64,000 nt of DNA, from NCBI RefSeq assembly GCF_900102025.1, contig NZ_FNAU01000009.1, forward strand, positions 1 through 64,000, in the 5' to 3' direction. Source of the DNA: Actinobaculum suis. GTDB taxonomy: Bacteria; Actinomycetota; Actinomycetes; Actinomycetales; Actinomycetaceae. Position numbers and translations under genes: made by a program. Every line of letters starts with the position of its first letter. The first letter of the stretch is position 1. Shown in pieces: positions 1 to 64,000 of this stretch. The notes below the pieces were generated by a model that saw only the letters and a program-made list of their open reading frames with translations, was not told the origin of the DNA and made no database searches.

Positions 1-108
1 CAAGCCCAAAGCCTTAGCCACACACGCAATCGACTCGCCAGTATCAATCACCTGACTCGCAGCATCCTGCCGGTATTCAGGGGTAAACCGCCTTCTCTTC
101 CCACTCAT
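1..108 (-). CDS. IS3-family transposase OrfA, N-terminal part (runs off window)
   Basis: Only the first 36 codons are in the window. They begin MSGKRRRFTPEYRQDAAS, the classical opening of the OrfA helix-turn-helix protein of IS3 elements, which binds the element ends and is fused to the DDE catalytic OrfB by frameshifting. The start at 108 is chosen because a GGGAGGAT ribosome-binding site lies just upstream on the minus strand. Whether the rest of the element is intact cannot be seen. Confidence 0.75.
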   Translation of the reverse strand, partial: MSGKRRRFTPEYRQDAASQVIDTGESIACVAKALGL

Positions 109-167
109 AAGACACATCCTCCCAAGGAATCAACACCACAGGCAATCCCTCTAATCCAGTGTCAACA
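1..167 (-). mobile_element. End of an IS3-family insertion sequence
   Basis: The outer end of the element is placed at about position 167 because, read on the minus strand, the sequence begins TGTTGACACTGG, the TG start usual for this family, and is followed by the start of an OrfA-type transposase. Beyond 167 the reading frame of an istB gene resumes, so the IS appears to be inserted in istB. The other end lies outside the window. The exact boundary is inferred. Confidence 0.6.
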
Positions 168-168
168 A

Positions 169-759
169 AACAAGGGTAATCCCAGGCGACTCAAACAACT
201 CGGCCTCCCAGCAACAAAAACCTTTGACACCTTCGACCCGACCCTATCCACCATTCCCGCCCACACCCTGTCCTTCCTCGAAGGCTTGGAATGGATCGAC
301 CGGAAAGAAAACCTCGTCCTAGCCGGCCCGGCCGGCACCGGGAAAAGCCACCTAGCCGCAGCCCTGGCCCAGAAAACCGTCCAACACGGCGGAAACGCCG
401 CATGGCTAACCCTGCCCGACCTAGAACGCCTCGTCGCCTCCCACCGCGTCGACTACACCATCGAGAAAACCATGAACAAACTCGCACGCAACAACCTCAT
501 CATCATCGATGACATCGGCCTACTCCCCATCACACAAACCGCTGCCGAAGGCTTCTACCGCATCTGCGACGCCGCCTACGAACGCACATCCCTTCTCATC
601 ACAACCAACCAACACCCCTCACACTTCGACAAAATCATGCCCACCAGCCTCGCCACCGCCGCCGTCGACAGACTCCTACACCACGCCCACATCCACATCA
701 CCAGCGGAGACTCCATCCGCCTCACACACTCCCTCAACAACACAACAAAACAGGCCTAA
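169..759 (+). pseudogene. istB: IS21-family helper ATPase IstB, 5'-truncated
   Basis: The frame is open from the IS3 junction at about 169 and encodes RRLKQLGLPATKTFDTFDP, the usual region just before the ATPase core of IstB. The Walker A motif GPAGTGKSH and Walker B LIIIDDIG are present, and the C-terminal DRLLHHAHIHITSGDS fits the family, whose members are about 250 residues. Roughly 55 N-terminal residues are missing from this side, cut away by the IS3 insertion. IstB is an AAA+ protein that helps the IstA transposase; no istA is in the window. The DNA strongly avoids G on this strand compared with the neighbours, in keeping with foreign origin. Confidence 0.85.
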
Positions 760-846
760 CAAACACAACCCACACACCCATAACAACCACAGGAAACAAA
801 ACCATGTCCAAAACCCGCAAAAAACCCTGCGCCACACCCGCAAGAA

Positions 847-1237
847 AAAATTGCGCTTGACATTCCATCAGCACCAGCTAAAGCTGATTGGGATGCGTCG
901 GTTGGTCGGGGGATCGACGTGACGGGGGGTTAATCAGTATGGCCCGTTGCGGTTAGGGCCGCATTATGTGGAGACGGCGCAGAATAATGGGGAAGTGATT
1001 GAGGCTTACCCGATTTGGTGTATCCAGGCTTTGTATGCTGATCCGGGTCCGAATCAGATGACGGATATTGCGACGCTTACGGATTCTCGTAAGCTGGGGC
1101 CGGCTGAGTTGGCGTTGGAGACCCCGCAGGCGGCTTGGTTGTTGCAAAAGTATGAGCGTAATAAGGACGACAATGTTAATTTGGCGGCCTTGTCGTATCT
1201 CATACTCTTCTCCACACGTCCCACCGTGAAAACCTAA
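847..1237 (+). pseudogene. Fragment of a secreted surface protein (adhesin/pilin-like N-terminal region), frameshifted
   Basis: Two overlapping frames join into one sensible sequence. From 847 one frame reads ALDIPSAPAKADWDASVGRG and stops just after a run of six G at 924-929; the next frame continues NQYGPLRLGPHYVETAQNNG up to about 1200. One extra base in the G run would explain the break. The text has the feel of the mature N-terminus of a sortase-type surface protein, with a WCIQ motif like that in N-terminal domains of actinomycete SpaA-like proteins; this similarity is from memory and uncertain. There is no start codon or signal peptide at the 5' side, where istB-linked sequence abuts, and the similarity ends abruptly at about 1200. 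It is a dead remnant. Confidence 0.5.
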
Positions 1238-1526
1238 GCTGGAAAACTTGCCGAGAAATGCTCGAACTCTTCAACCCCTCACGATTGCAGCCGGGCCCAG
1301 AGTCCACTCGTGTTATCCGGTCGATAGCACGTTTTTGGCGAGCAACTTCCGTTACCCGGGAAAAAACTAGTTACACGCATCTCAAGATCGATACGCTTAG
1401 AAACAGTGAAGCGGCGCGCCAGCCAGGTTCCAATAAGAAGGCAACTGCTTCCGGCAAAGGTGCCGCCGTCTCTACGAGTACGAAATTTGTGCCAAAAAAT
1501 AGAAAAATAGGTAGAAAAGGAAAACA
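1201..1526. other. No supported gene; leader of the nitroreductase gene
   Basis: A 90-codon open frame at 1258-1530 has no recognisable protein character and no ribosome-binding site, so it is not called. The last 15 bases contain the AAGGAAAA site that serves the gene starting at 1527. Nothing else was recognised. Confidence 0.5.
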
Positions 1527-2048
1527 ATGACTTACGACGATTTGTTAAAGCTGATGCAATCACGTGTCTCGGTGCGTGAATTTGCTGCCACTCCGGTAGA
1601 AAAGGATAAGCTCCTTGCTCTCGTGGAAGCCGGCCGCACGGCGCCCACCGCGCGGAACCGTAGCCTCACGTTGTTCACGGCCGTCAATTCTGCCGCGAAA
1701 GTCCAGGAACTTGCCCAGGCCATGGGCAAAGCGCTTGGCGCAGAGGAATACAACCTTTATAATGCCCCGGCCGCCATCCTTGTCTCCACGCCGCGTGAAA
1801 ACAACTCTGGCCCTGGCGAAATAGGTTTGGCCAGCCAAAACATCCTGCTTGCCGCACAAACGCTCGGGCTTGGTGCCTGCTGGGTTAACCAACTCCGCGA
1901 TACCTGTGATGACGCCGGTGTCCGCACCGTTCTCGACCAGCTCGGTATTCCTTCCGACCACATCCTGATTAACACCTTGGTGTGCGGCGTTCCGGTAAGC
2001 CAGCCGGAAGCGAAGGAGAAGACGACGCAGGTCAACTACGTCGAATAA
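1527..2048 (+). CDS. Nitroreductase family protein
   Basis: The 173-residue product belongs to the small FMN-dependent nitroreductases, which use NAD(P)H to reduce nitro compounds, quinones or similar acceptors in the cytoplasm. The N-terminus has the SVREF box (residues 15-19) that contacts the FMN phosphate, followed by APTARNRSLTLF, the usual second FMN segment. The stretch GEIGLASQNILLAAQTLGLGACWV is the family's central helix and glycine-rich loop. The length is close to the 170-200 typical for short members. The start has an AAGGAAAACA site seven bases upstream. It stands alone between the IS remnants and the convergent methyltransferase gene. The substrate cannot be told. Confidence 0.85.
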   Translation: MTYDDLLKLMQSRVSVREFAATPVEKDKLLALVEAGRTAPTARNRSLTLFTAVNSAAKVQELAQAMGKALGAEEYNLYNAPAAILVSTPRENNSGPGEIGLASQNILLAAQTLGLGACWVNQLRDTCDDAGVRTVLDQLGIPSDHILINTLVCGVPVSQPEAKEKTTQVNYVE

Positions 2049-2196
2049 CTCGGTTACTCCGAATAACGCGGTACCTTGAGTAACTCGGCAAGTTGGCAGG
2101 CGCGGGACAGCTACGCAAAAGCACAACTACAAATACGTAAAGCGCAACCGTGACTATGCACAGGCCCAACCGCGAACACATAAAGCACAACCGTTA

Positions 2197-3435
2197 CTAC
2201 ACAAAGGCGCAGACGGTTTCCACAAAGTGTGTGTTGGGGAAAATGTCTAGCGCGTGGGCGTAGGTGAGTTGGCGGCCGGCCTGCAAAATAGCGGTTACGT
2301 CCCGTGCCATAGAACGCGCGTCACAAGATACTAAAACAATTTGCGTGGCCGAACTGCGTGCCAATTCTGTCGCCGCCTGGGCTCCCAGCCCGGCGCGCGG
2401 CGGGTCCGCAATCACAATATCGGCCCCGGGCACTATCTCAGCAATTGTTTGCGCATCAAGCGTTAGGGCGTATGCTTCCGCCCACGGGTAGGCGGCGAGG
2501 TTTTTACGGGCGGCGCGGGTTGCTAGCTCGTTACCTTCGTAGGCCCGCACCTTGCCGGCAGGCCCCACCAATTCCGCAGCCACCTGCGAAAACAGTCCCG
2601 CCCCCGAGTAAAGATCCACGAGCGTATCGCCAGGTGTCACGCTAACGGCGTCGAACACACTCGCTACGAGTAAGGCGGGCGCATATTCATGCACCTGCCA
2701 AAAACCGTCCGCCGCTAATTCGTACCAAAACTTTTCACCCTGAAACTCCACTACTTCGCGCACAACCGGCGCCGCTGGCTGCCCGGGCGCAGAAAACGCC
2801 TGCCCATTGGCGAGTAGCAAAGGTGGGCTCGCGCTCGGCGCCACGAGTTGCACGTGAAAAGGTTCCGTTGTTGTGGCCAGTGCATCCCACGCGTTCCCGC
2901 ACACTTGCAACGCTTCCAGGCGGCGGCTGGCGAGGGGGATTTCCGTAAGCGGAACGTGCTTGCCCAAGTTTGGTACATACATGCCGACGCCGGTGGCCAG
3001 TTTGTCAACCCAGATGCGGGTGCGATACCGCCAACCGGGGGCTGCAGGATCAGCCTCAGGGACGGGATCTACCGTGAACATTTCGGGGCTGGCACCGCCT
3101 AAGCCAGATGTAAGCCCGGCAAGTTTGAGTTCGCGGCGGAGCATATGTGCTTTCATAGCGCGCTGGGCGGTGAGTTCTATATGTCCGTAGTTAGCGGCCC
3201 CGGTTTGGGCCACGGAACCGAGCGGCCACGGGTGTTCGATTCGGGCGGGGGAGGGGCGCAGAATTTCTTCAACGGTGGCCAGATAGCCGCGTTTCCGTTT
3301 GTGAGTGATGCGGGCTCGCACTTTTTCGCCGAGGATAGTGCCCCGCACAAAAACCAGCTCAGCTTCGTGCCGGGCCACAAATTCGCCGCCGAAAGCCACG
3401 TCTGTAATTTCCAAGTCCACTGCTGAACCGATCAT
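2197..3435 (-). CDS. TrmA/RumA-family 23S rRNA or tRNA (uracil-5-)-methyltransferase
   Basis: This 412-residue protein transfers a methyl group from S-adenosylmethionine to C5 of a uridine in rRNA or tRNA. The N-terminal 60 residues look like a TRAM RNA-binding domain (VDLEITDVAFGGEFVARHE, a run of 19, then VRARITHKRKRG). The SAM-binding motif DLYSGAGLFS, the motif IADPPRAGL, the catalytic cysteine at 371 in VSCDARSMARD and the general-base glutamate in the final HFVETV are all present. The usual SCNP has become SCDA, as in other actinobacterial members. No iron-sulfur cysteine cluster is seen, unlike E. coli RumA. A GAGGAGGTGG site precedes the ATG. The exact target uridine is unknown. Confidence 0.85.
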   Translation of the reverse strand: MIGSAVDLEITDVAFGGEFVARHEAELVFVRGTILGEKVRARITHKRKRGYLATVEEILRPSPARIEHPWPLGSVAQTGAANYGHIELTAQRAMKAHMLRRELKLAGLTSGLGGASPEMFTVDPVPEADPAAPGWRYRTRIWVDKLATGVGMYVPNLGKHVPLTEIPLASRRLEALQVCGNAWDALATTTEPFHVQLVAPSASPPLLLANGQAFSAPGQPAAPVVREVVEFQGEKFWYELAADGFWQVHEYAPALLVASVFDAVSVTPGDTLVDLYSGAGLFSQVAAELVGPAGKVRAYEGNELATRAARKNLAAYPWAEAYALTLDAQTIAEIVPGADIVIADPPRAGLGAQAATELARSSATQIVLVSCDARSMARDVTAILQAGRQLTYAHALDIFPNTHFVETVCAFV

Positions 3436-3532
3436 GTGCCACCTCCTCGCTATGCTCGTAAAACGACCATAGTACCGGGCGGGAAATAATATTTGGCAAT
3501 CCGCAGAAGGAGCGGGGCGAAAAGAGCGCCAC

Positions 3533-3623
3533 TGGCGGAGACGGAGGGATTCGAACCCTCGAGCCGCACATCGCGACTACTTCCTTAGCAGGGAAGCGGT
3601 TTCGGCCTCTCACCCACGTCTCC
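3533..3623 (-). tRNA. tRNA-Ser (anticodon GCT)
   Basis: On the minus strand the seven-base acceptor arm GGAGACG at 3623-3617 pairs with CGTCTCC at 3543-3537. The anticodon stem CTTCC/GGAAG encloses CTGCTAA, giving anticodon GCT. There is a long variable arm, as expected of a serine tRNA, and a T-loop GGTTCGAATCC. The discriminator base is G and a CCA end appears encoded. It reads AGC/AGU codons. Confidence 0.95.
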
Positions 3624-3844
3624 AGGAACACCAGCTCTAACAAGCCAGGCCTTCTGAGTTTACCTGTTTTTGGGCGCGCGTTTCCATCGTGAGGAGGTGA
3701 GACCAAGCACGAATTTATTCGGTGTTGGCACTTGCGGGCCGCAGGTGGCGGGCCTGGGGTACCGTGGTGCATCGGAAGATGCCGAACTGCCGGCCCTTTC
3801 TAGATTTGGATCGCGCCGGCACCGCTCGAATATGGAAAGTGAGA

Positions 3845-4780
3845 ATGTTGATGACGGAAATTTCCAACAATATCCGCGCGGCGGCCCAGCAAGCCGGAAT
3901 TCCGGCGGCGGGCCCGGGCCTGATGCTTCTCCTCGATCTTGACGGCACGGTTTTGCCGGATGATGGCGTGATTCGCCAGCGCGTGCGCGAAGCCGTGCAC
4001 GCCCACGTGGATGCGGGTACGCACGTGGTGATCGCTACCGGGCGCGGCCGCATGTCTGCCCACCCGGTTGCCGAAATGCTCGGCCTGGATAGCGCCGTCA
4101 TGATCTGTTCGAACGGCAACGAAACCGTGCTTACGGGAGACGCAACGATAAACGGCGTCGAAGGGAAAGCATATGAAGCGATTACTGACGGCGGCCAGAA
4201 GGTTTCCATGCGGCTCGCAAACATTACGACGATCGAACCAGCCGCCCTGGAAAATGCCTTGCATCAAATGCACAAAGCGTTCCCGGATGCGTATTTCGCG
4301 GTCGAACCCGCTTTCGGGGAACGTATGCTTGCCGACGGTTTTCCGTTTACGCTTTTGCATCCACAGCGCGGTGTGCATGTTCCTTACGAAGAATTGTTCA
4401 TTGACGACTGTATTCGCATGTTCATGGTAGCCCCGGGTTTGCGGCCGCAAGAGTTACAGGATCGCGTGGATCGTCTCAACTTGTATGGGCTTGAAGTGAT
4501 CGCTTCTTCGTCGTGGGATAGCGGGTGGGTAGATGCCGGGCGCGCCGGCGTTACGAAAGCCACCGCGGGCGAGGTAGTGCGCGAAGAGTACGGTTTGCCG
4601 CCGCATGCAACGGTTGCCGTGGGTGATGGCGGGAACGACGTCGATATGCTGCGCTGGGCGGGACTGGGCGTAGCGATGGGGCAGGCCGCCGACTTCGTGC
4701 AGGAAGCTGCCGATGTTTCTACCGGCACGATCTGGGAAGATGGGCTGGCCATCGCATTGGAAACGCTCCTCGAAAACTAG
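3845..4780 (+). CDS. HAD-superfamily (Cof/IIB type) hydrolase
   Basis: A 311-residue phosphatase of the haloacid-dehalogenase superfamily, cytoplasmic, acting on small phosphorylated metabolites, probably sugar phosphates. Motif I is DLDGTVLPDDG with the nucleophile at residue 31 and the acid at 33; motif II is VVIATGRG; the lysine of motif III lies in VTKATAGEVV and motif IV is VAVGDGGNDVDMLRWAG. The cap between motifs II and III is of the IIB type. The frame is open back to 3722, but the start at 3845 (or the ATG two codons on) is favoured because the conserved part begins about 26 residues later and the earlier stretch is unlike the family. The gene lies between two serine tRNA genes. The substrate is not predictable. 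Confidence 0.85.
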   Translation: MLMTEISNNIRAAAQQAGIPAAGPGLMLLLDLDGTVLPDDGVIRQRVREAVHAHVDAGTHVVIATGRGRMSAHPVAEMLGLDSAVMICSNGNETVLTGDATINGVEGKAYEAITDGGQKVSMRLANITTIEPAALENALHQMHKAFPDAYFAVEPAFGERMLADGFPFTLLHPQRGVHVPYEELFIDDCIRMFMVAPGLRPQELQDRVDRLNLYGLEVIASSSWDSGWVDAGRAGVTKATAGEVVREEYGLPPHATVAVGDGGNDVDMLRWAGLGVAMGQAADFVQEAADVSTGTIWEDGLAIALETLLEN

Positions 4781-4848
4781 CCGCAAATGTGGTGTGTGCC
4801 GAGCGGTTTCCTGCACGCGCGGTGAAACAGATAGTATGTATGAGCCCG

Positions 4849-4936
4849 GGAGGGTTGTCAGAGCGGCCGAATGAGACGGTCTTGAAAACCGTTGTGTGGT
4901 GAACCCGCACCGGGGGTTCGAATCCCCCACCCTCCG
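4849..4936 (+). tRNA. tRNA-Ser (anticodon TGA)
   Basis: The acceptor arm GGAGGGT at 4849-4855 pairs with ACCCTCC at 4929-4935 and the discriminator is G. The anticodon stem ACGGT/ACCGT encloses CTTGAAA, giving TGA. A long variable arm and the T-loop GGTTCGAATCC follow. CCA is not encoded. Its 3' end is repeated at 6475-6496, so it looks like the attachment site of an integrated element. Confidence 0.96.
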
Positions 4937-4940
4937 CGTT

Positions 4941-4973
4941 AGCCGCTCCTAGATTTTCTGGGAGTGGCTTTTT
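4941..4973 (+). terminator. Terminator behind tRNA-Ser(TGA)
   Basis: AGCCGCTCC at 4941-4949 pairs with GGAGTGGCT at 4961-4969 (one G-U pair) and a run of T follows. Its first bases belong to the att repeat. Confidence 0.8.
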
Positions 4974-5137
4974 CATGCGGTTTGCGGCGAGACGACGCGG
5001 AAAACTTGGGGTAAACACCTAATTCGTGAATGTGCTTCTATATTGCTCTATGTGCGCGTTTGTAGCATAGTGAGGGATACATTTAGGGATACGCGCAAGG
5101 GCTACAAAATTCGAAAGCAATCCCCCCCCCTCCACCG

Positions 5138-5407
5138 CTAGAACCCGCCCAGCAGATCAGCGATTTGTATGCGCTCAGCCTCGCTTAGATAGCGGGCGTG
5201 TAGTGGTGCAGGTTGTGGCATGTCGCCACGGTACCAATCAACACTTGGCGCTTCATTACGCCCGGTGGCACGGGTCCGCCCGTTCCGCCAGACCTTACCA
5301 GTACGTTTGGGCACGCCAACCGCGCGGGCAGCGGCAGTGAAATTCATACCCGGGGCCACAAGATCGAAATAACGTTCACGCCTGGCAGCGAGTTCTTCCC
5401 TATTCAT
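5138..5407 (-). pseudogene. IS30-family transposase, N-terminal fragment
   Basis: The 89-residue reading frame begins MNREELAARRERYFDLV after a good GAGGAG site and contains NFTAAARAVGVPKRTGKVW and ARYLSEAERIQIADL, the two helix-turn-helix segments that open actinobacterial IS30 transposases. Those proteins are about 400 residues; here the frame stops right after the second segment and the DDE catalytic domain is absent. The stop codon falls inside a 13-bp sequence (5138-5150) that recurs at 5441-5453, so a deletion between short direct repeats may have made the fragment. Not expected to transpose; it could still bind DNA. Confidence 0.75.
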
Positions 5408-5453
5408 AACGCTCCTCAGAATCGAGCGTTGCAACAATCCCTAGAACCCGCCC
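5138..5453. repeat. 13-bp direct repeats bounding the IS30 fragment
   Basis: CTAGAACCCGCCC occurs at 5138-5150 and at 5441-5453, exactly around the transposase fragment. C- and G-homopolymer runs lie just outside (about 5122-5130 and 5473-5480). Confidence 0.7.
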
Positions 5454-5630
5454 GCCCGAATGACCGAATAGGGGGGGGCGTGATGTGCCAGGGTTCCGGG
5501 GCGGGCGCTACGTATCATGGATACGGCGCGACCAGCTCCGTGCAGTGCGCACGCGGCGGGGGATACATGTAGTAGGAGGGTTACGGGAAATTGTTTCACG
5601 CAGGCCCGGAAGTGGAAAGGAGCAAAAGTA

Positions 5631-5849
5631 ATGGTACGAGATGATGCAGTGCTTAGCGAGATTGAGGAACTGGCTAGCAAGGTGAGGGAGGCGGAGGCGG
5701 CATATTCGCGGCTTTTGGAGGAACGTGCGGAATTGTTTCGTAGGGCGCGAGGGGAGGGGTTTTTCCCGCGTGAGATTGCCGAGCGGGCGGGCGTTTCGCG
5801 GCAGATGGTGGAGCGGGTCTTAGGGAGGACCCCCAAAAAGGATAAGTGA
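5631..5849 (+). CDS. Small coiled-coil / helix-turn-helix protein
   Basis: A 72-residue protein. Residues 5-40 form a charged amphipathic helix (ELASKVREAEAAYSRLLEER) likely to be a coiled coil for dimerisation. Residues 45-66 (PREIAERAGVSRQMVERVLG) are a clear helix-turn-helix. Such proteins in actinobacterial mobile elements are probably small DNA-binding regulators, but no function is known to me. The open frame begins earlier at 5517, but the GGAAAGGAG site eleven bases before the ATG at 5631 decides the start. It lies inside the tRNA-flanked element and is followed at once by a long hairpin. Confidence 0.7.
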   Translation: MVRDDAVLSEIEELASKVREAEAAYSRLLEERAELFRRARGEGFFPREIAERAGVSRQMVERVLGRTPKKDK

Positions 5850-5888
5850 CACACACCTTACGCAACGGGGGTTGTGTAAGGTGTGTGT
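5849..5888. terminator. 18-bp stem hairpin after the small HTH gene
   Basis: ACACACACCTTACGCAAC at 5849-5866 pairs with GTTGTGTAAGGTGTGTGT at 5871-5888 with one G-U pair and a GGGG loop. There is no T run on the plus strand, so it may be a weak terminator, an mRNA stabiliser or a recombination site. Confidence 0.55.
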
Positions 5889-5980
5889 AGAAGACTCCTG
5901 AAACGCACGGGGTACCGCGAACAATAACAAACTGGGTGGCCCCGGAAAACCGGGCCCCCTACAACGATAAGGATAGCAAA

Positions 5981-6436
5981 ATGACGGATTTTACTATTAC
6001 GGCGACGCTTGATACCGACGATCCGAGTGATGAGCTAATCGATACGGTACTAGATGGACTGGCTGAGTATGATCCTATTTTTATTGGAGCACCAGGCGGA
6101 GCAACGGTCCAAATATGGTTGCCAGCTAAGAACCTTACCCAGGCCCTAACAACAGCTATCGCACTATTAGGGCCCCGCGTGCCCATGGTCGGGCTATCAG
6201 CGCTGCCTAGAACCATTGCTGATGCACGCGCAGCTGATACCTATATACCTCCACTTCTTTCCACGACTGAGGTAGCTAGGCGCCTGGGGATTTCAAGACA
6301 AGCCGTTACACAAAGGCTTGCCGCAGGCACTCTTCCCGGACGGCGTGCGGGCAATACGTGGGTGGTAGCGGAGGCCGACATTCCCGCGGGCAGGGCAGGG
6401 GACGACACCGGTAGAAGGACACAACAAGGGATATAG
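5981..6436 (+). CDS. Helix-turn-helix protein, excisionase-like C-terminus
   Basis: A 151-residue protein of two parts. Residues 1-85 (beginning MTDFTITATLDTDDPSDELI) are an unrecognised alpha/beta domain. Residues 92-135 contain LLSTTEVARRLGISRQAVTQ and LPGRRAGNTWVVAEAD, the MerR/Xis-like winged helix-turn-helix typical of excisionases and recombination directionality factors. Start at 5981 rather than 5936 because of the AAGGA site. It is the last gene before the right att copy, which fits a role in excision or control of the element, although an Xis usually sits next to an integrase and none is present. Confidence 0.65.
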   Translation: MTDFTITATLDTDDPSDELIDTVLDGLAEYDPIFIGAPGGATVQIWLPAKNLTQALTTAIALLGPRVPMVGLSALPRTIADARAADTYIPPLLSTTEVARRLGISRQAVTQRLAAGTLPGRRAGNTWVVAEADIPAGRAGDDTGRRTQQGI

Positions 6437-6491
6437 GCCGCCTAAAAGGGCGTGTATCTGCGGATCTATTCGAACCCCCACCCTCCGCGTT

Positions 6492-6524
6492 AGCCGGTCT
6501 CGCCTCGCGCGCGACCGGCTTTTT
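6492..6524 (+). terminator. Terminator at the right att copy
   Basis: AGCCGGTC at 6492-6499 pairs with GACCGGCT at 6513-6520, followed by TTTT. It is probably the original terminator of the tRNA-Ser locus before the element came in. Confidence 0.8.
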
Positions 6525-6654
6525 GGTGCCGCCCCTGGCTGCGTGCTTACCCGGCGGTGGTACGACGCCGTACCGGAAGGATGCCCAAGCCGGAACCCAC
6601 CTAAGCCGGAATCGCCCAAGCCGGAATCGCCCCCAAACCGGTACGCTGGTTGCC

Positions 6655-7494
6655 ATGGCTCAAGTTCCGATTTCGGCAATTCATCCTGCCCCGCAAGACC
6701 ACCTCACCATGGAAGCGCTGTTCAGTGCCCCGATCGACGTTTTGGCAGCTCTGCAGCGTCTTGCCGATTCGGACGGGAGGCCGCTGCAGATCGGTATTTC
6801 CGCCGCCACCGCAGAAGGTGAAATGCGGGAAATCGCCCCGGAAGAGGCCGCTTCTGCCACCGGTCCGCTGATTTACCACTACCAAGCGGAGGGGACCACC
6901 GTGTTGCTTACCCCGCTTTCGCGCCCGCTCCCGGCCGGTGAAACGCGCCTGCCCGAACACAGTTTCCACATCAAAATCACGATGCTCACCCCGGCGGGGC
7001 GCGCCCGTGCCGGCCAACAAGCTGCGGCAACTCTCAGCGATACCGCCATGCTCGAAGGTCGAGCCGCCATGCGTAACCTCTTCCGCGCTTACACGCCGCT
7101 CGCCCGTAGCCTCATGAACGAGGCGGCCGCCGTCGGAATCGTCCGCCGCGAACTGGGCATCGCCTACCCGGCGCACGAAATCGCCAACTTCGACCCCGAA
7201 AGCCCCACACCCTACCTACTATGGATTTACATTCCGGTCGTATCTGGCGATCTGCGGTACGGCAGAACCGTGGGCTTGCCCCTCTTCGGGCACCTTGACC
7301 TGCAGGTCTCGCAATCCGTACAGTCGGCCGAAGCCGTGTACGAACTCCTCGTGAACATTGCGGGTTACATTATCGACGACGGCGCTACCCTCATGCCTGG
7401 ACAAACCGTGGAAGCTCCGGGAACCGGGCAACTGGAAATCTCCCAAGCCCAGGCCGTGGGCGGCGAAGAGGAAGTACTCGCGCTCAAGTACTAG
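6655..7494 (+). CDS. DUF4261-like protein of unknown function
   Basis: A 279-residue soluble protein. The C-terminal third (GRTVGLPLFGHLDLQVSQS, then EAVYELLVNIAGYIIDDGAT and GTGQLEISQAQAVG) matches my memory of the DUF4261 family, in which a strand-rich domain of this kind closes proteins of 250-280 residues. No catalytic motif, signal peptide or membrane segment is visible. The frame is open from 6523, but that part overlaps the terminator and contains three copies of AAGCCGGAA; the ATG at 6655 is preferred although its ribosome-binding site is poor. It stands alone between the integrated element and the queuosine genes. Confidence 0.6.
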   Translation: MAQVPISAIHPAPQDHLTMEALFSAPIDVLAALQRLADSDGRPLQIGISAATAEGEMREIAPEEAASATGPLIYHYQAEGTTVLLTPLSRPLPAGETRLPEHSFHIKITMLTPAGRARAGQQAAATLSDTAMLEGRAAMRNLFRAYTPLARSLMNEAAAVGIVRRELGIAYPAHEIANFDPESPTPYLLWIYIPVVSGDLRYGRTVGLPLFGHLDLQVSQSVQSAEAVYELLVNIAGYIIDDGATLMPGQTVEAPGTGQLEISQAQAVGGEEEVLALKY

Positions 7495-8014
7495 CGACTA
7501 TCGGTAGGTGCTAGCGGACTATCAGTAGGTATTAGCGACTATCGGTAAACGCTAGTAGCCGATGAGTGACTATTACCGGCCGCACACCCCGCAACCTCAG
7601 CCCATATGCCGGTGCGGTAGCCCTCATGCCCGGTGTGGTAGCCCTTATGCCCGGTGCGGTAACCTGCGCTCCCGCAGTTGCGGCAGTTGGTGCCAGGTGA
7701 GAGGAAGCCGAAGGCACCGGGCGAGGCCGCGACTTGCGCTCGCGGCGGTGCGTCCTAAAATGGAAAGGTCCGCGCGGTGGCAGAGCCGGACATCAGGAAT
7801 AACTGCGCGTGCGAAAGCCGCTGAAATGAAGCGGCGAAACTCGCCGAAACAGCGAAACCCGCCGAAACGGGGAAACTCGCCGAAACAGCGAGATCCGCCA
7901 AAAACGGGGGAACCCGCCGAAACAGAGCGGCGCGCGGCGCGCGAAACCTGAATTTCCAGTACGGGCAGGAGAGGTATTGCCTGCTCGTATCGCACTGATA
8001 TGGGAAGGGAACTC
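7495..8014. repeat. Gene-free stretch of short degenerate repeats
   Basis: From 7498 to 7560 the motif CGACTATCGGTAGGTGCTAG recurs in variants. From about 7598 to 7665 ATGCCCGGTGCGGTAGCC recurs about three times. From about 7836 to 7928 GAAACTCGCCGAAACAGC recurs in variants. Open frames across it are repetitive and not supported as genes. Just before the next gene an eight-base-pair hairpin (about 7965-7988) is present, but it does not match a preQ1 riboswitch. Confidence 0.6.
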
Positions 8015-10179
<2,165 letters not shown>

Positions 10180-10191
10180 CGAATCGCCCGT

Positions 10192-11607
10192 TTAGAACCT
10201 CCGGTCTGATGCTTGGCGCAGTGCTTCCATGGTGGCCGCGTCCGGGAACTGCCGGATTTCGTAGCGCGGCGGCCAAATGCCTTCCGCCGGCCGGATTCCT
10301 TCCGGCCATACGTCGCGGGCAATATCCAGGCGGATAGTAACGGTCGAGTTCGAACCGGCAGGTGCGGCGTCGTCGGTAAACGAAACATACTCCGCATCCC
10401 CGGGGATCGAGCCGTGTTCGTAGGAACGCAACCACCTCGTAGTGGTTATCGTGCGCCCGCGCACCTCGTGAGTGGAGAAAGCGGCGAGCGTACCATCCTG
10501 GTTTGGCCAGTTTTGCATGTACTTTTTCTGGTTCCGGTAGATGCGTTCACGGAAAGTGCCGCGCAGTTCCGAAAGGATCGGGTAGGAGGGATCGTCCGGG
10601 AGGGGGATCCACTCTGCCCAGCCGTCCGCCGCCACCGTGTGCGGGAGCGGGTAGATAACGCCGCGTTGATTGACCGTCTGCCGGAATGTGCGGAATAAGT
10701 TCGGCAGATACGGATCATTTGCCATAACAATTAGCAACCGCGAACGGGTGGCGGGAATGAAAAGCGGGAAAGTCTCAGGGTTTTCTTCGCTCAAAGAGCG
10801 CGCCACCGCCTGGATGAGGTCCAAATCCGCAAACCACGAACTTTCATAATTGGGTGGCCCGGTGAAAATCATGACGCGAGCTCCAGCTTCGCGAGTTACC
10901 CCCAGCTCCAAACCGCGTTTGCCTAAATTGTGGTTGAGCTGGCGCAATGCACTCACCGACTCGCCAAAATGCGCCCCGAGATCCGTAGCGGAACGATCCA
11001 AACCCAGGTCCGAAAAATATAGGGGCACAATGTTTTCTGGCGTGTCGCGCGCCAGGCCTACGCCCACAAAATCCGTGAGTGGAATGTAAATTAACGAATC
11101 GTCCTGCGAATCATCGTGTGTGCGAATAAAATAATCCGCCGCACGCACGATCGGCAAGGTGAGCGTAGAACCGTCAAAGGGGTCATTTTCCGACGACGTC
11201 GCCGTCACCTCCGCGGAACCCTGGGCCGGGTGCGGGGACGGGATTGAGATCTCCTCAAAAGCGGGCGGCTTCGCCCCCGAAATGCCAATTGAAATCAACC
11301 TATCCAAAAGCTTTTTACGCTCGGCTTCCGGTGCATCCTCGCGAATCATCTGGAAGGGACGGAAACGGAAGGTACGGCCATCGGGCAGCAGAAAATCGAG
11401 CCATTCGCCGTCCGCGTTTACCAACGCACCTTGGAGTTCTGGATGGTGGGCCGCAACATCGAGGGCCCAATTCATTAGCGACATAGGGTTATTCTTCCAG
11501 ATCTGCGCCCGCCGCGGGCCAAAGGCTTTGTGGTGTTCGGTGCGCAACGGGCCGCCACGCGTGGGCGCCAGGTTCTCGCGCTGTCCGCCGGTGCCCGGTT
11601 TTGCCAT
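10192..11607 (-). CDS. Conserved hypothetical protein, possibly DUF1444-like
   Basis: A 471-residue soluble protein I do not firmly recognise. The central part (residues about 145-280) includes IYIPLTDFVGVGLARDT, ENIVPLYFSDLGLDRSAT and PNYESSWFADLDLIQ, a pattern loosely like the DUF1444 (YtpQ) family. The C-terminal 120 residues, rich in aromatic residues, look like a separate beta domain. No catalytic motif, signal peptide or membrane helix is seen. The frame is open to 11682, but the longer start would overlap the promoter of the divergent FHA gene, so the ATG at 11607 is preferred. It ends 12 bases from the convergent tgt stop. Confidence 0.55.
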   Translation of the reverse strand: MAKPGTGGQRENLAPTRGGPLRTEHHKAFGPRRAQIWKNNPMSLMNWALDVAAHHPELQGALVNADGEWLDFLLPDGRTFRFRPFQMIREDAPEAERKKLLDRLISIGISGAKPPAFEEISIPSPHPAQGSAEVTATSSENDPFDGSTLTLPIVRAADYFIRTHDDSQDDSLIYIPLTDFVGVGLARDTPENIVPLYFSDLGLDRSATDLGAHFGESVSALRQLNHNLGKRGLELGVTREAGARVMIFTGPPNYESSWFADLDLIQAVARSLSEENPETFPLFIPATRSRLLIVMANDPYLPNLFRTFRQTVNQRGVIYPLPHTVAADGWAEWIPLPDDPSYPILSELRGTFRERIYRNQKKYMQNWPNQDGTLAAFSTHEVRGRTITTTRWLRSYEHGSIPGDAEYVSFTDDAAPAGSNSTVTIRLDIARDVWPEGIRPAEGIWPPRYEIRQFPDAATMEALRQASDRRF

Positions 11608-11669
11608 CGCTTGGCCCGCCTCACCTAGTATTGTGGTTGAACAGAGCGAGATTGCGAAGTGAGGGAACA

Positions 11670-12956
11670 ATGGCCGTTTCACAAGTGATGCCGCTCGCCG
11701 GAAAAGGGTTTTTGGTGGCGAGCGATTCGGGTGTGCTCTTCCTGCCGCACGCCGAACCGACGCAAGCGGCCGAATTGTGGCGCCTCCTCCACGACGGCCC
11801 GGTCGGTTTTGCGAGCGTACTGGGCGAACTGTTACGCCTCCCGAACAGCGTTTTCGCGCTCGCTGCTCCCGCCGGCGAAACCACGTTAGTGGTTACGCGC
11901 GGGATGCGGGTGTGGGATATTTCCGGCACCATAATTGCCGACGGCGCACAAGCTTTCACTTGGACTGAAACCCGGGTTCCGGCCGGCACGGAGCTGTATT
12001 TCGGGGAAGAACCTATGCCCGCCCAGCTCGGCTCGCAATCAAATGCCCTGCCGCTCACCGATGGCGTGGTGCAAGCCGGCGGCGCCATTTTGAGTTTCGC
12101 ACCGGTCGCGGAAGCCCAGCCCGCGCCGCAGCCGGGCCCGGCAGATTTCGACCAAATAGCTGATTTCGATCAGGTACTTTCGGGGGAAAGCCCCACTCCG
12201 GGCGCGGCAACGCCCGCAGAATCCGGCGCGGGCAGGGAAAGGCCCGGCCGGCGCTCGGCCACGTGGATTGCGGCCGACGCGGCGGGCGCGGCAGTAGCCG
12301 CTACAGCCGGGGCCGGCGGCGTTGCCGGAGCAGGGGTGGGCGGATTTGAAGCCGCCGCATCACCGGTGGAGGCGAGCCCGCCGGATGTAGCCAGAGACCG
12401 ATACAGATATAGTTCGGCCGCTTCACCAGGCCAAACTGGAGCCGCCGGAGTTACCGGAGCCGGCGCGGTTGATCCCACGGGCCCCACGCTGGCATTTGAC
12501 ACCGGACGCCTGGGCCTCTTGATATTCTTCGTGGACCCAGCACGCAACGCCGGCGCGGAGCAAAACGCTACCGGCGGGGCCGGGAGCACTTACGGCGAAG
12601 CCGATAATTTTGTAGACAGCCAGGAAATGCTACGCGGGCCGGAATGGACGGTGGAGTTGCGTGGCGACGTCGTTATCGGTAGGCAGCCGCGCGGGCAAGC
12701 ACGCCCGGGCCACGAAGCTCCGCAACTCGTAATGGTTCCCAGCCCGGCGCTAGAAATTTCTCGCGTGCACTGCGAGGTGCGGGTAGACGGGAATGAAGCG
12801 GTGATTGTGGACCGCGATTCGAATAACGGTACCTACGTGCTACGAGCGGGTACCGAGCCGATGCGGGTGGCCCCGGAAAGTCCGGTGCTTTTGCACGACG
12901 GCGATATTATCGACATTGGCGAAGGTGTGCGCTTCGAAGTGGCCTACGGGATATAG
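11670..12956 (+). CDS. FHA-domain protein
   Basis: A 428-residue cytoplasmic protein. Residues 1-150 are an unrecognised domain with two related halves (MPLAGKGFLVASDSGVLFL and VTRGMRVWDISGTIIADGAQ). Residues about 165-325 are Ala/Gly/Pro-rich linker. The last 100 residues are a forkhead-associated domain with VVIGRQPRG, the SRVHCEV core, DSNNGTYV and LHDGDIIDIGE, the fold that binds phosphothreonine peptides, usually made by Ser/Thr kinases. No kinase or phosphatase gene is adjacent, which is unusual for actinobacterial FHA genes. The start at 11670 has a GTGAGGGA site and is divergent from the gene at 10192-11607. The partner is unknown. Confidence 0.8.
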   Translation: MAVSQVMPLAGKGFLVASDSGVLFLPHAEPTQAAELWRLLHDGPVGFASVLGELLRLPNSVFALAAPAGETTLVVTRGMRVWDISGTIIADGAQAFTWTETRVPAGTELYFGEEPMPAQLGSQSNALPLTDGVVQAGGAILSFAPVAEAQPAPQPGPADFDQIADFDQVLSGESPTPGAATPAESGAGRERPGRRSATWIAADAAGAAVAATAGAGGVAGAGVGGFEAAASPVEASPPDVARDRYRYSSAASPGQTGAAGVTGAGAVDPTGPTLAFDTGRLGLLIFFVDPARNAGAEQNATGGAGSTYGEADNFVDSQEMLRGPEWTVELRGDVVIGRQPRGQARPGHEAPQLVMVPSPALEISRVHCEVRVDGNEAVIVDRDSNNGTYVLRAGTEPMRVAPESPVLLHDGDIIDIGEGVRFEVAYGI

Positions 12957-13152
12957 GGCGGTTGGTCGGCCAAGCCGCCAGGCGGGACCGCTGCGGGCGA
13001 AGCGCTAGCGCTCCTAGCTCGGCGCGCTCGCGAAACTGGTGGCGCGGTTGGAAACACTGGTGGCGCGGCCATATAACCTAGTCAGTGCGCGGAGCTGCTG
13101 ATTGCCGCGCAGTGGCTAGCCTTCTCCTAGTGCGCTTGCCCCCTTTTGGTTC

Positions 13153-14784
13153 CTAGTGTTTGCGGTAGAGCGTTTTGCGCTGATATTTCGGTTCGCTAGT
13201 GACGTTTATGCCCAAGTTCCGGAAAATACTTTCGTCTACCGAACCCAAAATGGTGGTGGTATGCACATCGCAGCCGCGCAGGTTGCGCAACTGAGCGAGG
13301 GCTTTGGCAGCCAGCTCGTTCGTGGAAGCGGAAACGGCTAGGGCGATCAGCACTTCATCGGTATGCAAACGCGGGTTCAAAGATCCCAAATGCTCCGTTT
13401 TTAGGTTCTGGATCGGGGCGATCGCTTCCGGGGAAAGCAGTTTCACGCGGTCATCAATTCCCGCTAAAACCTTGAGCGCATTGAGCAGCATGGCGGAAGA
13501 GCAGCCGAGCAGTTTTGAAGTTTTCCCGGTAATAATCGTGCCGTCGGGCAACTGCATGGCCGCCGCCGGCTGATGCGTGGCCTTCTCCTTCGCCAAAGCG
13601 GGCGGAACTACCTTCCGCATGCCCGGCTCCAAACCAATCTTCGCCATAATGAGCGCGATTCGCTCCGAAGCGTGCGGCGCTGATTCAGTTTTCTTTTCTT
13701 CGACCAAAGCTCGGTAATAGCGCCGCAAAATTTCTGCGCGGGCAGCGGCCTGGCAAGCGGCGTCGTCGGCAATACAATAACCGACCATATTAACCCCCAT
13801 ATCGGTGGGGGATTGGTATCGGGTTTCCCCAGAAATTTCGCGCAATAACAGGGAAAGTAGGGGGAAGACTTCGACGTCTCGGTTGTAATTTACGGTTTGT
13901 TTTCCGTAAGCCACGAGGTGGAAGGGGTCGATCATGTTGACGTCGTCCAGATCGGCGGTTGCGGCCTCGTAAGCCAAATTGACGGGATGGTCGAGCGGTA
14001 AATTCCAGACCGGGAAGGTTTCAAACTTCGCGTAATAAGAAGAAATACCGCGCTTATTATCGTGATACAGCTGGGAAAGGCAGGTGGCGAGCTTGCCCGA
14101 ACCCGGCCCGGGCGCGGTGACCACCACGAGGTCGCGAGCCGTTTCCACATATTCGTTTTGGCCGAGCCCTTCTTCCGAAACCACCAGTTTCGTATCTGAA
14201 GGGTAGCCGGCAATCCGCCGGTGGCGGGGTGCGCGCAGGCCCGCTTTTTGGAGCCGACGCCGGAAATTCCGCGCCTCCCGATTTCCCTCTTCATACTGCG
14301 TGAGCACCACGTTTTGTACCAGGAATCCTGCCCCTTGGAAGATATCCACAAGGCGGAGCACCTCATCTTCGTAGGTGATTCCGATATCCGCGCGCTGTTT
14401 ATTTTTGAGGTCTTTAGCGTTCACGACGACGAGGATTTCCAGCTCGTCCTTCAGCTCTTCCAACATGCGGATCTTCAGATCGGGCGCAAACCCGGGCAAA
14501 ACGCGAGAAGCATGATAATCATCGAAGAGCTTGCCGCCCAGCTCAAGGTAGAGCTTGCCGCCAATAGAATCGCGGCGCTCCTTGATTTCCTGAGATTGGA
14601 GGCGGATGTACTTTTCCGCGTCGAAAGCGGTAGGCACGGCGAGGGAGCTGGATGTGGCTGGGCCTGTGGCTGTGCTGGGCTTGGTAGGGGCGTTGGTAGT
14701 GCTGGGCGCGGCAGTCGCCGACTGTTTGGAGCTGTGCGCGCGCTCGGGTAATGCCTGGTTATTGCTATTTACTGCTTCGCCCAC
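13153..14784 (-). CDS. DUF1846 family protein
   Basis: A 543-residue protein matching the DUF1846 family of about 490-500 residues, soluble proteins with a nucleotide-binding-like fold and unproven function. The core begins at about residue 53 ([20 protein letters not shown]). Typical stretches follow: [39 protein letters not shown] with its glycine-rich loop, and [20 protein letters not shown]. The first 52 residues are a Ser/Thr/Ala/Pro-rich extension not found in most relatives, so a later start cannot be excluded. The gene stands alone; a 200-base stretch of tandem repeats lies upstream. Confidence 0.85.
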
Positions 14785-14868
14785 AAAAGCCCACTTTCAC
14801 GATGCAAACGGTATCGGGAATACCCTACTGCAAAAGCTGCGGGCCCCGCGGGCAGCACGCGATTATTC

Positions 14869-14960
14869 ACGCACGCGCTGCTAGTTTTCACGCGCGCGCT
14901 GCCGGTTTTCCCGCAGGCGCGCTGCTGGTCTTCACGCACGTGCGCTGCCGGCGGGGCCAC
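14869..14960. repeat. Tandem repeat of about 21-23 bp
   Basis: Four degenerate copies of TTTTCACGCGCGCGCTGCCGG run head to tail between the DUF1846 gene and the SDR gene. Confidence 0.7.
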
Positions 14961-14985
14961 GCAATTATTGGCTTTTGCCGAAGCT

Positions 14986-15765
14986 CTACTTGAGATCCGA
15001 GGCGGGCAGGTCTTGTACGGAATCGTCGACGCGTTCTACAACCCAAGCATTGGCTTGGGCTACGGGCCGTACGGTCATGGTGTCAATGTTGACGTGCTTG
15101 GGCCGGGTTAGGGTCCAAGAAACAATGTCCGCGATATCTTCGGCGAGGAGCGGTTCAGCTACGCCGCGGTATACGTTCTCTGCGGCGTCTTCCGATCCGA
15201 GGCGGTTGAGAGAGAACTCTTCCGTCATCACCATGCCGGGGCGGATTTCGATTAGCCGTACCGGGGAACCCACGCCTTCCCAACGCAGGCCATCCTTGAT
15301 GAAACGTTCACCGTGCTTGGCGGCCACATAACCGGCCCCGCCCGGGTAGAGTTCCTGCGCGGCGGTTGAAGTAAGGAAGACGATATCCCCGCCCTTTTCC
15401 TTCATGCGCTTATAAATCGGCTGCGTGATGCGCAAGGTGGCCAGGACGTTGATGTTGTACATAACCTCCCAGTCATTTACCTTGCCCTCTTCCACGGTAT
15501 CGGCTCCGCGTGCCCCGCCCGCGATGTTTACCAGCCCGGCCAGTTCGCTATCTTTGTAGGCATATTCAACCAGGTTGTTTACGGATTCCTGGTCCGTAAG
15601 ATCAGCAGCGAAGTAATCGCAACCAATTTGCTCAGCCAATTTGGCGAGGCGTTCTTCCCGGCGGGCGGTCGCAATAACCGAGAATCCGTCTTTTACCAGG
15701 CGGCGAGCGGTTGCTTCGCCAATACCGGTGGAAGCTCCGGTTACCAGAATTCGGCCCTTGCTCAT
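14986..15765 (-). CDS. Short-chain dehydrogenase/reductase (YdfG-like)
   Basis: A 259-residue NAD(P)-dependent oxidoreductase. The cofactor loop is GASTGIGEATARRL (residues about 8-21), followed by the NADP-favouring arginines of ATARREERL. NIAGGARG and the catalytic YVAAK with its upstream serine (LTSTAAQ) complete the site. The C-terminal VNIDTMTVRPVAQ is like YdfG, an enzyme oxidising 3-hydroxy acids such as L-allo-threonine and 3-hydroxypropionate. The start at 15765 has a perfect GAAAGGAAAACA leader; the open frame to 15879 is not needed. It lies 110 bases behind the HutC-type regulator gene and close to a sugar-acid-type dehydrogenase and an MHS transporter, so it may be the second oxidation step of that pathway. 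Confidence 0.85.
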   Translation of the reverse strand: MSKGRILVTGASTGIGEATARRLVKDGFSVIATARREERLAKLAEQIGCDYFAADLTDQESVNNLVEYAYKDSELAGLVNIAGGARGADTVEEGKVNDWEVMYNINVLATLRITQPIYKRMKEKGGDIVFLTSTAAQELYPGGAGYVAAKHGERFIKDGLRWEGVGSPVRLIEIRPGMVMTEEFSLNRLGSEDAAENVYRGVAEPLLAEDIADIVSWTLTRPKHVNIDTMTVRPVAQANAWVVERVDDSVQDLPASDLK

Positions 15766-15875
15766 TGTTTTCCTTTCGGTCGGTGTTTGGCTTGGTGTTG
15801 CAAGTGAGTAATCGCGAAGCGGTTCGAACGCCGTCTTCGTTTCTTCGGACTTTGCTTCATCAACTGGACAAATTC

Positions 15876-16637
15876 TCACGCGTAGAGTGAGGAGTTAAAA
15901 GTGTACTGCGATGCGTCGTACACGTGATCGCCAACTTCGACAATGTTTCCCTGCGAATCGTAGGCATCACGACGCATCGTCAGCAACGCCGCCCCGGGCT
16001 CAAGGTCGAGTAGCTCTGCTTCTTCGGGTGTTGCGTTACGTGCTCCGATCGTTTGCATTGCCGAATACAGCTCGACGCCGTTTTTCCGGAGCGTTGCGTA
16101 CAGACCTTCGGACGAAATTTCGGTAAGTGAAGGGGCTACGGATGAAGGGAGAATATTGTGCATTAACGCGAGCTTAGTGCCGTTCGCCAAACGTACCCTA
16201 ACTATCGTAACCACTTCAGTTCCGGGATCGCATTTTAATCTCTGCGCGAGCTCTTCATCTGCAAGGGCTACTGAATAAGAAAGCACCTCGGTTGAAGTTG
16301 TGTATCCCGCACCCTTCAGGTCTTCATCAAGTGATGTAAGACCAAGGGGGCGGCGTACGTGTTCGGGCGTAACACGGGTTCCGGCACCGCGTTTGCGAAC
16401 AACTAGTCCCATATTTACTAGGTCTTGAAAGGCGCGTCGAACCGTAGGGCGCGATACCTCCAACCGAGCAGCTAGGGAAACTTCATTTTCCAGAAGCTGG
16501 CCGGGAACTAGCTCATCGGAGCGAATACTTGAGGCTATCGCTTTGGTAATTTGCGTATATAGGGGAGCGTCCTCGGTCCGATCAATCGACATTGAAATAA
16601 CAGCAGGTTCGTTTAGGTTGATGTCAGTGCAATTCAT
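15876..16637 (-). CDS. GntR-family regulator, HutC subfamily
   Basis: A 253-residue transcription factor. Residues about 20-85 are the winged helix-turn-helix of GntR proteins (PLYTQITKAIASSIRSDEL, ENEVSLAARLEVSRPTVRRA). Residues about 100-245 are a UTRA effector domain of the HutC type (TSTEVLSYSVALADEELAQR, VVTIVRVRLANGTKLALM, DLEPGAALLTMRRDAYDS). Effectors of this subfamily are small metabolites, often sugar phosphates or acids. The start is set by GGAGGGACCGC immediately before the ATG at 16637. It has its own promoter region, separated by a terminator from the transporter-dehydrogenase pair upstream, and probably regulates that pair. Confidence 0.85.
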   Translation of the reverse strand: MNCTDINLNEPAVISMSIDRTEDAPLYTQITKAIASSIRSDELVPGQLLENEVSLAARLEVSRPTVRRAFQDLVNMGLVVRKRGAGTRVTPEHVRRPLGLTSLDEDLKGAGYTTSTEVLSYSVALADEELAQRLKCDPGTEVVTIVRVRLANGTKLALMHNILPSSVAPSLTEISSEGLYATLRKNGVELYSAMQTIGARNATPEEAELLDLEPGAALLTMRRDAYDSQGNIVEVGDHVYDASQYTFNSSLYA

Positions 16638-16761
16638 GCGGTCCCTCCAATGGTAGGTAGTTGCATTTGGCGTGGCTACCTTGGCATGCGTGGCCAACCC
16701 GCTTCACGTTCTGATGCTTACGTCCGGTACTCCAATAGGTATGCCAGCCCGAGCAATCGAG

Positions 16762-16779
16762 TTGTCGAGCACAATTATA
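16762..16779 (-). promoter_or_regulatory. -10 box and possible operator of the HutC-type regulator
   Basis: On the minus strand a perfect TATAAT lies at 16779-16774. Overlapping it is the inverted repeat TTGT-CGAGC-ACAA (16762-16774). A palindrome on the -10 box is the expected layout for self-repression. No convincing -35 was found. Confidence 0.5.
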
Positions 16780-17131
16780 CTATTCTCCCAAAGCGCGAAC
16801 TTGAGCCCATATAAGCAGATTCAATATTATTCAACAAGTATGTGATTGCTTGGTGGGCGCGCGAAGAACGTGCAGTTTTATCGCAAATGCTAGGCCATAC
16901 CGCCAAGGGTTCGTGTTGCCCACCGCTTGTCCTTCCAGCAGCAAGAGTAAACCATGTTGTTTTGTGGTAACTATTTCAGTGCAGTTGTGTAAGCCCCAGT
17001 ATGTGAAGCAGACACTGCGTAAACGGCGTCAAGAAATGGCTGTTTCAGACGTTGAAAACCGCGCAATATGTGCAAACAGTGTTGCATAAAGCAGTGCTAT
17101 TTGTAGGTGCAAACTAGGAATCGGGTGGACG

Positions 17132-17177
17132 AAAGTGGGCGGGAATCGATAATTGCGTATCGATTCCCGCCCACTTT
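17132..17177. terminator. Hairpin with perfect 20-bp arms
   Basis: The bases 17132-17151 are exactly complementary to 17158-17177, with the six-base loop ATTGCG; the arm starts AAAGTGGGCGGG. It sits downstream of the dehydrogenase gene (minus strand) and ends in TTT on both sides. A bidirectional terminator is the simplest reading. Confidence 0.75.
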
Positions 17178-17249
17178 ACGGAGCCCGTTCTAAGGAGGCC
17201 TCTTGAGGAGCCTGCTTCGTAGAAGAGCTTCTTTATGGATGGTGCTCAA

Positions 17250-18275
17250 TTACGATAGTTTGATCATTACCTTCGATGATCCGGTAGAACGGTCTGCCGC
17301 GGTTTGGAAGGCGGTGGCCGCTTCGTCGATCGTAAATTCGTGGGTCATTACCGGTGTGAGGTCAAGTCCGGAAGCTATGGCCGCAACTGCGTCGCTGATT
17401 TCGTCGTTGAAACGGTACGAACCCTTATAGGTGATTTCACGTGTAACGAGCTGGCCAAGGTTGATCGGAGTGGGCGAGCCAGGAAGATTTCCGACCTGTA
17501 CCATCAATCCGCCGCGTACGGTTGCCATTAGGCAGTCGCCAATTGTGGCGGGAGCGCCGGAGGCCTCAAACGTGATGTCTACGTTTTCCGGCAGGTCTTC
17601 CCCTTCGCCGCGATTGATTAGGTGGTCTGCGCCGAGCGCGCGGGCGATTTCCAGCGGGCTTTGCTTTACGTCGGATACGTAAACTTCTTCCGCGCCGGCA
17701 TGTTTGAGCGCTCCTACGGTGAGAGCCCCGATTGGTCCAGCGCCGTTCACCAGAATCCGCTTGTTTTCCAGCGGTCCTGCAACGTTGACGGCATGCATAG
17801 CTACGCCGAGTGGTTCGGCGATAGCGCCTTCTTTGGTGGAGACGTTATCGGGTAATTTACGAAGCTGATCGGCGCGGGCAACCCGATACGTGGAGAAACC
17901 GCCCTGTTCGTGGGGGAAGAATGCGGCAGAACCGAAATACCGTACTTCTGGCCACAAGTTATCGCGCCCCTTAAGGTGTTCCGGAACTGTGTAATCACCT
18001 ACATAAGTAGCCGGATGGATCGTAACTTTGTCACCAACGTTCCATCCTTGTACGCCATCGCCGATTTGATCGATGGTGCCGGCAACTTCATGCCCAAGAA
18101 TTAGTGGTTCTTTCAGGACGGCGGTACCGGAGGCGCCGTGGCGCCAGTAGGCAATGTCGGAGCCGCAGATTCCGCCCCATTCCATCTTGACGCGGACTTC
18201 GCCCGGGCCTGCTGTAGGGTCAGGGAGCTCCACAACTTCTAGATTATCGGCACTTTTAACTTGAATCGCTTTCAT
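17250..18275 (-). CDS. idnD: L-idonate 5-dehydrogenase-like zinc-type alcohol dehydrogenase
   Basis: A 341-residue medium-chain dehydrogenase. Catalytic zinc ligands are in WGGICGSDI and GHEVAGTI, and the NAD(P) loop is NGAGPIGALTVGALKHAG. RYFGSAAFFPHEQGGFSTY and KGSYRFNDEISDAV follow E. coli IdnD (L-idonate 5-dehydrogenase) closely from memory. The lobe that normally holds four structural-zinc cysteines (here HPATYVGDYTVPEHLKGRD) has no cysteine, so the structural zinc is lost. The start at 18275 overlaps the stop of the transporter gene (TAATG) and has a perfect AAGGAGG, showing an operon and translational coupling. The true substrate may be another polyol or sugar acid. Confidence 0.75.
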   Translation of the reverse strand: MKAIQVKSADNLEVVELPDPTAGPGEVRVKMEWGGICGSDIAYWRHGASGTAVLKEPLILGHEVAGTIDQIGDGVQGWNVGDKVTIHPATYVGDYTVPEHLKGRDNLWPEVRYFGSAAFFPHEQGGFSTYRVARADQLRKLPDNVSTKEGAIAEPLGVAMHAVNVAGPLENKRILVNGAGPIGALTVGALKHAGAEEVYVSDVKQSPLEIARALGADHLINRGEGEDLPENVDITFEASGAPATIGDCLMATVRGGLMVQVGNLPGSPTPINLGQLVTREITYKGSYRFNDEISDAVAAIASGLDLTPVMTHEFTIDEAATAFQTAADRSTGSSKVMIKLS

Positions 18276-19816
18276 TAGAATGCATCCTCCTTGATAGTGA
18301 GATCGCGATCCGTCACGTCCGGCATAATTATTGAGGTTACAAAAACCACTCCGGTATAGAAGAACATCAGCACTGCGCAGGCAATCCAGGAGCCGTTGAA
18401 TAGCTGCACCAACCATGCCGCGATTAGCGGGCCGAAACCTGCGGTGATGAGGTTGGGGATTTCCTTCGAGAGAGCGAGTTGTTCGTATCGGTGGGCTGAG
18501 CCGAAGCATTCGGCCATCGAAATGTTCTCAAGGGAGAACAGGGCCAGAACCGTAACGTTGTGGAGAACTATGTAACCAACAAAGAACATTAGGTCTGGGT
18601 TGCCGAAGTGGGGAATGCTTACTCCGTCAACTAATTCGGGTGTGTCTGCCACTCCGCGGTTGTTCATCATCGCCAGGAAGCAGGGGATAATGAGCAAGAG
18701 CCCAATGCCGGTGATGATTGTGTAGGTACGCTCGCGCCCAATCTTGTCACCAATTATTCCGATAATCGGGACGGTGATGAAACCTACTAACGAGGAGTAG
18801 ACGACGACGTTTGACGCGACGTCCTTCGAAACTAGCCAGTAAGCGGTAAGGAAGGTAATAAGGAAGGTCTGGACCATGCCAGAGTTTCCGGACTGACCGA
18901 AGCGCAGCAAGCAGGCAGCAAGGAATGCCTTCCACGAACGCTTAACCTTCATCCGCTCAGACGCGGCCACTCGCTTCGCTTCCTCGCGTTCGCGCTTCTT
19001 GTCAGCCTTAAGCTGGGCGCGGCGCTCCTTCTTGGAAGGAAGAGGCTTATCGTATTCTTCCAAAAGCTCTTCATCGCTGAGGACTTCTTCCATCCCCGCC
19101 TGCTGCACCTTGACGAAAACGGGAGATTCCTTGAGGTGCGCACGAACGAAGAGCGCTAGTCCAAGAAGTACGATAGATCCGATAAACGGAATACGCCAGG
19201 CCCATGCAATTACACCATCGGTGCCAACAACGCCCAACAGGATTGCCCAGATAAGGCCAGCTCCGAGCGTTCCGGAGTTTGTACCGAGCGCAACCAGGGA
19301 GGAAATAAGCCCGCGGCGGCCCTCGGGTGCGTATTCGGCCAGCATAACCGACGCCCCGGAAATTTCTGCGCCAGCACCAAATCCCTGAGCTAGGCGGAGC
19401 ACCACGAGAAGAAGGGGTGCAAGCAGGCCTACCTGCTGATATGTAGGCAAGAAGCCAATTAAGGTGGTGGCAACACCCATTAGGGCGATGGTGATGTAAA
19501 GGATTTTTGTGCGGCCGATTCGGTCCCCGAGGCGGCCGAAATACCAGGCGCCGAGCGGGCGGGCTATGTAGCCAACCCCGTAAATTGCCATGGCGCCGAG
19601 AATTGCGGTGGCTTGGTCGCCGGCAGGGAAGAAGAGATCTTTGAAAACCAGCGCGGCAGCAAGCGAATAGAGCTGGAAATCCATGAACTCAAGCGCGGTA
19701 CCGAGCCATCCTGAAACCGCGGCCTTTACAAGATCGCCAGTTGTTCGGTGGGCCGTCGAAGCATTAGCCTCCGCGGAGGCCGGTTCGACAGCCACATCTT
19801 TCGAGCTATCTGACAT
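18275..19816 (-). CDS. MHS-family major facilitator transporter
   Basis: A 513-residue membrane protein with twelve predicted helices, of the metabolite:H+ symporter branch (ProP, ShiA, KgtP), which import acids or osmolytes. Signatures are GTALEFMDFQLYSLAAALVF in helix 1, RPLGAWYFGRLGDRIGRTK in the 2-3 loop and LRLAQGFGAGAEISGASVML in helix 4. The central cytoplasmic loop is enlarged by about 50 highly charged residues (from VLSDEELLEEYDKPLPSKKE, followed by Lys/Arg/Glu repeats), likely an extended helix. A TATAT-rich leader with GGAA precedes the ATG at 19816. First gene of the two-gene unit with the dehydrogenase, so it likely imports that enzyme's substrate. Confidence 0.85.
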   Translation of the reverse strand: MSDSSKDVAVEPASAEANASTAHRTTGDLVKAAVSGWLGTALEFMDFQLYSLAAALVFKDLFFPAGDQATAILGAMAIYGVGYIARPLGAWYFGRLGDRIGRTKILYITIALMGVATTLIGFLPTYQQVGLLAPLLLVVLRLAQGFGAGAEISGASVMLAEYAPEGRRGLISSLVALGTNSGTLGAGLIWAILLGVVGTDGVIAWAWRIPFIGSIVLLGLALFVRAHLKESPVFVKVQQAGMEEVLSDEELLEEYDKPLPSKKERRAQLKADKKREREEAKRVAASERMKVKRSWKAFLAACLLRFGQSGNSGMVQTFLITFLTAYWLVSKDVASNVVVYSSLVGFITVPIIGIIGDKIGRERTYTIITGIGLLLIIPCFLAMMNNRGVADTPELVDGVSIPHFGNPDLMFFVGYIVLHNVTVLALFSLENISMAECFGSAHRYEQLALSKEIPNLITAGFGPLIAAWLVQLFNGSWIACAVLMFFYTGVVFVTSIIMPDVTDRDLTIKEDAF

Positions 19817-20246
19817 ATATAAATATTCCTAACATTGTGCGAATAAGCCTGTGAGGCGTGAGCTTCTTTACTCACGAATTATTTGAAAATTATGCCCATG
19901 CGGCAGAAAGTGTTGACGAACACGTCAAATTCAGCATAAAGCAAAAAAGTGACATCGTCACGTTTACTAGGGTGAAATCAAAATTTCACCCAGGGAAACT
20001 CGGGGGTTGCGCAAGGTGATGGAGCGGGTGCGATAAAAGTCACCTGAGTAAGATTCGCGTCATGCGTGCACATATTTATTGCGCACGCGCCGGGCCCGTC
20101 ATAGCCTGTCGCCGCTACCCGCCGCCACATACTGCGGGGTGGGGGTGCAGGGTGGGGTGCTGCCTCGTGCCCCGGCTCCTTTTCGAGCAGCCAATATTAT
20201 TTCGATGCCCCGGTATTCTTTCGGTGCTTCTCCTATACTTTTAGGC
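19817..20246. promoter_or_regulatory. Divergent promoter region with three palindromes
   Basis: Between the MHS transporter (minus) and the sialidase (plus). It holds TTGACG-AACA-CGTCAA at 19913-19928, GTGAC-ATC-GTCAC at 19949-19961, and GGGTGAAAT-CAAA-ATTTCACCC at 19970-19991. Their tight spacing before the transporter suggests operators, possibly for the HutC-type regulator. An open frame reaching from 20079 into the sialidase is not taken as coding before 20247. Confidence 0.55.
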
Positions 20247-21569
20247 ATGGCCAATTCGCCCCGGTATAACGTAGCCGACCTTGCCCACCCAACCGCGACG
20301 CATAATTACCGCATTCCTGCGTTGATTAATCACCGCGGCCGGGTACTAGCTTTCTTCGACGAACGTCCACATCCGCGTGCCGGTTCGGGGTGGTTGGGCG
20401 CAGGTGGCGCCATGGCGGATGACCTGCCCAATCCGAATCGGATCCTATTTTGCGAACTTGAGCTTGCCGCCCCGGGCCAGGCGGAAGCGGAACCGGTTAC
20501 GGCGTCGTTCCCGCCCGCTGCGGACGCGAATCTCAGTGCGCAGGCAAATAAAAATGTGCGCACATATAATGGGAGGTGGACGCTGGCGCAACCGGTGCCA
20601 GGCGCTCCCGCGGTTTGTTCAGACGCGTGCGTCGCTTCCGACGGGCACAACCTCACCTTGGCTTATGGTTCTTCCACCGAAATCGGTTATTTCGGTTCCC
20701 AATACGCAGGCCCGCGCTTGGAACCCTATATCGCCTACGGCCCTTCCGTAACGCAGTTGCAGCACATGCCAGCCACCGAGTTGTATACAGAATTGCGTTG
20801 CGATGGCCTGTTTGCCACTTCTGGTTCCACGGTTTGCATGGGGACGACGGCGTTGCTCCCGTACGTGGTCCGCACGGGAACGGAAGCGCATATCCGGATT
20901 GTGCATGTGCAGGAAGGGAAAATCCGGGCGATTAGCGACCCAATTACTGCTGATAACAGTGCCGGTATTTATCTCGACGAAACTACTTTGGCCTGGGACG
21001 GAGAATATGTACATGCTAATTTTCGGGCGCAGGGCCGGGGCGGCCGGTGGGTCGCGTATTCCCGGGATGGGCTTTCCTGGTCGCAGCCGCGCCCGCTCGA
21101 CCTTTCCGATCCGGGTTGCAATGCCAAAATCTTGCTCGCCCCAGCGCCGAATTCAGGTTCGTGCGCGCCACTATTACTGATTCACCCGCATACCACCGGA
21201 TTCCCAGAAACCGGATCGGCGCATCCCGAACCGGCTGCGTCCACGGCGGGAGATCCCCAACCATCCGGCTCCTTGCTTCCCTCGGCGGCACCACCCGAAC
21301 CTGCGGGTTTGGCGGTAGCTTCACCCGAACCGGCGGGCCCCGCGGTGGCTCCACCCGAAACTAATTCCGAGCTTTTGGGAGCGCGGGAAAATGGGGCCCT
21401 GGTTGATTACGAGGGTAGGGTTCACTATCGCTTTGCGCCCGGCGAATTTGGTTACGCGGACGCCGTTTACCTGCCCGGAACAACGGATTTGCTGGTGGCC
21501 TATGAGCGGGCGCAGAGCATCCGCTGTGAAGTTGTGCCGAGCTTAGAAGGCCTTATCAACGGTATTTAA
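20247..21569 (+). CDS. Exo-alpha-sialidase (BNR repeat), no signal peptide
   Basis: A 440-residue glycoside hydrolase of the sialidase fold (GH33-like) that removes terminal sialic acids. The arginine of the YRIP motif is at residue 22, the general-acid aspartate is likely in FFDERP, and an Asp-box is seen as YSRDGLSW. Residues about 305-375 are a Pro/Glu/Ala-rich insert with a doubled EPAGLAVASPEPAGPAVAPP unit. No signal peptide, sortase motif or membrane helix is found at any possible start (the frame opens at 20079), so the enzyme looks intracellular. The ATG at 20247 has only a weak AGG site. It converges on nagB and belongs to the sialic-acid region. Confidence 0.8.
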   Translation: MANSPRYNVADLAHPTATHNYRIPALINHRGRVLAFFDERPHPRAGSGWLGAGGAMADDLPNPNRILFCELELAAPGQAEAEPVTASFPPAADANLSAQANKNVRTYNGRWTLAQPVPGAPAVCSDACVASDGHNLTLAYGSSTEIGYFGSQYAGPRLEPYIAYGPSVTQLQHMPATELYTELRCDGLFATSGSTVCMGTTALLPYVVRTGTEAHIRIVHVQEGKIRAISDPITADNSAGIYLDETTLAWDGEYVHANFRAQGRGGRWVAYSRDGLSWSQPRPLDLSDPGCNAKILLAPAPNSGSCAPLLLIHPHTTGFPETGSAHPEPAASTAGDPQPSGSLLPSAAPPEPAGLAVASPEPAGPAVAPPETNSELLGARENGALVDYEGRVHYRFAPGEFGYADAVYLPGTTDLLVAYERAQSIRCEVVPSLEGLINGI

Positions 21570-21577
21570 GGTAGTCA

Positions 21578-21606
21578 CCCTCGCCGGTTCGTAAAACTGG
21601 CGAGGG
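21578..21606. terminator. Hairpin after the sialidase gene
   Basis: CCCTCGCCGGTT (21578-21589) pairs with AACTGGCGAGGG (21595-21606), with one G-U pair. Confidence 0.65.
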
Positions 21607-21636
21607 CACTTGAAGCACCAAGAGGCGTCGGGAAGC

Positions 21637-21662
21637 TTAGGCCGGAGCTCGGTCCGGCCTAA
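21637..21662. terminator. Hairpin between sialidase and nagB
   Basis: TTAGGCCGGA (21637-21646) pairs perfectly with TCCGGCCTAA (21653-21662); it lies just behind the nagB stop codon on the minus strand. Confidence 0.65.
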
Positions 21663-21685
21663 AAACTATCGCGCGGGATGAGTTC

Positions 21686-22471
21686 CTACCCGAGCTTTTG
21701 CCGCATTTCCCACCGCGCCTGGTAGAGCTCGGTGAGTTCCAGATCGGCAGCGGCGGCGGCGTCGGTAAGCACGGTTACGTCCGGATGCAGTTGCAGGATA
21801 GTGCAGGGCCACCGCGCGGAAATCGCTCCTTCTACGAGCTGCGTTACGGCTTCCTTTTTCCCTTCCCCAAAGGCAGTGAGCACGATTTTGCGAGCTTCCA
21901 TAATCGTGCCGAGCCCTTGGGTGAGAGCCGAGGTAGGAACCAGGTCGAGGTTGCCGCCGAAGAACCGCGCATTATCAGCAATGGTTTGCTGGGCGAGGGC
22001 TTCGTGGTGGGTGCGGGAAACCAAGGAGGAACCGGGTTCATTGAAGGCAATATGCCCATCGGCGCCAATGCCCAAGATTTGCAGGTCCACTCCGCCAGCT
22101 TCCGCTATGGACGCATCGTAGCGGGCCGCTGCGGCCTGCGGATCTGGATCTTGCCCATCCGGGGTGTGCAGGTTTTCTTCCCGCAAACCGGTTTTATCTT
22201 CCCCAACCAGTTGGGCGCGCAACACATTGCGATAGCATTCCGGGTGGTCCGGCGCAATGCCAACGTATTCGTCTAGCGCAAAGGCTTGCGAATCGGCGAG
22301 CGTGAACCGCCCTTCCGCATGTGCTTCGCGCAATACCTGGTAGATGCCGAGCGGCGAGCTGCCGGTAGCCACCCCCAAAGTGGCGCCCGGGTGGGCAGCG
22401 AAATGCTCAATAATAAGGTCTGCTGCGGCCCGCGAAGCGGCTGGTTCACTTTCAAAAATTCCGATTTTCAC
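21686..22471 (-). CDS. nagB: Glucosamine-6-phosphate deaminase
   Basis: A 261-residue cytoplasmic enzyme that turns glucosamine-6-phosphate into fructose-6-phosphate and ammonia, the last step of sialic-acid and N-acetylglucosamine breakdown. The phosphate loop VATGSSPLGIYQVL, the catalytic LDEYVG aspartate and the ring-opening histidine in GIGADGHIAFNEPGSS are intact, and the length matches the family (about 260). The start is GTG at 22471 after GGAAGGGAAG. It follows nanE by 144 bases filled with a repeat, so it may be the tail of the nanK-nanE transcript or have its own promoter. Confidence 0.93.
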   Translation of the reverse strand: MKIGIFESEPAASRAAADLIIEHFAAHPGATLGVATGSSPLGIYQVLREAHAEGRFTLADSQAFALDEYVGIAPDHPECYRNVLRAQLVGEDKTGLREENLHTPDGQDPDPQAAAARYDASIAEAGGVDLQILGIGADGHIAFNEPGSSLVSRTHHEALAQQTIADNARFFGGNLDLVPTSALTQGLGTIMEARKIVLTAFGEGKKEAVTQLVEGAISARWPCTILQLHPDVTVLTDAAAAADLELTELYQARWEMRQKLG

Positions 22472-22499
22472 TGCGATACTTCCCTTCCGTGTATTTATG

Positions 22500-22568
22500 T
22501 ATCTAGTGGTCTAATGGTCTAGCGGCCTAGTGGTCTGGTGGCCTAGTGGTCTAGTGGCTTAGTGGCCC
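22500..22568. repeat. CTAGTGGT-type tandem repeat
   Basis: About seven degenerate copies of the nine-base unit GTCTAGTGG (variants with GCC, GTCTGG and TTA) fill the gap between nanE and nagB. Confidence 0.75.
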
Positions 22569-22615
22569 GTGTTTTATGTTTTGCGTTTTGTGGTGCGCGT
22601 GTGTGGAAGGCGGGC

Positions 22616-23290
22616 TTAGCCTTCCACAGCGTCCCGGAACCAGGTGGTGATCGTGGTGGGGTGGGTGATCGCGGTGCCGACCACTGCCGCCCACGCCCCG
22701 GCCGCCATCACTTGGCGCGCATCTTCCGGAGTATGGATACGCCCTTCACAAACCACGGGTAAATGCGGTACGGCTTCCACCATTTGCGCCAAAAGTTCAA
22801 AATCGGGGCCGGAAGTTTTCGGCCGGGAAGGCGTATAGCCGGCCAGCGTAGTACCAAGCAGATCCGCCCCGGATTCGGCGGCATATAGAGCATCTTCCAG
22901 GGAACTGCAATCTGCCATCACGAGTGCCCCAGCCTCGTGTACGGGGGCGATAGTTTCCGCGAACGTGGAACCATCGGGGCGTTTCCGGGTGGTGGCGTCA
23001 ATGGCGACGACGTCGGCCCCCGCATTCACGCAAGCCAGCGCGTGGCGCACGCTGGGAGTGATGTAAACACCTTCGTGGCCTTCTTTCCACAGGCCAATAA
23101 CGGGTACTTCCACCTGCCCTTTGATTGCCGCAATATCAGCGAGGCCTTGGCAGCGAATAGCGGCCGCTCCGCCGCGTTCTGCCGCGAGTGCCATCTGGGC
23201 CATGGTTTCTGGGTGGCGTAGGGGCTCGCCCGGGTAGGCCTGGCAGGAAACGACGAGTTTTCCTTTGATGGCCGCGATTACTGGATGCAT
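22616..23290 (-). CDS. nanE: N-acetylmannosamine-6-phosphate 2-epimerase
   Basis: A 224-residue TIM-barrel enzyme that converts ManNAc-6-phosphate to GlcNAc-6-phosphate. LVVSCQAYPGEPLRHPETMA, GLWKEGHEGVYITPS with the catalytic lysine, ADVVAIDATTRKRPDG and the phosphate-binding EGRIHTPEDAR / GAWAAVVGTAIT are all typical. AAGGAG precedes the ATG. It starts 12 bases behind nanK, so the two are one transcript. Length and motifs are normal. Confidence 0.94.
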   Translation of the reverse strand: MHPVIAAIKGKLVVSCQAYPGEPLRHPETMAQMALAAERGGAAAIRCQGLADIAAIKGQVEVPVIGLWKEGHEGVYITPSVRHALACVNAGADVVAIDATTRKRPDGSTFAETIAPVHEAGALVMADCSSLEDALYAAESGADLLGTTLAGYTPSRPKTSGPDFELLAQMVEAVPHLPVVCEGRIHTPEDARQVMAAGAWAAVVGTAITHPTTITTWFRDAVEG

Positions 23291-23302
23291 TTTCTTGCTC
23301 CT

Positions 23303-24583
23303 TTAGTGATGCTGTAAATACTGCTGGTAGCAGTGGATGGCCGCGCCAATCAAGGGCGCTTTGCCGCCGAGCGTGCCGCGTGCCAAAGGCACTTCACGCA
23401 CCGGAGTCATTGCGGATTCGGCAAAGCCCGCGGCTAGTGCCTCTCTCCACACCGTGCCGGCTTGGGTTACCGAACCGGATAGAACGATTACGTCTGGATC
23501 TAAACAGTTTGCCAAACCGGCAATAACCTGCCCGAGAGCTCGGGCAGAATCCTGTAAGACCGCGGCTGCGAACTTGCTTCCGGCAGCGGCTCGCGCCGCT
23601 ACTTCGCCCCCGCCGCTCACTTCCCGTGGATAGTCTGCCTGGTGACCAGGGACCGGTTGCTCGGGTGCCGGCTGCTCAGGCGCCGCACTCGTGGTACTCG
23701 ACTGCGGGGTGGCCGGTTCAGCCGATGCCTCCGGTTCAGCAGGCGCGGTGCGGCCGGTATAGCTAGCGGCCCGCCAGGGCGCTGCGGCCAAAGCGTTCGC
23801 CGGGTCCTGTGCAGCGGGGTCCTGTGCGGCCGGGTCTTGCGCGGCGGCGCGTTTGGCCCAGAGCCGGGCCAGGCCGGAGCCGGAGGCCACTGATTCTATG
23901 TGGGATTCGCGCCCGCAAGAACAGGTAAGCCCGGCGGCCAAGGGGTGGTAGACGTGCCCAAAATGGCCGGATACTCCGCGCGCCCCGCGATGTACTTGGC
24001 CGTCGAATACGGCTGCCCCGCCCATGCCGGTGCCGATGGCAAAAACCAGCGCGGTGCGAGCGCCGCGTGCGGCCCCGAAACTGGCCTCTCCTAATGCGTG
24101 CCCGTGCACATCATTGAGCACCGCGACGGGCAAGTGGCAAGCTTCGCGCAAGGCCGCTCCCAGGGGTTGGCCGGCCCACCCGGGCATGGTATCCGTGGCC
24201 GAAGCAATCGCTCCGTCTGCTTCCGCGATTACTCCGGCGGAAGAAACTCCAATACCTTGCGGCTCTAGCCCGGCCTCTCGGGCCTGCGCGAGTAGATCTT
24301 GCGCAAAATCCACCACGGTTTCCAATACTGCCGCCCCGCCGCGGCTTGCCTGCGTGGCAACCGAACTGAGTAGATGCACTTCGGGCACGTCCGGAGCCGG
24401 CAAAACTACAAGGCCGCCAGCAATTTTCGTGCCCCCTATGTCTAAGGCTAGAAAACAATGTGGCCCGCTCGCGGGGGTATGCGTAGCTGCGGGGGCAGGT
24501 GCAGCCGCGGGGGCAGGTGCAGCCGCGGGGGCAGGTGCAGCCGCGGGGTTAGGAGCGGCGGCGGACGGCGTCGTGGAACTCAT
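23303..24583 (-). CDS. nanK: N-acetylmannosamine kinase (ROK family) with low-complexity inserts
   Basis: A 426-residue ROK kinase that phosphorylates ManNAc. ATP-binding DIGGTK is at residues 48-53 and the catalytic aspartate is in LNDVHGHALGE. The zinc site reads CSCGRESHIE, so the third cysteine of the CxCGxxGCxE motif is a histidine. Compared with the usual 290-310 residues it has two additions: an N-terminal 42-residue Ala/Pro repeat and an insert of about 75 residues after SGLARLW that starts with QDPAAQDPAAQDPA and continues rich in Pro/Ala/Glu/Ser. Start at 24583 with GGGGAG upstream. First gene of the nanK-nanE unit, divergent from the importer operon, sharing the regulatory region 24584-25120. 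Confidence 0.88.
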   Translation of the reverse strand: MSSTTPSAAAPNPAAAPAPAAAPAPAAAPAPAATHTPASGPHCFLALDIGGTKIAGGLVVLPAPDVPEVHLLSSVATQASRGGAAVLETVVDFAQDLLAQAREAGLEPQGIGVSSAGVIAEADGAIASATDTMPGWAGQPLGAALREACHLPVAVLNDVHGHALGEASFGAARGARTALVFAIGTGMGGAAVFDGQVHRGARGVSGHFGHVYHPLAAGLTCSCGRESHIESVASGSGLARLWAKRAAAQDPAAQDPAAQDPANALAAAPWRAASYTGRTAPAEPEASAEPATPQSSTTSAAPEQPAPEQPVPGHQADYPREVSGGGEVAARAAAGSKFAAAVLQDSARALGQVIAGLANCLDPDVIVLSGSVTQAGTVWREALAAGFAESAMTPVREVPLARGTLGGKAPLIGAAIHCYQQYLQHH

Positions 24584-24754
24584 GAGAATAGGTACTCCCC
24601 GGTTTTAGCAACGGTATTCCTTGGTATTCCTGCGCAAAGTTTGCCCGGTGGTGCGAGCGGGTGCTAGCAGCGCCGGCGTGGCGGTTACGAGTGGAGGGCT
24701 ACCACCCGCGAGCTAACATCGCGTTCGCGCCTGTACGATTCGCGTCTTCACGAA

Positions 24755-24766
24755 ACGTCAGACAAA
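24755..24766 (-). promoter_or_regulatory. Candidate NanR-type operator, copy 1
   Basis: ACGTCAGACAAA here is the exact reverse complement of 32051-32062 in front of the regulator gene. It lies 172 bases before nanK. Confidence 0.6.
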
Positions 24767-24918
24767 CTGCTACGCCTAGCCTACATCGAATTTGCTCCGC
24801 CGCCAGAAAATTCGCGTTTTTCCTCAAAAAGTCCTGAAATGTCGCCGCAAAAGCTGATAGAGCGAGAGCTCCTTACGCGGTCATGTTAGGGCGGGGCCGT
24901 GTGTAGCCCTTGCGAAAA

Positions 24919-24927
24919 TTTGTCTGA
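24919..24927 (+). promoter_or_regulatory. Candidate NanR-type operator, copy 2
   Basis: TTTGTCTGA, in the context AAAATTTGTCTGATGAC, sits between a possible -35 and -10 of the importer operon, where a bound repressor would block polymerase. Confidence 0.6.
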
Positions 24928-24941
24928 TGACATAGTTTTTT

Positions 24942-24978
24942 CCTAAGAGGTTCACAGGGAACCCTAAGAGGTTCACAG
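24942..24978 (+). repeat. Two direct repeats with 21-bp period upstream of the importer operon
   Basis: CCTAAGAGGTTCACAG occurs at 24942-24957 and 24963-24978. The 21-bp period is two turns of the helix, so both would face the same side; a second regulator or a leader duplication is possible. Confidence 0.7.
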
Positions 24979-25120
24979 AGAGCTTCGAGAAAGGTCTCAA
25001 CGAGGAGGCACGAAGGAAGTAGGGCGAACAGCTTTCTTTCGTTTCGGCAACGCCGGCACTTGCTCGCGGGCCGATGCTCTCAATGATGAGGACACAACAA
25101 GTAAGAAGAGGACACTATCC

Positions 25121-26710
25121 ATGCGAAAAGGCATCTTTAGCACGAAGGTTGCCGCAGTCCTTGCCGCCGCAGCGCTGGCGCTAACAGCGTGTGGCGGAGG
25201 TAGCGGCAAGACGGAAGGCACGGCGGACGCCTCCGGCTCCGCCGGTACTAGCGAAGCAACGCAGACCGGTACGATCACCGCTGGTGCCGCCTACGAAACC
25301 ACGGATTACAACCCCACCAGTACCTCCTCGGCACTGGCTATGGGCACCAACTGGCACGTGGTTGAAGCACTGTACTCCTACGATTCTGACTTCAATATTC
25401 GTAAGGAGCTGGCCGCGGATGACACCCCGGTCGAAGTATCCGATACCCAGTACGAAGTGAAGATTCGGCCCGATGCGGCCTTCTCCGATGGCACTCCGGT
25501 GACGGCCGATGATGTTATTGCCTCCTTCGAAAAGGCAATGGCTCCCGAAAACCTGTACGCGTCCATGCTCTCCTCCGTGAAGAACGTAGAGAAGAAGGAC
25601 GATTCCACCGTCACGATTAACCTCAACCATCCCTTCACGCTGCTCAAGGATCGCTTGACGGTCGTGAAGATTGTGCCGAAGTCCGCCACTGCGGACGAGC
25701 TGAAGGCCAAGCCGGTTGGTTCGGGCCCGTGGAAGTACGATTCCATTACCGATACCGGTATTGAAATGTCTCCGAACGAGCACTACAACGGCCCCTTCCC
25801 GGCCAAGGGTGCGCATATGCATTGGGACATCATCAAGGACGATAACGCTCGTACCACCGCCGCTCAGGACGGCACGATTGCCGTAATGGAAGCGGTACCG
25901 GCTGACCGTATCGAACTGCTGGAAGCTGCTGGCCTGAAGGTCGAAGAAAAGCAGGGCTTCAACCTGCCCTTCCTGCTCTTCAACACCAGCAAGGCACCCT
26001 TCAATGACGCGCGGGTCCGCCAAGCCTTCCATTACGCAATCGATACTCAGAAGCTGATCGCGAACGCGATGGACGGCAAGGCGAAGGAAGTTACCGGCTT
26101 CCTGCCCGAAACCTCGCAGTACTACAACAAGGCTAAGGTCCAGTACACCTACAACCCAGAAAAGGCGAAGGAACTTCTGGCCGAAGCTGGCGTATCCGAT
26201 CTTTCGATCACCTTGCAGAGCACGGATCACCCGTGGATTGAAGCTCTTGGGCCCCAGATCAAGAACGATCTGGAAGCTGTGGGCGTGAAGGTAGAACTCA
26301 ACGCGCAGGCTTCCGCCTCGCTCTACTCGAACAACCTCGACGTCGATAATGCAACCTTCGATGTGGCACTCGCCCCGGGCGATCCTTCGGTATTCGGCAA
26401 CGATCCAGACATGCTTATCCGCTGGTGGTACGGCGATAACCTGTGGACGCAGCGCCGCTCCTTCATGCAGAAGGGCGAACCGGAGAAGTTCCAGGAGCTG
26501 CAGAACCTGCTTGATGAAGCAGTGCGGCTGGAAGGCGATGCCCGCCAGGCCAAGTGGAATGAAGCCATGGATCTCGTAGCCGAAGAAGCCGTGATCTACC
26601 CGCTCTTCCACCGCACCATGATCACCGCTTACAACCCGGAGCTCGTGGAAGGTGTAACGCCGGTGACCACCACCGGTCTGAACCTGCTGACGGCAAAGCC
26701 GCTCGAATAG
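25121..26710 (+). CDS. Family-5 solute-binding lipoprotein, probable sialic-acid binding (SatA/SiaE-like)
   Basis: A 529-residue extracellular lipoprotein that delivers the ligand to the ABC permeases encoded next. The signal peptide MRKGIFSTKVAAVLAAAALA ends in the lipobox LTAC, so the cysteine at about residue 24 is lipidated. The mature protein is of the peptide/nickel-binding family: VRPD-like KIRPDAAFSDGTPVTADDV, VGSGPWKYDS, FNTSKAPFNDARVRQAFHYA. By family it could bind peptides, but its operon with nanA, as in Haemophilus ducreyi sat and Corynebacterium sia loci, points to sialic acid. An AGAAGAGGAC sequence precedes the start. First gene of the five-gene operon. Confidence 0.85.
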   Translation: MRKGIFSTKVAAVLAAAALALTACGGGSGKTEGTADASGSAGTSEATQTGTITAGAAYETTDYNPTSTSSALAMGTNWHVVEALYSYDSDFNIRKELAADDTPVEVSDTQYEVKIRPDAAFSDGTPVTADDVIASFEKAMAPENLYASMLSSVKNVEKKDDSTVTINLNHPFTLLKDRLTVVKIVPKSATADELKAKPVGSGPWKYDSITDTGIEMSPNEHYNGPFPAKGAHMHWDIIKDDNARTTAAQDGTIAVMEAVPADRIELLEAAGLKVEEKQGFNLPFLLFNTSKAPFNDARVRQAFHYAIDTQKLIANAMDGKAKEVTGFLPETSQYYNKAKVQYTYNPEKAKELLAEAGVSDLSITLQSTDHPWIEALGPQIKNDLEAVGVKVELNAQASASLYSNNLDVDNATFDVALAPGDPSVFGNDPDMLIRWWYGDNLWTQRRSFMQKGEPEKFQELQNLLDEAVRLEGDARQAKWNEAMDLVAEEAVIYPLFHRTMITAYNPELVEGVTPVTTTGLNLLTAKPLE

Positions 26711-26824
26711 TAGCGAGCCCCTTCCGGGTGCTCGAAATTCAGGATCCCGTGTAAAACGCTGCGGAGGGGCGGTAAGCACAGCTTCCGCCCCTCCGCAGTG
26801 TCAGGGAACTGAGGAGTAACGCAT

Positions 26825-27784
26825 ATGAACAACGTCATCAGACTCGTTGGTCGAAGGTTGGTGGCACTACCGCTCATGATCCTGGGCGTGGTGTTCCTGG
26901 TCTTCTTCCTCATGTCTTTCTCAAAAATTGACCCCGCGTATTCGGCACTGGGAGAAAACTCCACCGAAGCGCAACGGGAAGCTTTCCGGATTTCCCAAGG
27001 TCTCGATAAACCCTGGCTCATCCAATTCCTGGCCTTCCTAGGCGGAATGTTCCGCGGCAGCCTCGGCGTGTACGGGGTACGCCAAGATTCTGTAGCCGAA
27101 CTGGTGGGGCAAGCTTTCCCCATCACCATGCAACTCACCTTCTTTGGTTTGCTCATCGCTATTGTGGTGGCTTTCCCGCTGGGCGTTTTGGCAGCTCTCT
27201 ACCGAGACCGCTGGCCCGATAAGGTGATCCGCGTGCTCTCCATCGCCGGGATTGCCACTCCTTCCTTCTGGCTCGGCATTTTGCTCATCGTCTGGATGGG
27301 CCCGGGAGGCGCAAACATATTGCCCGTTTCTGGCCGCCTGCCAGCAATGACGGACAATTTTGGGGGATGGTTCCTCCGTATGCTTCTACCGGCCGTGGCG
27401 CTCGCCGTGCCCGTGATTGGTTCTCTTACCCGCGTGATTCGTACTTCGATGGTGGAAGAACTGGATTCGGACTATGTGCGTACCGCTTTGGGCGCCGGCA
27501 TTCCGAAGACGGTAGTGGTGGCCCGCAATGTTTTGCGCAATGCGCTGATCACGCCGGTCACGGTACTTGGCTTGCGAGTCGGCTACCTGATGGGCGGCGC
27601 CGTGGTCATTGAAGTTATCTTCAACCTGCGCGGCATGGGACGCGTGATCGTAGACGGCATTACCAATAATTGGACTTCGGTCGTCCAGGGCGTGGTGCTC
27701 GTGGTTGCGATCGCCTTCATCATCGTGAATATCGTGGTTGATCTGCTCTACATTGCGATCAATCCGAGGATTAGGTCGGTGTAA
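26825..27784 (+). CDS. ABC transporter permease, DppB type (SatB-like)
   Basis: A 319-residue inner-membrane protein with six hydrophobic segments. The first is IRLVGRRLVALPLMILGVVF; the coupling helix EAA loop that contacts the ATPase is YVRTALGAGIPKTVVVARNV. It forms half of the translocation channel, with the membrane part of the next protein as the other half. GAGGAG stands eight bases before the ATG. It is 114 bases behind the binding-protein gene and two bases before the next gene. Length and motifs are normal for the family. Confidence 0.9.
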   Translation: MNNVIRLVGRRLVALPLMILGVVFLVFFLMSFSKIDPAYSALGENSTEAQREAFRISQGLDKPWLIQFLAFLGGMFRGSLGVYGVRQDSVAELVGQAFPITMQLTFFGLLIAIVVAFPLGVLAALYRDRWPDKVIRVLSIAGIATPSFWLGILLIVWMGPGGANILPVSGRLPAMTDNFGGWFLRMLLPAVALAVPVIGSLTRVIRTSMVEELDSDYVRTALGAGIPKTVVVARNVLRNALITPVTVLGLRVGYLMGGAVVIEVIFNLRGMGRVIVDGITNNWTSVVQGVVLVVAIAFIIVNIVVDLLYIAINPRIRSV

Positions 27785-27786
27785 CG

Positions 27787-29877
27787 ATGGGACGCAAAAA
27801 GCTAACCAAGAAACTAGAAAACAAGCCGGTACGCTTCCGGCGTTTCCGGGCGATGTCCTGGGGAGCTCGCATCTCCTTGCTCGTGATCCTCGCGATCATT
27901 CTCATCGCTATCTTCGCCAACTTCCTCGCCCCGCACGATCCGCTGGAGATCTTCACCGCCAAGCAGGGCCCTTCCGGAGAACACCTCTTCGGTACGGACG
28001 ATAAGGGCCGCGATGTGCTCTCGCGCGTTATGTACGGTGGTCGATACTCGCTAGTAGTAGGCTTTGTAGCCCTCTTCATTGCCGTCCTATTCGGCTCGAT
28101 TATCGGTGCAACCGCCGCGGTTTCCCGCAAGTGGGTATCCGAACTCATCATGCGGTGCATGGACGTCGTAATGGCTATCCCCGGTATCGCCCTGGTAGCG
28201 GTATTCGTGGTGGTCTTCGGTAACTCCCTCCTCAGTATTTCCATCTCAATCGGGGTGGTTTACATACCCCAGCTAGCCCGCGTGGTACGTGCCAATGTGC
28301 TTTCCGAATACGGCGAGGACTACGTGCGCGCGGTTATCGTTTCCGGTGCGCGAGCACCCTGGATTTTGATCAAGCACGTGGTGCGTAACTGCGCGGCACC
28401 GGTAATGGTATTCGCAACCGTGCTGGTGGCAGACGCGATCGTGCTGGAAGCTTCGCTTTCCTTCATCCAGGCCGGCATTCAAGAACCGACTCCCACCTGG
28501 GGCAATATCCTTTCCGATGCGCAAGGCGGCGTGATGGCCGGGCGCTGGTGGCAGGCACTATTCCCCGGCTTGGCCATTATGATCACCGTGCTGTGCCTGA
28601 ATATCCTTTCCGAAGGCATCACGGACGCCATGGTGGTGGCCCCGAAGGGTCAGAGCTCGGTAGACGAAACCGCCGGGGCCGAATCTCGTTCCGAAGCCGA
28701 CCGGCTGATCGCCGATCCGGTGCTCGCTTACAAGGCGCAGCACGAAGCGCTCGTGGAACGGCTCGCCCGCTTGCGGTACGTGGAATCCAAACGGACCGAT
28801 CGCTTCCTGCCCAGCGGCGAAGGCGAACCGGTTATCCAGGTCAAGGACCTGTGCATTCGCTTCCCCCGGCACGGCGATATCGACGTCGTCGATCACGTTT
28901 CCTTCGCGGTACGCCCCGGAGAAACAATGGGGCTCGTGGGCGAATCCGGGTGCGGCAAGTCGATTACTGCCTTCTCCATCATGGGGCTGTTGCCCCAGGA
29001 GGCAACAGTTTCCGGCGAAATCAGGTACGGAGATAAGAACCTTGTGGGCATGGACCCCAAGGAACACAACCAGCTCCGCGGCAATGAAATCGCCATGATC
29101 TACCAGGATGCGCTTTCCGCTCTCAACCCCTCGATGCTGATCAAGACACAAATGAAGCAGCTGACCAGCCGGGGCGGTACCCGGAGCGCGGAAGAACTGC
29201 TGGAACTGGTAGAGCTCGATCCTAAGCGCACGCTCGAATCGTATCCGCATGAACTTTCGGGTGGGCAGCGCCAGCGCGTACTGATCGCTATGGCGCTCAC
29301 CCGCGATCCGAAGTTGCTTATCGCTGATGAACCGACGACGGCGCTCGATGTGACCGTGCAACGCCAAGTGATTGACCTGCTCAACCGGCTGCAAGAAAAG
29401 CTCGGGTTCGCGATGATCTTCGTTTCGCACGATCTGGCACTCGTGGCCGAAGTTGCTAACTACATCACCGTGATGTACGCGGGGCAGGTAGTGGAGCAGG
29501 CCTCTACGAAGGAACTGCTCATGGATCCGCGCCACGAATACACGCGCGGCCTGCTCGGCTCCGTACTTTCTATCGAGGCTGGCTCCGGCCGGCTCCACCA
29601 AGTGCCCGGAACCGTGCCTTCCCCGAAGGATTTCCCCTCCGGAGATCGCTTCGCGCCGCGTTCCTCGCACCCCACGGTGGGACTTACAACCAAGCCCACG
29701 CTCCTGCGCGTACCCGATACCTGGCACTTCTACGCCGGGCATCCGGAAGCCGGAGAAGTGGCGCAGAAGGAATACGTGGATCCGCTCCTCGTTAGCACCG
29801 GTAAAGAACCGGGCCGGCGCGCTGCGGATGAAACCGGCGAATCCAGCCCCACGCAAACGGGAGAGGAGCCACAGTAA
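27787..29877 (+). CDS. ABC transporter permease-ATPase fusion (SatC-like)
   Basis: A 696-residue fusion. Residues about 1-290 are a DppC-type permease with the N-terminal cytoplasmic segment, six membrane helices and EAA loop DYVRAVIVSGARAPWILIKH. Residues about 345-690 are a DppD-type ATPase: Walker A GESGCGKSI near 383, signature LSGGQRQR near 490, Walker B LLIADEPTTALD, and an oligopeptide-type C-terminal domain. A 45-residue linker joins them. The same fusion is known in the SatC component of the H. ducreyi sialic-acid transporter, which supports the substrate assignment. The ATG follows the previous stop by two bases. The lack of cysteines in the C-terminal part means no iron-sulfur motif of the DppD kind. 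Confidence 0.9.
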   Translation: MGRKKLTKKLENKPVRFRRFRAMSWGARISLLVILAIILIAIFANFLAPHDPLEIFTAKQGPSGEHLFGTDDKGRDVLSRVMYGGRYSLVVGFVALFIAVLFGSIIGATAAVSRKWVSELIMRCMDVVMAIPGIALVAVFVVVFGNSLLSISISIGVVYIPQLARVVRANVLSEYGEDYVRAVIVSGARAPWILIKHVVRNCAAPVMVFATVLVADAIVLEASLSFIQAGIQEPTPTWGNILSDAQGGVMAGRWWQALFPGLAIMITVLCLNILSEGITDAMVVAPKGQSSVDETAGAESRSEADRLIADPVLAYKAQHEALVERLARLRYVESKRTDRFLPSGEGEPVIQVKDLCIRFPRHGDIDVVDHVSFAVRPGETMGLVGESGCGKSITAFSIMGLLPQEATVSGEIRYGDKNLVGMDPKEHNQLRGNEIAMIYQDALSALNPSMLIKTQMKQLTSRGGTRSAEELLELVELDPKRTLESYPHELSGGQRQRVLIAMALTRDPKLLIADEPTTALDVTVQRQVIDLLNRLQEKLGFAMIFVSHDLALVAEVANYITVMYAGQVVEQASTKELLMDPRHEYTRGLLGSVLSIEAGSGRLHQVPGTVPSPKDFPSGDRFAPRSSHPTVGLTTKPTLLRVPDTWHFYAGHPEAGEVAQKEYVDPLLVSTGKEPGRRAADETGESSPTQTGEEPQ

Positions 29878-30737
29878 TGACGGGACAACGCATCGCCTCC
29901 GCGGATGAACTTGCGCGGATCGAAAGCGGGGAACCGCTCATCGAACTCAAGGACGTGGAGGTCAGCTTCACCACCCGTACCGGGAGTATTTTCCGGCCGA
30001 ATAAGGTCCATGCCGTACGCGGCGTGAACCTGAAGCTCTTCCCCGGGGAAACGATCGGTATCGTGGGTGAATCCGGGTCCGGAAAATCCACTACCGCAAA
30101 CGTGATGTGTGGCCTGCAGCAGGCCACCGGCGGAAAAGTATTTTTCCGCGGGAAAGACGTCACACACCGTAACGCGAAGCAACGCAAAGTTATCGGGCGC
30201 GTGGTTTCCGTGGTCTTCCAAGATCCGGCAACCGCTCTCAACGCCCGCATGAGCGTGCACGATCAGCTGCTTGATCCCCTGCTTGTGCACAAGATTGGCG
30301 ACGCCGAATCGCGGGAAAAGCGGGTGCGGGAACTGATCTCCTTCGTGGGACTACCCGAATCGGCACTGCAGGCTTTGCCGGGCCAGTTATCTGGTGGGCA
30401 ACGCCAGCGCGTGGCTATTGCCCGTGCCCTTTCGATTGAACCGGATGTGATCATTGCTGATGAGCCGACTTCCGCGCTGGATGTTTCCGTGCGCGCCCAG
30501 ATTTTGAACTTGCTTTCAGATCTGAAGACGGAGCTCGGCATGTCCATGGTGTTCATCTCGCACGATATTCAAACTGTCCGCTATATATCAGACCGGATCG
30601 CCGTGATGAACCGCGGTGAATTCGTTGAAGAAGGCCCTGCTGAACAGGTTCTTCATAACCCGAAGGACGAGTATACGAGGACCCTCCTCGCAGCCACCCC
30701 GTCTCTTCTACACCCCGACTTGGGAGGAAACAAATAA
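29877..30737 (+). CDS. ABC transporter ATP-binding protein, DppF type (SatD-like)
   Basis: A 286-residue ATPase, the second motor subunit of the importer. Walker A GESGSGKSTTAN lies near residue 63, the Q-loop in VFQDPATALNARM, the signature [12 protein letters not shown] near 170, Walker B VIIADEPTSALD, and the switch histidine in FISHD. The ATG overlaps the previous stop (TAATG), so the two ATPase domains are made in equal amounts by coupling. The protein is shorter than usual DppF because the C-terminal oligopeptide domain is brief (ends SLLHPDLGGNK). Confidence 0.9.
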   Translation: MTGQRIASADELARIESGEPLIELKDVEVSFTTRTGSIFRPNKVHAVRGVNLKLFPGETIGIVGESGSGKSTTANVMCGLQQATGGKVFFRGKDVTHRNAKQRKVIGRVVSVVFQDPATALNARMSVHDQLLDPLLVHKIGDAESREKRVRELISFVGLPESALQALPGQLSGGQRQRVAIARALSIEPDVIIADEPTSALDVSVRAQILNLLSDLKTELGMSMVFISHDIQTVRYISDRIAVMNRGEFVEEGPAEQVLHNPKDEYTRTLLAATPSLLHPDLGGNK

Positions 30738-31658
30738 ATGGCTGAGCAACGATTTAGGGGAGTGATCCCGCCGGTAATTACCCCGCTTACAGCCGCGCGC
30801 GAGTTCGACGAAAAGTCTTTCGAGAACAATGTGAAGCGGATGCTGGAAGCAGGAGTGCACGGTCTCTTCTTCCTCGGTTCCACCGGTGAAGTAGCTTTTG
30901 CTACCGCGCAGCGGCGCCGCGAGGTGCTTGAAGCTGCCGTGCGAGTAGTGGACGGGCGCGTGCCCGTACTAGCCGGGATCGTGGATATTCAAACGGACCG
31001 GATGGTCGAAAATGCTCGCGAAGCGCAAGCTATCGGAGTAGACGCGATCGTAGCTACCGCGCCGTTCTACGCCCTCAGTTCGGAAAAGGAAGATGAAGCA
31101 AACTTCCGCGCCATTCACGACGCCGTAGATTTGCCGCTCTTCGCCTACGACCTGCCCGTATGCGTCCACAAGAAGCTTGGCATTGATCTCGTCATGCGGC
31201 TTGCAAAAGACGGTGTACTGGCCGGCGTGAAGGATTCTTCCGGCGACGACGTAAACTTCCGCTATCTGTGCGCGGCGAACCAGGAAGCTGGTTCTCCGCT
31301 GTCCGTGATGACCGGGCACGAAGTAGTGGTAGATGGCGCCTACATGGCGGGAGCGGACGGTTCGGTGCCGGGCCTGGCAAATGTGATCCCACGGCCCTAC
31401 GTGGAACAGTGGGAAGCTTTCCAAGCCGGCAACTGGGAAAAAGTGCGAGAAATTCAAGACTACCTGGCGCGAGTCATGCGCGTAGCTTTGGTAGCGAAAG
31501 CTACCCGCGGTTTTGGCGTTGGAGTAGGCGGGTTCAAGACGGCGCTCATGCTCATGGGCGTAATCGAATCGAACCAGATGCCGCGCCCGGTGGAAGCACT
31601 GGAAGGCGAGGATATGGAGGCTGTTCGCCACATCCTCACCGCGGAGGGGCTCCTCTAA
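30738..31658 (+). CDS. nanA: N-acetylneuraminate lyase
   Basis: A 306-residue TIM-barrel aldolase that splits N-acetylneuraminate into pyruvate and ManNAc. FLGSTGE (45-51) has the serine typical of NanA rather than the threonine pair of DapA, tyrosine 137 in FAYDLP and the Schiff-base lysine 165 in AGVKDSSGD are present. Members of the family with other substrates exist, so the assignment also rests on the nanK, nanE and nagB neighbours. The ATG comes directly after the ATPase stop codon, making it the last gene of the importer operon. A hairpin follows at 31790-31832. Confidence 0.9.
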   Translation: MAEQRFRGVIPPVITPLTAAREFDEKSFENNVKRMLEAGVHGLFFLGSTGEVAFATAQRRREVLEAAVRVVDGRVPVLAGIVDIQTDRMVENAREAQAIGVDAIVATAPFYALSSEKEDEANFRAIHDAVDLPLFAYDLPVCVHKKLGIDLVMRLAKDGVLAGVKDSSGDDVNFRYLCAANQEAGSPLSVMTGHEVVVDGAYMAGADGSVPGLANVIPRPYVEQWEAFQAGNWEKVREIQDYLARVMRVALVAKATRGFGVGVGGFKTALMLMGVIESNQMPRPVEALEGEDMEAVRHILTAEGLL

Positions 31659-31789
31659 GGTCAGGAGGTAACTGGGCTACTGGCCGCCACGGTAGCCCGG
31701 CTCCTCCCCGCTCTTCCAGGGAGTGCAGGTACGCCCGGGTGTAAACATATAATCCGCACACGCAAATAAAACCTGGGCACTTGCACAAC

Positions 31790-31832
31790 GATGGGGGCTG
31801 AAAGGAACACGGTTTCCTTCCAGCCCCCATCG
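31790..31832 (+). terminator. Terminator of the importer-nanA operon
   Basis: GATGGGGGCTGAAAGGAA at 31790-31808 region pairs with TTCCTTCCAGCCCCCATC up to 31832 with one mismatch. A smaller hairpin, GGGCTAC/GTAGCCC, lies just behind nanA at about 31674-31698. Confidence 0.7.
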
Positions 31833-31914
31833 GTATTCTCCCTTCTACCCCGGCAGTGCTTTTCGGCCCCGGCAGTGCTTTCTTCCGGAACGTCGGCACT
31901 ACGGCAGCCTATAG

Positions 31915-31926
31915 GTCTGACAAATT
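31915..31926 (-). promoter_or_regulatory. Candidate NanR-type operator, copy 3
   Basis: GTCTGACAAATT carries the mirror half of the motif (GACAAA), so the full palindrome TTTGTC-T-GACAAA seems to be the ideal site. A weaker copy, CTGTCAGAAAAT, lies at 32012-32023. Confidence 0.5.
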
Positions 31927-32050
31927 AGGGCATGCTATCGTAATGCTCTCTTGCATAATTGAAGCATGGCCGAGTGGAAGCTCACCTAAGCAAAGCCGCG
32001 AATATGACCTACTGTCAGAAAATGTGCGCATTATGGTACGGCATGGGAAA

Positions 32051-32063
32051 TTTGTCTGACGTC
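32051..32063 (+). promoter_or_regulatory. Candidate NanR-type operator, copy 4
   Basis: TTTGTCTGACGTC directly precedes a -10-like TATAGA at 32065. Its first twelve bases match copy 1 exactly in the opposite direction. Confidence 0.6.
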
Positions 32064-32215
32064 TTATAGAATCTCTGTTAAATCTTCATTTCTCGCTTTC
32101 ACCGGCGGAAAGGAAAAAATGTTTTCCGGCAGTGGCGAAGGTGCAACTGCCAGAAAGCTACACGGAAGCAGCGCCGCTACCGGGCTGGTATGCGGATGCC
32201 ACACGCAACAGAACA

Positions 32216-32350
32216 AAACCGAAAACCAAAACCAAAAAACCAAAACCAAAAAACCAAAACCAGGTACCAAGACCAAAACTAGATATCAAGGTCAGATACC
32301 GAGACCAAAAACTAAAAACCGGAACCGGAAAACCAGGAACCAGAAAAGTC
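32216..32350. repeat. A/C-rich CCAAAA tract in the regulator leader
   Basis: Roughly a dozen imperfect units of ACCAAAA, some with six A, then looser variants (ACCAAGACCAAAACTAGA). It is transcribed as leader if the promoter near 32065 is real. Strand asymmetry is extreme: almost no T on the plus strand. Confidence 0.8.
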
Positions 32351-32416
32351 GAATAGCAAAGTAGTGCGAGCCAGCGGGACAGCAGCGCACAGAAGTACGA
32401 GGTGAGGGGGAGAGTT

Positions 32417-33262
32417 ATGGCAAAGAAGCGTGTAACTACGGAGACGGAAAGCAATGCGCCGCGGGAAGAAAACAGCGCCGAGAATAGCAAATACGAAGGC
32501 ACACAGGATAGCGAGTTGGCGCTGTTAGCGGTAGAAGCGGTAACGGGCCCGCGAAAGAAAGCTTCCCACCGGGCGGATATCGTCATGAACTCGATCAAGT
32601 CTTATATCGTGCAACACAAGCTTTCGAGCGGTGACCCACTTCCTACCGAAGCACAGCTGTGCGAAGAATTGGGGGTTTCGCGTTCTTCGGTGCGCGAAGC
32701 ACTCTCGAAACTGGAAGCTTTGGACGTGGTTTCTTCCCGGCAGGGAAGAGGCACGGTAGTGGGGCAAATGTCTTTTACTCCGCTGGTGGAAACTTTGCTC
32801 TTGCGGGCCACTATCGAAGAGGGCCCGGATGCAGAAGCAATCCAAAAGATTGTGGATATGCGCCGCTATCTCGATTTGGGGATGAGTACCGATATTGTGG
32901 CGGCTCTGCGGGGAACCAAAAACCAGGATTTGCGGCAAATCGTGGAAAACATGAAGGAGAAAGCGCTCCGCGGGGAACGGTTCTGGGAGGAAGATATCCG
33001 CTTCCATATCGGCCTGACCGAATCTCTGGATAATGGTGTGGCTTCCCAAATGGTTACGGCCTTGTGGGTGGTGCATTGCATCTCCATGCAAGATATTGGG
33101 ACCGAAGGCAATCCCCAAATGTTGGAGACTGCGCGTGCCCACGAACGGATTTTGGACGCCGCGGAAGCTGGCGATATTTTCGCGTACCGCGGGGCCATAA
33201 ACGACCACTACCGGCCCCTCGAAAGCATTATCGAAGCCCATACCCTCCGCCACTACGCGTAG
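32417..33262 (+). CDS. GntR-family regulator, FadR subfamily (NanR-like)
   Basis: A 281-residue DNA-binding protein. The first 45 residues are charged and unstructured. Residues about 55-120 are the GntR winged helix (DIVMNSIKSYIVQHKLSSGD, LCEELGVSRSSVREALSKLE, SSRQGRGTVVG). Residues about 130-280 are an FCD domain, helical, with metal-ligand candidates in DIRFHIGLTES and RAHERILDAAEAGD. The GAGGGGGAG site precedes ATG 32417. Position between nanA and the glycohydrolase cluster, and a motif shared with the nan promoter region, make it the likely sialic-acid regulator; it may instead or also control the genes downstream. Confidence 0.85.
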   Translation: MAKKRVTTETESNAPREENSAENSKYEGTQDSELALLAVEAVTGPRKKASHRADIVMNSIKSYIVQHKLSSGDPLPTEAQLCEELGVSRSSVREALSKLEALDVVSSRQGRGTVVGQMSFTPLVETLLLRATIEEGPDAEAIQKIVDMRRYLDLGMSTDIVAALRGTKNQDLRQIVENMKEKALRGERFWEEDIRFHIGLTESLDNGVASQMVTALWVVHCISMQDIGTEGNPQMLETARAHERILDAAEAGDIFAYRGAINDHYRPLESIIEAHTLRHYA

Positions 33263-33393
33263 AGGAAGCAGCGCGCCGGTAGTAACGACGGCGTGCTTGT
33301 AGCTGGGCAGTAGCCGGTTCCGTAGGAGCGCGCCGGCGTGCTGCTAACGCCAGAGCGGATTTTAGCCTCCGCCACTACGCGTAGGCTAAGGGT

Positions 33394-34572
33394 ATGACAC
33401 GGCCAGAAAACCCAGAAAACACAGAAAACCCAGAAAACACAGATTTTGCGGAGCTTCAGCTGGATCGCGCCCGGGGTGCACTGTGGGGTTTGGCGCTCGG
33501 GGACGCTCTGGGAATGCCCACCCAGTCCATGTCCCGGCAGGCGATCCGCGAAACCTACGGAAAAATATCTGGGTTCGTGGCAGGTGCTGCGAACCAACCG
33601 ATAGCACCGGGAATGCCTGCCGGCTCGGTAACCGACGATACGGATCAAGCCCTTATTCTCGGCAGGCTGTTAATAGCCGGCGAGGGGCACGTAGCGCCCC
33701 TTGATTTTGCTACTGCTCTCATGGAGTGGGAAGAAAAAATGATCGCGGCCGGCTCTAATGACCTACTTGGCCCTTCCACTAAACGCGCCCTGGAAGCACT
33801 TCGCGCCGGAGCTTCGCCGCACGAAACCGGAAAGGCTGGCACCACAAATGGTGCGGCCATGCGAGTAGCACCCGTAGGAATCGCGAACTCTCTTGCCGAA
33901 CCAGCAAGTTTCCTCGCCGCCGTGGCCGAATCGTGCAGCGTCACCCACAATACGAACCTCGGGATTTCCGGTGCGGCCGCCATTGCCGCCACAATTTCCG
34001 CCGCCATCGATAGCCCGGCGCCGGCCGCGCCTGCTAAGTTTGCCGCGCCTGCTACGCCCGCCGTGTCTGCCAAGCCTGCCGTGTCTGCCAAGCTTGCCGT
34101 GCCTGCCAAGCCTGCCGCGCCTGCTACGCCCGCCCAGATTTCGCGGGCTTTGGATGCCGGCCTGGCTTGTGCTTACGAGGCCGAAAAGCTCGGTACCTGG
34201 TGTGAAGGGGCGTCCATTCCGGCGCGTTTTGCACATGCCCGCACACAGGTAAAAGGTATGTCCGAAACCGAATTTGGCGACTATCTAGCCCACGTGGTTG
34301 GCACTTCGGTGGCTTCCCAAGAATCAGTAGTGTGTGCCCTGCTGATCGTGGAACATTTCGGCACGCAAATCATTCGCGGGCTCACTTTTGCGGCCGAACT
34401 GGGCGGGGATACAGATACTATCGGCGCCATGGCCGGAGCAATCTTCGGCGCCCTGTGTGGATTTTCCGCCCTACCCCCGAACATGGTGGAAACCATGAGC
34501 AGCGTACAAAACCTTGATATCGACGCCGTCGCCACCGGCCTCCTAGCCTTACGTAAACCCCGCGCTGCGTAA
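33394..34572 (+). CDS. ADP-ribosylglycohydrolase family protein (YegU-like)
   Basis: A 392-residue hydrolase of the ARH/DraG fold, which cleaves N- or O-glycosidic bonds to ribose with two Mg ions. Metal-site motifs are LGDALGMP, AGSVTDDTDQALI and the late ELGGDTDTIGAMAGAIFG. An Ala/Pro/Lys-rich insert of about 45 residues built on AKPAVSAKLAVPAKPA splits the middle. The N-terminus (PENPENTENPENT) is itself a repeat. The GC-rich start region lacks a strong ribosome-binding site. It is followed by an NCS1 permease and a PfkB kinase, like the E. coli yegTUV set, so it probably opens a transported ribosyl compound rather than acting on proteins. Confidence 0.85.
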   Translation: MTRPENPENTENPENTDFAELQLDRARGALWGLALGDALGMPTQSMSRQAIRETYGKISGFVAGAANQPIAPGMPAGSVTDDTDQALILGRLLIAGEGHVAPLDFATALMEWEEKMIAAGSNDLLGPSTKRALEALRAGASPHETGKAGTTNGAAMRVAPVGIANSLAEPASFLAAVAESCSVTHNTNLGISGAAAIAATISAAIDSPAPAAPAKFAAPATPAVSAKPAVSAKLAVPAKPAAPATPAQISRALDAGLACAYEAEKLGTWCEGASIPARFAHARTQVKGMSETEFGDYLAHVVGTSVASQESVVCALLIVEHFGTQIIRGLTFAAELGGDTDTIGAMAGAIFGALCGFSALPPNMVETMSSVQNLDIDAVATGLLALRKPRAA

Positions 34573-34680
34573 TTCTCGCACTACGTAAATCTCGCACTGT
34601 TACGTAAACCCCGCGCTGCGTAATTCTCGCACTACGTAAATCTCGCACTGTTACGTAAACCCCGCGCTGCGTAATTCTCG
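34549..34680. repeat. 51-bp tandem repeat overlapping the stop codon
   Basis: Units begin at 34549, 34600 and 34651 (TTACGTAAACCCCGCGCTGC), exactly 51 bp apart; the third is partial. The first unit contains the last codons and stop of the ADP-ribosylglycohydrolase gene. Each unit holds a smaller inner duplication (CTACGTAAATCTCGCACT). Confidence 0.95.
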
Positions 34681-34778
34681 GTAGGATACAGCTCAAACCC
34701 AACTAGAGCTCAAAAGCACGAAAATCTGCGCCAAAAACAAGCGAAAAATCCGAGCTCAAAACGTACGAAGGACTTCTT

Positions 34779-36458
34779 ATGAATACGCCGTCTGGAACCG
34801 GCGAATCTACATCTAGCTCGCCATTACCTAGCCAGCAGCCAATGCCTAGCCAACCACTGCCTAACCAGCCCGCCGGCGGCGAGCCCGCGCTCAATTCGGC
34901 CGCACCCAGCCAGCCCGCACCCGGCTCACTGGCACTCGGCCAGCCCGCATCCGGTTCACCCGCGCCCGGCCGCACGCTAAGCGCGGTGGAACAGCGCGGG
35001 ATCGAACCGGTGCCGCGTTCCGAACAAACCGGAAATCCCTGGCAATTATTCTGGGTCTGGTTCGCCGCGAACATTTCCGTGCTCGGCCTCCCCTTGGGAG
35101 TCTCGCTCGTGGCTATGGGGCTCAATGTTTGGCAGGCCATGCTCGCTGCTGTGTTGGGGGCTTGCGGTTCGTTCGCCGTCGTCGGCATTATTTCGGTGGC
35201 TGGTAGCCGCGGGGGAGCGCCTTCCCTCACGCTTTCCCGCGCGGTTTTCGGGGTGCGCGGTAACTTGGGCCCCACGCTCATGGCGCTCCTTTCTCGGCTT
35301 GGCTGGGAAACCGTGAACACCTCCACCGCGGCGCTCGCTTTTGTCACTTTCTGTTCGCTGGTATTTGGCACCCCCGGTACCGCGCGGCAAACCCCGCTCC
35401 TCGCAGTAGTGGGCGTGCTCCTTTTCGTGCTTCTCACCATGATCATTTCCGGGCTGGGCATAAACGCGATAAACGAAGTACAGAAATGGTCAACCTGGAT
35501 TTTTGGTGCCCTCAACCTCGTGATTTTGGTATACCTGCTCACCCGGATTGACTGGGCTGGCGTGCTGAGTTTGGAAGGCGGTTCGGTGGCGCAAGTGATC
35601 GCCGGAATTGGCGTGATCGCCGCCGGCACCGGGATCGGCTGGTCCACTTCCGGGGCCGATATGGCACGCTACCAGTCGCCGCTGGTGCGAGCCGGCCATT
35701 TGGTGGCTTCTGCCGCGGCCGGCGCTGGTATTCCGCTCATCATTATGATTTCCATGGGCGCGGTGATTGGTTCTTCCAGTCCCGCCGTGCTCGCCTCCCC
35801 GAATCCGATGGATACGATCCGCGAATCTCTACCCACCGCGGCTGCCGCCATCTACCTGTTCATTTCCTTCGTTGGCCTGCTGCTCTCAAATCATTTATCG
35901 GTGTATTCGGCAGGGCTGAATTGGATCACCATGGGTGTGCGGATCAAACGCACCACCGCGGTGCTCATCGAAATTGCGATTACCACCGTGCTCGCCCTCG
36001 TATTCCTCCTCGCTGCCGAAAACTTCTACGACCCCTTCATCGCTTTCATTTCCGTGCTCGCCCTCCCGCTTTCCGCGTGGACGGCGGTGTTCCTGGTTGA
36101 CATGATTAAACGCCGCAGCTACAAACGTGATTCCCTACTCGACCTCACCCCCGCTAGCCCGTACTGGTATCGCGGTGGCGTGCGGTGGCGTGCGTTTGCT
36201 GCCTGGATTATCGGCACGGTAGTGGCCTTCCTCTTCATCGAAATCCAGTGGAGCGGGAGCGGAGGGGAAGCCACTGGCGTGGCACAAAGCGTCCAAGAAG
36301 TTTTGTTCGTGGGCCCCCTCGCGCACACGTGGATTGGCGAGGCTGGCCTAGGGTGGCTGGTTGCCGGCGTGGTAGCGGCCGTCGTCTTCCTCCTTTGCGG
36401 TGGCTTACGTGATTACGACGCCGTAGATACCGCCCCGGCCACCACCGCAGAAAACTAG
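34779..36458 (+). CDS. NCS1-family nucleobase/nucleoside:cation symporter
   Basis: A 559-residue permease with about twelve hydrophobic segments. The first 75 residues are a Pro/Ser/Gln-rich tail. The core starts at NPWQLFWVWFAANISVLGLP, and GIGWSTSGADMARYQ corresponds to the substrate-site helix of cytosine/purine permeases, while SRGGAPSLTLSRAVFGVRGN is the conserved loop after helix 2. Substrates of the family include cytosine, purines, allantoin, hydantoins and thiamine precursors; with its neighbours, a nucleoside-like compound is likely. GAAGGA lies before the ATG. It stands 206 bases behind the glycohydrolase and 21 before the kinase. Confidence 0.87.
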   Translation: MNTPSGTGESTSSSPLPSQQPMPSQPLPNQPAGGEPALNSAAPSQPAPGSLALGQPASGSPAPGRTLSAVEQRGIEPVPRSEQTGNPWQLFWVWFAANISVLGLPLGVSLVAMGLNVWQAMLAAVLGACGSFAVVGIISVAGSRGGAPSLTLSRAVFGVRGNLGPTLMALLSRLGWETVNTSTAALAFVTFCSLVFGTPGTARQTPLLAVVGVLLFVLLTMIISGLGINAINEVQKWSTWIFGALNLVILVYLLTRIDWAGVLSLEGGSVAQVIAGIGVIAAGTGIGWSTSGADMARYQSPLVRAGHLVASAAAGAGIPLIIMISMGAVIGSSSPAVLASPNPMDTIRESLPTAAAAIYLFISFVGLLLSNHLSVYSAGLNWITMGVRIKRTTAVLIEIAITTVLALVFLLAAENFYDPFIAFISVLALPLSAWTAVFLVDMIKRRSYKRDSLLDLTPASPYWYRGGVRWRAFAAWIIGTVVAFLFIEIQWSGSGGEATGVAQSVQEVLFVGPLAHTWIGEAGLGWLVAGVVAAVVFLLCGGLRDYDAVDTAPATTAEN

Positions 36459-36479
36459 TTCCTTTGCAGGAGGAAAATA

Positions 36480-37859
36480 ATGTACGACGCCGTCCCTCCA
36501 GCCGCGGCCACTACCGGCCGCAGTAGTGGAGCCGCTCCCACCGCGAACAACCGTGCCAACCCGGGCTCCCGAGATGTGCACAAGACTGCGGGCCGGTTTA
36601 TAAATACCGGTCAAGCAATTGTGGACGTGGTAATGCGGGTAGACCGCGTGCCGGAACCGGGTGGGGATGTTTTTGCTGCGAAGCATACTTTGCTGGCGGG
36701 CGGAGATTTTAACGTTATGGCGGCCGGGGCGCGGGCTGGCGCCAGCGTGGTCTATGCCGGCAGCTATGGCCAGGGGGTTTATGCCGATATTGTGCTGGCT
36801 GCCTTGCGGGAAGAAAATATCGAGGTTTTGGCCGCGCCGGTACCGGATATGGACACCGGATTTTGCGTGGCCCTGGTAGATAACCAGGCCGAACGCACTT
36901 TTATTTCGACCGTGGGTGCGGAAGGGGTAATAAGCCCGGGTCAATACGCGCTAGCCGCACCCGGCCCGCAAGACGTGGTTTACATTTCCGGCTATTCCTT
37001 GGTGCATGAAGCAAACCGAACGGAACTCCAACGCTGGTTGGCGGCCGGGATTTCCGCGCGCGTGCTCTTTGACCCGGCCCCGGTAGTAGCGGAGATCCCC
37101 GAGCCGGCCCTCACTGCCGTGCTAGCCCGCGCCGATATTGTGACGGCTAATGCGCGGGAAGCACAGATCTTGCTCACCCGCCTGGGCGCGGCACCGGCCG
37201 GCGCGGAAACAGCTGCTGCTCGCGCGGCGCTAGCGGAGCAAACAGATCCGGCCGGCGCGGAAGAAAAACCTACCGAAGCTGTTTTGCTCGGGCGGGCCCG
37301 CCAGCTCAGTGCGGCAACCGGTGCGGCGGTGGTATTGCGGGCCGGCGGCGCCGGCGTTGCCCTAGCCCTGCCGGGTAAACCGGATGCCGCAACCTCGCAC
37401 CTGGCAGATGCTAGGGGAGCGGCAGAAGCTACATGCACGGCGGGAGTTACGGGCGCGGCTGATGCTACTGACGCGGCCGATGTGGCGGGCGCGGTAAAAA
37501 CTACAGGTACGGCAAAAGTTCCGACCGTACCGGCAACCTCTTTCCGAGGGGGTGGATCTTCGTTCCGAGGGAATAGCTCACCGGAGCAAATCCGGGCGAT
37601 TTTTGTGCCGCCGCTACGCGTTACCGCTGTTGATACGAATGGTGCGGGCGACGCCCATGCCGGAGTTTTAGGAGCCGGTTTGTGCCGCGGGGAAAGCCTC
37701 GGATTAGCCTGCGCCCGGGCCGGGGTGGCCGCCGGGATCGCGGTGACTCGCGAAGGGCCTGCTACCAGCCCGCGGCTGGCAGAACTCAACGCGGCCTACG
37801 CGCAGTGGCGTACCGAAATCGGCCCGGAGCGTGCTAACACCCTCGAAACATTTGGCTAA
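36480..37859 (+). CDS. PfkB-family carbohydrate kinase (YegV-like)
   Basis: A 459-residue sugar kinase. The first PfkB signature region is GGDFNVMAAGARAGASVVYA, and the second, containing the catalytic base, is DTNGAGDAHAGVLGAGL. The N-terminal 38 residues and about 75 residues before the second signature (rich in Ala/Thr/Asp, from TSHLADARGAAEATC) are additions; usual members have 300-330 residues. The substrate is probably ribose or a ribosyl compound released by the adjacent glycohydrolase. The start has an ideal GGAGGAAAATA leader and follows the permease closely, so they form one operon. A 19-bp repeat follows the stop codon. Confidence 0.87.
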   Translation: MYDAVPPAAATTGRSSGAAPTANNRANPGSRDVHKTAGRFINTGQAIVDVVMRVDRVPEPGGDVFAAKHTLLAGGDFNVMAAGARAGASVVYAGSYGQGVYADIVLAALREENIEVLAAPVPDMDTGFCVALVDNQAERTFISTVGAEGVISPGQYALAAPGPQDVVYISGYSLVHEANRTELQRWLAAGISARVLFDPAPVVAEIPEPALTAVLARADIVTANAREAQILLTRLGAAPAGAETAAARAALAEQTDPAGAEEKPTEAVLLGRARQLSAATGAAVVLRAGGAGVALALPGKPDAATSHLADARGAAEATCTAGVTGAADATDAADVAGAVKTTGTAKVPTVPATSFRGGGSSFRGNSSPEQIRAIFVPPLRVTAVDTNGAGDAHAGVLGAGLCRGESLGLACARAGVAAGIAVTREGPATSPRLAELNAAYAQWRTEIGPERANTLETFG

Positions 37860-37930
37860 ACGCCGGCCACCCAGAAGTCAGCGGCCCGCCGCCCGCACAT
37901 AGCAGCAGCCCGCAAATAGTAGCGGCTGCC

Positions 37931-38000
37931 GCTTATGCAATAGCCCGCCGCTTATGCAATAGCCCGCCGCTTATGCAATAGCCCGCCGCTTATGCGGGCG
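37931..38000. repeat. 19-bp tandem repeat
   Basis: GCTTATGCAATAGCCCGCC begins at 37931, 37950, 37969 and 37988 (partial). It ends in the last codons of the convergent acetyltransferase gene. Confidence 0.95.
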
Positions 38001-38718
38001 TTGCTTCGTAATCCGTGGGCACCTCGAAATCGGCAGGATCGTAATCGGAAGGGACATCCGTGAGGAGTCCCAAGGGTAGTTGTGCTGCCTCGGAGACATT
38101 ACGCAAAGGATTGCGGATCTCCGATTCCGTGCCCGCATTCGAAAGTTCCGCGAGAGCAGGCGCAGCGGTAGCTTCGCGCTGACGCTTTTCCAGTTTCAGG
38201 CCGAGGATTTCGCGGGGTTGACCTTGCGCCGCACCCACCGGCCGGTATAACAAATGCGAAATTTCGGTTTCTGAAGCATTCCAGGAATGCGTGAAACCAG
38301 TCTGAATAAAACCAAGCTTTTCGTAGAAAGGCAACAGCCGGGGCACACAGTCCAAACGGATTTGGCGCAGGCCGCGCTCGCGGGCAATATCATCCAGGAT
38401 TACAAAAAGCTGGCTGGCCAGCCCGCGCCCGCGATAGTCCGGATTCACCATGAGGGAATGCAAGTAGAGTGCCCGCACGCCATCCGGCCAAATAAGTGGA
38501 TCTTCTTCTAGGATCCGTACCGCCAGGGCGATATGTGCGCCGTCGCGAATGCACCACCACTCACCATCCGCAACCAGGCGCGCAATTTCCTCCGCTGGCA
38601 AAGAACCGACAGGCCACTGTTCAATGCCTTCGGCTGCCATCGATTCCTCGATAACCCTGCGGATACGTGCCAATTCGGGCACATCCGCAGCGGTACACAG
38701 AGTCAAAACGGTTTCCAT
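37990..38718 (-). CDS. GNAT-family N-acetyltransferase
   Basis: A 242-residue acetyl-CoA-dependent acetyltransferase. The acetyl-CoA loop is NPDYRGRGLASQLF in the middle of the domain, with IRLDCVPRLLPFYEKLGF as the closing motif. The GNAT domain takes residues 1-150; the remaining 90 residues, rich in Glu/Ala/Pro, are of unknown purpose. The frame is open up to 39255, but those upstream codons lie antisense to the TauE gene and the conserved METVLTLCTAADVPEL begins at 38718, with GTGGAG just before. The substrate is unknown. Confidence 0.82.
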   Translation of the reverse strand: METVLTLCTAADVPELARIRRVIEESMAAEGIEQWPVGSLPAEEIARLVADGEWWCIRDGAHIALAVRILEEDPLIWPDGVRALYLHSLMVNPDYRGRGLASQLFVILDDIARERGLRQIRLDCVPRLLPFYEKLGFIQTGFTHSWNASETEISHLLYRPVGAAQGQPREILGLKLEKRQREATAAPALAELSNAGTESEIRNPLRNVSEAAQLPLGLLTDVPSDYDPADFEVPTDYEATPA

Positions 38719-38879
38719 GCTCCACAGGGTACCGGCGTAGCGCCCTCGCCCATAGCCCGCCCGCCGTGAAAATTCCAACTTTGAGCGGCGGGAATAACTC
38801 GCTTTTAAGCGAAAATATAAGCATCTGGGTGCCTGCACAGGGGCGCGCGCCTCAGCCACCGAGCGATCTCGGCGCTGGT

Positions 38880-39695
38880 TTAGCCACCGAGCGCGGTAGA
38901 AATTGCCGTATACGCCGAAATTGCCAGCAAAAGTATCCCGAACACCGCGGTTAGTGCCCGGTTGGAAACTTTGCGCGTGAGCGGCCCGCCCAACATTCCG
39001 CCGAGCATTGAAGCCGCCGCGAACAGCAACAGTGCCGGCCAGGTTATCCCCGCAAAACCGTCCGGCAACCGTGCCAACAACCCGCTTACCGAAGTGATGA
39101 CCATAATCAGCAAAGACGTGCCCGCAGCCAGCCGCATCTGCATGCCCATCATCACCAGTGCCGGCACGATAAGGAATCCGCCACCCACGCCAAACAGTCC
39201 CGTGAGCAGGCCGGTCACCAAAGCTACCAGTACGGTTTGTAAAATCTTGCGCCACGCGGAAGGGGGCGGGGTTCCCGAGTTTGCGGTATCTTCTGCAGTA
39301 TTTTCTGCGGGATTTGCGGGGGTGCTTTTACCTGCGCGGGCGGCACGCCACAGCATAACGACGCCGACTACCGCCATGAGCCCGGCGAAAAGAAACATGA
39401 GCAGGCGGCCGCTAATCTGCGCGCCGAGGGCCGTGCCGGCAAGCGTGCCGAGAATACTCACCGCGGCGAAAATGAGGCCGCGGCTCCAGGCGACTTCACG
39501 GCGTCGTGCCCGGAAAAGTAGGGAACTGAGGGAGGTGAGCCCAACGACCACGAGGGAACCGGCCGCAGCAGTGTGCGGGCTGTAGCCTAAGAAAAATATG
39601 AGCGCCGGTACGGAAAGAATTCCACCGCCTGCCCCCAAAGCGCCTACTACGCCGCCAATCAGCAAGCCCACAAGTATCGCTTCCGCAATCAGCAT
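38880..39695 (-). CDS. TauE/SafE family sulfite/anion exporter
   Basis: A 271-residue membrane protein with eight hydrophobic segments in two repeats. The repeat signatures GALGAGGGILSVPALIFFLG and TGLLTGLFGVGGGFLIVPAL are the doubled glycine-rich motif of this family, which moves sulfite, sulfoacetate or other anions out of the cell. AAGGAGG stands seven bases before the ATG. The central loop (residues about 105-130) is a short Asn/Thr/Ala-rich linker. No sulfur genes are nearby, so the substrate is open. Confidence 0.88.
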   Translation of the reverse strand: MLIAEAILVGLLIGGVVGALGAGGGILSVPALIFFLGYSPHTAAAGSLVVVGLTSLSSLLFRARRREVAWSRGLIFAAVSILGTLAGTALGAQISGRLLMFLFAGLMAVVGVVMLWRAARAGKSTPANPAENTAEDTANSGTPPPSAWRKILQTVLVALVTGLLTGLFGVGGGFLIVPALVMMGMQMRLAAGTSLLIMVITSVSGLLARLPDGFAGITWPALLLFAAASMLGGMLGGPLTRKVSNRALTAVFGILLLAISAYTAISTALGG

Positions 39696-40226
39696 CGGCT
39701 GGCCTCCTTTCGCGTGCGCAGCTGACTAGACAGATATCGCCAAGGGTAAATACCTCTAATACAGCCAAAAGGCTAACACTGCCAAAGGTAAATAGCGCCA
39801 AAGGCTAGTACTGCCCAGGAATGCAGTTATCGGGGGCAGGATACGCGCCGAAAATGTCTAGTTCGGAAATGCGGGGGAGGAAGGAATAGGACCAGCGGGT
39901 AGACGGGTGGGACGTTGCGGGCGTGGCACGCGGCACGGGCGGAAGTACGGCGCCGTTATCGAAAATCGGGAAGAATAGGAACTGAGCGAACAGTGCGGAA
40001 ACGCTACCGGAAAACCGGGAAGAGAACGTTACCGGAAAACCGGGAAGAGAACGTTACCGGGAAACCGGGAAATGGACGCCGGCTGCGGAAGGCGGCGGAA
40101 ACGGAACCGGGGTAGGTAGCGGAGAAGAAAACGCTTGGCGATCGGCGTGGCGGAAAGACGATCGGGGGCGGGCCCACGGCAAAGTTGCACGCGGGCACGG
40201 GCACTAAATAGAAGTGAGAAGCGAAA
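39696..40226. repeat. 531-bp gene-free region with a 25-bp tandem repeat
   Basis: Units CCGGAAAACCGGGAAGAGAA begin at 40007, 40032 and 40057 (25-bp period). Before them, 39746-39815 holds GCCAAAGGTAAATA-type repeats. No supported gene; it contains the nagA leader, which has only a weak AGAAG site. The presumed sialic-acid operator motif is absent here. Confidence 0.75.
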
Positions 40227-41612
40227 ATGGAATTTCGGGGCACAACTTTTGACGGATACGGGCGCGAAGTCGGCCACGGCTTGCGGCTCAACAGTGCGGG
40301 CGAACTAAGCGAAGTTTTGGAACCCACCGGCCCGGGCGCGCCCGTCGCGCACACTCCGGCGCCGGCCACAACCTCAACTACAGAAACTACAGCAGCCTCC
40401 GCGCAGGTAGTGCGCGGGGCTTATATTGTGCCGGGCGTGGTGGACGTACATTGCCATGGCGGCGGTGGGTTCGGATTTTCCGATGATTACGAACCGGCGC
40501 AGATCGAAACCGCGATTGCTACGCATCTAGCGGGCGGAACTACCGCCATGTTTGCTTCCTTGGTTTCTTTGGCCGATCCGCTCCCGCAAATTCATGCTTT
40601 GGTGCCGTATTGCGAGGCGGGGCACCTAGCGGGCATCCATTTGGAGGGTCCCTATATTTCGGTGGAGAAAAAGGGCGCGCAAAACCCGGCGGTGATTCGC
40701 GATGCGAATCTGGAAGAGCTACGTAGCTGGTTGGAAGCCGGGCGCGGGTGGATCAAAACCATGACGATCGCCCCGGAAACCGGGAATGCGCGGGAAGCGG
40801 CCAAGCTACTGCTCGAATATGGAGCTGTGCCCAGCTGGGGGCATACGAATGCGGACGGGGAAACCGCGCGGGAACTGCTCGAAGTGACAATTACTGCGGC
40901 GGAAGGTCTGCCCGGTTTACGCAACCATCACGTGCCGCAAACTGCTACCCACTTGTTTAATGCGATGCCTGGGATTCAGCATCGGGCTCCCGGCCCGGTG
41001 CGCGAATACGTGCAAGCGGCACGGCGGGGCGAAATCGCGGTGGAACTCATCGCCGATAGCCACCATTTGTCTGCGGACCTAGTGGAAGACGTTTACCTCT
41101 ACCTGGCCGGGCCGGCCTGCGAAGACGCGAAGGCTTGCTGCGGAGATACCGCTGGGCCCGGGGAAGCTCCCACCGGTGAGGAAGCGGAAACTTGCTGCGG
41201 AGACGCGAAGGCTTGCTGCGGTGGCGCGAGCGAAGCGGAAATCGTGCCGGGGGCTTTCTTCGTTACCGATTCTTTGGCGGCCGCGGGGCTAGGTTCCGGG
41301 CAGTACAAGCTGGGCGGGCTCGACGTCGAAATTCGGGATGGCGTGTGCTACTTGCTGGGCACCAATTCGATTGCTGGCGGGGCATCCGTACTTGCTGACC
41401 AGCTCGGACTCTTCGCCCGGCGCGGCCGCCTTTCCTTGCCGCAAGCGATTCGCGCCTGCGTGGCCGGCCCGGTCCACGCCCTTGGGCTCGACGCCGCCAC
41501 CGGCGTCACGCTCACCTACGAACCCGGGAAGAAACCAAACTTCCTCGTACTCGACGAAGAATATCGCGTGACCCACGTAGTGCGCGAAGGTGAGCTGATT
41601 ACGGGCCGCTAA
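40227..41612 (+). CDS. nagA: N-acetylglucosamine-6-phosphate deacetylase with a cysteine-rich insert
   Basis: A 461-residue amidohydrolase that removes acetate from GlcNAc-6-phosphate, the step between NanE and NagB. Metal and catalytic residues: DVHCHGGGG (75-81), GIHLEGPYIS with E140, WGHTNAD with H206, HLFNAM, and aspartate 348 in FVTDS. Two additions are seen: an Ala/Thr/Pro stretch near 36-60 and, just before the catalytic aspartate, residues about 296-338 with three AK/ET-CCG units and seven cysteines (298, 304, 305, 323, 324, 330, 331). Without them the length would be the normal 380-400. It stands alone, 16 kb from nagB. Confidence 0.9.
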   Translation: MEFRGTTFDGYGREVGHGLRLNSAGELSEVLEPTGPGAPVAHTPAPATTSTTETTAASAQVVRGAYIVPGVVDVHCHGGGGFGFSDDYEPAQIETAIATHLAGGTTAMFASLVSLADPLPQIHALVPYCEAGHLAGIHLEGPYISVEKKGAQNPAVIRDANLEELRSWLEAGRGWIKTMTIAPETGNAREAAKLLLEYGAVPSWGHTNADGETARELLEVTITAAEGLPGLRNHHVPQTATHLFNAMPGIQHRAPGPVREYVQAARRGEIAVELIADSHHLSADLVEDVYLYLAGPACEDAKACCGDTAGPGEAPTGEEAETCCGDAKACCGGASEAEIVPGAFFVTDSLAAAGLGSGQYKLGGLDVEIRDGVCYLLGTNSIAGGASVLADQLGLFARRGRLSLPQAIRACVAGPVHALGLDAATGVTLTYEPGKKPNFLVLDEEYRVTHVVREGELITGR

Positions 41613-41644
41613 ATGCTAGTTACAGGCCGCTGAGCTAGAGCGCG

Positions 41645-41686
41645 CTGATCCCGGATTAGGCACAGGCTTAATCCGGGATCAGTTTT
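41645..41686 (+). terminator. Terminator of nagA
   Basis: CTGATCCCGGATTA (41645-41658) pairs perfectly with TAATCCGGGATCAG (41669-41682), followed by TTTT. Confidence 0.9.
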
Positions 41687-41717
41687 CGTGAAACGCGGGT
41701 TTTTAGAGTTTCGGTTT

Positions 41718-42353
41718 TTAGGGTTCGCGGATTTCGCGGAGTTTGGTTTCGATTAGGGAAAACACTTCCGCCCAATCCGCATCCTTAGCGACGTCGTACT
41801 TATCGGTATCTATCCGCATCTTGGGAGATTTATCGTAAGACTCGTACCAGGTGGCATATTCGCGCCGCAAAGTCTTGTAGTAATCGAGCAGGCTCGGATC
41901 GTGTTCAATCTGCTCAAAAGGACGGCCGCGGCGGCGAATATTTTCCAGCTCCCGCTCCAGCGAAATATCGAGATAAACCAGCAGGTCAGGAGCCTTTTTA
42001 GGCATACCTTCCAGTTCTTCCATCATATTCTCGAGCAGAGAATCGTAAACGGCGAACTCTTCTTCGCTAATATTGCCCGAATCGGTATTTACCTTCGTAA
42101 AAATTCGGTCTTCATAAATCGACCGGTCCAGCACGTTATTGTCGTGCACGAAAGCATCTTTAATCGAACGGAAACGACGGTTCAGGAAATGAATCTGCAA
42201 AGCAAAAGCATAGCGTTGCGGATTTTCGTAATACTTGACCAGGATCGGATTATCATCCACCGATTCGTAAAAGGCTTCCGAGCCCAAAGAATCGGCGAGT
42301 TTCTGGGAATACGTCGTCTTTCCGGAGCCAATAACTCCAGCGAATACAATCAC
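41718..42353 (-). CDS. Deoxynucleoside kinase (dAK/dGK type)
   Basis: A 211-residue enzyme that phosphorylates deoxynucleosides for salvage. The P-loop GVIGSGKTT is at residues 6-14, the base-binding ESVDDNP follows, the LDRSIYEDRIF motif carries the DRS/ERS catalytic box, and the lid is RRRGRPFEQ. Length fits the bacterial family (200-225). The frame opens at 42440, but the conserved first strand IVFAGVIG would then be preceded by 29 unusual residues; GTG at 42353 after an AGGAAGGCGG site is preferred. It converges on nagA with a terminator between. Confidence 0.85.
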   Translation of the reverse strand: MIVFAGVIGSGKTTYSQKLADSLGSEAFYESVDDNPILVKYYENPQRYAFALQIHFLNRRFRSIKDAFVHDNNVLDRSIYEDRIFTKVNTDSGNISEEEFAVYDSLLENMMEELEGMPKKAPDLLVYLDISLERELENIRRRGRPFEQIEHDPSLLDYYKTLRREYATWYESYDKSPKMRIDTDKYDVAKDADWAEVFSLIETKLREIREP

Positions 42354-42765
42354 CGTTTGGGGCCGCCTTCCTGCGTGCAATACAAATAAACACGGCCACT
42401 GCCGTGGCCGGGAAAACCCGGCCAGTGCCTGGCGCGGCAACCGGGATGCAAAAACGCCGGAGCCCGCACGGCGCGGGCACGGCTCGCCTCGCTTATGGTA
42501 ATCCAGGCTCGCGCCCAGCGCCGTACCAAGCCCGCCACATTTTTCGGCGGCACCACAGGAAGCGGCCGCCCGCCTGAAAATGTACAGAAAAGCTGTGTGA
42601 AAAGCCTTCCAGAAGGCGGGACTTCATTTCCTTGCCGCCACGTGAAATGCCGTGGAATAATAGTTGAAGTTATGCACGGCATAACCGTGTCAGAGTTGAC
42701 ACTCGGGCACCTTTCACTCGGATCGTCCGGCACGTACCTGCCGGTGAAGGGACCATTGTATAAAC
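42354..42765. promoter_or_regulatory. Divergent region between the deoxynucleoside kinase and msiK
   Basis: No gene is supported in these 412 bases. Before msiK are two palindromes, CCACG-N8-CGTGG (42638-42655) and CACGG-CATAA-CCGTG (42675-42689), the second directly upstream of a perfect -35 box TTGACA at 42696-42701. No good -10 follows at 17 bases. Confidence 0.45.
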
Positions 42766-43890
42766 ATGGCTACAGTTACATTTGATCACGCAACCCGTAT
42801 TTATCCCGGTTCGGATTCTCCGGCCGTAGATAACCTCAATCTTGATATTGCAGACGGGGAATTCCTAGTGCTCGTAGGGCCTTCCGGTTGCGGAAAATCA
42901 ACGAGTTTGCGTATGCTCGCCGGCCTGGAAGACGTAAATTCCGGCCGCATTCTCATTGGTGATCGCGACGTAACAGACGTTGCTCCCAAGGATCGCGATA
43001 TTGCGATGGTGTTCCAGAATTATGCGCTATACCCGCATATGACGGTACGGGAAAATATGGGCTTTGCGCTCAAGATCGCCAAGCGCCCGAAGGACGAAAT
43101 CAATAAGCGGGTGGAAGAAGCTGCCCGTATTTTGGATTTGGAAGCCTACCTGGATCGCAAACCCAAGGCCCTTTCTGGTGGGCAAAGGCAGCGCGTAGCC
43201 ATGGGCCGTGCCATCGTGCGTAAACCGCACGTATTCCTCATGGATGAACCGCTTTCCAATTTGGACGCAAAACTGCGCGTACAAACCCGTACCCAGATTG
43301 CTACTTTGCAACGTTCTTTGGGCACCACCACTTTGTATGTGACTCACGATCAGACCGAAGCGCTAACCATGGGAGACCGCATTGCTGTCCTCAACTTCGG
43401 GGTACTCCAGCAAGTAGGTAGCCCGGAAGAACTCTATGCCCGGCCCAAGAATGCTTTCGTGGCTGGATTTATTGGTTCGCCGGCTATGAACCTCGGCGTC
43501 TTCCGGGTGGAAGGCGAAGTGGCGAAGGTAGGCAATGGGCATATCCGCCTCCCGCGGGAAGTGATTGACGGCCTGACGGCCGAAGATAATAGCGAAGTAA
43601 TCATCGGTATTCGGCCCGAAGCTTTCACCGGCCTTACCGAATCCGAAGCGCCCGATGCTTTGCCACTCAAGGTAGAAATGGTAGAAAACCTGGGTTCGGA
43701 TAACTACGTGTACGGGCAGATTTCCGGGGAAAGCGAGCACAAGTTCGGTTCCGGTGATGATTCCGCACAAATGGTAGTGCGCGTACCTCCGCTCACGGCC
43801 CCGCGCATTGGCGAAACCGTGTGGGCAGTGCCGGATACCACGCAGTTGCACTTCTTCCACACCGCCGGTGGCCAAGAACGCATCCTCTAA
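42766..43890 (+). CDS. msiK: Multiple-sugar ABC importer ATPase (MsiK/UgpC type)
   Basis: A 374-residue ATPase of the kind shared by several carbohydrate importers. Walker [11 protein letters not shown] near residue 38, [12 protein letters not shown] near 131, Walker [13 protein letters not shown], and [12 protein letters not shown] are present. The C-terminal OB-type regulatory domain ([22 protein letters not shown]) is typical of the MalK/UgpC family. No permease or binding-protein gene is adjacent, as with MsiK of Streptomyces, which powers importers encoded elsewhere. The start is supported by the conserved [15 protein letters not shown]; its AAGGGA site is rather distant. Confidence 0.9.
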
Positions 43891-44198
43891 GGAAAAGTCA
43901 CGGTAGCGCGCAGCGGGTAACTAGTACGCGGCTGCCAAATAACGCGGCCGGCAAGTAGCGGGCGGCTGCTAAATAGCGCGGCCAGCACGTAGCGTGCGGC
44001 TGCTGAATAACGCGGGCGCCTAGACCGTTACATAGCGTGGCCGCCAAGCAATACGGTGTTACGACGCCGGTTTGCACCCGCCCGGGAGGTTTCGGGCCGG
44101 TTTGCAAACCGGCGTCGTCCCGTTGGGTGGAAGAAAAAGGTCCAACAAGTGGTCCGGTATGAAATACCTCGATTCGCGGGCGCGCTGGAGCAGGTACC
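43891..44198. repeat. 34-bp degenerate tandem repeat and a long inverted repeat
   Basis: GCGGCTGCTAAATAGCGCGG recurs about three times with a 34-bp period between about 43925 and 44020. Then ACGACGCCGGTTTGCA (44061-44076) is exactly complementary to TGCAAACCGGCGTCGT (44103-44118), with a 26-base loop that is itself GC-rich. No T run follows. Confidence 0.8.
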
Positions 44199-44846
44199 AT
44201 GGGCGTTATGACCGAACTTGCCAATCAGACCGGGGATATCTTGCGGAGGTTGCACGAGCGCCCGCAGATTCTTGTGGTTTGCACGGGAAACATTTGCCGC
44301 TCGCCCATGGGGGAAGTTGTTTTGCGTGAAAAATTGGCGCAGGCGCAGCTGGATATCCGCGTTGCGAGCGCGGGAGTTTCGAATGAAGAACACGGGCGTG
44401 GGATCTACCCGCCCGCGCAGCGAGCCCTGAAAGCTCGGGGGTACCCCACCCCGGAGCGCGCCGCGCACCGCGTTACGCAAAAAGAACTTGCCGAATCTGG
44501 GCTGATACTCGCTATGACAACCGGCCATGCTCGCGCCCTGAAACGTTTATTGGGCGCGGCCGGCCTAGATGAAGGTGCCATACATTTGTGGCGGGAATTT
44601 GACGGTTCCGGCCTGGGAATTTGCCCGCACGGCGTGTTTGGGCCGGGAGGTGTGCTCGAACCGAGCGAGGACGATATTCCCGCCCGGAAACGGCGCAATT
44701 CCAGTTCCGATTTCTACTATTCTTCGGGGCGCTGGGACGTATCAGATCCCTGGGGTGGGGCCGACGCCGAATTCGAAAAGACCCTAGACAGCGTCGAACA
44801 AGGGGCAAGCGGGATTGTGAACCTCCTGCTCGCCGCACGCGCATAA
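44199..44846 (+). CDS. Low-molecular-weight protein-tyrosine phosphatase
   Basis: A 215-residue phosphatase. The active loop CTGNICRSP has the nucleophile C28 and arginine 34, and the acid aspartate is in SDPWGGADAEFE near the end. Compared with the usual 150-160 residues it has about 45 extra between the middle helix and the DP loop (GICPHGVFGPGGVLEPSEDD, then a Ser/Arg-rich part). Bacterial members act on tyrosine-phosphorylated proteins, often of capsule or arginine pathways. GGAG lies eight bases before ATG 44199; ATG 44208 is possible. The next gene starts right after its stop codon. Confidence 0.88.
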   Translation: MGVMTELANQTGDILRRLHERPQILVVCTGNICRSPMGEVVLREKLAQAQLDIRVASAGVSNEEHGRGIYPPAQRALKARGYPTPERAAHRVTQKELAESGLILAMTTGHARALKRLLGAAGLDEGAIHLWREFDGSGLGICPHGVFGPGGVLEPSEDDIPARKRRNSSSDFYYSSGRWDVSDPWGGADAEFEKTLDSVEQGASGIVNLLLAARA

Positions 44847-45986
44847 ATGGGTGGGCCCGGCAAGCGGCGCCCCGCCGGCAATAACAAAAGAATTGTGATC
44901 GGCTGTGTAGCCGTCTTCGTGCTAGCACTGCTTTTCCTCCTAGCCGCCAAAGCATATTCGGTATATTCGCAAGAAAAGCGTTACACTCCGCGGGAAGTGG
45001 CGGAGCAGTACGTGAGCGCGATACGGGACGGCCGGGCCCTCGATGCCCTTGCCCTCTACGATCCATACACAGAAGGTGAAAACCGGGCCCTCCTTTCCAA
45101 TGAGGTGTACGCGGCCACCCAGCGCCCCAGCTCGCTGGATATTACTGATGTTACGGAAACGCGCAAAGGGGTAGATGTTACCGTCCAGGCGGAACAAAAC
45201 GGCAAAGCTTATACCGTGGTGATTTCTCTGGCCAAAGCGGAAACGGAAAACTCCTCCCGAACCGAATGGAAAATTACTTCCGGCTTTGCGGGAAGTATTA
45301 GGCTCGGCGAAACCGGTAAGGCTCGGCGCGTCAACGGCGTGCTCATAGATACCGCAGACGCCGCTGCGGGCACGGAACTGGCCGCCTTGCCCGGTATTTA
45401 CAATTTCCAGCCCGCGCACAACGCGGCTAGCGGCGCTACGGACAGTGGCGCTGCGAATAGTGGCGCTGCAAATAGCTCGGATAGTAGCGCCGCGGATAGT
45501 AGCGCGGCGAATAGCGGCGCGATTTCTTATGTGACCTGGGAAGGGGATGCCTCACCGGAGGTCATTCCGGCCGGTTCTAATAAACCTGCGCGGGCGCGGA
45601 TTGATTTGGAAGCGCGCAGCAATGACGCGGCTGGCCAGCGCGCCGTCGAACTGTTCCAAGAACGTATGCGTGACTGTATGGAAAAAACTTCCGCGCGGGC
45701 GGGCGGCAAATGCCCGAAGGCTTTGGACGTCTCACCCCTCGGGCAAGTGCAGAACGTGAAACGTACCTGGGTGGAAGAGCCGCGCGTTAGCTACGAGCTT
45801 TCCGGTATGGGTGGCAAGGTATTGGTAGAAGGAGGGATCATGCGCGCAGAATACGATTACCGATTCCTCTCGATTGGCGACTGGGAGCGCCAAGACGCCC
45901 GCGAAGAAAACATGTTCGGTACGGGGCGGAAACCGGCACGGTTCAATTTTTCCGTGCGCGACGACGGCGCAGTTTACCTCGACTAA
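44847..45986 (+). CDS. Hypothetical membrane-anchored protein
   Basis: A 379-residue protein with a short basic N-terminus and one membrane helix at about residues 15-37 (VIGCVAVFVLALLFLLAAKA), so the rest is outside the membrane. Residues about 45-135 look like a DUF4878/NTF2-like domain (YTPREVAEQYVSAIRDGRAL). A Ser/Ala/Asn repeat linker (residues about 190-215, GAANSGAANSSDSSAADSS) joins it to a C-terminal domain of about 150 residues that repeats the theme (AVELFQERMRDCMEK). I do not recognise the whole. It begins directly after the phosphatase stop codon, so the two are co-transcribed. Confidence 0.65.
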   Translation: MGGPGKRRPAGNNKRIVIGCVAVFVLALLFLLAAKAYSVYSQEKRYTPREVAEQYVSAIRDGRALDALALYDPYTEGENRALLSNEVYAATQRPSSLDITDVTETRKGVDVTVQAEQNGKAYTVVISLAKAETENSSRTEWKITSGFAGSIRLGETGKARRVNGVLIDTADAAAGTELAALPGIYNFQPAHNAASGATDSGAANSGAANSSDSSAADSSAANSGAISYVTWEGDASPEVIPAGSNKPARARIDLEARSNDAAGQRAVELFQERMRDCMEKTSARAGGKCPKALDVSPLGQVQNVKRTWVEEPRVSYELSGMGGKVLVEGGIMRAEYDYRFLSIGDWERQDAREENMFGTGRKPARFNFSVRDDGAVYLD

Positions 45987-45996
45987 TACCGCGCCA

Positions 45997-46078
45997 ATCG
46001 CGCTACGAGGATCACGCTACGGAGACTATGGGGATCGCGCTACGGAGAGACTACGGGGATCGCGCTACGGAGACCGGA
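45997..46078. repeat. 23-25-bp tandem repeat
   Basis: ATCGCGCTACGGAGACTAYG recurs about three and a half times in the gap before the next gene. Confidence 0.85.
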
Positions 46079-46114
46079 AGAAAGTAACGGGAGAAAGCGA
46101 GGAATGAGGAGCTA

Positions 46115-46840
46115 ATGGTACGGCCATATCTGGGAACACACGTGGTGGCGGAAGTGTGGGCGGCGGCCAAACGCGGGGCGAAACGGCCGATTGATCACGT
46201 GCGCCGGTGCACTACCGGTTTGCTGTGGGGCCTGCTCGTGGGCGAAGTTGTGGCTTTGATGTGGCTGAATTTCCGGCTTGCTTCCAGCGCGGGAATCACG
46301 CTGTTGGTTATTACGCTGCTGCTTTTGGCTGCGCTGGCATCGCCCTGGTGGTTGTGGCGCGATCCGAAACCGGGCCCGGGTGCAGATGTGGTGGCTCGCG
46401 TTTTGGGGACCGACGAATCCAGCGGGGTACGGACATACAAGAAAAGCCGCGGGAAAATGGCGGTGTTTCTTCCCGTCGTCGTCCGCCCGGTAGCCGAACA
46501 AGATGGTAGCGCCGACTTTCGTACCGTGGTGGCCGCGTACGGCAAAAACGATGGCAGTTTCCACGAATCAGCGCCCGGCACGCTCATGGCCCTACGCCAA
46601 ATCGAACGCGGCTACGGAGAGCTCGAAAACTCGCCGGAGATTTCTCCGGAACAGCAAGAACTCATAGACAAACTGGCTCGCCGCCCCAAGCTCATGGCCA
46701 ATAATCCGCCCGTTTTGCCTTTCAAAACCGGTTCCCTGGAACGTTCCGACTGGGTAGACCAACTCGAATGGTGGGGTGGGATTGCGGCCGGCGTGGCGGC
46801 CGGCATCGGCCTCGTGATCCTCTGCGGAAACTTCGCCTAA
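46115..46840 (+). CDS. Hypothetical membrane protein
   Basis: A 241-residue protein with two hydrophobic segments near residues 30-90 (TGLLWGLLVGEVVALMWLNF and TLLVITLLLLAALASPWWLW) and a third at the C-terminus (GGIAAGVAAGIGLVILCGNF). The part between, about residues 95-215, is hydrophilic and lies on one side of the membrane; it shows VARVLGTDESSGVRTYKKSR but no known motif. GAGGAG precedes the ATG. Function unknown. It converges on hrpA. Confidence 0.6.
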   Translation: MVRPYLGTHVVAEVWAAAKRGAKRPIDHVRRCTTGLLWGLLVGEVVALMWLNFRLASSAGITLLVITLLLLAALASPWWLWRDPKPGPGADVVARVLGTDESSGVRTYKKSRGKMAVFLPVVVRPVAEQDGSADFRTVVAAYGKNDGSFHESAPGTLMALRQIERGYGELENSPEISPEQQELIDKLARRPKLMANNPPVLPFKTGSLERSDWVDQLEWWGGIAAGVAAGIGLVILCGNFA

Positions 46841-46923
46841 CGGGCTTGCAGGGTTCCGGCGTGCAGCCGGCGCGGGACGCCGGAACCGCGGGCCACGGCA
46901 GGGCACCTCGCCTAGCGGTGGCG

Positions 46924-49900
46924 CTAGCGCTCTTCGGTTTCGAGTTCGGCGAGTTTGCGTTCGATCCGTTTCACAGAAACCTTGCCCTTGGTACCGAGCT
47001 GCTGAGCGAACAGGGAAACTCGCAGTTCCTCCACCATCCATTTCGCTTCTTCCAAAATCCGGGCGGCCCGCGGCGAATATTCTTGGTACTCCAGTTTTTG
47101 CCGGGCACGCGCGATTGCCTCGCGCGCTTCTTGCACTTGCCAAGCCAAAGAATCATCGCCGAGCGGATTATATTGGGCCTTTTCGATCCGGTATTTTGCG
47201 GCTTGCAGGTAGCGCGGCAAATCCCAGAACCGTTCCGGCGGGGTAGCGGCCACAAAATTCGGCGGCATCAAAGTATTCATATGTTCGCGTTCATCGGCCA
47301 CAGTAGCCAACAAAGCCACCGAGGAAGATTCGCGAATCAGCTTCTCCACTTCCGCCCAAGCCTGCGTGGCCTGCGCGGCGCCTTGCGCGAGCAAAAACAC
47401 TTCGTCTTCAAACTCGTCCCGCGCCCACAAAGTCAATTCCGTGAACTGGCTCCCGGAACGAATATCTGCCACCGTAAGATCCTGGCTTTTCGCCCAGCGT
47501 AACGCCAAGTTGCGCGTAGCCGCCCACTGCAAATCCGCCACCAGCGCACTGGTCGAAGCTGCCGGAGAAGCCGCTAACAGCAGCGAAGTTTCCCCATCCC
47601 AGCGGGAAGTAATCCGCGCCTCCGGGAGGGCCAAAGTATTCGCCGCCAAACGGATCACGCCGCCGCGGTGTACCCGTACCTGTTCCCCGGGGGAGGCGAC
47701 GACGTCCAAATACACCTTGCCTTCCCGGTCCGCCAAAGCCGGATAAGCCCGCACCACTGTGCCATGCGGTCCGGCAGTTTCCAATACGAGCGGAAGCTTG
47801 CCATCCGCAGCAGAAGCATCCGACGCGGAAGAAAGCGTGGCAGAAGCACCCGTAGCGGAGGAAGGCATGGCAGAAGCACCCGTAGCGGAGGAAGGCGTGG
47901 CAGAAGCATCCGACGCGGAAGAAGGCGTGGGCCACTGCGTGAGCGGCTCCTCGCTCTGCGTGGCCACCGGGAGGCTACGCCGCGCTTCGTCTAGAGCTTG
48001 GGCCACGGCCCCGGCCACCACGGTTTCTACCGCGTGCTGGGATTGCGGGGCCAGATCGTGCTTGAGTTTTTCTAAAGAACTACCTTCCTCGAGGACGGCA
48101 CCCCGTTCAGACACAATCCGGAAATGCATCCGCAAATGCTCGGGCAAATCCAGTTCCGCCCAGGCGGCGTCGTCGATCTCTACGCCCCGCAAACGCAAAG
48201 CGACCTGCGTGAAAGCTTCCCGGAAACTCGGAGCACCGGCCTGCCCGTGGGCCACATCCTCCCACGCGGGTAAGAGCGGCAAGATTTCGCGCGCAGTATC
48301 GGGGGCGGGAACCAGTTGGCGGCGCACGCGTTTCGGTAGACCGCGGATCGTGCCGATCACAAGCTCATCGAGCATTCCGGGCACGAGCCAATCAAAACCG
48401 GCTTCCGTAACCTGCGGCAATACCGAAACCGGGATTTCCACAGTGATTCCATCCGCGTAAGAATCCGGGGAGAAACTATATTCCAGCGGGAAGGTTAGTT
48501 CGCCTTGCTGCCACTGGCCCGGATAGTCGTCTGCCGCGGCGCTTTGCCCGCCCAGTAAGAATTCTTGCGTGAAATCCAGAAGATGTTCGTTCTCTTGGCG
48601 GGCTTTCTTCCACCAAGAATTAAAATGCCCGGCAGAAACCACGTGCTGGGGGATCCGCTCCGCATAAAACTTGGCCCGCGCAGACTCATCAGCCACCAGC
48701 CCATGTTGGCGTAGTTTCGATTCGGTTTCATATGCCTGGGCAAGTGCTTCCTGGTTGCGGTCTTGGAAATCGTGCCGGCCGCGCCAATCACCTTCCACCA
48801 GAGCGTGTTCAATAAACATGCTCCGGGCAAGTTCTCGGCCGCCGGGCGTACCGGTTTTGGAAAGCAAAACCGGCCGGTCAGCAATGAGCGTGAGCCCATA
48901 CAGGGTCACTTTTTCTTTGCACATGGCGGCCCCGGCGCGGCTGCTCCAATACGGGTCTGAATAGGAGCGGCGCACCAGATTCTTCGCGGCCGGTTCCACC
49001 CATTCGGGTTTGATGGCCGCCACCGTGCGCGCAAACAGGCGGGAAGTTTCCACCAGTTCAGCGGCCATGACCCAGGCCGGGGTGCGCCGGTGCAAACCAG
49101 AACCGGGCCAAATCACAAAATGCGTGCCCCGCGCCCCGGCATAATCGCGCGTGCGTTCCCGATAGTTCCCAATATTCGAAAGCAAACCCACCAGTAAAGA
49201 CCGGTGGATAGCGCCCGCTTCCGGAGTATCGGCGCTCCGGCCCAAAGTGCGGCAAGCTTCCGCCACCGCGGCCGCTTGCGGCGTACCTCCCGGATTACCC
49301 GCGCCAAGATCATTAGTAATCGCCTCCTGTATCTCGGCAGGACTGGGCAGAGCCAAACGGCGGATTCTGATTCCTAACGGGCGGCACATTTCTTCCAGTT
49401 GGTTTACGACGTCGCACCACTCCCGGAAACGCAGATAGTTCAGAAACTCGGCACGCATGAGACGCCGGAAAGCAGCGCCCGAAAGTTCGCGTTGCTGGGT
49501 GCGCAGGTAACGCCACAAAGTGAGGTAGGAAAGGAAATCGGAAGAAGCAGCGTTGAACCGGGCATGATACTGATCGGCCGCTTGCCGCTTTTCGGTGGGC
49601 CGTTCCCGCACGTCTTGCACGGAAAGTGCGGCCACGATAACCAGCACTTCGGAAGCACAACCGTTACTTTCCGCTTCGATCAACATGCGGCCCAGCCGCG
49701 GGTCGATCGGGAGGCGGGCGAGCCGGTGCCCAACCTTCGTGAGTTTGCGTTGGCCGCCCCGCGAGGCCGGGGTAATCGCATCAATTTCTTCCAATAGTTG
49801 GACGCCGGCCGCCACGGCTTGCCGTTCCGGCGGGTCAATGAACGGGAACTCTTCCACGCTTCCCAAGTTGAGGGAAAGCATTTGCAAAATCACGCTGGCC

Positions 49901-51576
49901 AGGGAAGTACGCTGAATTTCCGGTTGCGTGAACTCGGGGCGCGCCTGGAAATCTACTTCCGAATAGAGGCGGATCGCAATTCCATCTTCCACCCGCCCGC
50001 ACCGGCCCGAACGCTGATTAGCGGAAGCTTGGGAAATCGGTTCAATGGGAAGCCGCTGCACCTTGGTTTTATTCGAATACCGGGAAATGCGGGCGGTTCC
50101 CGGGTCGATCACGTACTTGATGCGCGGCACGGTAATCGAAGTTTCGGCGATATTCGTGGCCAAAATGATACGCGGGAGCGGGCCGGGGTGGAAAATCCGG
50201 TTCTGCTCCTGATTAGACATGCGGCCAAAAAGGGGCAGCACTTCCACGGCGCCAGGCACTGAAGATTTCTCCCCCGGCGCCACATATTTGGGTCCGAACT
50301 CGTCTTGGAAAGCGCGCACGGTATCCCGAATCTCGCCCTCCCCGGAAAGGAAAACGAGAATATCTCCCGGCCCTTCCGCCAACAGTTCTTCCGCGGCCTC
50401 AATAATGCCGGTGACCTGGTCTTTTGCGTCCGCCCGGCCGGGGGTAGCAGGTTTGTTTACCGCGGGGGTAGCGGCCGTGGGTCTGTTTGCCGCGGGCGCA
50501 GTACCGACGCCGCTGGCAGAGCGGTTCGCAGCGTTCCCGGTAGCACGGTCGGTGCCGGGGTGTGCGGCGTCGTGCTCGGGAGCGGGCGTGAGTTCATCTT
50601 CGGGGGCGAGCGGACGATAGCGGATTTCTACCGGGTAGGTACGCCCGGAAACTTCGACGATCGGTGCCAGCTCGCCGGCCTTCCCGCGGTATTGGTGCTG
50701 GCCAAAATGCTCCGCGAACCGGCGGGTATCAATCGTGGCGGAGGTGATGATTACTTTAAGGTCGGGGCGTTGGGGGAGGAGGCGAGCCAGGTAGCCGAGG
50801 ATGAAGTCGATATTGAGGGAGCGTTCGTGCGCTTCGTCGATGATGAGCGTGTCGTAGCGTAAAAGTTGCGGGTCGGACTGGATTTCGTTGAGGAGGATCC
50901 CGTCCGTCATAAGTTTCACGAGAGTTTCACGTGAAACTTCTTCGGTGAACCGCACTTGGAAACCGATCGTTTGGCCTACTTTTTGGCCAAGTTCGTGCGC
51001 GATGCGTTCCGCTACGGATCGGGCCGCGATACGGCGCGGCTGGGTGTGGCCGATCATTTTTTCGACGCCGCGGCCCAGCTCCAAACAGATTTTGGGCAGC
51101 TGCGTGGTTTTCCCGGAGCCGGTTTCGCCCGCCACAATCACCACTTGGTTTTCGGCAATGGCCTGCTTGATCTCTTCCCGGCGCGCCGAAACTGGAAGTT
51201 CGGCCGGGTAGGTGATTTCGGGCAGGGAGGCGCGGCGCGCCGCGATTTCTTGCGGGCTAAAAGCGCGCGGCACGCGCGGGCGGCGTGCCTGGCCCTGGCC
51301 GCTGCTCTGGCCTTTGCCCCGAGCTTTACGGCGGCGCTGGCCCGGCCGGCCTGATTTTTGGCCGCGGCTAGTTGGCGGCTGTTCGTGGCTGGTTTGGCTC
51401 TGGCCGGTTTTACTGCGGCCGCGGTTAGTCGGCGGCTGCGTGCGGGGAACCGGCTTTTGACCGCGGTGGGACTGGCCGCGCGAGCGTTGATCGCGTGGAT
51501 TTTGGCTGGTTTGCATATTGCGGCGGGCGGGACGCTCGCCAGAAAGATCGGATTCGTGTGTCATACCTGCCGGCAT
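46924..51576 (-). CDS. hrpA: ATP-dependent RNA helicase HrpA
   Basis: A 1550-residue DEAH-box helicase, longer than the usual 1300. Residues 1-105 are a basic Gln/Arg/Ser-rich tail. Walker A GETGSGKTTQ is at 150-159, DEAH in IIDEAHERSLN near 247, motif III SATID, and motif VI QRSGRCGR. The HA2, OB and DUF3418 regions typical of HrpA follow. An Ala/Thr/Pro insert of about 45 residues lies in the helicase core (GVGTAPAANRPTAATPAVNK). About 45 residues of ATPSSATGASA-type repeats lie near 1210-1255 (about 47810-47935). HrpA in E. coli resolves stalled ribosomes and helps fimbrial mRNA processing. Start uncertain by four codons. Confidence 0.93.
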   Translation of the reverse strand: MPAGMTHESDLSGERPARRNMQTSQNPRDQRSRGQSHRGQKPVPRTQPPTNRGRSKTGQSQTSHEQPPTSRGQKSGRPGQRRRKARGKGQSSGQGQARRPRVPRAFSPQEIAARRASLPEITYPAELPVSARREEIKQAIAENQVVIVAGETGSGKTTQLPKICLELGRGVEKMIGHTQPRRIAARSVAERIAHELGQKVGQTIGFQVRFTEEVSRETLVKLMTDGILLNEIQSDPQLLRYDTLIIDEAHERSLNIDFILGYLARLLPQRPDLKVIITSATIDTRRFAEHFGQHQYRGKAGELAPIVEVSGRTYPVEIRYRPLAPEDELTPAPEHDAAHPGTDRATGNAANRSASGVGTAPAANRPTAATPAVNKPATPGRADAKDQVTGIIEAAEELLAEGPGDILVFLSGEGEIRDTVRAFQDEFGPKYVAPGEKSSVPGAVEVLPLFGRMSNQEQNRIFHPGPLPRIILATNIAETSITVPRIKYVIDPGTARISRYSNKTKVQRLPIEPISQASANQRSGRCGRVEDGIAIRLYSEVDFQARPEFTQPEIQRTSLASVILQMLSLNLGSVEEFPFIDPPERQAVAAGVQLLEEIDAITPASRGGQRKLTKVGHRLARLPIDPRLGRMLIEAESNGCASEVLVIVAALSVQDVRERPTEKRQAADQYHARFNAASSDFLSYLTLWRYLRTQQRELSGAAFRRLMRAEFLNYLRFREWCDVVNQLEEMCRPLGIRIRRLALPSPAEIQEAITNDLGAGNPGGTPQAAAVAEACRTLGRSADTPEAGAIHRSLLVGLLSNIGNYRERTRDYAGARGTHFVIWPGSGLHRRTPAWVMAAELVETSRLFARTVAAIKPEWVEPAAKNLVRRSYSDPYWSSRAGAAMCKEKVTLYGLTLIADRPVLLSKTGTPGGRELARSMFIEHALVEGDWRGRHDFQDRNQEALAQAYETESKLRQHGLVADESARAKFYAERIPQHVVSAGHFNSWWKKARQENEHLLDFTQEFLLGGQSAAADDYPGQWQQGELTFPLEYSFSPDSYADGITVEIPVSVLPQVTEAGFDWLVPGMLDELVIGTIRGLPKRVRRQLVPAPDTAREILPLLPAWEDVAHGQAGAPSFREAFTQVALRLRGVEIDDAAWAELDLPEHLRMHFRIVSERGAVLEEGSSLEKLKHDLAPQSQHAVETVVAGAVAQALDEARRSLPVATQSEEPLTQWPTPSSASDASATPSSATGASAMPSSATGASATLSSASDASAADGKLPLVLETAGPHGTVVRAYPALADREGKVYLDVVASPGEQVRVHRGGVIRLAANTLALPEARITSRWDGETSLLLAASPAASTSALVADLQWAATRNLALRWAKSQDLTVADIRSGSQFTELTLWARDEFEDEVFLLAQGAAQATQAWAEVEKLIRESSSVALLATVADEREHMNTLMPPNFVAATPPERFWDLPRYLQAAKYRIEKAQYNPLGDDSLAWQVQEAREAIARARQKLEYQEYSPRAARILEEAKWMVEELRVSLFAQQLGTKGKVSVKRIERKLAELETEER

Positions 51577-52084
51577 TATCCCACGCCCAGCCCAGAACTC
51601 CTAGATTATCCGGCGAAGGGAACACCGCGCGCCGCGTGCGAGCTGGCCGGCGTGGCTGCTAGTAGCGAGCCGTCTAGTTTGAGGAACAGGTGCCGCGCAC
51701 GAGCTGGCCGGCGCAGCAAATACTGCTTACCTGGTAACCGCGGATTTAGTGGCTGGCAACCGGAACCGCGGAATTGGTGTTTGGTGGGTAGAACCTAAAC
51801 CGCGGAATTAGTTGTTTGGCGGGTGGAACACAAACCGCGGAATTGGTTGTTTGGCGGGTGGAACACAAACCGCGGAAATGGTTGTTTGGCGCGCAGAGCA
51901 CAAACCTCGGAACTGGTGGGGAGCAGTGGGTTCCGCAGAGTGTGGTACAGGTAGCGCGAGTGGTTTCTCACCCGGCCGGTAGAGTTTGGGTAGATTGCGA
52001 GAACTGCGAGATAACGGCGGAATAATGCGGCGGGATGCGAATTAGCCGCGTGGCCGCTACGGAAAACCCTGTGAAGGAGGGCCG
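51577..52084. repeat. 508-bp gene-free region with a 35-bp tandem repeat
   Basis: AACCGCGGAATTGGTTGTTT units begin at 51798, 51833, 51868 and 51903, exactly 35 bp apart, with two older copies at 51735 and 51764. There are no unique spacers, so this is not CRISPR. The frames it creates are not taken as genes. Confidence 0.9.
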
Positions 52085-53137
52085 ATGATAAGGAAAGTAC
52101 TGGGGATTGTTATCACCGTGCTACTTGTGGCCTTCGTGATATGGACGGTTAATCCGGCCTGGTTCGGCCCGAAATTTGCCGAACTTGCGCTCACCGCTCC
52201 TGCCGCCCAGGTTATTGCCATGCGGGGGATGATCACGGTGGGATTCGTAGCGCTCGCGGCCATCTTTGCACTTTTTGGGGCGGTGTTCCGCGTACTGCGC
52301 GGGCGCGGCACCATGAGCCTCACCCTCGCCGTCGTGTTCCTAGCTGGAGCAGTTTTCCACGGCCTGGTGATATTTGACCGGGGGTATAGCGCTCCGGCGT
52401 CGGAAACTAGTGAACCGCTACTACAAACCGCGGCCGCGGGAGACCTCACCACTTTGCAATACAACACGCGCGGCGGGAATGTGCCGCTCGATAAAATCGC
52501 GGAACTAATCGTAAACAACGACGTCAAAGCGGTTTCGCTCCCGGAAACTTCCACCGAATACGGCCGCGAATTGGTGGCGCAATTAGCCGCCCAGGGCCTG
52601 CATTTCCAGCAGTTTGACCACAATATTTCCCGGTATGAATCCGATTGGTACTCCACCGTTTTGCTAATTTCCGCGGATCTTGGCGAATACGCGGAGGTTT
52701 CGGTGCCGGGGGCCGATGGGAACGCCGCGCGTTATATCGTGGCAGCCGCCCCGGTGGCTGGAGTCAGTGCCACGGCACCCGAATTTGTGGCCGCACATCC
52801 AATCACGCCGGTGCAAAAACTTATGGAGCAATGGCGGACCACTACCGGGGTGCTGTATGAGCTGTGTACGAGCCAGCCAGAGGCCATAATCATGGGGGAT
52901 TTCAATTCCACTGCAGACCACCAGCGCTTGGCCGGCTATAGGAGTTGCCATGATCTGGGCCGGCAGGCTGGCATTGCTGGAACCGGAACCTGGCCCACGG
53001 TGCTTCCTGCCTTCCTGGCTTCTCCGATTGACCGCGTTATTACCGGTTCGGAAAACTGGCAGGGCGTAGCCGGGCAAGTGGTAGACGCGGGCGGCTCGGA
53101 CCACCGCGGGATACTGGTCCGCCTCCGCGCCAAATAA
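52085..53137 (+). CDS. Membrane-anchored endonuclease/exonuclease/phosphatase-family protein
   Basis: A 350-residue protein. Three hydrophobic segments in residues 1-105 (VLGIVITVLLVAFVIWTV, GMITVGFVALAAIFALFGAV, SLTLAVVFLAGAVFHGLVIF) anchor it. The rest is an EEP domain of the DNase I fold, facing outside by the usual topology: LQYNTRGG, SLPETSTEYG with the metal-binding glutamate, IIMGDFNSTADH, and SDHRGILVRL at the end. Such proteins cleave phosphodiesters of nucleic acids or lipids; the substrate is not told. GGAGG precedes the ATG at 52085. Confidence 0.8.
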   Translation: MIRKVLGIVITVLLVAFVIWTVNPAWFGPKFAELALTAPAAQVIAMRGMITVGFVALAAIFALFGAVFRVLRGRGTMSLTLAVVFLAGAVFHGLVIFDRGYSAPASETSEPLLQTAAAGDLTTLQYNTRGGNVPLDKIAELIVNNDVKAVSLPETSTEYGRELVAQLAAQGLHFQQFDHNISRYESDWYSTVLLISADLGEYAEVSVPGADGNAARYIVAAAPVAGVSATAPEFVAAHPITPVQKLMEQWRTTTGVLYELCTSQPEAIIMGDFNSTADHQRLAGYRSCHDLGRQAGIAGTGTWPTVLPAFLASPIDRVITGSENWQGVAGQVVDAGGSDHRGILVRLRAK

Positions 53138-53152
53138 AGACTAGCCGCCGCC

Positions 53153-53218
53153 AAAGCTATCCGCCGCCAAAGCTATCCGCCGCCAAAGCTATTCGCCGCT
53201 AAAGCTATCCGCCGCTAA
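53153..53218. repeat. 16-bp tandem repeat
   Basis: AAAGCTATCCGCCGCC begins at 53153, 53169, 53185 and 53201, just behind the phosphatase-fold gene. Confidence 0.95.
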
Positions 53219-53308
53219 GCGCGCCGGGAAACAGGCCTATTGTTTGGTTTGGGTGCGATTTGTAGAACGTTCCCGCCTGGGAGGGGTTCTAGCAACTAAA
53301 CTTTCGTT

Positions 53309-54217
53309 GTGTCCATAGATTTGTCTGCGCTATACCCGGTTGTTTTCAACACCTTGGATATCGGTGGGGTATTTGTGGCGGCCGTGCTTGGGGGCATGGT
53401 AGCGCGCGAGAAACACTTCGACGCCGTGGGTTTCGTGGTGGTGGCGATTATGAGCGCGCTCGGCGGCGGCATGATCCGCGATGTCCTCATCGCAAATGGC
53501 CCGAACCTGCATCAACCGCCCGTTGCCCTCACCAATCCGCTGTATTTACCAATGGCTTTGTTGGGCGCCGCGGTGGCGTACCTGATCCGCGTGCACGGGA
53601 AGTGGATTATGCGTTCCATGACGGTTATGGACGCTTTCGTTATTGGGGCGTGGACCGCTACCGGGGTAACGAAAACGCTCGACGCCGGTTTTTCTTACGT
53701 ACCAGCGGCGATGATGGGCGTTATCACCGCGGTGGGTGGCGGGATGGTCCGCGATATTATGGTGGGCCGCACGCCCGTAATTTTCGGCGGTAATACTTTA
53801 TATGCCACGGCTTCCGTGATTGGCACTATTCCCGCCTCGATTTTCTGGTATGTGCATATGCCGAGCGTGGGCATGGTGGTTACTACGTGCATTACCGCGG
53901 GAGTGGCGATTTTGGCCCGCTACCGCGGATGGAAGCTGCCGCAAAATCGGGACTATTCGGTGAACGATACGCTGGCGAAAGTTTCCAGTTCGCTCAGTGC
54001 CCGGCTGGCGGTGCTTCGTTCGGAGGAGCGCCGCGCGCAAGTTAGAGCCGAACGGCAGGCGCGGGCCACTCGCCGGCGCAACCAATCAAAACGGTCTTTA
54101 CGGCAAATGGCTCAGCATCGCAAGACCCAGCAAAACAACAAATCCACGCAAAACAATAGTGGTGAAAACTCGCGGAAAAATCGCAATGCTGAAAACCGCA
54201 ATGCTGAAAGCAGCTAG
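53309..54217 (+). CDS. TRIC-type cation channel family protein (UPF0126)
   Basis: A 302-residue membrane protein with seven hydrophobic segments in residues 5-205. The doubled signature SALGGGMIRDVLI and TAVGGGMVRDIMVGRTPVIF marks the two repeats of this family, whose structures show potassium-conducting trimers. The last 80 residues are an Arg/Gln/Asn-rich cytoplasmic tail ending in NRNAENRNAESS, with a doubled unit. The start is GTG at 53309 because the conserved first helix begins eight residues later. Confidence 0.85.
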   Translation: MSIDLSALYPVVFNTLDIGGVFVAAVLGGMVAREKHFDAVGFVVVAIMSALGGGMIRDVLIANGPNLHQPPVALTNPLYLPMALLGAAVAYLIRVHGKWIMRSMTVMDAFVIGAWTATGVTKTLDAGFSYVPAAMMGVITAVGGGMVRDIMVGRTPVIFGGNTLYATASVIGTIPASIFWYVHMPSVGMVVTTCITAGVAILARYRGWKLPQNRDYSVNDTLAKVSSSLSARLAVLRSEERRAQVRAERQARATRRRNQSKRSLRQMAQHRKTQQNNKSTQNNSGENSRKNRNAENRNAESS

Positions 54218-54225
54218 CCACCAAC

Positions 54226-54303
54226 CACGCGGGCACCAAGTACTCGGGCACCAAGTACGCGGGGTTTAGCCACAAACTACGCGGGCATCAAGTACGCGGG
54301 CGT
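54226..54303. repeat. 15-bp degenerate repeat
   Basis: CGCGGGCACCAAGTA recurs about four times between the channel gene and the siderophore ATPase gene. Confidence 0.75.
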
Positions 54304-54344
54304 GGCTGAACCTGCCCCAAGTACGGGAGTCGGCAGTTGCCGGG

Positions 54345-55184
54345 TTAGTAGATGGCAACCCGGCCGCGGTGGGTATCGACGACGTCTATATCGGCGTCGA
54401 AAACATTGGACAAACGGCACGGGCTCATGATTTCTTCCGGGGTGCCGGAGTCACACACCACGCCATCACGTAGGGCAATAATTTGGTCCGAATACCGGGA
54501 AGCAAAATTGATGTCGTGCAAGACGAGCACGATGGTGCGGCCCAGTTCATCGGCGGCGCGGCGCAAGTGCCGCATCATGTGTACCGAATGGGAAATGTCG
54601 AGGTTGTTGAGCGGTTCGTCCAAGAGTACGAAGTCGGTTTCTTGGGCGAGCACCATGGCCACATAGGCACGTTGCCGCTGCCCGCCCGAAAGTTGGTCTA
54701 GATAGCGGTCTTCGAGTTTGCCGAGCTGCAAGAAATCAATATAGCGAGAAATGATTTCTTCATCTTCCGGGGTGAGCCGGCCCTTCGAATACGGGAAGCG
54801 GCCAAATCCCACCAGCTGGCGCACGGTAAGCCGAGTAACGAAGTGGTTTTCCTGTTTGAGGATCGCCAAGGTGCGGGCGAAACGATTCGAGTTCGCCCGG
54901 GTCACGTCCATTCCTGCTACCTCAATGCGGCCCTCATCGAAAGGTAAAAGTCGGCCGATCATGGTGAGCAAAGTGGATTTGCCGGCCCCGTTCGGGCCGA
55001 TCAAAGAAGTGAGGCCGCCCGGTTTAATTTCCAGGTCAAAAGGCCCGATCACCACATCCGAACGGTAGCGTTTCACCACGCCTTCCACACAAATGCCAGA
55101 GCTTGGGCCTGCAGCGGGCTGGGCAGAAACCGCGGAATCGGTGTGCGGGGTGGAGGAGGGAGCGGGGGATACGGCGTCGTGCAT
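54345..55184 (-). CDS. Ferric-siderophore ABC transporter ATPase (YclP/FepC-like)
   Basis: A 279-residue ATPase that powers iron-siderophore uptake. After a 30-residue Ser/Ala/Pro lead come Walker A GPNGAGKST, FVTRLTVRQLVGFGRFPYSKG in the helical part, signature [13 protein letters not shown], Walker B FVLLDEPLNNLD and the switch histidine of VLHDINFA. RANSNRFARTLAILKQENHF recalls the YclP/petrobactin branch. The ATG lies three bases from the stop of the permease gene upstream, so they are one transcript. Confidence 0.9.
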   Translation of the reverse strand: MHDAVSPAPSSTPHTDSAVSAQPAAGPSSGICVEGVVKRYRSDVVIGPFDLEIKPGGLTSLIGPNGAGKSTLLTMIGRLLPFDEGRIEVAGMDVTRANSNRFARTLAILKQENHFVTRLTVRQLVGFGRFPYSKGRLTPEDEEIISRYIDFLQLGKLEDRYLDQLSGGQRQRAYVAMVLAQETDFVLLDEPLNNLDISHSVHMMRHLRRAADELGRTIVLVLHDINFASRYSDQIIALRDGVVCDSGTPEEIMSPCRLSNVFDADIDVVDTHRGRVAIY

Positions 55185-55187
55185 GAT

Positions 55188-56327
55188 TTACAACCTGCCT
55201 CTCTTAAGAACGACGATGAGGAAGAAAGTGCCGCCAACGAGTTCGATAATGATAGAAACCACGCCTTCCGCGTAGAACACGTTTTGCATAATCACGTAGG
55301 CACCCACGAGCAGGGTATAACCGATCGCTACGACCATCGGGAAGAGGAACCGGTGGTCGTAGGTCTCGGCAGCTTGATAGGTCAGGGTGGCGGCGAGGAA
55401 ACCGAAGAAGGTCATGGGGCCCACGAGGGCCATAGATACGGAGACGAGCATGGCCACTAAAGTCAGCGTCCACATCAAGGCCCGCGTGTGGTTCACGCCC
55501 AGGTTGATAGCGACGTCGCGGCCCAGCGAAACCGTGTTGAGCCGGCGTGCATACACAAACAGCAATATTGCGGCCACGGTAGCCAGGCCGATCGCGGCCG
55601 GTAGTTCATCGGTTTTTGCATTCGCGATCGAACCGAACATGCGGGCGCTCAACACATCAAACTCGGAAGGGCTAAGCAACCGCTGAATAAAAGTAGAAAG
55701 GGAACGCAAGCCGGTGCCAATAATGATCCCGACCAGCAACATAATGTGCAGGTTCCCCATTCTTCCGCCCAACAGCCAGCTGTAGAGCGCCACGGCTAGG
55801 GCCACCATGAGAGCTACTTGCGCGAGGAATGCCCCTGTGCCTTGGAAAGCCACAAACCCGGCCACCCCGAAGATGAAAATCACGCTCGCCTGCAAGGCTG
55901 AATATAGAGATTCAAAACCCATAATCGCCGGGGTCAAAATGCGGTTATTCGTCACGGTTTGGAAAGCCAATGTAGACATACCCTGGCAGACCGCCACGAG
56001 CAACATAACGACCAGGGTTTTAGCGCGGCGGTTCGCAATAATCGTCCACGCCTGCGTGCCCGGCTCGGCAATATTGCCAATAGTTACGTGCAAAACCGAA
56101 AAAACCAGGCCGGCAATAATCATTGCCACCAATATCGTCCAGTAAATAATCCGGGCGCGCCGGCTCGCAAAAGTTGCGGTGCCGCGGCGCGGGCGGGCGG
56201 GAGCCGGAGCTTGGGTGGCTGCTGGATTCTGGGCGGCTGCCGCGGTTTTCTGGGTAGGCGCGGGCGGATTTGCCTTTGCGGCGGTAGTCGAAGTAGTGGC
56301 CGGTGCGGCGTCGTCGTACTTTTTCAC
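55188..56327 (-). CDS. Ferric-siderophore ABC transporter permease, second subunit (YclO-like)
   Basis: A 379-residue FecCD-family permease with about nine membrane helices after a 70-residue Ala/Thr/Pro-rich cytoplasmic tail. MAFQTVTNNRILTPAIMGFE (here LAFQ...), GPMTFFGFLAATLTYQAAET and HRFLFPMVVAIGYTLLVGAY are family-typical. The start is GTG at 56327, overlapping the stop of the previous permease as GTGA and preceded by GGGGAGG, which marks translational coupling; the frame open to 56483 is antisense-like and rejected. It pairs with the 56324-57328 product to form the channel. Confidence 0.88.
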   Translation of the reverse strand: MKKYDDAAPATTSTTAAKANPPAPTQKTAAAAQNPAATQAPAPARPRRGTATFASRRARIIYWTILVAMIIAGLVFSVLHVTIGNIAEPGTQAWTIIANRRAKTLVVMLLVAVCQGMSTLAFQTVTNNRILTPAIMGFESLYSALQASVIFIFGVAGFVAFQGTGAFLAQVALMVALAVALYSWLLGGRMGNLHIMLLVGIIIGTGLRSLSTFIQRLLSPSEFDVLSARMFGSIANAKTDELPAAIGLATVAAILLFVYARRLNTVSLGRDVAINLGVNHTRALMWTLTLVAMLVSVSMALVGPMTFFGFLAATLTYQAAETYDHRFLFPMVVAIGYTLLVGAYVIMQNVFYAEGVVSIIIELVGGTFFLIVVLKRGRL

Positions 56328-57328
56328 TGCAACCTCCCCCGGCGCGAAACGATAAGCAACACGAAAACGGCGGAGCCCAAAATCCCCAAAATGAGCGAAA
56401 CGGGGATTTCGAAGGGGGCGATGAGTGTGCGCGAGAGTAGATCGCAAGCAGTGATCGTGGCCGCACCGCCCACGCATACCCACGGAAGATTCGAGCGCAG
56501 ATCATCCCCGCGCACTAAAGAAATCACGTTCGGCACGATGAGTCCGAGGAAGGGCAAGTTTCCTACCACCACGGTGACCACGCCGGATGCGGCAGCCACC
56601 ACCGCGGTTCCGGCGAGCATCATCGCGTTATAGTTCAGGCCCACGTTGGTGGCGACGTCGCTTCCCAGCCCGACGACGGTAAGACGGTCGGCGAGGAGGA
56701 AAATCAGCACGGTGACCACGAGCGCAATCCACAGCGGTTCATAGCGGCCCCGTACCATCGGCGCGAAACTGCCTTGGAACCAGGTAGAAAGGTTTTGCAA
56801 AACGTCGAAACGCAAAGCAAGGAAAGTAGAAATAGAGGAGACGACGGCGCCGATCATCATGCCAATAATCGGGACGATCACGGAACTGCGCAAAGTTACG
56901 CGGCGCAAAAATAGCAAGAAAATAAGCGTGGCGGCGAAAGCAAAAATAATCGAGCCGAGCATACGCGTCACCACCGAAGCGTCCGGCCACAGCAGCATTA
57001 CGATCAGCAAACCTAAACCGGCCCATTCGGTAGTGCCGGTGGTGGAAGGCTCCACGAATTTATTTTGGGTAAGGAGCTGCATTACCAAGCCGGCCAGGCT
57101 CATGGCGATACCGGAAAGTACCAGCGCGGCCGTGCGGGGGAAGCGCGTAATCCAAAACATTTCCTGCCCGTCTGGCTGGGAAAGATCATAAGCGCCGGTA
57201 GTGAGCGAAAGGTAGAGCAAACCCACGAGGGCAATACAAGCGATAAGGAAGCTCCACCCGAGTGGCCGGCGCGAAGAACGCGGCGGTGTGGTTTTGGTTT
57301 TAGCGGGTGCGAGAGCGGCGTCCGTGAT
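56324..57328 (-). CDS. Ferric-siderophore ABC transporter permease, first subunit (YclN-like), probable ATC start
   Basis: A 334-residue FecCD-family permease. TAALVLSGIAMSLAGLVMQL, NKFVEPSTTGTTEWAGLGLL and NLPFLGLIVPNVISLVRGDD are the family's first signatures, the last one the ATPase-contact region. The first usual start codon in frame is GTG 57226, but that lies in the middle of the first membrane helix (SFLIACIALVGLLYLSLTTG). In frame, 34 codons earlier, an ATC at 57328 sits six bases behind GGAGAGGA and gives ITDAALAPAKTKTTPPRSSR plus a complete helix 1, and the normal length. No ATG, GTG or TTG lies between. A rare ATC start, or a mutated ATG, is the best reading. Confidence 0.8.
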   Translation of the reverse strand: MTDAALAPAKTKTTPPRSSRRPLGWSFLIACIALVGLLYLSLTTGAYDLSQPDGQEMFWITRFPRTAALVLSGIAMSLAGLVMQLLTQNKFVEPSTTGTTEWAGLGLLIVMLLWPDASVVTRMLGSIIFAFAATLIFLLFLRRVTLRSSVIVPIIGMMIGAVVSSISTFLALRFDVLQNLSTWFQGSFAPMVRGRYEPLWIALVVTVLIFLLADRLTVVGLGSDVATNVGLNYNAMMLAGTAVVAAASGVVTVVVGNLPFLGLIVPNVISLVRGDDLRSNLPWVCVGGAATITACDLLSRTLIAPFEIPVSLILGILGSAVFVLLIVSRRGRLQ

Positions 57329-57365
57329 AGAAAATCCTCTCCAAATATGTGCCGGAGGCTAACGT

Positions 57366-57440
57366 GCCGGTAAGGCGGGGTTAGCCGGCCAGCCAGGGCG
57401 GGGTTAGCCGGCCAGCCAGGACGGGGTTAGCCGGTGGCAG
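57366..57440. repeat. 25-bp tandem repeat behind the binding-protein gene
   Basis: GGCGGGGTTAGCCGGCCAGC occurs about three times between the binding-protein and permease genes. Confidence 0.85.
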
Positions 57441-57501
57441 AGTTGGCGTGGTAGCGGGCCCGCTACGGCGGTGCCGGGCAGGCCCGCAACACGTGCCGGC
57501 A

Positions 57502-57547
57502 GGCCCGGGCTCGATAGTGGCGAGATGCCTGAATCCGAGCCCGGGCC
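57502..57547 (-). terminator. Hairpin between binding-protein and permease genes
   Basis: GGCCCGGGCTCG (57502-57513) pairs perfectly with CGAGCCCGGGCC (57536-57547) around a 22-base loop. There is no T run. It may slow transcription or protect the upstream mRNA, giving more binding protein than permease. Confidence 0.55.
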
Positions 57548-57573
57548 GGGAACCGGTGCCGGCAACCCTTCGC

Positions 57574-58695
57574 CTAGCCGAGCTTGGCTAGATCGTTGAA
57601 GATCTCGATGAAGGTTTGGATGCCTTCATTGGTGTAGGTATCGGCCGGGGCAACATAGATATTGCCTTCCTTTACGGCCGTGACATTGCTCAGTGCCTGC
57701 GAGGTCTCTACGAGTTCGCGGCCCGGCACCGACTTCTTCGCTTCGCCGTCCTTCTTCTTATCGGAATCGCCCACGGCGGCGTCGCGATCCAAGATCATGA
57801 TCCAATCCGGATTGGCCTGTGCGATAGCTTCTTCAGAGATTTCGTCACCCTTGTGGTCGTTGGTGCCGCTCTCCAGCGAAAGGGCGGGTTCCCAACCAAG
57901 CAGGTTATACAGCGGGCCGTAAACGCGGCCCACATCCGGATCCAAGAAACCGATCTTGCCACCGGAAGTATTCACGGAAAGCACCTTCGTGCCCTGCTTG
58001 TAGCCAGCACGCGCATTTTCGATCGACGCATTGAGATCGTTGATCAGCTTGGCGGCATCTTCTTCGTGCCCGAAGATCTGTCCCAGCGTGAGTACGTCTT
58101 GCGCCAAACCATCCACCAAGATTTGGCCGGATTCGCCAGCCTTCGGATCGGTGGCCTTGGCGGGCAAGTCCACGTTGAGGTCCAAGATTTCGGCATTCGG
58201 TGCGGCGGCCTTGATGTCGTCATAATGCTGGGCGAAACGCTGCCCCACCAGCACGAAATCCGGATCCGCGGCGGTAATCACATCGTAATTAGGTTCGCGG
58301 TGGTTTCCGACGTCCTGCACCGAATCATCGCTCTTCCAACCAATCGTGGAAGGCGTTACCTTCTTGGGGATAGCTACCGGCTTGATACCCCAATCTTCCA
58401 GAGTCTCGAAGGTGCGGTTGTCCAGCAACACGACCTTGCTCGGATTCGGCGTAATCTTTTGCGTGCCGTGCGCGTCGGTCACCTCGATCTTCCCATCCGC
58501 ATCTACCGGGTTGAGCTTTGCCTTGGCAACGCCATCGGCAAGTTCTACCGTGGCTGCCTCGCTAGGTGCGCTGGTTTCCGCGGCCGGAGCGGAAGCGGTA
58601 GGAGCGTCCTGGGTCTTATCGGCGTTTGTGCAACCCGTAAACGCAAGGGAGACGGCGGCGATTGCGGCAACGATGCCGAACCGTGCTTTCTTCAT
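57574..58695 (-). CDS. Ferric-siderophore binding lipoprotein (YclQ/FatB-like)
   Basis: A 373-residue extracellular lipoprotein. The signal peptide MKKARFGIVAAIAAVSLAFT ends with the lipobox FTGC, so cysteine 21 is lipidated; an Ala/Ser/Pro-rich linker follows. The binding domain shows KVVLLDNRTFETLEDWGIKP and DFVLVGQRFAQHYDDIK, two segments typical of the catecholate/petrobactin binding group. The start at 58695 has AAAGGAC before it; the open frame to 58791 runs into the iron box and is rejected. First gene of the transport unit, controlled by the iron box at 58810-58828. Confidence 0.9.
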   Translation of the reverse strand: MKKARFGIVAAIAAVSLAFTGCTNADKTQDAPTASAPAAETSAPSEAATVELADGVAKAKLNPVDADGKIEVTDAHGTQKITPNPSKVVLLDNRTFETLEDWGIKPVAIPKKVTPSTIGWKSDDSVQDVGNHREPNYDVITAADPDFVLVGQRFAQHYDDIKAAAPNAEILDLNVDLPAKATDPKAGESGQILVDGLAQDVLTLGQIFGHEEDAAKLINDLNASIENARAGYKQGTKVLSVNTSGGKIGFLDPDVGRVYGPLYNLLGWEPALSLESGTNDHKGDEISEEAIAQANPDWIMILDRDAAVGDSDKKKDGEAKKSVPGRELVETSQALSNVTAVKEGNIYVAPADTYTNEGIQTFIEIFNDLAKLG

Positions 58696-59048
58696 AGTGT
58701 GTCCTTTTCCTATTATCTTTCCTCGCGCAAGGTGCGCGAAAACTGGCACAATGGCTCGCGTGTTCGCGAGCCGGCGTGCACTTACGTACACTTTCCAGCA
58801 ATATGCAGTTAAGGTTAGCCAAACCTAACCTTTCCTGTATGTGATCTGTGGCAAGTTTTGGTCAAGTAGATGGCGACACCTATCACGCAAAGCCCGGTAG
58901 GGCGCGGTTTTTAACGTTACGGCTTGGCGTAGCGGCCCGCGCGGCGAGGCCTGCTAGCGTAGGAATAGCCAGAATCAAAAACTGTACGGGTCGCGCGCCG
59001 GGCGAGTGGCTCAGTTCAGAAAGAGCCAGTTCAGAAAGGAACTGTGTA
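58696..59048. other. Divergent region between iron transporter and lipoprotein gene
   Basis: Holds the iron box near its left end. An open frame from 58848 joins the lipoprotein gene but lacks a start signal. AGTTCAGAAAG is duplicated just before 59049 (about 59011 and 59028), overlapping the ribosome-binding site GAAAGGA. Confidence 0.5.
58810..58828 (-). promoter_or_regulatory. DtxR/IdeR-type iron box
   Basis: TAAGGTTAGCCAAACCTAA matches the known 19-bp consensus TWAGGTWAGSCTWACCTWA at 18 of 19 positions. It lies 115 bases before the siderophore-binding gene, the usual place for iron-dependent repression. Confidence 0.9.
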
Positions 59049-60683
59049 ATGAAGCGGTTCATCGCCGGCCTCGTAGCTATGCTCTTACCCCTCGGGCTTA
59101 CCGCAGGGTGCGTAAAGGGTGGCGGGGATGCGGGGCCTGCCACCTCAGATCCGGCGGCGCCAGTAACGACGACGCCGTCCGCGCCGTCCGCACCCGCCGC
59201 GGACGGGTTTTCTTGGGCGGGTGAACCGCGTGAGATTTGGCGTTGGAACGCCGGGGCCGCGGGCAGTGAGCCCGCCAGCACTGATGCGGCAAGTGCCTTA
59301 CCTGGCTTGCAGTATGTGCGCGTTTCGGCAGACCAAAAATACCTGGAAGTCTGGGATGGGTCCGGCGACTATGCGGTAATCGACCCGAAAACGGGCGAGC
59401 CGGTTACCGGCGCGGAACAGGCAGCTGACGCGGGCCAGGTAGCTGACGCGGGCCAGGCAGCTGACGCGGGCCAGTCTGCTGACGCGGGCCAGTCTGCTGG
59501 CGGGGAGCAGAAAGCTGGAGGGGAGCAGAAAGCTGGCCCGGAGCTTGCAAACAATTCGGCGCCAAAACCGGCCAACAACGGAGCTGCGGAAGATCTGCAG
59601 CTGCCGGCAAATGATGCTGCGGCCGCGGCGCTGGCCGGGAAAGAACGTATTTGGCGGCTGCGCGAAGGCGGGTGCATCGTCGTCGCGCCTGTGGCCACCG
59701 AACCGGGTGGGGAAGAAAAGCAGGGCGCGCAGGCACCGGGCTGGTACTTGGCACGTTTTGACCAGGACGGTGGGGAAGCAAGGTTCCGCGTGGAAAGCGG
59801 GGCAGCACGGTTCCGCGTGGAAAGCGGGGCAGCTACGTTGCGGGCGGCGGCTTTCAATGCTGGTTCCCAGCAGGTCATGGTGATAGATAAAACCGATCCG
59901 GATGCGGAAGGGCAAAGTAAATGGCATTTGTATGATGCCAAGACCGGCGATCAGGTTGCGGAAGGGGAAATTAGTTTCGCGGCGAATAAGTCGATTGTGC
60001 CGGTGGTGGGCGGGTTCTGGATTCCCAGCAATGGTTTCTATATTGAGGAAAGCGGGAAAACTGGGAAGACGGAAAAGAACAATGCTTCGGAAGTGTTGGT
60101 TGCGGTAAATGAGGAACAAGAACCGGCGATCAGTATTTATGATGGCTTCCAGGCAGCTTCTGACTTTTTAGCCGATCCGGATATTCGCGATAAACATTTG
60201 GCTATCGATATTTCCTCCAGCGAGGCTATAACTTATGCGCCTGATGAACCGGTGGCACCGAGCCGAGAAGTTTCTTTCTCCAGCTGGCGCTACAAGGTGC
60301 CGATTCCGGACGCAGATAAATTGCCGGACCCGCAACAAATGCAATTTGTAGTCAAACAAGCCCCGCGCGATTTCCACGGCTTTACGTATACGGTAGCGCC
60401 CAAGCCGGGCAGCGTGGCTGGTAGCGGCAATGCTGATAGCGCGGCTCGTGAGGTGCCAACCGATGACGCAAGTGGCAATACAAACAGTGCACCCGCCAGC
60501 AGTAAAGCTGGCAGTAAGGCCGGCGGACCGGCTAACGGAGTAGCTGGAACGGTCCGATACTGGCAGGTTGGCAAAGGTGGACATATTGCTTGGTCTTTGC
60601 CGGGCAATGAAGTCTATTTTGCTGGCGACCACATGATTATTCGCAATGGCGACGAACTCATTGGCTACACGAACGCGCAGTAA
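59049..60683 (+). CDS. Repeat-containing lipoprotein of unknown function
   Basis: A 544-residue protein. The signal peptide MKRFIAGLVAMLLPLGLTAG ends at the lipobox LTAGC, so it is anchored outside. The body looks like a beta-rich, propeller-like protein (YVRVSADQKYLEVWDGSGDY, then AVIDPKTGEP), but I recognise no family. Two repeats are seen: five copies of an (A/S)DAGQ-type unit followed by two GGEQKAG units (about 59417-59535), and a doubled ARFRVESGA (about 59776-59830). Start at 59049 with GAAAGGA. It shares the divergent region with the iron transporter; whether the iron box also controls it is unclear. Confidence 0.7.
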   Translation: MKRFIAGLVAMLLPLGLTAGCVKGGGDAGPATSDPAAPVTTTPSAPSAPAADGFSWAGEPREIWRWNAGAAGSEPASTDAASALPGLQYVRVSADQKYLEVWDGSGDYAVIDPKTGEPVTGAEQAADAGQVADAGQAADAGQSADAGQSAGGEQKAGGEQKAGPELANNSAPKPANNGAAEDLQLPANDAAAAALAGKERIWRLREGGCIVVAPVATEPGGEEKQGAQAPGWYLARFDQDGGEARFRVESGAARFRVESGAATLRAAAFNAGSQQVMVIDKTDPDAEGQSKWHLYDAKTGDQVAEGEISFAANKSIVPVVGGFWIPSNGFYIEESGKTGKTEKNNASEVLVAVNEEQEPAISIYDGFQAASDFLADPDIRDKHLAIDISSSEAITYAPDEPVAPSREVSFSSWRYKVPIPDADKLPDPQQMQFVVKQAPRDFHGFTYTVAPKPGSVAGSGNADSAAREVPTDDASGNTNSAPASSKAGSKAGGPANGVAGTVRYWQVGKGGHIAWSLPGNEVYFAGDHMIIRNGDELIGYTNAQ

Positions 60684-60755
60684 GCGCGCGGCAATGGACA
60701 CGCGGCTGTGAAGAACGTGGCAGTGAGCGCGTAGTTTTATGCGCGGTGAAATAAG

Positions 60756-60790
60756 GCGTGCGGCCCCCGGATTTTCCGGGGGCCGCACGC
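60756..60790. terminator. Bidirectional terminator between lipoprotein gene and gnd
   Basis: GCGTGCGGCCCCCGG (60756-60770) pairs perfectly with CCGGGGGCCGCACGC (60776-60790), loop ATTTT. Confidence 0.85.
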
Positions 60791-60884
60791 TTGCGATGAG
60801 CTCAAGCTATTAGCTCAACAATGGCCCGGGGCTGGCTCAGCAATAAATGGCCCAGGGTTGGTTTAGCAATAGCTCAGTGTTGGT

Positions 60885-62351
60885 TTAGCTCCACTGTTCT
60901 TCGGGGCGGCCTGGTTCTGCCCAGAGGGTGTGGAATACACCCTCGCCACCGTCAATGCGCTTGTAGGTGTGAGCACCGAAGAAGTCCCGCTGGCCTTGGA
61001 TGAGATTGGCCGGCAGTTTCTCGGCACGTACGCCGTCGTAATACGAAAGCGAGGAAGCGAAAGCGGGGATCGGTACGCCGGTTTGTGCGGCGAAGGCGAC
61101 GATCCGGCGCCAGGAGGGCAGGGCCTGCGAAATCTCTCCGAGGAAGTATTCATCGGCGAGCAGTAGCGGCAGGTCAGGCTGGCGTTCGTAGGCTTCGGTG
61201 ATGCGGCCGAGGAACTGGGCGCGGATAATGCAACCGGCGCGCCAGATGCGGGCCATCGCGCCCAGGTCAATATTCCAAGTGAATTCTTGGGAGCCCTTGC
61301 GGATCAGTTCGAAACCTTGCGAATAGGCAACCATCTTGGAGGCATAAAGGGCCTGGCGGATGTCTTCCACGAACTGGGCGGGGTCGGAAACTTCGCGTGT
61401 TTCCGCCCCGGCCGGCAAAACTGCTTGCCCGGCCGCGCGTTCTTCCACATCTCCCGAAAGTGAGCGGGCGAAAGTCGCTTCGGCAATCCCGGTGGCGGGC
61501 ACGCCGAAGGACGCAGCATTCTGTACCGTCCACGCCCCAGTACCCTTTTGGGCGGCCTGGTCGAGGATCATATCGACCAGCGCGTTGCCCGTCTTGGCAT
61601 CCTGCTGGTGGAGCACTTCCGCGGTGATCTCAATCAGGTAAGAGTTGAGTTCCGTCTTGTTCCACTCGGTGAACACGTCACCAATCTGGGAGGCAGACCA
61701 GCCCAAGCTCTTACGCATCAGATCATAAGCTTCGGCAATGAGCTGCATATCGGCATATTCGATCCCGTTATGCACCATCTTTACGAAGTGGCCGGCACCA
61801 TCCGGGCCCACGTAGGTGCAGCACGGCGAACCATCTTCGGCCTTCGCGGAAATCTTTTCAAACATGGGGCCCAAACGGTCATACGATTCGCGGGTACCAC
61901 CTGGCATGATCGACGGTCCCCACAGGGCGCCTTCTTCACCACCGGAAACCCCTGCCCCCACATAGTGCAAGCCGCGTTCCCGAATTGCTGCTTCCCGCCG
62001 CCGCGTATCGGTGAACAGGGAATTGCCGCAGTCGACGATAATATCGCCCTCTTCCATAAGTGCAGCAAGCTGTTCAATAACCGCATCGGTAGCGCTCCCG
62101 GCCTTCACCATAATGATGGCGACGCGCGGTTTGGCGAGGGAAGCAACGAAATCTTCCATAGAAACAGACGGATAGAAATCGCCTTCCTTCCCGTGGTTTT
62201 CCATGAGCTTTTCGGTGCGCCCAACCGAACGGTTATGCACGGCTACTTTGAAACCGTTCCGAGCCAGGTTGCGGGCCAGATTTGCCCCCATAACTCCCAG
62301 GCCAGTAACGCCAATGTCCGCAATGCCAGCGGGCGGTGTAGTAATGGACAT
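60885..62351 (-). CDS. gnd: 6-phosphogluconate dehydrogenase, decarboxylating
   Basis: A 488-residue cytoplasmic enzyme of the oxidative pentose phosphate pathway: 6-phosphogluconate plus NADP gives ribulose-5-phosphate and CO2. GLGVMGANLARNLARNGFKV with the NRS segment binds NADP; GGEEGALWGPSIMPGG and GAGHFVKMVHNGIEYADMQL carry the catalytic lysine and substrate contacts; the C-terminal RDFFGAHTYKRID contributes the dimer tail. Length is close to the usual 470-490. GAGGAG precedes the ATG. It has its own promoter region and faces the lipoprotein gene. Confidence 0.96.
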   Translation of the reverse strand: MSITTPPAGIADIGVTGLGVMGANLARNLARNGFKVAVHNRSVGRTEKLMENHGKEGDFYPSVSMEDFVASLAKPRVAIIMVKAGSATDAVIEQLAALMEEGDIIVDCGNSLFTDTRRREAAIRERGLHYVGAGVSGGEEGALWGPSIMPGGTRESYDRLGPMFEKISAKAEDGSPCCTYVGPDGAGHFVKMVHNGIEYADMQLIAEAYDLMRKSLGWSASQIGDVFTEWNKTELNSYLIEITAEVLHQQDAKTGNALVDMILDQAAQKGTGAWTVQNAASFGVPATGIAEATFARSLSGDVEERAAGQAVLPAGAETREVSDPAQFVEDIRQALYASKMVAYSQGFELIRKGSQEFTWNIDLGAMARIWRAGCIIRAQFLGRITEAYERQPDLPLLLADEYFLGEISQALPSWRRIVAFAAQTGVPIPAFASSLSYYDGVRAEKLPANLIQGQRDFFGAHTYKRIDGGEGVFHTLWAEPGRPEEQWS

Positions 62352-62738
62352 AAAACTCCTCGTGTTGGGCGGGCAATCCCGCGTCTTTCCGGGGCCGTGT
62401 GGCAGTGCCGCGCGGCGCTCCCTTTAGTTTACGGCTAAGCAGGTGCGAAGGGCACGGTTCGGATGTAATACGCGCGATGTGAAAGATCGCGGCATGCAAA
62501 GTCGCGGTTCGGATGTAATGCGCAGGGCGTGCAAGGTCGCGGTTCGGATGTAATGCGAGGGCGCGGTGTGAAAGGGCACGGTGCGAAGGGGAATGGAGCT
62601 GCGCGCGGCGCCATACCGTGTGCAGCGCGGGCCGGTAGCGAGAAAGCCGGCAGCCGTAGCCAGCTAACGAAAACAAAAGGGTGCCGGCAGTATCCGAAAA
62701 CACTGCCGGCACCCTGCATTAGCCGGTGTGGCCGCTGC
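62352..62738. repeat. 387-bp gene-free region with a 38-bp repeat
   Basis: CGGTTCGGATGTAAT occurs at about 62456, 62502 and 62540, the last two 38 bp apart with longer similarity. A terminator follows at 62679-62714. Confidence 0.75.
62679..62714 (-). terminator. Terminator of pgm
   Basis: GGGTGCCGGCAGT (62679-62691) pairs perfectly with ACTGCCGGCACCC (62702-62714); on the minus strand it is followed by CTTTTGTTTT. Confidence 0.88.
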
Positions 62739-64000
62739 TTACCCTTCGAGGGCGGCGTTCACCACTTCCTTGGCTTCGGCCTGCACCTGGGCCAAATGTT
62801 CGGGGCCCTTGAAGGATTCGGCGTAGATCTTGTAAACATCTTCGGTGCCGGAGGGGCGGGCGGCGAACCAGGCGTCCGGCGTCGTCACCTTTAGGCCACC
62901 GATTGGCTCGCCATTACCGGGAGCATTTACGAGCTTTTCGGTAATTGGTTCGCCGGCCAGTTCGGAGGCGGTCACGTCTGCCGGGGAGAGAGCCTTGAGC
63001 TTCGCCTTCTGCGGCTTGGTGGCCGGGGCATCCAAGCGGGCGTAGGCCGAATCGCCATACTTTTCCACCTGTTCGCGATGCAACTGGGAAGGCGATTTGC
63101 CGGTTACCGCGGTAATTTCTGCGGCCAGCAAGTTCAGCACAATGCCGTCCTTGTCCGTGGTCCACACGCTGCCATCCTTACGCAGGAAGGAAGCGCCGGC
63201 AGATTCTTCCCCGCCAAAACCGATCTCGCCGGTAAGCAGGCCGGGCACGAACCACTTGAAGCCCACAGGTACTTCCACAAGTTCGCGGCCAATACCTGCC
63301 ACCACGCGGTCAATGAGGGAGGAAGAAACGAGGGTCTTACCCACATTCGTATCCTTGCTCCAACCGGGCCGGTGCGTGAAGAGATATTCGATGGCCACCG
63401 CCAGATAGTGATTTGGGTTCATGAGCCCACCATCGGGCGTGACGATCCCGTGGCGATCAGAATCGGCGTCGTTCCCGGTAGCCAGATCGTAGGGCGCATT
63501 GCCTTCTGCATCCGGTTTCATTTGCGCTACCAGCCCGGCCATGGCGGAAGGGGAAGAACAATCCATGCGGATCTTGCCATCCCAATCCAGGGTCATGAAG
63601 TACCAGGTGGGATCGACGGTGGGATTGACGACCGTCAGATCAATCCCGTAGTGGTCTGCAATAGCCTGCCAATATTCGGTAGAGGCCCCGCCTAGCGGAT
63701 CGGCGCCAATCTTCACGCCAGCCTTGCGAATCGCTTCGAAATCAATGATCGTTTCGAGCGCTTCGACGTACCGCTGGCGGAAATCGTAACTACCGTAATG
63801 TTCGCTGGTGATTGCCTGCTCGTAGGGGAGACGTTTGACGTTTTCCTGCCAACCCTGCCGCAAAATTTCGTTCGCGCGGTCCGCGATCCACCCGGTAGCG
63901 TCCGTATCTGCGGGGCCACCGTTGGGCGGGTTGTACTTGAAACCACCGTCGCGCGGAGGGTTGTGGGAAGGGGTGACGACGATGCCGTCCGCCAGCCCGG
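62739..64000 (-). CDS. pgm: Phosphoglucomutase (alpha-D-glucose type), partial at window end
   Basis: The last 420 or so residues of an enzyme usually about 550 long that interconverts glucose-1-phosphate and glucose-6-phosphate. The active-site serine loop [20 protein letters not shown] lies at the window edge (about 63910-63970), before the first internal ATG, so the gene runs past 64000. The metal loop is [12 protein letters not shown], the sugar-binding motif [11 protein letters not shown], and the phosphate site [14 protein letters not shown]. All catalytic residues in view are intact. It lies 387 bases upstream of gnd on the same strand, with a terminator between. Confidence 0.95.

Follow-up and report, generated by a model that had tools for sequence, protein, structure and literature searches.

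The window analyzed here, a stretch of 64,000 nucleotides from Actinobaculum suis, belongs to a genome of 2.2 Mb in 38 contigs, with relatives in the Actinomycetota. It carries three genes coding for a hydrolase of the ADP-ribosylglycohydrolase (ARH) fold, a permease and a kinase, which together with their adjoining features are laid out as follows:

32402..33262, + strand: open reading frame of a GntR/FCD (FadR-type) regulator (domain match; better start at 32417), a possible regulator of the cassette
33394..34572, + strand: ARH-fold hydrolase, 392 aa (PF03747, E=1.3e-58)
34549..34680, + strand: perfect 51-bp tandem repeat, 2.6 copies, from the 3' end of the ARH gene into the ARH-NCS1 gap
34779..36458, + strand: NCS1-family permease (cytosine/purine/allantoin/hydantoin type), 559 aa, presumed importer (PF02133, E=2.6e-60)
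36480..37859, + strand: PfkB-family kinase, 459 aa (PF00294, E=1.5e-29)

The reading frames and families of the triad agree exactly with those given in a previous sequence-only reading of this DNA. The NCS1 and PfkB genes are separated by 21 bp with a GGAGG ribosome site, and the 206 bp between the ARH and NCS1 genes are in part occupied by the tandem repeat. For the regulator, the ATG at 32417, preceded by GAGGGGGAGAG, is probably a better start than 32402. A promoter and terminator scan gave no signal above chance, and neither the window nor eight related loci showed a riboswitch that could name the substrate. The genome has no ARH-family member other than that of the window, and carries elsewhere a second NCS1 gene and a ribokinase-like PfkB gene (L173). 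Short tandem repeats are abundant in the window, within and between genes (53 TRF rows in 64 kb; for example 34019-34134, 34549-34680, 34900-34971, 37449-37494, 24470-24548 and 47810-47930), and the ARH, NCS1 and PfkB proteins each have low-complexity Ala/Pro-rich stretches missing in relatives.

The ARH-PfkB neighborhood is not a product of chance. Relatives were fetched by ARH similarity alone, which leaves their neighbors unselected, and a close relative was defined as an ARH scoring over 330 bits. Of the 118 loci whose ARH is a close relative, 115 have a PfkB kinase of the same clade within 4.5 kb, counts that are not independent because many of these loci come from Pseudomonas. Two of the three exceptions are contig ends and the other is a split kinase frame. 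Given that about 4 PfkB matches can be detected in the 2.2-Mb genome, a PfkB neighbor would be expected by chance in roughly 1-2% of cases. Near distant ARHs, those below 200 bits, kinases of this clade were absent (0/10). The sequence-only reading had made its proposal depend beforehand on conservation of the triad in relatives; this conservation is what we found, and the cassette represents a real conserved system. Paired loci range from Actinomycetota to Pseudomonas, Paraburkholderia and rhizobia, and an ARH match at E<=1e-10 occurs in 74 of 200 genomes from the family of the window. The ARH-NCS1-PfkB set occurs in 17 genera or single-record lineages and ARH-PfkB with no detected importer in 12; as the phylum-level searches scored only a few candidates in each genome, frequencies beyond the sampled groups are lower bounds. 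A search for phage or viral copies found none.

The ARH gene precedes the PfkB gene in every gene order found. The order of the window, ARH>NCS1>PfkB, is present in 72 loci, and ARH>PfkB>NCS1 and NCS1>ARH>PfkB were also found. Rhizobia, Paracoccus, Burkholderia and Salinicola carry ARH>PfkB with a four-gene polyamine-type ABC importer, and enterobacteria and their relatives carry YegT>ARH>PfkB. In one genus (8 genomes), ARH and PfkB form a single polypeptide, followed by an MFS gene in the two loci read. The GntR-ARH-NCS1-PfkB loci of Pseudomonas and Paraburkholderia have the same three genes in the same order, with about 40-52% identity to the window proteins, but differ in their regulator, which is of the UTRA type and, in the locus read (L069), overlaps the ARH gene. 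We found no published description of these loci, and the literature search for the ARH-NCS1-PfkB set brought up nothing beyond the GgaR paper and ARH papers on other matters. As a set, the cassette is real, conserved and without description in the literature searched.

Other ARH genes were also observed in the survey. A second, deeper kind, found at L149, L152 and L153 with PfkB-like neighbors and GntR regulators, constitutes another ARH-kinase-importer set; by eye, one of these loci has RbsABC-like and another CUT1-like sugar ABC genes. A fast-evolving subclade, which a quick tree places near the window group (L154, L155, L156, L157 and L163), has no PfkB neighbor, and its function may have changed. 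At L158 and L164, in a different ARH cassette that also branches deeper, two nearby ARH-like genes stand beside a kinase with all the ribokinase residues, a possible true hydrolase-then-ribokinase arrangement unlike that of the window.

The sequence-only reading had likened the triad to the yegTUV genes of E. coli, with another transporter and another regulator, and this likeness is substantiated by our analysis. Both loci have a YegU-branch ARH placed first and a PfkB partner; in E. coli, yegV comes directly after yegU, and genes for an importer and for a regulator of the GntR family (YegW, or GgaR) lie alongside. They differ in that YegT is an MFS transporter of the nucleoside family and GgaR is of the UTRA type, whereas the window has an NCS1 permease and an FCD-type regulator. 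The window ARH aligns end to end with YegU (35% identity, E=7e-53) and the kinase is similar to YegV (28% identity, E=2e-16); comparison of the NCS1 protein with YegT revealed no significant similarity. In trees, YegU and YegV each group with the same two loci (L150 and L151), beside the window group. The branch comprising YegU and the window ARH is set apart from DraG/TTHA-type ARHs (support 100/100), and the cassette kinases are set apart from ribokinase, PsuK and FruK (support 90; 86/71 in a second tree). Across 44 loci, ARH and PfkB distances are correlated (Mantel r=0.89; 0 of 5000 permutations as high, best 0.35), a value that in part reflects species relatedness. This correlation and the shared gene order favor a common ancestry of the E. 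coli and window ARH-PfkB pairs. The independent assembly put forward in the sequence-only reading is not supported: YegU is a full-length homolog, YegV falls with these kinases in the best trees and the gene order is common to both, although AU tests do not reject other deep branchings of YegV (p=0.43) or YegU (p=0.23). The better reading, if not a proven one, appears to be that the pair descends from a common ancestor and has exchanged its importer and regulator, and the window set is best regarded as the form with NCS1 of a wider ARH-PfkB cassette to which yegTUV also belongs. The thiMD genes beside yegW in enterobacteria, recognized by eye, were considered as part of the cassette and rejected as chromosomal company, since they are missing from more distant yegTUV loci. 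At L193 and L196 (about 9579-10919), an extra MFS-transporter-like gene lies between the YegV and YegW homologs.

The FadR-type regulator that the sequence-only reading placed upstream of the triad is present, with GntR and FCD domains, but relatives do not conserve its association with the triad. No regulator adjoins the ARH gene in a relative of the same genus (L033), and other relatives have a GntR protein of the other, UTRA type. Upstream, at 25121-31658, the window carries genes for a peptide-type ABC transporter and, after them, one for a DHDPS-family aldolase, which form a separate operon; the FCD regulator could be part of this operon instead. The operon itself was rejected as a part of the cassette, since in the relative of the same genus a DapA/RNase J pair is all that occupies this place.

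The window ARH scores 199 bits against PF03747 (cut-off 26) and belongs to the YegU/MJ1187-like branch of the fold. It carries the metal motifs TDDT (80-83) and GGDTDT (337-342), and the metal ligands are invariant. The closest matches of its AlphaFold model (pLDDT 88) are MJ1187 (1t5j), DraG and ARH3, and a private insert of Ala/Pro/Lys repeats spans about 210-250. It shares its fold and binuclear metal motifs with DraG, ARH1 and ARH3, but several of their functional residues are not kept. In human ARH3, Glu41 of the Glu flap is needed for activity, and roles have been reviewed for DraG Asp97 and for the adenine-recognizing Glu of the ExxA motif (PMC7050489). The window ARH has Gln44 at the flap position, where 113 of the 115 members of its clade have Gln, and thus lacks the glutamate of ARH3-type enzymes; all 13 members of the YegU clade have Glu. 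YegU further differs from the window ARH by Asn in place of Asp123. The Asp97 position is Leu124, the position of the ExxA Glu (DraG Glu121) is not Glu, and the score against the DraG family TIGR02662 is 95.9 bits (cut-off 337). On the other hand, ARH1 and ARH3 contact the pyrophosphate through aligned His and Gly positions (PMC6309922), and the corresponding His185 and Gly153 are invariant in 128 of 128 kinase-linked loci. Judging from these residues, the adenosine half seems no longer to be recognized in the known way, and a phosphate-bearing ribose could still be. The retained phosphate contacts, taken with the absence of Asp97 and the ExxA Glu, would fit a phosphoribosyl group without its adenosine half.

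The window kinase keeps the catalytic DTNGAGD motif and has a private Ala-rich insert at about 300-370. Ribokinases rank first in fold and profile searches with this protein, and ribokinase TIGR02152 is its best NCBIfam match, at 85 bits against a cut-off of 300. We compared 52 cassette kinases in ribokinase numbering, with true ribokinases as a contrast. Asp16, Gly41, Gly42, Asn46 and Asp255 are retained in all 52. The Lys43 position is a gap in one group (44/44) and Cys in the other (8/8), YegV having Cys where the window kinase has the gap; the Asn14 position is hydrophobic in 52/52, and Glu143 is missing in all but one. True ribokinases, including that of the same genome (L173), retain Asn14, Lys43, Glu143 and the other contacts. 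PfkB kinases of other sugars also lack Lys43 and Glu143, so that their loss speaks against an ordinary ribokinase and does not by itself denote a nucleoside kinase. Asn14, Lys43 and Glu143 hold the ribose in ribokinase (PMC9604405). PsuK has Val instead of Lys43, and one pseudouridine kinase has Ile for Asn14 (PMC9247573). Residues by which both ribokinase and PsuK contact the ribose (PMC9604405, PMC9247573) are retained in the cassette kinases. This pattern suggests that the cassette kinase does not recognize free ribose as ribokinase does, and modestly that it may act on an intact riboside. The SGY loop of the kinase was considered as a derived mark shared with YegV. Other PfkB families have an SGY-like loop, ribokinases being the ones with a deletion, and the mark was dropped for this reason.

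The importers give only hints of the substrate class. The window permease scores 205 bits against PF02133 (cut-off 23.5) and 86 bits against the narrower TIGR00800 (cut-off 353), and its substrate therefore cannot be read off. The ARH-PfkB core is accompanied by NCS1, nucleoside MFS, Bcr/CflA-type MFS or polyamine-type ABC importers, or by none. YegT scores above the cut-off of TIGR00889, a family of nucleoside permeases, and the MFS protein that accompanies the fused form is a member of the Bcr/CflA group and also scores against the purine-nucleoside carrier PunC. At L201 (the same region as L150; 11084-16721), a genome of the window's own family has a YegUV-type ARH-PfkB pair, with a divergent NCS1 gene followed by a purine-nucleoside phosphorylase gene and with an allantoin-permease-like NCS1 gene alongside; glyoxylate-assimilation-like genes were recognized by eye around the pair. 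NCS1 carriers take bases and ureides such as allantoin and, in fungi, some nucleosides. The importers thus hint at bases or nucleosides. However, the importer of rhizobia and Salinicola is of the polyamine and not of the nucleoside type, and ordinary nucleosides are beta-linked. Characterized ARHs are selective for the alpha linkage (PMC7050489); this selectivity and the polyamine-type importers weigh against a plain nucleoside.

The reading that we favor, to which we assign a probability of roughly four in ten, is a riboside-salvage cassette in which the kinase acts first and the ARH second. The NCS1 permease would import a small ribosyl compound, either a nucleoside or a nucleoside-like N-riboside, and the PfkB kinase would phosphorylate its ribose at O5'. 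The ARH, predicted to use two metal ions, would then hydrolyze the ribosyl-5'-phosphate compound to the free aglycone and ribose-5-phosphate, the latter entering the pentose phosphate pathway, and the GntR regulator may switch the cassette on. The ARH-PfkB pair, common with E. coli yegUV, would be the fixed core, and the importer would be exchangeable. Loss of Lys43, Glu143 and Asn14 favors phosphorylation of the intact riboside ahead of cleavage. The Gln at the ARH3 Glu41 position is counted against this reading, the catalysis of the ARH being only predicted. By analogy, PsuT, PsuK and PsuG work in a like manner, by import, action of a PfkB kinase on the intact riboside and action of a glycosidase on the 5'-phosphate, the two enzymes being paired. 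The window cassette would work like this system and is not a member of it: PsuG is not of the ARH family and acts on a C-nucleoside, and a profile search of the window found no PsuG-family match, the paired hydrolase being the ARH.

The outline proposed in the sequence-only reading, import of a ribosyl compound followed by cleavage and phosphorylation, still holds, but its cleave-then-phosphorylate order is doubtful given that ribokinase residues are lost in all or nearly all of the kinases. A hydrolase-first salvage, with the PfkB kinase acting like a ribokinase on the ribose released by the ARH, is in our view somewhat less likely than the kinase-first order. It is consistent with ribokinases being the closest solved structures, folds and NCBIfam match of the kinase, and with the complete ribokinase residues at L158 and L164, which suggest that such logic may exist in the ARH family. 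Against it, nearly all of the 52 kinases have lost or replaced Lys43 and Glu143, with which E. coli ribokinase holds the ribose, and a better ribokinase (L173) is already encoded in this genome. It is improbable that the cassette serves damage repair or detoxification instead of nutrient use, clearing abnormal ribosides such as alpha-anomers or ribosylated amines and guanidines. The alpha selectivity of ARH enzymes (PMC7050489) would agree with this role; polyamine-type ABC importers would suit cationic ribosyl-amines, and NCS1 carriers also take up ureides. However, most cassettes have a dedicated importer, which points to a nutrient that is taken up rather than to damage arising inside the cell, and no repair partner genes were seen at the loci.

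A function linked to glycogen, with a substrate related to ADP-glucose, has been proposed for yegTUV and its repressor GgaR, and we consider it highly improbable here. GgaR represses yegTUV and is freed from DNA by ADP-glucose in vitro, and deletion of ggaR raises glycogen (PMC10819704). Nevertheless, ADP-glucose was a candidate tested and not the outcome of a ligand screen (PMC10819704), and it may be either the real ligand of GgaR or an imitation of that ligand. Moreover, a charged sugar nucleotide would be a poor fit for NCS1 and polyamine-type ABC importers, and the regulator of the window is of a different type. We give least credence, and very little, to protein de-ADP-ribosylation by a DraG/ARH1/ARH3-like enzyme with kinase and permease as chance neighbors. 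The enzyme has the fold and the metal site of DraG and ARH3, but the company of the gene is metabolic, the kinase pairing (115/118) and the ARH-PfkB fusion speak against coincidence, the DraG equivalog score is far from its cut-off (96 against 337), and Asp97, the ExxA Glu and the Glu-flap Glu are lost.

The kinase-first salvage cassette leads to a broader and more tentative proposal, which we hold possible at somewhat less than even odds: that this ARH branch is a metabolic phosphoriboside hydrolase and not an eraser of protein modification, forming with a riboside kinase a widespread, transporter-swappable nutrient pathway that includes yegUV. If so, the ARH fold would act on glycosides of ribose-5'-phosphate, which represent a truncated core of ADP-ribosyl compounds, and the automatic label "ADP-ribosylglycohydrolase" would be misleading for the whole branch if the hydrolase proves to act on small molecules. 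The yegTUV genes, which 5388 of 5426 complete E. coli genomes carry, have long been unexplained. An ARH-PfkB pair that crosses phyla, is fused in one genus and is served by several importers provides handles on them beyond E. coli: fused enzymes that can be assayed as a unit, an ABC binding protein that can be screened for ligands, and differing residues from which the order of the steps is predicted.
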